Source: Phycisphaerae bacterium (GTDB taxonomy: Bacteria > Planctomycetota > Phycisphaerae > UBA1845 > UTPLA1). Taken from it: a DNA stretch of 28,810 nucleotides. Shown here piece by piece: positions 1 to 28,810 of the stretch (position 1 is its first letter; every line of letters starts with the position of its first letter). The notes below the pieces were generated by a model. The model did no database searches. It saw only the letters and a list, made by a program, of their open reading frames with translations, and had not been told where the DNA came from. Position numbers and translations under genes: made by a program. The DNA is taken from the NCBI GenBank assembly GCA_016935885.1, contig JAFGQA010000289.1, forward strand, positions 1 to 28,810. Direction: 5' to 3'.

Positions 1-1316
1 GCATGAATGCTGAATCGGCCGAGCCCAAACCAACGGACGCCCAAGAACGCGCCAAACAACTCGCCAAGCTGACGGCCCGCGCCTATCGAGAGGCGACTCA
101 ACTTTCCTACAGGGCGGACATCACATCGGGCAACCCGCCTGAGCACATTTGGTGTACGGCACGACACCGCCCACGGCATGAACTGGACCTACGCGTGTAC
201 GACGACACGGGTCTGATCTACGAGCTGCACAAACACCCCGACGGAGCGATCGTCAAGATTCGGGAAAGAAACTACGTTGGTGACCAGAGGGAAGAGTACG
301 AGGTTGCCATTGGAGATCTAGAGGGCCCGACACGGAAATGGCGCGTTCGCTGCAGAACAGGCCTGAATGTCTGCATGTTCGGCTCGAACACAATGTCATG
401 GCTCGGGCCGGACGCGAAGCATTCGGCGTTCCTTGAAGAGGTTATCGCTATTTCAGAGCCAATCGGCATTCGTGAAGTTGAGGGTTTCCCTTGCGATGTC
501 CTGCAAAACCACAGACTCAAGGACTTCGTTGAAACATTCTACCTGGACTGCCAGAACCATGTGCTCCGCAGGTGGACGCACCTCTGGAATGGCGTGACTC
601 GAGACCGCGTGTTCTCTCACATAGAAATCGTTTCACCGCCGCCGGAAGCTCGGTCCTCGTCGGCTGCTCCGGCGTCCGCGCCCGCCACCACCCAGGAGAG
701 CATCGAGGCGCGACTCGCTCGGCAGATGGCCGAGGTCCTTCGCCGCGCCGAGGCGCTCTCTATCTGGGAACAGGTCGCCTGGGGGGAACCGCCGGTGCGC
801 CTGAGATGTGCGGTGCGCCACGGCCAACGACACGAACTGGACCTGCGAGTCTACGACGACACCGGTCTGATCTATGAACTGCACAAGCGCCCCGACGGAG
901 CGAAGGTCAAGATTCGAGAAAGAAACTACGTTGGCGACCAAGCTGAGCAGTACGAGGTTGCGATCGAAGACCTGGAGGTCGCGACGCGGAATTGGGATGT
1001 TCATTGCGACAAGGGTCTCAATGCCTGCATGTTTGGCAGCCAGACAATGTCGTGGCTCGGCCGGGACGCGAAGCATTCAGCAGTGCTGCAAAAATTCATA
1101 GCTGTTTCCGAGTACGTCGGTATTCGTGAAGTTGGGGGTATCCCCTGTGATGTCCTGCAAAACCATCGGCTCAAAGGCTTGACCGAAACGTTCTACCTGG
1201 ACCGCCAAAGCCATGTGATCCGCAGGTGGACGCAGCTTCGCAACGGCGTGAACCGGCGAGACAGCATTTTTTCCAAGATAGAACTAACGTTGCCGGAGAA
1301 CAAGACCGGCGAATGA
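1..1316 (+). CDS. Secreted protein with two tandem LolA-like domains (5' end cut by window)
   Basis: Function unknown. The frame is open from the window edge, and its first visible Met (position 3) aligns with an internal Met of the downstream paralogue at 1566, so the signal peptide probably lies upstream of the window. The protein has two copies of a domain of about 190 residues (about 22-212 and 242-432 from the visible Met), joined by an Ala/Ser/Pro-rich linker. Each copy carries HELDLRVYDDTGLIYELHK, IRERNYVGDQ, a CMFGS-x-TMSWLG segment and a closing CDVLQNHRLK then TFYLD pattern. The CDVLxxHR followed by a D-R-x-x-HVIRRW strand resembles the beta-rich LolA/RseB-like fold; that assignment is only a fold-level guess. 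The two copies are very similar at DNA level, so the duplication is recent. It is followed 100 bp later by a single-domain paralogue. Confidence 0.8.
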   Translation, partial: MNAESAEPKPTDAQERAKQLAKLTARAYREATQLSYRADITSGNPPEHIWCTARHRPRHELDLRVYDDTGLIYELHKHPDGAIVKIRERNYVGDQREEYEVAIGDLEGPTRKWRVRCRTGLNVCMFGSNTMSWLGPDAKHSAFLEEVIAISEPIGIREVEGFPCDVLQNHRLKDFVETFYLDCQNHVLRRWTHLWNGVTRDRVFSHIEIVSPPPEARSSSAAPASAPATTQESIEARLARQMAEVLRRAEALSIWEQVAWGEPPVRLRCAVRHGQRHELDLRVYDDTGLIYELHKRPDGAKVKIRERNYVGDQAEQYEVAIEDLEVATRNWDVHCDKGLNACMFGSQTMSWLGRDAKHSAVLQKFIAVSEYVGIREVGGIPCDVLQNHRLKGLTETFYLDRQSHVIRRWTQLRNGVNRRDSIFSKIELTLPENKTGE

Positions 1317-1416
1317 GGCAGTGTTGACATGATCGCCCGAACGGGCACGCTCGACGCCGATACCGGCAGGCACCGAGCGGAGACGACTCCCCGGAAACCG
1401 CGAAGGGAGAATCAAG

Positions 1417-2220
1417 ATGAAGATGTTTGTCTGTCCCACGATGGTCGTGGCGTTGTGTACCTGCAGCACGGCGGCCGTCGCCGAGCAGCCCGCCGAATCC
1501 GCCGGGCCAGTGGTTGAGAGGCCGGTCGAGCTGGTCGCGTCCAAGCCGCAAGACAAACCAGAAAGCATGAATGCTGAATCGGCCGAGCCCAAACCAACGG
1601 ACGCCAAAGAACGCGCCAGACAACTCGCCAAGCTGACGGCCAGGGTGTATCGCCAGGCGACCGAACTCTCGTTCGAGGCGCGCGTGACCTATGGAGAACC
1701 ACCCGAGCGCATCCGGTGCGTCGTCATACACGGGCTGCAGAAGAGATGCCATCTTCGCGTCTATGATGAAAATGACCGGTTGTTCTACGAACTTCAAATC
1801 TGGCCGGACGCAACGGGCGTGAGAATACAAGAGAAAAACTACCGAGGCGACGAGACACAGGATTACGTGCTCAGCCTAACGGACTTCGCACCGTACAAAT
1901 GGGACCCTCGCTGCCTGACGGGCATCAATGGTTGCGCGTTCGGAGGGTATTTGAATTCCTGGGTGGGTTGCAAGAGCCATTGGGCTACCTTTTGGGAGGA
2001 GACTATCTCAGGTGGCGAATGCGTGGGCACGGAGGACGTAAATGGTCACCCATGCGACATCGTGGAAACGCACCGGGTCAAGGGCTTGATCGAGAGGATT
2101 TACCTCGATCGGAAGACACATATCGTCAGGAGATGGTTATATGATTACAACGGTGTGATCAAGGATCGGGTATATTCCAACATACGGCTTGTCGGTGGCT
2201 TTGTGCAGCAGGCAGACTGA
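1417..2220 (+). CDS. Exported single-domain paralogue of the preceding protein (LolA-like, tentative)
   Basis: 267 residues starting at an ATG with AGGGAG seven bases upstream. The N-terminus is a signal peptide with hydrophobic core MVVALCTCSTAAVA and likely cleavage after AVA (about residue 22). A Pro/Glu-rich spacer leads to a segment nearly identical in DNA to bases 1-82 of the window, then one copy of the about 190-residue domain (RCVVIHGLQ, LRVYDEN, CDIVETHRVKG, IYLDRKTHIVRRW). The core is much more diverged from the two upstream copies than the shared leader is, which suggests leader exchange or gene conversion. It is probably periplasmic or surface exposed; role unknown. Confidence 0.85.
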   Translation: MKMFVCPTMVVALCTCSTAAVAEQPAESAGPVVERPVELVASKPQDKPESMNAESAEPKPTDAKERARQLAKLTARVYRQATELSFEARVTYGEPPERIRCVVIHGLQKRCHLRVYDENDRLFYELQIWPDATGVRIQEKNYRGDETQDYVLSLTDFAPYKWDPRCLTGINGCAFGGYLNSWVGCKSHWATFWEETISGGECVGTEDVNGHPCDIVETHRVKGLIERIYLDRKTHIVRRWLYDYNGVIKDRVYSNIRLVGGFVQQAD

Positions 2221-2224
2221 CCAG

Positions 2225-2246
2225 AAAGGAGGTGTCCATGAGATAG
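2225..2246 (+). other. Strong Shine-Dalgarno with a two-codon minigene
   Basis: AAAGGAGGTG at 2225-2234 is the best ribosome-binding site in this part of the window, but the ATG behind it (2238) is followed by AGA and then a TAG stop. It lies just after the stop of the preceding gene and 78 nt before the next start. It may be a relic of a lost start or a regulatory minigene; nothing further supports a function. Confidence 0.35.
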
Positions 2247-2323
2247 CGCAAAGAGAGCAAGCGTACGAAACAATGAAAGGACATGTACATTTCGACAATC
2301 AAACTGAATGAGGAGTATTGAAG

Positions 2324-3001
2324 ATGAAACGATGTTTTATTTCGATGTCGATTGGTCTGGCGTTGCTCGTACCTGGCGTGGTGTACGGCGAACCCGAGCC
2401 TACGCTCGTGCTGAACGGCCAAACGATCGGGTTGACGACGCCGCTACAGACGCCCGCCCTGCTCGACGTCCTAAGCGCGTATGGCGTGGACGTCGACAGA
2501 CCGGAGACGCTGAGCGCCTTCCTGCTCGCGGCCTTGCCGGATTCGGTGATCGGCACCGACGACGTCGAGGCATGGCTCGGCCGATCCGAGACGTTGGACG
2601 AGGGCGACGGAAAGGGCGAAACGTTCGTGGAGGTGGATGCGGCGATCGACGCGGATTATGCCTTGATCACCCTGTACGTCGCGGACGGCAGTTTCCACAT
2701 GGACGTGACCCGCTACGGCGAGGACGGCGAGCCGCCGACGTCTATGAAGTTGGAGTACGAGATTCTCGAAGCCATCGCCGACGTCGAGACCGCTGGTGAT
2801 GTGCAGCGTGACACCGTCCAAACCTGTTTTCTGCTCCAGTCCTGCTATTCGGAATGTACCTGCGATGATGGGAAGGGCGTCAAAGGATGCACGAAGGACG
2901 ACTGTTACTCCGCGAACACGTGTCCGGATGGGCCGAACGGCGTCGCGTGCGGATGGATTGTGACGTTGCTGGTGCCGCAACCGATAGTCATGGAACCGTA
3001 A
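2324..3001 (+). CDS. Small exported cysteine-rich protein, function unknown
   Basis: 225 residues. ATG 2324 is preferred over an in-frame TTG at 2318 because AGGAG (2311-2315) is eight bases upstream of the ATG. A signal peptide (MKRCFISMSIGLALLVPGVVYG, cleavage near VYG) is followed by an acidic region of about 140 residues rich in Asp, Glu and Ala without a recognisable family. The last 60 residues contain ten cysteines in a C-x5-C-x3-C-x-C type spacing (QTCFLLQSCYSECTC, then CTKDDCYSANTC), which would suit disulfides or a small metal site. The end VTLLVPQPIVMEP is hydrophobic. It resembles cysteine-rich secreted planctomycete proteins in style only. Confidence 0.75.
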   Translation: MKRCFISMSIGLALLVPGVVYGEPEPTLVLNGQTIGLTTPLQTPALLDVLSAYGVDVDRPETLSAFLLAALPDSVIGTDDVEAWLGRSETLDEGDGKGETFVEVDAAIDADYALITLYVADGSFHMDVTRYGEDGEPPTSMKLEYEILEAIADVETAGDVQRDTVQTCFLLQSCYSECTCDDGKGVKGCTKDDCYSANTCPDGPNGVACGWIVTLLVPQPIVMEP

Positions 3002-3036
3002 CCGGCGGAGGAATGGACCGAGGCCGGTAGAAGGAC

Positions 3037-3077
3037 CCGTGGGGCCGGGCACGCCAAAGGCGCCCCGACGCCCACGG
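3037..3077 (+). terminator. Imperfect GC-rich stem-loop after the cysteine-rich protein gene
   Basis: Arms CCGTGGG (3037-3043) and CCCACGG (3071-3077) close a GC-rich loop 36 nt after the stop codon. There is no T-run, so it is only a possible 3' end structure. Confidence 0.3.
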
Positions 3078-3133
3078 ATCTGAAACAGTCGTACGGTAAA
3101 TGATAAGCGACGTGAGTTTGCTTGAACACGTTC

Positions 3134-3159
3134 GGGGCCGAGGATTCTTCCTCGGCCCC
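3134..3159 (+). terminator. Strong stem-loop upstream of gltX
   Basis: Perfect 10-bp stem GGGGCCGAGG / CCTCGGCCCC with loop ATTCTT, followed by TTGCC. It separates the upstream gene from gltX and is a likely transcription stop, though the T tail is short. A TACAAT hexamer at 3174-3179 just downstream could be a gltX -10 box, but no -35 partner is convincing. Confidence 0.55.
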
Positions 3160-3255
3160 TTGCCTAAATGCAGTACAATCTGTCCGATAGCTGTGTATCG
3201 CCGGTTCAGAAATGGGACATGCCATGCTGTACGACGTCAATCACAGGGGGACCGC

Positions 3256-4929
3256 ATGAATGACCAAGCCATCGTCCGCGTTCGTTTTGCCCCCTCGCCG
3301 ACGGGATACCTGCACGTCGGCGGTGCCCGAACCGCCTTGTTCAACTGGCTGTGGGCCCGCCAAAGGGGCGGGACGTTTATCCTGAGGATCGAGGATACCG
3401 ATCGGACGCGGCACGTCGCCGGGGCGGAGCAGAGAATCCTAGACGACCTTCGCTGGCTGGCCTTGGATTGGGACGAGGGCCCGGAAGTGGGCGGTGACTT
3501 CGGGCCGTACTTCCAGAGCCAGCGGCTGGACATCTATCAGCGCCACGTGCGGCAGCTTCTCGATGAGGGCAAGGCTTATTATGCGCTTGAGACGCCGGAG
3601 GAACTCGACGCGATGCGGGCCGAGGTCCGCGAGGCCAAGCGGTCCGTGACGTATCGCCGTCCCGATCCGCTGCCGACCGTCGAGCAGGGTGAGGCGGCGC
3701 GGAGGGAGGGCCGGCCGGTCGTTGTGCGTTTCAAGATGCCGACGGGTGGCATCGTGGTGCGAGACCTGATCCGCGGCGAAGTCTCCGTGGAGGAAGGCGA
3801 GTTGGAGGATTTCGTCATCCAGAAGGGTGACGGCTGGCCAACGTATCACCTTGCCTGCGTCGTCGATGACGCGTTGATGAAGATCACGCTCGTCTGCCGC
3901 GGGCAGGACCACCTGTCGAACACGCCGAAGCACATCGCCTTGCAGCGGGCCTTCGGCTTCGACACGCCGCAATACGCCCACCTCCCGCTGATCTTCAACA
4001 TGAGCGGCAGCAAGATGGGCAAACGCGACAAGCACGCCGCCGTGCACGAGGCCGTCACACGGCTCGTGCACGACGGCACGTGGACGGTAGACGACATCGC
4101 CAGCCGCGCGGGCGTGGACAAGGATCGTGCGCTCCAGTGGTTCGGCGACAAGAAGGCCAAACGCAAGCCGGCGTTTCAGGCAATGGAGATGGACGGCCTG
4201 CTGCGTCTGGCCAAGGCCGCGGGCGTGGACCTGCCCGAGATTGACGTGCACGATTTTCGCACGTCGGGCTACTTGCCCGAGGCGCTGGGCAACTTCCTGA
4301 ATCTGCTGGGCTGGTCGGCGGGCGACGACCGCGAGTACTTCTCGCGCGACAGGGCGATCAAGGCCTTCTCCATCGACCGGATCATCAAGTCAAACGCGAA
4401 GTTTGATCGCGAGAAGCTGCTGGCGCTGAACACCGAATGGTCCGCCGGTGCCTCGCGCGGGCGTCTGCTCGAAGCCTTCAAGGACTTCACGCAGCTCAGC
4501 GGCTCGGCGATGGATAGCCTGGACGATGACACGGCGTCCCGTGTGCTCGAAGCGTGCAAGGGCTTCCGCACCTTTCGCGATGTGGAGAACAAGGCGGGCG
4601 TTCTGTTCCTTGCCGACGAACAGGTCGAGTACGACCCCAAGTCCGTCAAGAAGGTCTTGGCCGGGAAAGACGGCCAAGGCTACGTGATGCTCGAACGCAT
4701 CCTGCCCGAGTTGGAATCCATTGAAACCTGGTCCGCCGAGGCGATCGAAGCGTCCATCAGAGGCTTCTGTGAAAGGTGTGACGCCAAGCTCGGCGACGTC
4801 GCGCAACCCGTGCGCGTCGCGGTGGCGGGCCGAACGATCAGCCCGGCCATCGGCGAGACGCTTGTCCTGCTCGGCAGAGAGAAGGCCTTGAACCGCATCC
4901 GCACGTGCCTGAGCCGAAAGGCGCGTTGA
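3256..4929 (+). CDS. gltX: Glutamyl-tRNA synthetase with an insertion after the KMSKS loop
   Basis: Charges tRNA-Glu with glutamate in the cytoplasm; class I synthetase, 557 residues. The start is ATG 3256 (CAGGGGGA upstream); a longer open frame from 3100 would add a leader with no family similarity. HIGH motif within FAPSPTGYLHVGG (residues 11-23), IEDTD at 45-49, and a KMSKS-type loop SGSKMGKRDKH (250-260), where the fourth position of KMSKR is Gly. Normally about a dozen residues separate KMSKR from GYLPEAL; here about 80 do, containing WTVDDIASRAGVDKDRALQWF, then KPAFQAMEMDGLLRLAKAAG. After GYLPEALGNFLNLLGW the anticodon-binding part continues to the end. From memory, planctomycete GluRS proteins can carry extra sequence here, so this may be lineage-wide. 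Confidence 0.95.
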   Translation: MNDQAIVRVRFAPSPTGYLHVGGARTALFNWLWARQRGGTFILRIEDTDRTRHVAGAEQRILDDLRWLALDWDEGPEVGGDFGPYFQSQRLDIYQRHVRQLLDEGKAYYALETPEELDAMRAEVREAKRSVTYRRPDPLPTVEQGEAARREGRPVVVRFKMPTGGIVVRDLIRGEVSVEEGELEDFVIQKGDGWPTYHLACVVDDALMKITLVCRGQDHLSNTPKHIALQRAFGFDTPQYAHLPLIFNMSGSKMGKRDKHAAVHEAVTRLVHDGTWTVDDIASRAGVDKDRALQWFGDKKAKRKPAFQAMEMDGLLRLAKAAGVDLPEIDVHDFRTSGYLPEALGNFLNLLGWSAGDDREYFSRDRAIKAFSIDRIIKSNAKFDREKLLALNTEWSAGASRGRLLEAFKDFTQLSGSAMDSLDDDTASRVLEACKGFRTFRDVENKAGVLFLADEQVEYDPKSVKKVLAGKDGQGYVMLERILPELESIETWSAEAIEASIRGFCERCDAKLGDVAQPVRVAVAGRTISPAIGETLVLLGREKALNRIRTCLSRKAR

Positions 4930-5092
4930 CGTGCGCGTCCACGCCGGGCTGAGGAACGCGACTCGGTCAAGGACCTGTCCCAAGCCTGTGGCCCCGGCGC
5001 CGGGCCCGATCGGTCTCCGTAGCGCTGCCGTTTCAGGGGTGAGGTCACGGGCGCGAGGTCCCGCCGTTACGCACATTCGCAGAGGTGCGCCG
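4930..5092 (+). other. Intergenic stretch between gltX and the nested repeat elements
   Basis: No gene supported. It contains a short GC palindrome CCCGGCGCCGGG near 4995, but no loop or T-run of a normal terminator. Short open frames here run into the repeat element and have no ribosome-binding sites. Confidence 0.5.
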
Positions 5093-5101
5093 GATTGCCG
5101 T

Positions 5102-5552
5102 GGGTCCGTGACAGTCTGGGCAGGTGCCGCTGGCAGCTTGCCAGCCAGTGCGTATGCGTCATGCGCCCACCAGGGAGACCGCGCGGGCGGGCAAACCGCC
5201 GTACATGTTTAGCGTTCAAGTGGGGTGGCACGGGTAACGAACGACACGCCCCACGGGGTCGGGTCGTCCATTACCCGTGAGAACAGGCTGGAATGGATGC
5301 CCACGGGTAAGCTCCGCCGCCGCTGCCGCTGGTGCGAGAATCCCTTCTCGCATCCCCTTCCGGTGAGAATCCTCTCCCACAGCTCGACACAACGGGCCGA
5401 GAAGGGATTCTCGGCCCAGCGTATCTGCCCACGGGTAGGCTCCGCCGCCGCTGGCGGCTCCGCTTACCCATGCCAGCCCACTTGAACGCTAAACACGCAC
5501 AAGCCGCCTGGTGGCGTCCAGAATCGGATGCAGCCGGAAGTGTCACGGACGC
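5102..5552 (-). mobile_element. MITE-like dispersed element, reverse copy, interrupted by another insertion
   Basis: Outer ends are GGGTCCGTGACA (5102-5113) and TGTCACGGACGC (5541-5552), inverted repeats matching the other copies in this window. The flanks are GATTGCCGT (5093-5101) and GATTGCCCT (5553-5561), a 9-bp target duplication with one mismatch. The body matches the reverse complement of the 24427 copy, except that a block of about 300 bp sits inside the first internal hairpin. No transposase is encoded. It ends 119 bp before the start of the exported protein at 5671. Confidence 0.8.
5202..5499. mobile_element. Second, nested non-autonomous element with 31-bp terminal inverted repeats
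   Basis: Positions 5207-5237 and the reverse complement of 5464-5494 match at 29 of 31 bases, beginning GTTTAGCGTTCAAGTGGG. The block interrupts the 5102 element exactly between CAAACCGCC (5192-5200) and CAAGCCGCC (5500-5508), an apparent 9-bp target duplication; uninterrupted copies have this word once. Inside are hairpins GCGAGAA/TTCTCGC (5334-5351) and GGGCCGAGAA/TTCTCGGCCC (5394-5417), and a direct repeat (5298-5325 and 5426-5453) built on CCCACGGGTARGCTCCGCC. The motif CACGGGTAA or its complement recurs about five times. No protein is encoded. Confidence 0.75.
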
Positions 5553-5591
5553 GATTGCCCTGAACCGATTGCCTGTTGTGTGCCGCCGCCC

Positions 5592-5620
5592 TTGACGGCG
5601 TAGACAGTTGATCGCAGAAT
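5592..5620 (+). promoter_or_regulatory. Candidate sigma70-type promoter for the FlgT-like gene
   Basis: TTGACG (5592-5597), a 17-base spacer and CAGAAT (5615-5620). Predicted transcription start near 5627, about 44 nt before ATG 5671. It lies just downstream of the right end of the repeat element. Confidence 0.45.
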
Positions 5621-5670
5621 CCGAGTTTCTACGAGAGCGGACGAACCATCACATACTCAGGAGGCTGCCC

Positions 5671-6846
5671 ATGATTGCAGGATTCAAACCACGAAATCTC
5701 ATGCTTCTCTGTACGGCAATCTGCGTCGTCGCTTTCGTGCCCGCGGTCAGCGTCCAGGCCGACGACGACATCGTCGTTGTGAAGGTCAAGGGCGAGGGCA
5801 TCGACAAGGACTCGGCGGTGAAAGACGCCCTCCGACACGCCGTCGAGGAGGGTGGCAAGAACGAGATCGCCAGCCGGTCCAAGACCAAGGATTTCGCCCT
5901 GGAATACGACGTGGTCCTTGCACGGGCAAGTGGCCTCGTCAAGGACTACAAGGTGCTGTCCGAGAAGGAGAGTCAGGGCGTCACCACCGTTCAGATCGAG
6001 GCCAAGGTCAGTAAGACGCTGATCGACGCCACCTGGGCCGATGTGGCGATCGTCCTGAAGCAGCTTGGCCGGCCGAAGATCATGGTCATCTTCACGGAGA
6101 TCATCCACGATCTCGATCGGGTCGAGTCAAACCGTGAAATCATCCAGCGCTCCAGCGTCTTGGGCACCCAGATCGAGCGGAAGCTGCTCAAGCTGGGCTT
6201 CAAGCTGGTGAACCCCGGACAGATGAAGGAGATCGACCGCAAGAAGGCCGAGGTCGCCGCGATGGAGGACGACACGGCTGCGCTCAAGGCGTTAGCCAGC
6301 AGCTACGGCGCGGCAATCTACATCAAGGGCGAATCCCGCGCCACCGGGCCACAACGCACGACCGCTGCCGGCGTCAAGTTACACATGTGGGAGACGGACG
6401 TGACGATCCAGGGGTTCTGGACCGAGACGGCCGACGCCATTTTCTCGAACACGCTGGTCGGCGGCCGGAGCGGGTCTCGCGTGGCCGGGCCTCCCGGCGG
6501 TCGCAAGGCCCTCGAGAAATCCGGTGCGAAGCTTGCCGATGCGAGCGTCTATGACATGCTCGAGGCGTGGAGCCGCGGCACCATGGGCGGCGGCGGCGAC
6601 ATCATCGTCGAGGTGCACAACGTCGCCGATATCAAGCAGGCCATTCAGATCAAGCAAACGCTGGCCGGCGTCCAGGGCGTCGAGGAAGTCATCAAGGACG
6701 GTGTGAAGGGGACCGTCAAGTACACGGTGGTGACCAACATGACGGCCGAGACGTATGTCGAGCACATGATCAAATTCACCTTCGACGGCTTCAAGTTGGA
6801 CTTCGAGGACCAGAAGATGAAGACGATCGTTTGCAGCGTGAAGTAA
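5671..6846 (+). CDS. Exported FlgT-like protein (tentative)
   Basis: 391 residues; ATG 5671 has CAGGAGG seven bases upstream, while an in-frame TTG at 5608 has no such site. A signal peptide (LMLLCTAICVVAFVPAVSVQA) is cut near residue 30. The next part, with DSAVKDALRHAVEEGG, LARASGLVKDYKVLSE and VTTVQIEAKV, follows the pattern of FlgT N-terminal-type domains. A middle section (IMVIFTEIIHD, IERKLLKLGFKLV) resembles the alpha/beta domain that follows in FlgT-like or CsgG-like proteins. The C-terminal 60 residues form a separate beta-alpha unit (VEVHNVADIKQAIQIKQTL). FlgT acts in the periplasm around the flagellar basal body, but there are no flagellar genes here, so a general envelope role is equally possible. 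Confidence 0.75.
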   Translation: MIAGFKPRNLMLLCTAICVVAFVPAVSVQADDDIVVVKVKGEGIDKDSAVKDALRHAVEEGGKNEIASRSKTKDFALEYDVVLARASGLVKDYKVLSEKESQGVTTVQIEAKVSKTLIDATWADVAIVLKQLGRPKIMVIFTEIIHDLDRVESNREIIQRSSVLGTQIERKLLKLGFKLVNPGQMKEIDRKKAEVAAMEDDTAALKALASSYGAAIYIKGESRATGPQRTTAAGVKLHMWETDVTIQGFWTETADAIFSNTLVGGRSGSRVAGPPGGRKALEKSGAKLADASVYDMLEAWSRGTMGGGGDIIVEVHNVADIKQAIQIKQTLAGVQGVEEVIKDGVKGTVKYTVVTNMTAETYVEHMIKFTFDGFKLDFEDQKMKTIVCSVK

Positions 6847-6922
6847 CGGCCCCCACCAGGTCCGGGCGTCCGATCCGCGGACGTTCTTCTGTGCGATCCG
6901 CGCGAAGTCACGGACGCCTGGT

Positions 6923-6928
6923 TATAAT
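6923..6928 (+). promoter_or_regulatory. Consensus -10 box directly before a GTG start
   Basis: A perfect TATAAT ends seven bases before GTG 6935, which would put transcription start at or next to the start codon. No good -35 hexamer is seen 16-18 bases upstream. Confidence 0.4.
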
Positions 6929-6934
6929 CCCGGC

Positions 6935-8287
6935 GTGTCTGATCCTGCCCGAGACATCTTGCAGCCGCCTGCCGACGAGCCGCGTTGGAAGACCTGGCTC
7001 TGTCTGGTCCTGATGCTGATCGGGCTGTATCTGGTCGTCGGGCCGAAGATCACGTTGTCGCGTTGGCGCGTCACGCCGGAGGGCAACACCGCCCTGGACG
7101 AGGCCTTGCAGTGGAGGCAAGGCAGCCTGGCTCTGTCGCATCGCTTCTACGAATGCGCCGAAGTTGACGGCAGATGCTACAACGTCGTGGGGCCGCTTTT
7201 CACGCTGCTGTCCGTGGTCGCAACGTTCCTGGCGAGCCTGGGCGCCGCGCTCAGCCGCGCGCTGGGCATCGAAGGCGCCTCCGCCGGGTTCTCGCCACTG
7301 ATGTATGTCGGCCTGGTGGCACTGCCGTTGCCGCTGGTCGGCTTCTGGGCGTTTCGGACCGTGGTGAAGTCGTCGGCGTGGGCGGCCGTGCTGACCGCGT
7401 ATCTGATTGCCGGCACGGGCCTGACGCCCGTCCTGGCGACGTGCCGGGGCGGGAGCATCTACTACATCAATCACGTACTGGCGGTCGTGGGATTGCTCGT
7501 CTTTGCGGCCGATCTTCTGGGCCGGCAGCGTATCTGGCCGGCCGCCATCGGCCTCTGCATGGCCGCGTGGTCGAGGCAGACGACCTGCCTGTACGCCCTG
7601 CCGTTGCTTTGGATTGCCTGGCGCGGTGCCGACGCAATGTCACCGACGCGTGACGATGACAAGCCGCTGACACGCGTGGCGACCCAATCGCCGCAGCGAC
7701 CCCACGCGTCCCGTGCTGCTCGACCGGTCCGGCGGCGCCTCGTCGTCGCGACGATCGGCGTTGCGATCGCGGGAGGCTTGCCCATGATGCTCAACACCCT
7801 GAAGTTCGGCAACCCGTTGGAGACCGGGTACCGGCGTCTTTTCGAAGGCCGCGGCGATGCCATTGGTCGCCGCGGGCACGAGGCCGTGTTCGGCCTGCGG
7901 TACGTCGGCATGCACGCCTGGGCGATGAATGTTGCCTTTCCCCGCTGGGATATCCGTGCCGGCGCGCTCTATGCCGACACATCGGCGGTCGACGGTGCGA
8001 GCATCTGGTGGAGCAGCCCACTTCTGCTGGCCATCTTTGTGACGGGTCACCGATGGTGGTCCGATCACAAGCGGCGAGCGCTGATGCTCGGCACGCTCCC
8101 GGTCATCGCCGGGCTGATGTGCTATTGCACCACCAGCGCGAACGATGCCGGCTACTACCGATATTCGCTCGATTTCATTCCGATCTGGCTTCTCGTCATC
8201 GCCCCGTACACGACGGGCCGCCGCGGTGTGCCGCTGACGCTGGCCTGCTTGGGGTACAGTGCGCTTTACTTCCGTCTGGTGCCCTGA
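6935..8287 (+). CDS. Multi-pass membrane protein resembling glycosyltransferase family 39/83 proteins
   Basis: 450 residues from a GTG start with no Shine-Dalgarno sequence; the TATAAT just upstream suggests a leaderless mRNA. A cytoplasmic N-terminus of about 20 residues precedes about ten hydrophobic helices (LCLVLMLIGLYLVV, FTLLSVVATFLASLGAAL, SWAAVLTAYLIAG and others). The first loop has EALQWRQGSLALSHRFYE and CYNVVGPLFTLL, and further on is a GNPLETGYRRLFEGR segment; both patterns recall membrane glycosyltransferases that use polyprenyl-phosphate sugars. A basic, low-complexity loop (residues about 235-270) lies between helices. A canonical catalytic acidic pair is not obvious, so the enzymatic role is uncertain. 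An early role in surface glycan assembly is plausible given other membrane proteins nearby. Confidence 0.75.
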   Translation: MSDPARDILQPPADEPRWKTWLCLVLMLIGLYLVVGPKITLSRWRVTPEGNTALDEALQWRQGSLALSHRFYECAEVDGRCYNVVGPLFTLLSVVATFLASLGAALSRALGIEGASAGFSPLMYVGLVALPLPLVGFWAFRTVVKSSAWAAVLTAYLIAGTGLTPVLATCRGGSIYYINHVLAVVGLLVFAADLLGRQRIWPAAIGLCMAAWSRQTTCLYALPLLWIAWRGADAMSPTRDDDKPLTRVATQSPQRPHASRAARPVRRRLVVATIGVAIAGGLPMMLNTLKFGNPLETGYRRLFEGRGDAIGRRGHEAVFGLRYVGMHAWAMNVAFPRWDIRAGALYADTSAVDGASIWWSSPLLLAIFVTGHRWWSDHKRRALMLGTLPVIAGLMCYCTTSANDAGYYRYSLDFIPIWLLVIAPYTTGRRGVPLTLACLGYSALYFRLVP

Positions 8288-8429
8288 CCAAACGCGCACA
8301 TGGTGTCCGGGAAGATCGTGAGTGGAAGCCACGCAGGTGACTCCCACGCGCCAACGGGAAAACCACTGCTCGGCACGGGCAATAACAACCAGCAGGACGC
8401 CTTGACGCCCCAAGGAGCCACGGCGGCTG

Positions 8430-8460
8430 TTGGACTTCCATGCGCGCGGGGTCATATACT
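8430..8460 (+). promoter_or_regulatory. Candidate promoter for the small coiled-coil protein
   Basis: TTGGAC (8430-8435), a 19-base spacer and TATACT (8455-8460), placing transcription start near 8467. The spacer is longer than ideal. Confidence 0.35.
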
Positions 8461-8487
8461 TGACGTAGATGGCGAGGAGGTTTCGCG

Positions 8488-8517
8488 ATGTTAAGCCCTT
8501 TGGGGGGGGAGACATGA
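8488..8517 (+). CDS. Possible nine-residue upstream peptide overlapping the next start
   Basis: ATG 8488 has GAGGAGG (8474-8480) seven bases upstream, a better site than the following gene has. The frame reads MLSPLGGET and its TGA overlaps the next gene's ATG as ATGA (8514-8517). This arrangement could couple translation of the small downstream protein. It may be chance. Confidence 0.3.
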   Translation: MLSPLGGET

Positions 8518-8753
8518 CAGAGGACAAGACATTTGACGCGAAACTGGCTCGGCTGGAGGCGAAGATCGCCGCGTTGCCGGCCGACCAGCAGGCCCAACTC
8601 GAACCGGTGCTTGTCGAGACAAGGCGGCGCCACCAAGAGATCAGGGAGGCCGTCACGTCTGCCAGGGACGCCCTGGACGACTGGCGCATCACCATGAAGT
8701 ACCGTGTGTTCGATCTGGAGGCGAGGCATCGAGAAGCGGGGCTATCGAGCTAG
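8514..8753 (+). CDS. Small conserved-looking coiled-coil protein
   Basis: 79 residues starting MTEDKTFDAKL at ATG 8514, behind a G-rich run (8502-8509); an in-frame ATG at 8469 has no ribosome-binding site. It is highly charged and helical, with heptad-like stretches LARLEAKIAALPADQQAQLEPVL and TRRRHQEIREAVTSARDAL, and closes with DDWRITMKYRVFDLEARHRE. From memory, short planctomycete proteins with an L-R-x-x-x-KY-x-x-FDLEA ending are common; no function is known to me. It is cytoplasmic by lack of a signal. It lies alone between a convergent membrane protein gene and the glycosyltransferase-like gene. Confidence 0.65.
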   Translation: MTEDKTFDAKLARLEAKIAALPADQQAQLEPVLVETRRRHQEIREAVTSARDALDDWRITMKYRVFDLEARHREAGLSS

Positions 8754-8870
8754 GCTCTTCGCTGAGACGATGGTGGCCCTGCCGCGGAACGCGGTGTAAT
8801 CACGGGCTTCGCAGGTCAGGCCACAGAGGCGTCGTGTGGCATTCTCAGGAAGCCCATTGATAGCCTCTGT

Positions 8871-10730
8871 TCATTGGCAGTGGGCACGCGTGATGACGAC
8901 TGGAGTATCGGTCCACCTCGGCTCACGCAAATCAAAGACGGCAAACGTCGGGTTGCTGTACACTCGGGGCAGGATTCCCAGGTCGCCCTCGTGGTCGTTG
9001 CGGTAGGTCACAAGGTACCGCGCCATGTAATCACGGCCCAGACGTCTTGCCATAGGGGCGTCTACTTTTAGATAACCTGCTCCCGCTTGCCCGAGCGTGT
9101 CGAACTCCGTTCCGCAGACATCCGCGAGCCGACGATACCACTCGACCGTGTTCCTGGGCAGGATCGGCATGCACTTCCAATCCACCACAACGGCGCGCTC
9201 GGCCCCGAGACGAAAGCCTCCGAGAACCGGCGGGATGATGAAAACATCGCCACGATCCGTCCGCGCACGGCACCAGTCGTACAGCAGCCGTTCGTCGGCC
9301 GGCGGCTGCGGCCCCAGGAAGTCCTTGCGAACCGAACCCAACCGCATGACAAAGGCGGCTACAACCAGCGGCAGGGCCGCCCGCCCGAGTAGGAACAACC
9401 TTGCCCAGCTCGCACCGGAGATCCGCGTCTGCCCAACGAGGCGCCAGGCAAGGCCAGCCAGCACAAACACGCCCGCGTACGTCAGTGTGCTGTTGCCTGC
9501 GCCCGCGGCACCAAGCACGGCAATAAGCCCCACAAGGACGAGCAACATCTTCCGCACGGAGACGGCGTGATCCTGGGCAAGACGTCCGGCGAGTATCGCG
9601 ACGACCAAGCCCGCCAGGCACAGCAGCCCGTACGCGCTGACACCGCCACAGTGCAACAATGCCGCGAGCAACCCCCAACAAGCCACCGTCTTGGGCAGCG
9701 AATGGTTCGCAGACTGCGCCGTGGTGGCGATCGCGCCAGCCACGGCGATCTCCGCCACAAGCAATAGGATCGGGGCAAGACGGTACGGAAACAGCAGGGC
9801 GACCGTATCCACCCGAACCGCGATCGTCAGCAGCATGCCCACAACGAGGATTCCTGCGATCGCACCCAACGCGGACAGCGCGATCCGCCCGACGCGCCGG
9901 TGCGGCCTGACAACAATCATGGCGACGCCGCCGGCGGCCAACATGGCGGCGAAACGAGCGAACTGCTCGGTGTCCCATGTCGATGGCCGTGAGTGAAAGG
10001 GCATGTAAATGTCGTGCAGGATCCTCGCGGCGGCGGTCGAGTGGGTGAGCTGCTCCGGGGAACGTCCCTCGATCACAAACGGCAGGTGATACAGAACGGC
10101 CAGGGCGATGGGCACCACCACGTGCAACGCCCGCGTTATGCCGATGCAGTGGAAGTTCGTTAACACGACGACCCCCACGATGACCACGGTCCACACCATG
10201 TAGTTAATGTGAAACAGGGTCGAGACGAAGAAGATCAGCCCGGCGGCCCGATGCCGCTCGTATATCAGACACGTTAAGCCCGCCATCAGCCCGATGGCGC
10301 CGATCGTGGACGGCTGGAAGTAGGATGTCATGATCGCGCTCCAGCCGATCATACTTCTCGGGGCAAGGGCGACGATGAAAACGGTGATGGCTGTCACGAC
10401 GATCGGCGTTCGATAGAGCCTTGCCGCCAAGGCGTGAACGCAACAGACGAAGATGACGGCGAACGCCGCGTTCGCGACGGCGAACGTGGCGTCCAGTCGT
10501 GTCAACTTCCCCGCCAGCACGAGGGCGGCGTTGAAGGCAGCGTGGTGCGCCCGGGTCTGCGTGGTGAACCAATCGTTGGCCAGGAAGCGGGGGTCGATTG
10601 TGTGAAGCCCGTGCAGCAGATACTGCCGGAGATTGCCGCAGTTGTAACCGAGACCAATCGCCAGCGCGAAGGCAGCCCCGAGGAACAGCAGGGCGGGCAC
10701 GACGTAGGCGCGAGAACGTATGGTCAGCAT
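8871..10730 (-). CDS. Large multi-pass membrane protein of unknown function
   Basis: 619 residues from ATG 10730; an in-frame TTG at 10745 is an alternative, and neither has a clear ribosome-binding site. At least ten hydrophobic helices alternate with short loops across residues 10-460 (VPALLFLGAAFALAIGLGY and later LLVLVGLIAVLGAAGAG, among others). A first loop contains IDPRFLANDWFTTQTRAHH. A soluble C-terminal domain of about 150 residues has DVFIIPPVLGGFRLGAERAV, then VDWKCMPILPRNTVEWYRRL. The architecture is that of membrane glycosyltransferase-like proteins, with a conserved membrane part and an outer domain, but I cannot name a catalytic motif. It is 169 bp downstream of a methyltransferase gene on the same strand and may share its transcript. 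Confidence 0.75.
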   Translation of the reverse strand: MLTIRSRAYVVPALLFLGAAFALAIGLGYNCGNLRQYLLHGLHTIDPRFLANDWFTTQTRAHHAAFNAALVLAGKLTRLDATFAVANAAFAVIFVCCVHALAARLYRTPIVVTAITVFIVALAPRSMIGWSAIMTSYFQPSTIGAIGLMAGLTCLIYERHRAAGLIFFVSTLFHINYMVWTVVIVGVVVLTNFHCIGITRALHVVVPIALAVLYHLPFVIEGRSPEQLTHSTAAARILHDIYMPFHSRPSTWDTEQFARFAAMLAAGGVAMIVVRPHRRVGRIALSALGAIAGILVVGMLLTIAVRVDTVALLFPYRLAPILLLVAEIAVAGAIATTAQSANHSLPKTVACWGLLAALLHCGGVSAYGLLCLAGLVVAILAGRLAQDHAVSVRKMLLVLVGLIAVLGAAGAGNSTLTYAGVFVLAGLAWRLVGQTRISGASWARLFLLGRAALPLVVAAFVMRLGSVRKDFLGPQPPADERLLYDWCRARTDRGDVFIIPPVLGGFRLGAERAVVVDWKCMPILPRNTVEWYRRLADVCGTEFDTLGQAGAGYLKVDAPMARRLGRDYMARYLVTYRNDHEGDLGILPRVYSNPTFAVFDLREPRWTDTPVVITRAHCQ

Positions 10731-10899
10731 GACTCGACGCGGCAAAGCTATGGCAAGGTGACCAACCGGTTATTGGCCCCTAAGGAGCCGCGCAGAAACA
10801 AGGAAGACGGTCGATCCGACAAACGGCAAGCCAGCAGGCCAGCCAAGCGGCACAATCGGTCGTGTTATTCCTGCGCGACGCCACAGCGCAAGGTTGCGC

Positions 10900-11946
10900 T
10901 CAGTCCTCAGCACTCAATCCCACTTGTTGCTTGGTCGCGAGCACGGCCTGATTCACGCACAACGGTCCGAGCAACCGGCCAAAGCGATCCAGGAACCTCA
11001 GGATCGGATGAAACAGGGATACATGAAACGGGAACAGGTGAATCCCTCGCATCTCGATGATGCGCGCGCCAGCCTGCTCGACCCAATCCCGCAACTGCGA
11101 CCACGTCGGCCAATCTTCGATGCCCTCGTACGGCCGCCAGTGAAACCTATTGGCGAGATCGCAAAGCCAGTACCAGAACCGGTTGTCGGACGTGATGACG
11201 ATCAGGCCGCCGGGCCGGCAAACGCGGGTCAATTCGTGCACGGCCCGTTGTGGGTTTCGCGTGTGCTCGATGCACTCGGAGGAGACGACCACGTCAAAGG
11301 TGCCATCCTCGAACTGTAGATCAAGCACGTTACCGAGGACTGTCCTGGCGTTGCACTTTCGGCGGACCTGGGCCAACAGCCTGGGGCCGATATCGAGTGC
11401 CGTGACGTCCGCGCCGCGCTGACAGGCCCGGAGGCTGAAGGGACCGGTCCCGCAGCCGGCGTCGAGCAGCGTTCGTCCAGCCAGGTCGTACCTTCCCAGC
11501 AGGACGTCAAAGACCGTCTCGATGCGCCGCTTGAGGTCGTACGAGTTCATGATCCGATCGAAACGGTCGGCGATCGAGTCATAGAACAGCTCGATCGACG
11601 TGTCCCGTCCCGCTGCCGGTTCGGCCACGATACAGGCGCCGTCCAATGGGAAGGCTTCACCGAGGATCTGGGCTGATTGGGCGACGGCCTGCCAACGTGT
11701 GCCAACGGGATGAGCCGTAGCTCCATGAGCGGTGGCCCCGCCAGTTCGAAACGCCTGAAAGGACGCCTGGGCCCGAATGGGCTCGTTGTGATGGCCTGGC
11801 CTGGCTGACTGGCCAATGCCGGTGCCAGGCGTGTCGGCGAGCCGGCTTGCGACGCCTCTGCGCTCGGCCGGGCGGGCGGCGCGCGGCCGAGGATCGCGAG
11901 TGGGCGCTTGCGCCTCGTTGGCGTCTAGTGATGCGTGTTCCGTCAT
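10900..11946 (-). CDS. Class I SAM-dependent methyltransferase
   Basis: 348 residues; ATG 11946 is preceded by AGGAAGG. The catalytic domain runs from about residue 117 (SIELFYDSIADRFDRI) and has motif I LLDAGCGTGPFSL (160-172), acidic motif II ALDIG, a LDLQFEDGTFDVV motif and post-motif SSECIEHTRNP then ELTRVCRPGGLIVIT. This is the Methyltransf_11/UbiE-like pattern used on small molecules or lipids; the substrate cannot be told. The first 115 residues are low complexity and basic with no domain, so an internal start remains possible. The C-terminus (LFPFHVSLFHPILRFLDRFG) looks amphipathic and could touch the membrane. The neighbouring membrane protein suggests envelope or lipid modification. 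Confidence 0.85.
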   Translation of the reverse strand: MTEHASLDANEAQAPTRDPRPRAARPAERRGVASRLADTPGTGIGQSARPGHHNEPIRAQASFQAFRTGGATAHGATAHPVGTRWQAVAQSAQILGEAFPLDGACIVAEPAAGRDTSIELFYDSIADRFDRIMNSYDLKRRIETVFDVLLGRYDLAGRTLLDAGCGTGPFSLRACQRGADVTALDIGPRLLAQVRRKCNARTVLGNVLDLQFEDGTFDVVVSSECIEHTRNPQRAVHELTRVCRPGGLIVITSDNRFWYWLCDLANRFHWRPYEGIEDWPTWSQLRDWVEQAGARIIEMRGIHLFPFHVSLFHPILRFLDRFGRLLGPLCVNQAVLATKQQVGLSAED

Positions 11947-12306
11947 CGCCTTCCTGCATCGGCGCTTTGGAGTGAGGACCGTAGCTAGCGTGCCGCCAAG
12001 CTCGAATCCATCAGCACGTGGTAAAAGGGAAAACAGCGGTTCGGAAACGCCGGTGCTGATAATCTGTGCGGGATTGGGTTAATCTACTCGTACAGCGGGT
12101 TCTAGCAGCCCGTGGCAAAAGGGAAGACAGCGGTTCGGAAACGCCGTTCCTGACCGTGGAAACCACCGGCGAGACGCCGGTGCCACAGTTTTTCCGCGGG
12201 CCGATAGGACGCGGCTCTCCGCGATGATGCGGCCCTATACTGCAGGAACGATCAAGACGATCAACACGAATGAGACAGGTTCCACAGTGATCCTTGTCGG
12301 AGTGCC
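11947..12306. repeat. Gene-free stretch with a 50-bp direct repeat
   Basis: Positions 12010-12059 and 12104-12153 match at about 44 of 50 bases, around a shared core AGCGGTTCGGAAACGCCG, with a 94-bp period. The remainder shows no gene. The region separates a methyltransferase gene start from the TPR gene end on the same strand. The element is not seen elsewhere in the window. Confidence 0.6.
12164..12182. terminator. Perfect stem-loop, possible terminator
   Basis: CACCGGCG, loop AGA, CGCCGGTG. On the plus strand a T5 run follows at 12189-12193; on the minus strand, where the TPR gene ends 125 bp upstream, the tail is only GTTTCC. The same stem recurs at 26884-26902, so it may be a dispersed hairpin rather than a dedicated terminator. 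Confidence 0.4.
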
Positions 12307-14859
12307 TCAGCCCTCCTCGTGGTAGGGCTTGCCCGCTTCAAACAGTGCCAGGCGACGCTGATAAGCCTCCAACGCCGACGTCTGCCCTTTTTGAGTTGCC
12401 AGCTCGATGGCGTTGCGTTCGGTTTTGATGGCTTCTTCGAACCGCCCGGCTTCGGCGTAGGCGGCGGCCAGCGTGTCCAGGAACTCGGGGTCGCCTCGCC
12501 GGGTCATCTCGCAGGCCTTCTCGGCCCATTGGACCGCCTCAGCGCCGTCGCGGCGGCCCTCGTCCGGACAGGTTGCCAGAACCCAAGCTAAGCCGTTGGC
12601 CAGCAGGGCCGAATCCGGGGCGTGTTCCAACCCCTTCCGGAGTAGGCGCAGGGCGGAAGCATGGTCCTTGCGCTCCAGGGCGTCGCCAACCAGGGCGAGG
12701 TAGGCGTCGGCGAAGGCGGGCGCAGTCTTGATGACCTCCTGCCACTCCTCCTTCGCAGCGACCGTATCGCCGCTGCGGCTCAAGACCAGTCCCAGTTGGT
12801 AACGGGCAACGGCGTTGTTGGGGCTGAGGCGCACGGCCTCACGCAGGCTGCCGACGGCTTCAGCATTGTTGCCCAAGCGGGCGAGCAGCTCGCCAAGATG
12901 GTAGTGGTTCGCGGGATTGTCGGGCTGGACCCTCACCGCTCGACGCAGCACTGACAGGGCCTCCTCCTTCCTGTCTCGGCTGGCCAATAGAACACCAAGC
13001 CGCTGCAACGTGATCGCGTCATCCGGCAGCCGGTCGAGGACCTCCCGAAAGAGGCGCTCGGCCTCATCTGCCTTGCCGAGTTGGGCCAACGCGTGTCCGA
13101 GGCTTGATTTCACCGTGTGGAGTCCCGGATTGTCCTGTAACGCGAGTCGAAACTGCTTTACCGCCTCTTCCGGCTGCCCCCGCACGGCATGGACGGCGCC
13201 CAGGCTGGCGCGAAGCACGCCGCCAACGTCGGCCCCCATCGCATCTTCAAGGAACTTGATGGCCTGATCAAAGCGTCCTTGTCGAGTCAGGACCATGGCC
13301 TGCGCCGCGAGGATGTGTACGTAATTGCGCACGGCCTCAGATTCCTCCTTCATCCCCGCGGCGAGGAACCGGTCCGCGAGCAACACCATGTGTTGTGGCT
13401 CAAGCACGGCGTGGGCGGTCCCCTCAGGCAGCGCGGCCCGCTTCTGGGCCACCATCACCTTGACCAACTCGATAACGAACGCCGGGGCGAACGCCTGACC
13501 ATCCGGCAGGAGGTCGTGGGCCTCCCGGTAGCGCTCGATCGCCTCATCGAACTGCTTGAGGCAAACCGATGCGATCGCGAGATTGAGGTGATCGACGATC
13601 GCGTCGGGATTCTCTTCGGCCAGCTTCACAAGCAGGGGCATTGCTTCCTGCGATCGGCCAGTGACGACGAGCAGCGAGGCGTACGAACGGCGAACCGCGT
13701 TGTCGGATGGATGATCGCCGAGGAGCTGTTGAAAGATGACCTCTGCCTCCTCGTACTTGCCCGCGTCGGCTAGTGCGCTGCCAAGATTGGACTTTGCCCT
13801 GATACTGCCTGGGTCGGCCGCGAGGACGAGGCGGAACTGCTCGGTGGCCTCGTCGAGTTTCCCCTGCCGGCTCAGGACGATCCCGAGGCTGTTCCGCGCC
13901 GCCGCGTTGGACGCATCGGCATCAAGTTCCTTCTGGAGTAAGGCGGCCGCTTCGTCGAGCAGGCCGGCTTCGGCCATGCGCTCGGCCTCGAGAACCGGCT
14001 GGAAGACGCCGCGGGCCTTGCTCGCGAGGGCGTCGAAATGTGGGTCGTTGATCGCCGGCAACGGGTCCTCCCCGGCACGACTGTCCTCGTACGTCTTGAG
14101 GTACGCCTCGGCTTGCGCGGCGTAGCCGGCGTCGGACATCATGGCGGCTAGCGCATTGTGTGCGGCGGTGAAACCAGGCGCGATCTCAATCGCCTTTCGG
14201 TAAAACCGATACGCTTCTTCCGAGTCTCCCGCGATGGTGGCACGCCGGCCCAGGCCGAAGTAGGCCCGCGCCTCGTTGGGGTCCAGTTCGAGCGCGCGGC
14301 GGTAGAGCGCCGCGGCCCTTCCCCCGCTGGACTCGATGAGCAGATCCGCAAGCCTAATCAGAACGGGAACATAGCTGCCATCGAGCGCGAGCGCCTTCTC
14401 GTACGCGGCGATGGCCCCTTGGAGGTCATACATCCTCTCACGGGCCAGAGCGAGGTAGTACCACCAGCGGAAAGATTCCGGGTCGAGCTGCGCGGCTCTT
14501 GCAAAGCAGGCGGCGGCGGCCACGGAAGAATCGCCGACGAAGTACATCATGCCCAACTCGCCGGTCTTCTGCGGATCATCCGGCGACTCCCTCGCGGCGG
14601 CAACGGCGGCGGCGGCTTCATTGACGATCGCCCCTGGCACGCCGACCAACTCGATCTCCGGAATGTGGAATGCCTGCGTGGCGGCAGGTCGATCGGACGG
14701 CCTGGCGCTGACGGCCTTGGGCTTGGGCTGCGATGATGCCGGCTTGGGAGGGTGCTCTTCGTCCTTGCGGTCGCACGAAACGAGCAGTGCGAAGACTGCG
14801 GCCATCACCGCGCCGAGAGGCACTCGTGCGAGAGGGGTTCGGGGAAAGCGTGTGCTCAT
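12307..14859 (-). CDS. Large TPR-repeat lipoprotein
   Basis: 850 residues from ATG 14859, with GAGGA nine bases upstream; the open frame reaches further up only because it reads through the repeat element. The N-terminus is a lipoprotein signal with lipobox LVSC and Cys29, followed by a Lys/Pro linker. From about residue 85 to the end are some fifteen or more tetratricopeptide repeats (for example SFRWWYYLALARERMYDLQG, ARAYFGLGRRATIAGDSEEA, NPANHYHLGELLARLGNNAEA), many with the A-x3-Y/F-x-x-A-I/L pattern. TPR arrays mediate protein-protein contacts; here probably at the cell envelope, anchored through the lipid. No enzymatic domain is seen. A copy of the dispersed element lies 80 bp upstream of its start. 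Confidence 0.9.
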   Translation of the reverse strand: MSTRFPRTPLARVPLGAVMAAVFALLVSCDRKDEEHPPKPASSQPKPKAVSARPSDRPAATQAFHIPEIELVGVPGAIVNEAAAAVAAARESPDDPQKTGELGMMYFVGDSSVAAAACFARAAQLDPESFRWWYYLALARERMYDLQGAIAAYEKALALDGSYVPVLIRLADLLIESSGGRAAALYRRALELDPNEARAYFGLGRRATIAGDSEEAYRFYRKAIEIAPGFTAAHNALAAMMSDAGYAAQAEAYLKTYEDSRAGEDPLPAINDPHFDALASKARGVFQPVLEAERMAEAGLLDEAAALLQKELDADASNAAARNSLGIVLSRQGKLDEATEQFRLVLAADPGSIRAKSNLGSALADAGKYEEAEVIFQQLLGDHPSDNAVRRSYASLLVVTGRSQEAMPLLVKLAEENPDAIVDHLNLAIASVCLKQFDEAIERYREAHDLLPDGQAFAPAFVIELVKVMVAQKRAALPEGTAHAVLEPQHMVLLADRFLAAGMKEESEAVRNYVHILAAQAMVLTRQGRFDQAIKFLEDAMGADVGGVLRASLGAVHAVRGQPEEAVKQFRLALQDNPGLHTVKSSLGHALAQLGKADEAERLFREVLDRLPDDAITLQRLGVLLASRDRKEEALSVLRRAVRVQPDNPANHYHLGELLARLGNNAEAVGSLREAVRLSPNNAVARYQLGLVLSRSGDTVAAKEEWQEVIKTAPAFADAYLALVGDALERKDHASALRLLRKGLEHAPDSALLANGLAWVLATCPDEGRRDGAEAVQWAEKACEMTRRGDPEFLDTLAAAYAEAGRFEEAIKTERNAIELATQKGQTSALEAYQRRLALFEAGKPYHEEG

Positions 14860-14938
14860 TATTTGATCCTCGCCGTGGGCGGGTTTCCACGCCCTTGCCG
14901 CCAAACGCCTCCGAGCGAGGCTTCCCGCCGTCGCAGGG

Positions 14939-15078
14939 GGGCGTGACACTCCCGGCGGCATTCGATTCTGGGTGCCACGAACGGCTTGCCCGCCCGTGCG
15001 GTCTCTCCGGTGGGCGCGTGCGGCATACACACTGGCAGGCAAGCTGCCAGTGCCACCCACCCGAACTGTCACGGACCC
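14939..15078 (+). mobile_element. MITE-like dispersed element, forward copy
   Basis: The left end GGGCGTGACA and right end TGTCACGGACCC (15067-15078) are flanked by GTCGCAGGG at 14930-14938 and again at 15079-15087, a perfect 9-bp duplication. The body carries hairpin 1 (CACGAACGG / CCGCCCGTG around loop CTTGC, 14976-14998) and hairpin 2 (CACTGGCAG / CTGCCAGTG around loop GCAAG, 15030-15052). It lies 80 bp upstream of the TPR lipoprotein start, reading in reverse relative to that gene. Confidence 0.85.
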
Positions 15079-15321
15079 GTCGCAGGGTACCCAGAGAGCC
15101 CTGGATCTCGCAAGGGGGATGCTCCCACAGCTCTCACACAGCTCTCATTCGGGGCCGTTGGTCTCGGCCCGTCTTGGGCTGGCCCAGTATGGGCGGCGCA
15201 CATAACTCTTTGCTCAGCCGGAAGTTATCTGTGGTTGCGGCGGTTCGGCTGCCACGATGCTGGCCGGATTGCTCGAAGCTGCGGGTTTCTGAATACCATG
15301 GCGAATGTTCGTCCAGAAACC
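15079..15321. other. Intergenic stretch upstream of the candidate promoter
   Basis: No gene supported. It contains a short direct repeat CACAGCTCTCA near 15127-15148 and a GGCCG/CGGCC stem near 15154-15170. Divergent genes on either side make it a likely promoter region for both. Confidence 0.4.
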
Positions 15322-15373
15322 TTTACTTTGCCGTCGCGTTCCGTTATTATGGCAGCCTGATAAGGTTATCAGG
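15322..15373 (+). promoter_or_regulatory. Candidate promoter with operator-like inverted repeat at the start site
   Basis: TTTACT (15322-15327), a 17-base spacer and TATTAT (15345-15350; five of six to consensus). The predicted start falls at about 15357, inside the inverted repeat CCTGATAA-GG-TTATCAGG (15356-15373). A symmetric repeat at +1 is a typical repressor site, but it could equally form a 5' hairpin. The next start codon is 374 nt downstream of the repeat. Confidence 0.45.
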
Positions 15374-15746
15374 GAACGTGGCGCGAAGGAGAGAAGGAGC
15401 CGCTATGTCGGGACGCCGAGCGAGAGGAGGAAGCGCTCCAAGTCTTCGGTTTCTTTAGCAGTGCCTTTGCGCGGATCGAGGTGCGCTCCGCAGGCAAGTG
15501 GAGTAGTGCGCCGTGGTGGCATGCGGACTGTCTGACGCGCTGGTGGAGCGCGGACGGGCGCAAGCAGTGCTGGATCAGCCGCTCATTCGAGCGAAGGAAG
15601 AAGTCGTTGTTTGTTTATCCAGCTTATTGTTCCGCTGCGCGAAGCCAATCGGACGGGATCGCCACAGCTTGTGTCGGCCCGTATGGTAATACGTCGTCTC
15701 GTTGAATACTGGAGTCTTTTTTGTACAAGTAGTAGGAGGCACAAAG
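15374..15746 (+). promoter_or_regulatory. Long gene-free leader before the giant secreted protein
   Basis: No convincing gene. Short open frames here have no good ribosome-binding site. If the promoter at 15322 is real, this is a leader of about 390 nt or a small RNA. I do not recognise a riboswitch consensus in it. It ends with TAGGAGG (15733-15739), the ribosome-binding site of the next gene. Confidence 0.4.
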
Positions 15747-18700
15747 ATGAGATGGAAGTCGAAGGTTTGTACTCTGAGCGCCGTACTTCTGTGTACGGCC
15801 GTGGTGTTGTCCGGAGCGGGACCGGGCCACCAAGCACAATTATCAAACAATCCCGACTTGAATCTTGTCCCGGCCCCCACGGCACAGGAGGCAAAAGCGA
15901 TCCTGGGCAGCGGCGCCGAGGCGAAGGATGGCGGTGGCAAGCACGACCGCCAAGGTGGTGACACCTGCGCGGAGGCGGTTGACATCTCCGGTCCGCTGCC
16001 CATCAGCGTCAGCGGAACAACGGTGGGCTACACCAACGACTACGACGAGGTGTGCGACTATACCGGGTCCACCTCGCCGGACGTCGTTTACTTGTTCACC
16101 CCGACGGAGACCGAGATCCTGGTGTTCACGTTGTGCGATGGCATGACGGACTACGACTCGAAGATGTACATCTACGAGAACGTGTGTCCGGACGCGGGCA
16201 ACCCCTACATCTGCAACGACGATGCGTGTACCTCGGCCGCGGGGCAGGACTACGTATCGCAGTTCATCACGAGCGTGACGGCCGGCAATGATTACTACAT
16301 TGTCGTCGATGGATATGGCACCTCTTCCGGCGACTACTACCTGGACATCTATGAGTGGGTGCCACTGATGCCGTGCCCTGATAACTCGGTGTACGAGCAG
16401 CCGGTGCACGGTCCTGACGATCCCTGGACGGCGGGCGTTAGCGACGCCGGGTTCCCCTATCTCCGCTATGAGGACTTCTCCGGCTTGACCAGCCCGATCT
16501 GTGACGTCCACTGGTGGGGCCTTGAAGCCGACGCATCCTTCGTCAACTGCGTCCAGGATCCGGACACGTTCGAGGTCAAGTTCTACGCGGACGATGCCGG
16601 ACAGCCAGGTGCCGAGGTGTGCAGCTACACAGTCACCCCAACGAGGGTGGACACGGGCTACGTCTATCACACCACGTACCTGCTTACCCTCTGGGAGTTC
16701 AGCGTGGATTTGGATCCCTGCTGCGACTTGGCAGACGGTTGGGTCTCAATCCAGGGCGTGGGCGATGCCGCCTGCCGCTTCTGGTGGATGGATTCACCGG
16801 GCGGCGACCGCCATCACTGCGGCGATGACGGAACTGGAATCGTCTGCGGTGGAGACAACGACTACAATCCGAGCCTCTGCCTGACGGCCCCAGCGGAAGG
16901 CTGTTGCTGCATCGACGACACGACCACCTTGTACTGGACGACGTACGAGGACTGCCTAGCGGCAGGTGGCCGGTTCGCTGCCGGCGAGGTGTGCGACCCC
17001 GACCCGTTTGACCCGCCGTGCGGCAGCGGCAAGGGTGCTTGCTGCCACTACGACGGCACCTGCACGCTGGAGTACCCGGTGGACTGCGCGGCAGCCGGCG
17101 AGGTCTTCTATGAGGGCATGGGTTGCGGCGACGTGGACTGCGTCGGCGCTTGCTGTCTAGCCGGCGGCGTCTGCGTGGAGGTGACCGAGCAGGACTGCCT
17201 CGATCAGGGCGGGACCTTCCAGGGCCTTGCCGTGACGTGCACGCCGAATCCCTGCCTCGGTGCGTGCTGCCACGTGGACGGCAGTTGCACGATGATGGAG
17301 GATGACACGAGCTGCCTCTCGCCCGACCTCTGGCTGGGTCTGGGCACGACGTGTGACGAGTGCCCGTGCATCGTGGTCTGCCCGGGAGGGGCGACCATTG
17401 AGACCGAGACTTGTGGCGACGATCCCGACACGACCAACGGCGGCTGCAACTCCAGCCCGAATGTGTTCGGCACCATTGCCTGTGACGAAACCATCTGCGG
17501 TACCGGGTACGCTAACGGCACGACGCGCGATACCGACTGGTACGAAATCGTGACAACTGAGCCGATGATCTTCACCTGGACGGCGGAGGCCGACTTCCCG
17601 ATCGTCATCGGTTACGTTCCGACGGATCCGATCGGATCAGGCGACTGCGCCACCGCGACTTCGCTCGATCCGTATGCCGTGGCGGATGATCCCTGCACGG
17701 AGATCAGCGTCACGACGGTGTGTCTCGTTCCTGGCATACACTGGTTCTTTGTCGCGGCCCGCAGCTACAACGATGTTTCGCCGTGCCCGGCGAACTATGT
17801 TGCCACGCTGACCTGCGAGCCGTGTACGATCCCGACGGGTGCGTGCTGCGCCCAGGACGGCACTTGCACGCCTGACACGTACGAAGACGACTGTCTGGGG
17901 ACGGGCGGCGTCTGGCAGGGTGAGGGGACCGGCTGCGATCCGAACCCGTGCGTGCCGTTCTACTGCGAGCCGTGCTTCTCGGATCTGGATGACGACTGGA
18001 TCACCAACGTCACCTTCAACACCATCAACAACGACACCGTGGCGGAGGGAGCCCCTTGCAGCTACGGCGACTATACCTACCTGGTGACGGACGCCATACG
18101 TGGCAGCACGTATACGTTGTCGGTGACCTTCTCTTCGGGCACGTACACCGAGTGTGTGACGGCATGGTTCGACTGGAACAACAACTACGTGTTCGACGCG
18201 ACCGAGATGTACCTGCTCACGCCGTGCGGCGCCAGCCTCACGGTCACTGGCGACATCACGGTTCCCGTCGATGCGGTGGTGACACAGACCACCATGCGGG
18301 TCATGGAGAAGTACTCGACCGCCAGCACCGACCCGTGCATCGTCTACAGCTACGGCGAGGCCGAGGATTACGGGATCAACATCCGGCTGGCGCCACAGTT
18401 TGGTGCTTGCTGCGTCGCAGAGGTCTGCCACGACGCCGTGACGCAAGACGACTGCGAGAACGTCCTTTTCGGTGTGTATCAGGGCGACGGCTCGGATTGC
18501 GATCCCAACCCATGCGTGGGCGCCTGCTGCTTCCTCGATGGGCACTGCGAGGTGCTCACTGAGGACGCCTGTGCTGCCGCCCCGGGTGGCGATTACCAGG
18601 GTGGTGGGACGGACTGCGATCCGAACCCCTGCCCGCAACCGGGCGACAACTGCGAAAACCCCGTGCAGGTCACGGACGCCTTCACCGACAGCAACACCAC

Positions 18701-21281
18701 GCAGCACGGTGAAGACTACGAAGACACCTGTCTTGGGTACTACGATGGTGACGAGGACATTATCTACGAGTGGACCGTCACCGAAGATGCGTGCTTCGAC
18801 GTCACGCTCGACCCGCTGGGCCACCCCTACACTGGCTTTGCGATCGACGACAGTTGTCCGCCCGATATGGACTGTGTCGCCGTGAGCACCAATTCTGGCA
18901 GTGCGGCCCACGGCGTCACTGGTTTGAACCTCACGGCCGGCACCTACTACATCATGGTCGACAGTTGGGTGGAGTCTCCGTATTACTATCCCTTCGACCT
19001 GACCGTCGCGCTGTGCCCGGAGGGTGGGGCTTGCTGCCACTGGCCGAGCGGCGCCTGCACGGACGAGCCGGATCAGGTAACTTGCGAGAACCAGGGCCCC
19101 GAGTACACCTACGCGGGCAATGGCACCTCGTGTGCCACGGTGACCTGTCCGACGCCGGGCGACGACTGCGAGGGCCCGATCGAGGTCACGGACGCCGATC
19201 TGCCGTTCAGTGACACGAACTACACGTGCGGCAGGGGGTACGACTATGGTTATCACTACACCTACTGCCCGGCTTGCCCGGAGACCTGTCTTGGCTCCTA
19301 TGACGGCGGTGAGGACATCATCTACGAGGTGACCCTGGCCAGCGATACGTGCCTGAACATCGTCATGACGACCGCCACGACCTATACCGGCATGGCGCTG
19401 GATGGCTCGTGTCCGCCGGATATGGACTGCATCGCGTATGCGACCAACTACAGCTCCGGTGGCGTGTCGCTCCTGGGCGTCAATGTCACGGCCGGCACCT
19501 ACTACCTGATGATCGATACGTATCCGTCGCCGTACTGCATCCCCACCTTCGACCTGACCATCGAGGTGTGTCCGGAAGGTGGTGCCTGCTGCCATTGCCC
19601 AGGTCCGACCTGCACCGACGAGCCCGATCAGGCGACGTGTGAGGGGGCCGGAGGCGTCTACATGGGTGACGGCACTTCGTGCGCGACCACTGCTTGTGCG
19701 CCGTGCAACGACACGTGCGACACTGCAACGCCGGTGACCTGCGGCGACACGTTGCTTGGCGAGACCACCGTGGGCGCCAACAACGATTACGACCCGGTCG
19801 TCGCCGGCTGCACCGGCTACAAGGCAGAGGGACCGGACGTCGTATACTCGTTGAATCTCGGCAGCGGTCAGACCGTGACTGTGTCGATGAACCCAACGCC
19901 GACGTCGTTCGACGCGTCGCTCTACGTGGTGACGGATTGTGATGACGTGGACAACACCTGTGTGGTGGGAGACGACAGCGGGAATCCGGAAGTAGTGACC
20001 TTCACGGCCGACGCGGGCGTCACCTACTACATCATCGCAGACGGGTACAGCACCACCAGCTTCGGCACATTCGATCTGACGGTCACCTGTGAAGCGCCGC
20101 CGGAGGGTGCCTGCTGCTTCAACTACGCGCCGTACTGCCAGGTGATGGGCGCGGATGCGTGTCACGCCGATCCGTATTTCGGCACCTACATGGGTGACGG
20201 CACGGTGTGCGACACAGATGACTGCAACGGGAACACGATCCCTGATGAGTGCGAGATCGCGCTCGGTCTCGCCGAGGACTGCCAGCCGAACGGCATCCCC
20301 GACGACTGCGACATCGATCCGACCGATCCTGACGGGAATGGCCAAGTCAGCGCGGACTGCCAGCCCGACAGTATCCCGGACGAGTGCCAGTTGGGTGATG
20401 TGCCAGGCGGTGTGTTGATCGACGAGAGCTTCGAGGGCACGGTCCCGCCGGCTGGTTGGGAGAACATCGCCTACGAGCTCAACGGCCCGTGGCAGGTTTC
20501 GACCAATCTGGACTACGTGCACACCGGCTTGCAGTCGGCGATCCACACGTGGAGTTCGGATTACGACGCGGACAGCTACTTGCTGACGCCGGAGCTTGAT
20601 ATCACGGCAGGCACACTCACCGTCTGGTCGATCGGTTGTGTCGGCGAGTCTTGGTGTGATTATTACGACATCGACGTCATGATCGTGATTGGCGATCCGG
20701 ACGGCGATACGCCGGACGACGACGTCTTCGTCGGTAACCTGAACGACCTATGGGTCGATCACTTCACGACGTGGATCGAGGCAAGCTACGACCTGGCGCC
20801 ATTGCTGCCTGGCGGTCCGTTCAAGATCGGCTTCCGCTACTACGGTTTCGACGGCGATCTTGGTGTCATCGACGACGTGGTCATCGAGACCGCTGGTGGT
20901 CCGCCGTCGAACGACTGCAACGAGAACGGCGTGCCGGACGAGTGCGATCTCTGCGGAGACCTCCATCCGTGGCCCGCGGGCGATGGTGACGTCGATGGCG
21001 ACGACTACCAGATCTTCCTGGCGGCCTTCGGCCACAGCGCTGGCGAGCCGGAGTACAACCCGTGTGCCGATTATGACGGCGACGGGACGGTTACCGGCCC
21101 CGACTACCAGCAGTGGTTGATGTGCTATCGCGACTACAAGGGCGACCCGAATTCCGGGCCTCCTGGTCCGCCGCCGGGCGAGAGCAAGGACCCGAAGCCG
21201 CATGGGGACACGCCCTCCGGGCCGAGTCAGATGGCGCCGCCCCTGCCAGCGGGCGGTCCGCAGGTCACTCCGTGGCGGTAG
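15747..21281 (+). CDS. Giant secreted modular protein with cysteine-rich repeats, PPC-like domains, GEVED, choice-of-anchor J and dockerin-like end
   Basis: 1844 residues; ATG 15747 is chosen because TAGGAGG lies eight bases upstream. The signal peptide MRWKSKVCTLSAVLLCTAVV is followed by: a PPC-like sandwich (72-203); an unassigned beta domain (210-382); ten cysteine-rich repeats of about 38 residues of the form GACC-x-x-D-G-x-C...DC...G-x-G-x-x-C-DPNPC, starting near 385, 429, 467, 505, 698, 886, 925, 1094, 1279 and 1453; further PPC-like domains (about 550-690, 967-1090, 1138-1275, 1318-1448); a GEVED domain (745-881, ending YGEAEDYGI); Ca-binding DCNGNTIPDECE-type repeats (1491-1548, 1722-1733); a choice-of-anchor J domain (1557-1716); and a dockerin-like pair GDVDGDDYQIFL / YDGDGTVTGPDYQQWL (1744-1797). 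The tail is Pro-rich with no PEP-CTERM. Probably an extracellular or surface adhesin-type protein; no catalytic domain seen. Confidence 0.92.
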   Translation: MRWKSKVCTLSAVLLCTAVVLSGAGPGHQAQLSNNPDLNLVPAPTAQEAKAILGSGAEAKDGGGKHDRQGGDTCAEAVDISGPLPISVSGTTVGYTNDYDEVCDYTGSTSPDVVYLFTPTETEILVFTLCDGMTDYDSKMYIYENVCPDAGNPYICNDDACTSAAGQDYVSQFITSVTAGNDYYIVVDGYGTSSGDYYLDIYEWVPLMPCPDNSVYEQPVHGPDDPWTAGVSDAGFPYLRYEDFSGLTSPICDVHWWGLEADASFVNCVQDPDTFEVKFYADDAGQPGAEVCSYTVTPTRVDTGYVYHTTYLLTLWEFSVDLDPCCDLADGWVSIQGVGDAACRFWWMDSPGGDRHHCGDDGTGIVCGGDNDYNPSLCLTAPAEGCCCIDDTTTLYWTTYEDCLAAGGRFAAGEVCDPDPFDPPCGSGKGACCHYDGTCTLEYPVDCAAAGEVFYEGMGCGDVDCVGACCLAGGVCVEVTEQDCLDQGGTFQGLAVTCTPNPCLGACCHVDGSCTMMEDDTSCLSPDLWLGLGTTCDECPCIVVCPGGATIETETCGDDPDTTNGGCNSSPNVFGTIACDETICGTGYANGTTRDTDWYEIVTTEPMIFTWTAEADFPIVIGYVPTDPIGSGDCATATSLDPYAVADDPCTEISVTTVCLVPGIHWFFVAARSYNDVSPCPANYVATLTCEPCTIPTGACCAQDGTCTPDTYEDDCLGTGGVWQGEGTGCDPNPCVPFYCEPCFSDLDDDWITNVTFNTINNDTVAEGAPCSYGDYTYLVTDAIRGSTYTLSVTFSSGTYTECVTAWFDWNNNYVFDATEMYLLTPCGASLTVTGDITVPVDAVVTQTTMRVMEKYSTASTDPCIVYSYGEAEDYGINIRLAPQFGACCVAEVCHDAVTQDDCENVLFGVYQGDGSDCDPNPCVGACCFLDGHCEVLTEDACAAAPGGDYQGGGTDCDPNPCPQPGDNCENPVQVTDAFTDSNTTQHGEDYEDTCLGYYDGDEDIIYEWTVTEDACFDVTLDPLGHPYTGFAIDDSCPPDMDCVAVSTNSGSAAHGVTGLNLTAGTYYIMVDSWVESPYYYPFDLTVALCPEGGACCHWPSGACTDEPDQVTCENQGPEYTYAGNGTSCATVTCPTPGDDCEGPIEVTDADLPFSDTNYTCGRGYDYGYHYTYCPACPETCLGSYDGGEDIIYEVTLASDTCLNIVMTTATTYTGMALDGSCPPDMDCIAYATNYSSGGVSLLGVNVTAGTYYLMIDTYPSPYCIPTFDLTIEVCPEGGACCHCPGPTCTDEPDQATCEGAGGVYMGDGTSCATTACAPCNDTCDTATPVTCGDTLLGETTVGANNDYDPVVAGCTGYKAEGPDVVYSLNLGSGQTVTVSMNPTPTSFDASLYVVTDCDDVDNTCVVGDDSGNPEVVTFTADAGVTYYIIADGYSTTSFGTFDLTVTCEAPPEGACCFNYAPYCQVMGADACHADPYFGTYMGDGTVCDTDDCNGNTIPDECEIALGLAEDCQPNGIPDDCDIDPTDPDGNGQVSADCQPDSIPDECQLGDVPGGVLIDESFEGTVPPAGWENIAYELNGPWQVSTNLDYVHTGLQSAIHTWSSDYDADSYLLTPELDITAGTLTVWSIGCVGESWCDYYDIDVMIVIGDPDGDTPDDDVFVGNLNDLWVDHFTTWIEASYDLAPLLPGGPFKIGFRYYGFDGDLGVIDDVVIETAGGPPSNDCNENGVPDECDLCGDLHPWPAGDGDVDGDDYQIFLAAFGHSAGEPEYNPCADYDGDGTVTGPDYQQWLMCYRDYKGDPNSGPPGPPPGESKDPKPHGDTPSGPSQMAPPLPAGGPQVTPWR

Positions 21282-21304
21282 TTGATGCATAAAAGCGTTG
21301 GGGA

Positions 21305-21336
21305 TTCGCCGGCAGTTATTGGAAACTGCCGGCGAA
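21305..21336 (+). terminator. Strong stem-loop after the giant secreted protein gene
   Basis: Perfect 13-bp stem TTCGCCGGCAGTT / AACTGCCGGCGAA with a six-base loop, 23 nt after the stop codon. There is no T tail, so it may stop transcription only weakly or protect the 3' end. Confidence 0.6.
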
Positions 21337-21363
21337 CTCCCGCGACGCAGAGTGGTTAAAAGA

Positions 21364-21392
21364 TTGAATCGAGTGAGCGTTTGGAGTAGAGT
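21364..21392 (+). promoter_or_regulatory. Candidate promoter for the PEP-CTERM gene
   Basis: TTGAAT (21364-21369), 17-base spacer, TAGAGT (21387-21392). A small hairpin CGCATC / GATGCG (21401-21417) directly abuts the AGGAGG ribosome-binding site (21418-21423) and might affect its access. Confidence 0.45.
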
Positions 21393-21431
21393 AAGATTAA
21401 CGCATCATGGTGATGCGAGGAGGTTGAAGGC

Positions 21432-22040
21432 ATGAAGAAAGCAAAGGTAGCATGTACAGCCCTTCTGGTAGGGCTGCTGGCGGCAGGTCCAGCGATGGCA
21501 AGCATCGCGGTTTCGATCGAGCCCGTCGCCCAGGTTGTCGACATTGGCGATCCGTTGATCACTGTCGACATTGTGGCGGACATCCCGGTGGACGACGCCA
21601 TCGTCCAGTGGGGCGTTGACCTGTCTTACAACGCCTCGGTGATCGAGCTCTTCGGCGGGTCGTGGGCGACTGCGGTGAGCATCAACGAAACGCTGTTTGA
21701 TGCCGCGTATGCCCCCGATGGCGACGAGCTGTGCGCCTTGGTTCCCGCGGAGGATGTCAACGTCTCCGGCAATGACATCCTGCTGGCCACGGTGTCGTTC
21801 GTTCCCGTGGGTTTGGGTCTCTCGAATGTGTGCCCGAGCGACAGCAACCCCCTGTCCTGGAACGGCAGCTTCTGGGAGGGCACGGGCGACCTGACCGAGG
21901 GTTTCCTGAAGGATCCGCCGCCGGTCGGTGCTTACATCCCGGCAGACTATACGTGCGGCACCATCGAGGTTACGCCCGAGCCGACGACGCTGGCCCTGTT
22001 GGCGTTTGGCGGTTTGGCGGTGATCAGGCGCCGGCGCTAG
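21432..22040 (+). CDS. PEP-CTERM sorted protein with cohesin-like domain
   Basis: 202 residues; ATG 21432 has AGGAGG eight bases upstream. A signal peptide (KVACTALLVGLLAAGPAMA) precedes one domain of about 145 residues with ISVxP-like opening VSIEPVAQVVDIGDPLITVDIVAD, then VQWGVDLSYNASVIEL and ILLATVSFVPVGLG; these follow the pattern of cohesin-type beta-sandwiches (the vsi-x-P...vgd-x-f-x-vdI and fd-L-x-Y-x-p-x-v-l-x-l motifs). The C-terminus TPEPTTLALLAFGGLAVIRRRR is a standard PEP-CTERM signal: PEP motif at 182-184, hydrophobic helix, and Arg cluster. PEP-CTERM proteins are normally processed by an exosortase, which is not in this window. Its neighbour ends with a dockerin-like module, so a cohesin-dockerin contact is possible. 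Confidence 0.88.
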   Translation: MKKAKVACTALLVGLLAAGPAMASIAVSIEPVAQVVDIGDPLITVDIVADIPVDDAIVQWGVDLSYNASVIELFGGSWATAVSINETLFDAAYAPDGDELCALVPAEDVNVSGNDILLATVSFVPVGLGLSNVCPSDSNPLSWNGSFWEGTGDLTEGFLKDPPPVGAYIPADYTCGTIEVTPEPTTLALLAFGGLAVIRRRR

Positions 22041-22153
22041 TCCGCCAGTGTTTCGGTAGTCAGTAGCATGCAACATGCGGGCTGATGGGCCTCGCAGGCC
22101 AGTCTGGCCGCATGGGGGGGACGTGCAGCGAATTCTGATACCCCTTAAGCCAC

Positions 22154-22185
22154 GGGGCATCGCCGCGAGGACGCGGTGATGCCCC
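22154..22185. terminator. Bidirectional stem-loop downstream of the PEP-CTERM gene
   Basis: Arms of 14 bases, GGGGCATCGCCGCG and CGCGGTGATGCCCC, with one mismatch and loop AGGA. It lies between convergent genes (PEP-CTERM ends at 22040, phospholipase D-like ends at 22377) and could serve both. Confidence 0.5.
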
Positions 22186-22202
22186 ATGCTGCATGTATTC
22201 AG

Positions 22203-22345
22203 GGGTCTGTGACACTCCCAGCGGCATTCGATTCTGGGTGTCGCGGGCGGCTTGTGCGCCCGTGCGATCCCTCCGATGGGCGCATGGGGCATAACACACG
22301 CGCAGACAAGCCGCTAGAGGTACACGCCTGAAGCGCCACGCACCC
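22203..22345 (+). mobile_element. MITE-like dispersed element, forward copy, degraded
   Basis: Left end GGGTCTGTGACA; right end CGCCACGCACCC (22334-22345) is diverged. The flanks GTATTCAG and GTGTTCAG differ at one base and fit an old 9-bp target duplication (the exact frame is uncertain by one base). Hairpin 1 is mostly kept (loop CTTGT), but hairpin 2 is broken. Unlike the other copies it lies downstream of a gene, 31 bp after the phospholipase D-like stop. Confidence 0.75.
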
Positions 22346-22376
22346 GTGTTCAGTGTTCGGCACGCCAGCCGTGGTC

Positions 22377-22949
22377 TCAATCGCGTTTGTATCGCCTCGA
22401 ATGCGATCTGTGGTGCGTGTAATTATCCAGGTACTTCTCGAACAGGTCATCATGCCGTCTGATGACAAGTAGGTTCTCCGCGTTTTCCTCATCACCCGCC
22501 TTCGTGAAGTTCATGGAGCCGGTGATGATCGTTGACCTGTCGATCAGGATGATCTTGTTGTTGGCGGTGGGGTGTTGGTCATCGATCCACACGGGCACGC
22601 CAGCCCTTCGCAGGACGGGCAGCCTGCCGTAGGTCATCTTCTCCTGAGACTTGTCAGCGATCACCTCGCAGTCCACGCCGCGTTCTTTGGCCTCGATGAT
22701 CGCCTCGGCGATCGGCTTGGACGTGAAGAAGTAGGCCTGAACCAAGACTCGCTTTCTGGCCTTACCAATCTCTTCAATGATTCGATCGGCACAGCCACCG
22801 TTGGGCGAGAAAAACACGTCAATCCGGGGCGTCTTGCCTGGTGGCTCAGACGCGACAATGTGGTGGCTCCACAGGCCGCCGACACAAACCGCGGCGAACA
22901 ACCAAGCAACCGCGCCCGCCTTAAGGGTACTCCTGGTTTTTCTGAACAT
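22377..22949 (-). CDS. Phospholipase D-like protein with HKD histidine replaced by Asn
   Basis: 190 residues; ATG 22949 has GAGAGG upstream, and a longer open frame from 23051 has no such site. A signal or anchor (AGAVAWLFAAVCVGGLW) ends near residue 33. The rest is a single-copy PLDc_2/Nuc-type domain: DVFFSPNGGCADRIIEEI, KRVLVQAYFFTSKPIAEA, ADKSQEKMTYGRLPVLRRAG and GSMNFTKAGDEENAENLLVIR. In this family the catalytic site reads H-x-K-x4-D; here the position is Asn130-Asn131-Lys132 with Asp137, so the nucleophilic His is missing. The codon is AAC, one base from CAC. Single-HKD proteins dimerise to build the site. Probably a periplasmic nuclease or phospholipase homologue that is inactive, or a variant. 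Confidence 0.85.
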   Translation of the reverse strand: MFRKTRSTLKAGAVAWLFAAVCVGGLWSHHIVASEPPGKTPRIDVFFSPNGGCADRIIEEIGKARKRVLVQAYFFTSKPIAEAIIEAKERGVDCEVIADKSQEKMTYGRLPVLRRAGVPVWIDDQHPTANNKIILIDRSTIITGSMNFTKAGDEENAENLLVIRRHDDLFEKYLDNYTHHRSHSRRYKRD

Positions 22950-23107
22950 TGTGCACCTCTCTTCCCGCGTACGTTTGATGTGTTCTGCCAATCCCTCAAC
23001 CGCCACCACTATCATGCCAGGTCGCCGGCCTGTCCAGGCCTCGACCCACACGTGCCACGTGCCCCCCTACCTTGAAGAAGAACGCCCCTGACAGGTCTCT
23101 CTCGTCC

Positions 23108-24301
23108 CTACCTCACCGATGACCGCTCTGCCGCGTCGTCAACACGCAACATGCCAAGACGCCGACAGGCAAGGCAGGCCACTACTGGACTCGCAACGGC
23201 AATGCCAACCACCCACAACACCGGCAGGAACACGCACGCGCAGCCCAGCATCGCACACAGCGCGCCGATCAGGTAACAGACGAGCACCGTCCTCCGAACC
23301 GATCGTCCACGATCACGAAGCTGATCGTAAAAGTGGCTGCGGTCCCCGATGAACAGCGGCTTGCCATTGAGCCAACGCCTGGCGATCGCCAGGCCGGCGT
23401 CGAAGATCGGAAATCCAAACACAAACACCGACGCGATGAGCCCACGCCACGAGGCTTGCTCCGTCAGTGTGATGATCAACACGGCTGCGCTGTAACCCAG
23501 CAGCAACGCCCCGCTGTCTCCCATGAACATCGACGCGGGGTTGAAGTTGTAGCAAAGGAACCCGACGCACGCCCCAGCGACGCCCGCGCAGAGCAACACC
23601 TGCAACGCCGGCGCAGTCATCCCCGACTGGGCGGGGATGTCCCACAGAAGGACAGTAATCCCCCAGAACCCCGCCGAAGCGACACCCAACACTCCCGCGC
23701 ACAACCCATCCAGCCCATCTATCATGTTTGTCGAGTTCGCCGCGCCGGCGAGGACGAAGACGCAGAACAGTCCGCTCAGACATGTGCCGATCACATCGCC
23801 AAACATCCAGCTCGGCAGGCTCCCGTGAAGAGGCCCCAGCAGGGCGGACCACACGCCGCGACCGACACCGCTGCACAACAGCAACACCGCCACCGCGACC
23901 TGAACCAGCAGTCGGAGCTTGGGCGGCAAATGACGGATGTCGTCGATCAGCCCCACCAGCATCAGCACGCTTCCACCAACGGCAACCCACGCCAATGGCC
24001 AATAGCTTCCCTCCTGCCCGTTTGGCGATCCCCAACCCGCTATTCCCAATCCCCAATCGGCAATCCCCAGCACCACCACCGCCAGCCAGCCGACCCAAAT
24101 GGCCACGCCGCCAAGATACGGGATCGGTCGCTCGTGCGGCTTCAGCCCGGCATCCGGCCGATCGTACAACTCGTACGCGACCGCGATACGCCGCACCAGT
24201 GGAACGGCCAGCAACGTCAGCCCGAACGCCAGCAAACAGGGCGCCGCCCACCACCCCGAAGGACCGGGGCCCTCACCAATGACCTCTGCGAGAACCGTCA
24301 T
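23108..24301 (-). CDS. WecA/TagO-type undecaprenyl-phosphate sugar-1-phosphate transferase
   Basis: 397 residues, from ATG 24301; the open frame further upstream crosses the repeat element at 24427. A MraY/WecA/TagO family membrane enzyme, which transfers a sugar-1-phosphate (often GlcNAc or MurNAc-pentapeptide) from UDP-sugar to undecaprenyl phosphate. Motifs seen: LIDDIRHLPPKLR with DD at 120-121, NSTNMIDGLDGL (189-200), NFNPASMFMGDSGALLLGY (252-270), PIFDAG (298-303) and DRSHFYDQLRDRG (320-332), the last in place of the HLHHRL-type loop of TagO. About eleven membrane helices. An unusual loop insert GIADWG-L-GIAGWG (79-91) derives from a simple-sequence repeat. It likely begins polysaccharide synthesis; no other sugar-pathway genes adjoin it. 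Confidence 0.9.
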   Translation of the reverse strand: MTVLAEVIGEGPGPSGWWAAPCLLAFGLTLLAVPLVRRIAVAYELYDRPDAGLKPHERPIPYLGGVAIWVGWLAVVVLGIADWGLGIAGWGSPNGQEGSYWPLAWVAVGGSVLMLVGLIDDIRHLPPKLRLLVQVAVAVLLLCSGVGRGVWSALLGPLHGSLPSWMFGDVIGTCLSGLFCVFVLAGAANSTNMIDGLDGLCAGVLGVASAGFWGITVLLWDIPAQSGMTAPALQVLLCAGVAGACVGFLCYNFNPASMFMGDSGALLLGYSAAVLIITLTEQASWRGLIASVFVFGFPIFDAGLAIARRWLNGKPLFIGDRSHFYDQLRDRGRSVRRTVLVCYLIGALCAMLGCACVFLPVLWVVGIAVASPVVACLACRRLGMLRVDDAAERSSVR

Positions 24302-24426
24302 GCGACTGCATCCACGAAAGGCAAAACCAGTGCTTGCCGCCTGTGGCCCGTTCATACCAATCCAGCACCGCACGGTACCACACCAAACGCGACGTGTCAC
24401 ATCTCGCCGACCAGCACGATGGCACG
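24302..24426. other. Intergenic leader of the WecA-like gene
   Basis: No gene; it lies between the WecA-like start (reading left) and the repeat element at 24427. A GGCACGGG word appears here and again at 24572 and 24612. Confidence 0.4.
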
Positions 24427-24568
24427 GGGTCCGTGACACCTCCGGCGGCATTCGATTCTGGGTGCCGCGGGCGGCTTGTCCCCCCGTGCGGTCTCTCTGG
24501 TGGGCGCGGGGGGCATACGCACTGGCAGGCAAGCTGCCGGTGGTACCCGCCCAAACTGTCACGGACCC
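24427..24568 (+). mobile_element. MITE-like dispersed element, best-preserved complete copy
   Basis: 142 bp with perfect 12-bp terminal inverted repeats GGGTCCGTGACA and TGTCACGGACCC. Flanked by GATGGCACG at 24418-24426 and 24569-24577, a perfect 9-bp direct repeat. Both internal hairpins are present: hairpin 1 with one mismatch (CGGGCGG / CCCCCCG, loop CTTGT) and hairpin 2 (CACTGGCAG / CTGCCGGTG, loop GCAAG). It lies 126 bp upstream of the WecA-like start. Confidence 0.88.
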
Positions 24569-24619
24569 GATGGCACGGGCTGCCATAAAAGTTCATCCCA
24601 GAACTTCCCTTGGCACGGG

Positions 24620-24648
24620 TTGCACTGGAAACCACTTCTTGATAGAGT
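24620..24648 (+). promoter_or_regulatory. Weak candidate promoter for the kor operon
   Basis: TTGCAC (24620-24625), 17-base spacer, TAGAGT (24643-24648). The -10 is the same as that proposed at 21387. The -35 matches consensus at only three positions. Confidence 0.25.
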
Positions 24649-24663
24649 CCTTTGAGAAAACGC

Positions 24664-24972
24664 ATGAGCAACAATTCAGCAACATCCACCGAGGAAGACA
24701 AGAACACCGGTATGCCACGGAAGAAGATCCGCGGCAGGGTCACGATCATCCGCGATCGCTGCAAGGGTTGCGGTTACTGCGTGGAGTTCTGCCCAATGAA
24801 GGCCCTGAAGATGTCACGCGAATTCAACGATAAGGGTTACCACTTCCCCGAGGTTGCGGACAGCCAAGCCTGCACGGGCTGCGATCTGTGCGGCATGTTC
24901 TGCCCTGATTTCGCCATCAGCGGGTGCCGGATCCCCACGGGGGCGGCGAACGAGGAGCCAAACAAGGAGTGA
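24664..24972 (+). CDS. korD: 2-oxoacid:ferredoxin oxidoreductase delta subunit (2x[4Fe-4S] ferredoxin)
   Basis: 102 residues from ATG 24664 (an in-frame TTG at 24652 and ATG 24712 are alternatives; ribosome-binding sites are weak). Two canonical clusters, CKGCGYCVEFCP and CTGCDLCGMFCP, bind two [4Fe-4S] centres that pass electrons from the oxidoreductase to external ferredoxin. An Asn/Ser/Thr-rich N-terminus of about 20 residues is probably disordered. It ends six bases before korA, whose ribosome-binding site AAGGAG is inside its last codons. Assignment to 2-oxoglutarate rather than pyruvate or branched-chain acids is based on the korDA-C order and is not certain. Confidence 0.85.
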   Translation: MSNNSATSTEEDKNTGMPRKKIRGRVTIIRDRCKGCGYCVEFCPMKALKMSREFNDKGYHFPEVADSQACTGCDLCGMFCPDFAISGCRIPTGAANEEPNKE

Positions 24973-24978
24973 TTTGCA

Positions 24979-26139
24979 TTGTCTGGAGATGACGACGGTC
25001 CCCTTACCGGAGCCTTCTATCTCGACGGGGACCAAGCCTGCGCCGAGGGCGCGATCTCGGCCGGCTGCGACTTCGTCGCCGGCTATCCGATCACACCCTC
25101 GACCGAGGTTGTCGAGCGGATCGCCGCACGTTTCCCCTTCACCGGTGGCACCTTCATCCAGATGGAAGACGAGATCGCCTCGTCGATCGCCATCCAGGGC
25201 GCGTTTTGGGCCGGGGCCAAAGTGATGACGGTCAGTTCCGGACCCGGTATTTCCCTCATGATGGAGCACGTCGGGCTAGCAGCCATGACGGAGGTCTCAT
25301 GCGTGTTCGTCAACGTCCAGCGCGGCGGTCCGTCAACCGGATTGCCCACGCTACCTGCACAGAGCGACATGATGCAGGCCAGGTGGGGATCACACGGCGA
25401 TTACGCGGTCATCGCGCTGGCGCCGAACGGCCCACAGGAGTGCTTCGATCTGGTCATTCACGCCTTCAACCTCGCCGAGCAGTATCGCGTGCCGGTGTTC
25501 TTCATGATGGATGAGGTCGTGGGCCACATGACAGAGAGGGTTGTGATCCCACCCCCTGGTGAGATCAAGCTGACGCCTCGGCGCTATACGAAGCTTCCGC
25601 CGGGCGAGTACGATCCCTACAAGGTCAGCAACGATGACTTGGTGCCCGGTTTCGCCAAGGCGGGCGAAGGCTACCGTTATCACATCACCGGTCTGACGCA
25701 CAACGAGAAGGGCTACCCGGTGATGAATGCTGAATGTCAGGAGCATCTCGTCTGCCGGCTCGTGGACAAGATCAAGAAGAACGTGGACAAGATCTCCCTC
25801 TACAAGGAGGAAGCCATCGAAGATGCCGACGTCGTGGTGGTGACCTACGGCATCACTTCCCGCGTTGCCATGCGGGCGATCCGGCAGGCACAGAAACGGG
25901 GCATCAAGATCGGTCATCTGCGGCTGGTGGTCGTCTGGCCGTTTCCCGAGGAGCACATCCACCGCTTGGCTGAGCGGATCAAGGCCTTCGTTGTCCCCGA
26001 GGTCAACCTGGGCCAGGTCGTGCTGGAAGTGGAGCGTTGTGCTGGCGGCAAATGCGACATCTTCTCGGTCCAGCACGCCGGCGGTGCGGTCCACAACCCA
26101 CAAACGATCCTCGATGCCATTTTGGAGGCGGCAGGATGA
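24979..26139 (+). CDS. korA: 2-oxoacid:ferredoxin oxidoreductase alpha subunit
   Basis: 386 residues starting at TTG 24979, supported by AAGGAG ten bases upstream. The family oxidatively decarboxylates 2-oxoacids (for KorA 2-oxoglutarate) with CoA and reduces ferredoxin. Seen: DGDQACAEGAISAGCDF, GYPITPSTEVVERIA (35-49), QMEDEIASSIAIQGA, SSGPGISLM, QRGGPSTGLPTLPAQSDMMQ and RWGSHGD; then the alpha C-terminal domain (DVVVVTYGITSRVAMRA, HLRLVVVWPFPEE). It makes the thiamine-diphosphate site only together with a beta subunit, which is absent from the operon as seen here. Its TGA overlaps the next ATG as ATGA (26136-26139). Confidence 0.9.
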   Translation: MSGDDDGPLTGAFYLDGDQACAEGAISAGCDFVAGYPITPSTEVVERIAARFPFTGGTFIQMEDEIASSIAIQGAFWAGAKVMTVSSGPGISLMMEHVGLAAMTEVSCVFVNVQRGGPSTGLPTLPAQSDMMQARWGSHGDYAVIALAPNGPQECFDLVIHAFNLAEQYRVPVFFMMDEVVGHMTERVVIPPPGEIKLTPRRYTKLPPGEYDPYKVSNDDLVPGFAKAGEGYRYHITGLTHNEKGYPVMNAECQEHLVCRLVDKIKKNVDKISLYKEEAIEDADVVVVTYGITSRVAMRAIRQAQKRGIKIGHLRLVVVWPFPEEHIHRLAERIKAFVVPEVNLGQVVLEVERCAGGKCDIFSVQHAGGAVHNPQTILDAILEAAG

Positions 26140-26261
26140 CCGCCGCCTTGCAGACCAAGACGACAAGCCGTCCGGAGGAACTCCCGCGGGTGCAACACGA
26201 TTCGCGCATCTGCTCTCCGTGTCATGGAACCAACATGCTCGTCCAAGGACCGTGTACATGA
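26136..26261 (+). pseudogene. 41-codon ORF in the place of korB; possible korB remnant
   Basis: The frame starts with ATG 26136 overlapping the korA stop and ends with TGA overlapping the korC start ATG 26258 (ATGA at both ends). It encodes 41 residues, including RICSPCHGTNMLV. KorB proteins (usually 270-350 residues) bind thiamine diphosphate and have a CPGCGHG-type motif close to the N-terminus; the CSPCHG at residues 26-31 is the only trace that could match. No other part of a beta subunit is found within the window. It could be a small genuine peptide, a deletion remnant, or the result of an assembly collapse. Confidence 0.45.
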
Positions 26262-26839
26262 GCACGACAGAGATCAAGATCGGTGGACTGGGGGGACAGG
26301 GGGTCATTCTCGCCGGCATGATCATCGGCCGCGGGGCCTCCATCTTTGACACGAAGTACGCCACGCTGACGCAGGCCTTCGGTCCCGAGGCACGAGGTAG
26401 CGCCTGCAGCGCCCAGTTGGTCATCTCTGATGAGCCGGTCGAGTACCCCTACGTGTTGCAGCCCGAGATCCTGGTTGTCTTGTCCCAGGAGGCGTATAAG
26501 CGCTTCGTTTCCGAGATGGCTCCGACCGGAATCCTGATCCACGAGGCCGACTTGGTGAAGCCGGACGAGAAGCTGCCAGGCACCATCACGCGGTATAGCG
26601 TTCCTGCCACGCGGATTGCCGAGGAGTTGAGGCGGCGCATGGTCGTCAATATCGTCATGGTCGGCTTCTTCGCGGCCGTCACGAATCTGATCGGCGTGGC
26701 AGCCTTGCGCAACTCGGTCGAGGCCTCCGTGCCACCTGGAACCGAGAGCTTGAATCTCAGCGCATTCGAGCGTGGATATGCCTACGGCCAGCAGCTCCTG
26801 GCCGGGAAGGAACCCAACGCCACTCTCTCACCCGCCTGA
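26258..26839 (+). CDS. korC: 2-oxoacid:ferredoxin oxidoreductase gamma subunit
   Basis: 193 residues from ATG 26258. Motif GGLGGQGVILAGMIIG (9-24) with the GxGGQG signature, FGPEARGSACSAQLVIS and EYPYVLQPEILVVLSQEAY are typical of gamma subunits of this enzyme class. The gamma subunit completes the hetero-oligomer around the alpha and beta subunits. It is translationally coupled to the 41-codon ORF before it. The C-terminus GKEPNATLSPA is followed by no further gene of the operon. Confidence 0.9.
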   Translation: MSTTEIKIGGLGGQGVILAGMIIGRGASIFDTKYATLTQAFGPEARGSACSAQLVISDEPVEYPYVLQPEILVVLSQEAYKRFVSEMAPTGILIHEADLVKPDEKLPGTITRYSVPATRIAEELRRRMVVNIVMVGFFAAVTNLIGVAALRNSVEASVPPGTESLNLSAFERGYAYGQQLLAGKEPNATLSPA

Positions 26840-26882
26840 GAACCTATCTGAGACGGCTTATCTCACCCGTGTTCCATCGTGG

Positions 26883-26903
26883 GCACCGGCGCCTCGCCGG
26901 TGC
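26883..26903 (+). terminator. Stem-loop after korC
   Basis: GCACCGGCG / CGCCGGTGC around loop CCT, 43 nt after the korC stop. There is no T-run. The core stem repeats that at 12164-12182. Confidence 0.45.
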
Positions 26904-26999
26904 AGCCCTGCGGTAGAACCGCGGGGGCGTTGCTCACACGGGCCTTCACCCCCTGGTGTCGCAGTTTCGAGATCGTCTCAAACACCTGCCCGTGTCCTT

Positions 27000-27069
27000 G
27001 TAGCCAGGCAAGCTGCCTGCTACACTGCTTCGCCGGGAGGGCTCGGGACGGGAAGGAGCCCCGGCGAAG
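27000..27069 (+). other. Two stem-loops upstream of tRNA-Leu
   Basis: First: GTAG-C-CAGGCA / TGCCTG-CTAC around AGC at 27000-27023. Second: CTTCGCCGGG (27028-27037) pairs with CCCGGCGAAG (27060-27069) around a 22-nt loop. No gene in 26840-27086 is supported; overlapping open frames are tRNA or hairpin translations. Confidence 0.4.
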
Positions 27070-27086
27070 GCCCTACCCGGTTTCAC

Positions 27087-27170
27087 GCGGCCGTGGCGGA
27101 ACTGGCAGACGCGCTGGCTTCAGGTGCCAGTGGGGGCAACCCCGTGGAGGTTCGAGTCCTCTCGGCCGCA
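27087..27170 (+). tRNA. tRNA-Leu(CAG)
   Basis: 84 nt. Acceptor stem GCGGCCG / CGGCCGC with discriminator A (27170); D-arm GCG-GAACTGGCAGA-CGC; anticodon stem CTGGC / GCCAG with loop TTCAGGT, anticodon CAG at 27121-27123; long class II variable arm (GGGGGCAACCCCG); T-arm GGAGG-TTCGAGT-CCTCT. The 3' CCA is not encoded. It reads CUG codons. Confidence 0.95.
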
Positions 27171-27178
27171 TTGAGATG

Positions 27179-27244
27179 AATAGCGAATGATGAACAGATG
27201 GGATCAACCGTTCGCTATTCGCTATTCGCTATTCGCTATTCGCT
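27179..27244. repeat. Heptamer tandem repeat with inverted copy after tRNA-Leu
   Basis: TCGCTAT repeats about 4.7 times at 27212-27244. An inverted AATAGCGAA (27179-27187) can pair with TTCGCTATT (27211-27219), forming a stem nine bases after the tRNA end. It is a simple-sequence repeat and may also help end tRNA transcription. A related GGGAATAGCG motif is found in the WecA-like coding sequence. Confidence 0.7.
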
Positions 27245-27256
27245 TCCATCCACCTC

Positions 27257-28591
27257 CTAACCGATCTTCTTGGTCTTCTCAACACACCGGATGTTCATCT
27301 CAGCCAGTTCGTCGAGGACGGGATTGTAGATGTCCTTTGAGACCGGCACATAGACGCCCGGCTTGTGAATCACGCCGGTCAAGATCAGCTTCGACGCGAC
27401 CGCCGCGGGGAGGCTCACCGTCCGGGCCATCGAGGAATCGCCGTTCGGGATGCCGTAGTCGATTAGCGTCGATGTGATCTCCTCTTTCTCGCCCGACGGG
27501 AAACTTGCCGTAAAGTAGTGGCAGAGCACGATCATGTCCCGCTCGCCGGGCTGGTACGCCATCGTCTCCAGCATCCGGGCCGACAGGATGTCCAGCGGTG
27601 TCGTCTCCTTATCGACGATCGGCAGCGGGTCGTCGCTGAGCAGGCCAAGCCACTCAAACCGGTCGAGAATGGGCGAAGATGCGTCCAGTTTGAGCTGCTT
27701 CGCGAGATCCTGCCGCAGGTTCCCGGTGCTTGACGACTTCAAAAAGCCCGCCGTGAACTTTGCGAAGGTCGTTCCCGCGGGATACGTCGTCGGCGTCTCC
27801 TCCAGGATGCCCAGATCGACGATCTTCTTCAGCGTCTCGCACCAGCCCACATAGCGGAAGGTGCCGCGGAACATCGTCTCGATCCCTTTCAAACTGTACA
27901 CGCCGATGTAGCCGAGCGAGTCGCGGTTGGGATACGCCTCCAGTTCGCCCAGGCCCGCGACGGTCACCCGGTGCGTGTGGGCAAACAGGTCCGGCCCTGG
28001 AACGTCCACTTCCTTGCCGTTCTCCCGGTACCGGCCCGGGTTCTTGCCCGCCGTACACACCGCCCGCGGACTCCAGGAAAACTTGTACCCAAACGGGTTG
28101 TCGTTCGCCTCCGGTGCAGGTAGCCCGCCGCAGTACGACTTGAAGCTCACGACCTCGCCCCCACGCTCCCGCACGTCGTCGATGATCCGCATGGCCGACA
28201 TGTGGTCGATACCGGGGTCCACGCCGATCTCGTTGAGGATCATTACGCCGGCGTTGCGGGCTGGCCCGTCAAGCTGCTTCATCTTCGGGCTGACGTACGA
28301 AGTCGTCACCATCTGCTTGCCATGCTTGATGCACAGATCCGCCACGACCGGATGCAGCGGGGCCGGAAGCAGGCTGATCGCCAGATCGTGCTCGCCAATC
28401 AACCGGCTCAGCTTGGCGGTGTCGTCGGCCAACAGCGTCATCGCCGTCCCACCCTTATGACCGTCGATCAAGGCCTCGGCCTTGCTTACCGTCCGGCTCG
28501 CCACCGTTACCCGGAAATCAGGCTGATCGAGCAAGTACCTAACCAGCGGGCGAGAAACCAGACCTGCTCCAAGAACGAGAACCTTCTTCAT
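27257..28591 (-). CDS. Lys9-type saccharopine dehydrogenase (L-glutamate forming)
   Basis: 444 residues; ATG 28591 has AGGAG eight bases upstream. The Rossmann motif GAGLVSRP (8-15) opens the nucleotide-binding domain; then TSYVSP (97-102), NEIGVDPGIDH (120-130), CGGLPAPEANDNP and GYKFSWS (154-174). These match yeast Lys9 (remembered features: SSYISP, NEIGLDPGIDH, CGGLPAPEDSDNP, GYKFSWSSRG), which converts aminoadipate semialdehyde and glutamate into saccharopine. In bacteria the homologues may serve lysine breakdown, lysine synthesis or carboxyspermidine-type reactions. No lysine-ketoglutarate reductase gene adjoins it in the window, so the direction is unknown. The full domain appears intact. 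The dispersed element begins 98 bp upstream of its start. Confidence 0.9.
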   Translation of the reverse strand: MKKVLVLGAGLVSRPLVRYLLDQPDFRVTVASRTVSKAEALIDGHKGGTAMTLLADDTAKLSRLIGEHDLAISLLPAPLHPVVADLCIKHGKQMVTTSYVSPKMKQLDGPARNAGVMILNEIGVDPGIDHMSAMRIIDDVRERGGEVVSFKSYCGGLPAPEANDNPFGYKFSWSPRAVCTAGKNPGRYRENGKEVDVPGPDLFAHTHRVTVAGLGELEAYPNRDSLGYIGVYSLKGIETMFRGTFRYVGWCETLKKIVDLGILEETPTTYPAGTTFAKFTAGFLKSSSTGNLRQDLAKQLKLDASSPILDRFEWLGLLSDDPLPIVDKETTPLDILSARMLETMAYQPGERDMIVLCHYFTASFPSGEKEEITSTLIDYGIPNGDSSMARTVSLPAAVASKLILTGVIHKPGVYVPVSKDIYNPVLDELAEMNIRCVEKTKKIG

Positions 28592-28688
28592 CTTTTTATC
28601 TCCTGTGTCTGCGAAACACCAAACCGACGTATCCCGGCCCGACACGCCCCTGCACGATTCGTGCCACGTCATTTGAGCACTCAACGCA

Positions 28689-28810
28689 GGGTGCGCGACG
28701 CTTCCGGCGGCATTCGATTCTGCGTGCCACGGGCGGCTTGTCCGCCCGTGCGGTCTCTCCGGTGGGCGCGTGGGGCATACACACTGGCAGGCAAGCTGCC
28801 AGTGGCACCC
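28689..28810 (+). mobile_element. MITE-like dispersed element, truncated by the window end
   Basis: Starts GGGTGCGCGACG (a diverged left inverted repeat) and runs to the window edge. Both hairpins are perfect: CACGGGCGG / CCGCCCGTG around CTTGT (28728-28750) and CACTGGCAG / CTGCCAGTG around GCAAG (28782-28804). The left flank is CTCAACGCA (28680-28688), which should recur after the right end if this is a 9-bp duplication. It lies 98 bp before the start of the saccharopine dehydrogenase gene. Confidence 0.8.

Follow-up and report, generated by a model that had tools for sequence, protein, structure and literature searches.

Short elements with ISKra4-type ends in a Phycisphaerae contig and their probable transposase family

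The stretch of Phycisphaerae DNA analysed here (28,810 nt, called the window) carries dispersed repeats which are very probably MITEs moved in trans by a DDE transposase of the ISKra4 family (Mutator-like, p-MULT 4). The missing source of transposase can thus most likely be named at the level of family, in relatives. MITEs are a known kind of element; the new point, which is well supported, is this ISKra4-ended family, and its most unusual feature is the hairpin pair wrapped inside the ends.

MITE copies in the window

Sequence comparison gave five related stretches in the window, at 5102-5552, 14939-15078, 22203-22345, 24427-24568 and 28689-28810, or about one copy per 6 kb. The initial annotation had described five copies sharing ends and body, and this was confirmed, the fifth being cut by the window end. 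The copies are non-coding with terminal inverted repeats, and are 140-143 bp long where no nested insert is present. The features are as follows.

14939..15078, plus strand: focal MITE copy, 140 bp, left end two bases short (GGGCGTGACA)
14930..14938, no strand: left target duplication GTCGCAGGG, perfect match to 15079-15087
15079..15087, no strand: right target duplication GTCGCAGGG, perfect match to 14930-14938
24427..24568, plus strand: MITE copy, 142 bp, ends 12/12, perfect GATGGCACG at 24418-24426 and 24569-24577
24460..24488, plus strand: left 29-nt hairpin of copy 24427-24568, half of an inverted pair (motif search)
24520..24548, minus strand: right 29-nt hairpin of copy 24427-24568, half of an inverted pair (motif search)
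5102..5552, minus strand: MITE copy with nested element, 451 bp, flanks GATTGCCGT/GATTGCCCT matching at 8/9
about 5201..5500, no strand: nested second inverted-end element in copy 5102-5552, with 37-bp arms at 5201-5237 and 5464-5500
22203..22345, plus strand: older MITE copy, 143 bp, flanks GTATTCAG/GTGTTCAG, degenerate right end
28689..28810, plus strand: MITE copy truncated by the window end, 122 nt present

In a comparison without gaps, the copies were 66% (22203), 87% (24427) and 92% (28689) identical to the stretch at 14937, and the copy at 5102 was 85% complementary to the same stretch over 97 nt. Duplications of 9 bp had been claimed for all four complete copies. Two of them are perfect and one is 8/9, but the flanks of copy 22203-22345 are an 8-mer with one mismatch (7/8) and contain no clean 9-mer. 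The inverted ends and the target duplications support the earlier reading of a non-coding, non-autonomous element (MITE) which depends on an outside transposase.

Two points go beyond that annotation: the MITE body is mostly two hairpins, and the length of copy 5102-5552 is due to a second inverted-end element inserted within it. Read from the sequence, the nested element has arms of GTACATGTTTAGCGTTCAAGTGGG type and an apparent 8-bp duplication (AAACCGCC/AAGCCGCC), and its end motif had no other occurrence in the loci collected. It means that an older MITE was itself once a target.

Eighteen ORFs of the window were scanned with Pfam, and no transposase was among them. The matched ORFs include a class-I tRNA synthetase (E/Q type), a methyltransferase, a TPR protein, a GEVED protein, a PLD-like protein, a glycosyl transferase, parts of a pyruvate:ferredoxin oxidoreductase and a saccharopine dehydrogenase. 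Mechanical ORFs of adjacent minus-strand genes extend into the MITEs at 14939-15078, 22203-22345 and 24427-24568, so the gene starts there could be mis-annotated. The copy at 28689-28810 and the unrelated contig L010 (G003:C228) both stop at MITE position 122, as if assemblies break there.

The same MITE in other genomes

Matches covering most of the MITE were present in genomes G002, G003, G219, G269 and G396, and G001 had a 55-bp piece only. Records sharing the MITE are Phycisphaerales bin11, Phycisphaerales CSMAG_2417 and Phycisphaerae Zod_Metabat.429. Across the class, 44 of 397 genomes were matched, mostly by the hairpins alone, with two candidates scored per genome. The MITE was not found in plasmids, and hits in a Klebsiella MAG (L002) and in Lactiplantibacillus (L003) had the short pattern only and were set aside as chance.

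Genome G269 had 17 MITE matches at E 1e-8. Ten of these copies were scored with both ends: seven carry perfect, mutually different 9-bp duplications (CTATTGTCA, GACTTCGGC, ATCGGACAC, GCGTTTGGA, TGATGCTGA, GCCGGAACT and AATCACCGG), while in the other three no duplication was seen at this register. An empty site for copy 24427 was sought in G002 and G219, whose orthologous operon can be aligned only from about 24.7 kb onward; the spacer has diverged too far for one to be recognised.

The initial annotation had named variable ends without flanking duplications, or presence only as conserved orthologous intergenic sequence, as the observations that would speak against transposition; the copies elsewhere instead occupy different flanks with duplications of their own. 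The same observation bears on a reading of the repeats as conserved structured RNA or regulatory spacers and not mobile DNA. Such a reading would fit the strong folding of the MITE as single-stranded DNA (z -6.3) and the positions between genes, as judged by mechanical ORFs. We consider it extremely improbable, because of the different flanks and because Rfam yields only a tRNA elsewhere in the window.

End pattern and target duplications

Of 397 genomes in the class, 27 contain the 22-bp end pattern GGGTCCGTGACAnnntnGGCGG exactly, and 0 contain its reversed control. The 12-mer end gave 78 hits, versus 1 for the reversed control, in seven genomes picked for carrying the MITE or its pieces. No viral contig contained the end pattern, and the literature had the 12-mer only in two papers, on human and rat genes as judged by title.

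From the fetched loci and the window, 71 distinct inward end pairs were collected by taking the nearest partner and disregarding flanks, and 63 of them are elements of 130-451 bp. The 9-bp flanks of the 71 pairs were perfect repeats in 21 and had at most one mismatch in 32, and three or more mismatches in 34; the focal copy 14939-15078 was scored as a miss because its left end lost two bases. When flanks were swapped as a control, 0 of 4970 were perfect and 0.02% had one mismatch. Flank widths of 8 and 10 each yielded one perfect case, thus the signal is sharp at 9 bp. Left/right asymmetry of the MITE ends was not significant (p 0.19).

Two longer end pairs were rejected as autonomous elements. 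The 1831-bp pair in L147 (1769-3599, G337) contains an ORF which is IS110-type by eye, and its flanks differ at 6/9 positions; the 2310-bp pair in L168 has a 668-aa ORF with no evident transposase features and flanks differing at 5/9. The two ends in L147 (1769-3599) are exact ISKra4-type ends, and probably another element was inserted in or between MITEs there.

Full-length insertion sequences and their transposase

A hunt for a full-length insertion sequence with the same ends and a transposase gene had been proposed with the initial annotation, and such elements were found in related genomes. The first contigs with an end next to coding sequence were L185 (G311) and L163 (G346). At E 1e-20, a 270-aa stretch from L185 had matches in 34 of the 397 genomes, with at most six candidates scored per genome. 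The full-length elements are listed here.

L190 (G233), 1533 bp: same ends, perfect 9-bp duplication CGATCTTCG
L189, 1541 bp: same ends, no duplication
L188, 1524 bp: same ends, no duplication
L191, 1541 bp: more diverged ends, one-mismatch duplication
L192, 1541 bp: more diverged ends, no duplication
L209, L214 and L212, more distant insertion sequences: perfect, perfect and no 9-bp duplication, respectively

Among the eight with both flanks visible, the 9-bp duplication was perfect in three, had one mismatch in one and was absent in four.

The junction of the two transposase frames (A and B) was located in L188, L189, L190, L191, L192, L194 and L163. The frames overlap at TCTTTTTCCCCCTCAGG in 7/7 genomes, and a T5C5 tract is conserved at the overlap in the same seven loci. 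In L189 frame A covers 870-1268 and frame B 1237-2313, therefore the needed shift is +1 or -2. The conserved tract is presumably used for the frameshifting.

The best match of frame B is NF033572 (ISKra4) at E 1e-51, with 168-176 bits, which is below the model cut-off of 205; three single-frame relatives reach 244-274 bits, above this cut-off. In Pfam, frame B matched nothing and frame A had zinc-ribbon matches below threshold only, and no solved structure matched at E 1. The source of transposase had been left open earlier, with IS1 and IS10/IS50 as examples; the transposase genes enclosed by these ends have their matches in the ISKra4 family.

The end motif lies 17-28 bp behind the match, with 0-3/17 mismatches, in 8/8 loci that are at least 67% identical to the query and have the 3' end, the query's own locus included. 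Nine loci of 48-62% identity have 1-6/17 end mismatches and eleven lower loci have 4-8/17, so the end likeness declines as transposase identity declines. In random draws from the same loci, 27 of 3000 reached 3/17 mismatches or fewer. Transposase matches were present in 8 of the 27 genomes with exact ends versus 26 of the 370 others (p 0.0009, uncorrected for kinship). The other 19 of the 27 had no match at E 1e-20; breaks in the assemblies at repeats may be the reason. In G001, where 66 ends with at most 3 mismatches were counted (9 in controls), no assembled full-length element was among the ends listed.

Proteins of the partner family searched against the window gave nothing (best E 0.12). 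The window has no transposase fragment, and the partner was seen in relatives only. This route by way of relatives leaves some room for MITEs that belong to a different family with 9-bp duplications (IS1, IS10/IS50, the IS903 group or similar) and reached ISKra4-like ends by convergence, and 9-bp duplications are indeed known elsewhere, as in the part of PMC6382973 on MITEAba12 with ISAba12. We regard this as unlikely, because the MITEs share 17 specified end bases with ISKra4-type elements and the likeness tracks transposase identity. IS1595, the one other family searched for as a partner, was also rejected: three fragments were found, in 2 of 7 genomes, none with such an end.

From insertion sequence to MITE

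Three derivatives, in L197 (499 bp), L195 (560 bp) and L193 (687 bp), have retained the two ends together with the 3' part of the transposase gene, and none of them has duplications. They form a bridge between the insertion sequence and the MITE. The MITEs inspected have nothing but ends in common with the insertion sequences. In G346, G001 and G385, transposase pieces with these ends occur together with short elements. The size series from 1.5 kb through 0.5-0.7 kb to 0.13-0.45 kb makes the origin of such elements traceable.

Hairpin pair in the interior

The 142-bp MITE has two 29-nt hairpins of type GGGTGCCACGGGCGGCTTGTCCGCCCGTG in opposite orientation, at positions 34-62 and 94-122. All eight hits of the hairpin motif in the window (up to 4 substitutions) are inside MITEs. 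Among 63 short elements (up to 6 substitutions), 19 have the pair, one has a single hairpin and 43 have none; 394 kb of sequence shuffled in two-base blocks contained 0 hits. A REPIN is an inverted pair of REP hairpins with a spacer. Among 26 loci fetched for hairpin matches, both hairpins were present in 11, one in 14 and none in one; 25 of the 26, all except L018, have no ISKra4-type end within 100 bp (at least 6/17 mismatches, both strands). The hairpin pair thus occurs elsewhere without ISKra4-type ends, and therefore the MITE looks like a REPIN-like hairpin pair wrapped in ISKra4 ends.

This free occurrence of the inverted pair, together with Y1_Tnp matches in 13/13 genomes searched (111 matches), would also suit elements that are REP/REPIN repeats in the first place and owe their spread to a Y1 (RAYT) transposase, with the outer ends incidental. 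It is very unlikely in our judgement, because the 9-bp duplications sit exactly at the ISKra4-type ends, and Y1 transposition is not known to leave a target duplication. The 43 of 63 short elements which carry these ends and lack such a hairpin also argue against it, as does the lack of hairpin hits near Y1 transposases (0 in 30 loci of the 111 matches, 89 kb); other loci, 645 kb in total, contained 15 hits.

A 53-nt direct repeat in two copies (87%), at 12007-12059 and 12101-12153 of the window, contains GTGGTAAAAGGGAAAACAGCGGTTCGG. A stretch similar to this repeat is located within the 230-bp MITE of L006.

Proposed mechanism

For the preferred reading, movement in trans by an ISKra4-family transposase, we propose the following steps. 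An autonomous insertion sequence of about 1.5 kb, full-length in a relative, would make the ISKra4-family transposase from two overlapping frames. The transposase would recognise the ends of about 22 bp of type GGGTCCGTGACAnnntnGGCGG and mobilise the intervening DNA, which in the MITE family of the window would be the inverted pair of REP-like hairpins. Insertion with a 9-bp stagger would then give the 9-bp target duplication. We infer that the window's own copies were mobilised by such a transposase. The chemical route may be cut-and-paste or may pass through a circular intermediate, as described for relatives; passages of PMC3942029 report circular intermediates for several families of Mutator-like prokaryotic transposases.

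We tentatively speculate, with the balance somewhat against it, that ISKra4-type ends are a class-wide wrapper, in which a single kind of transposase mobilises a variety of unrelated short bodies and one lineage enclosed a REPIN-like pair. If so, the resulting element would be a chimera whose mobility signals are of two sorts, DDE-type ends outside and hairpin tags inside, and which multiplied to the density of copies seen in the window.

Comparison with known systems

ISKra4 elements are little studied, and no description of ISKra4-family MITEs turned up in the open-access literature searched, which was also screened for MITEs in Planctomycetes. In these uncultured bacteria the end pattern can serve directly as a probe of past transposition.

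As described in passages of PMC3942029, Mutator-like prokaryotic transposases use DDE catalysis and their elements have ends of 18-39 bp and duplications of 8-9 bp; p-MULT 4 comprises the ISAzba1, ISMich2 and ISKra4 groups, and its elements occur in Planctomycetes. The related insertion sequences agree with ISKra4 / p-MULT 4 as given there in the best match of the transposase, in ends of about 22 bp starting with GGG, in 9-bp duplications and in the size of about 1.5 kb, whereas the elements of the window have no transposase. The same source describes two frames joined by a -1 shift for the ISMich2 group; two frames are present in our related insertion sequences, but the shift needed is +1 or -2. 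ISKra4 elements are located preferentially 50-250 bp from genes, according to the part of PMC9208149 consulted.

The pair MITEAba12/ISAba12, as presented in parts of PMC6382973, is similar in that a short non-autonomous element (about 113 bp in MITEAba12) with 9-bp duplications was assigned to an insertion sequence by shared ends alone. It differs in the insertion sequence, in its GGCTTTGTTGCACAAA-type ends and in its AT-rich interior, and transposition of MITEAba12 was seen in the laboratory.

With REP repeats (PMC3733652) and with REPINs, the MITE of the window shares an interior made of two oppositely oriented 29-nt hairpins and a spacer, but its tag is GGGTG and not GTAG or CGTC. Unlike REP / REPIN, the hairpins of the window are enclosed by DDE-type ends with target duplications, and no Y1 association was found for them in the 30 loci searched. 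Such an interior points to a way in which a REP-like repeat can spread via an unrelated transposase.
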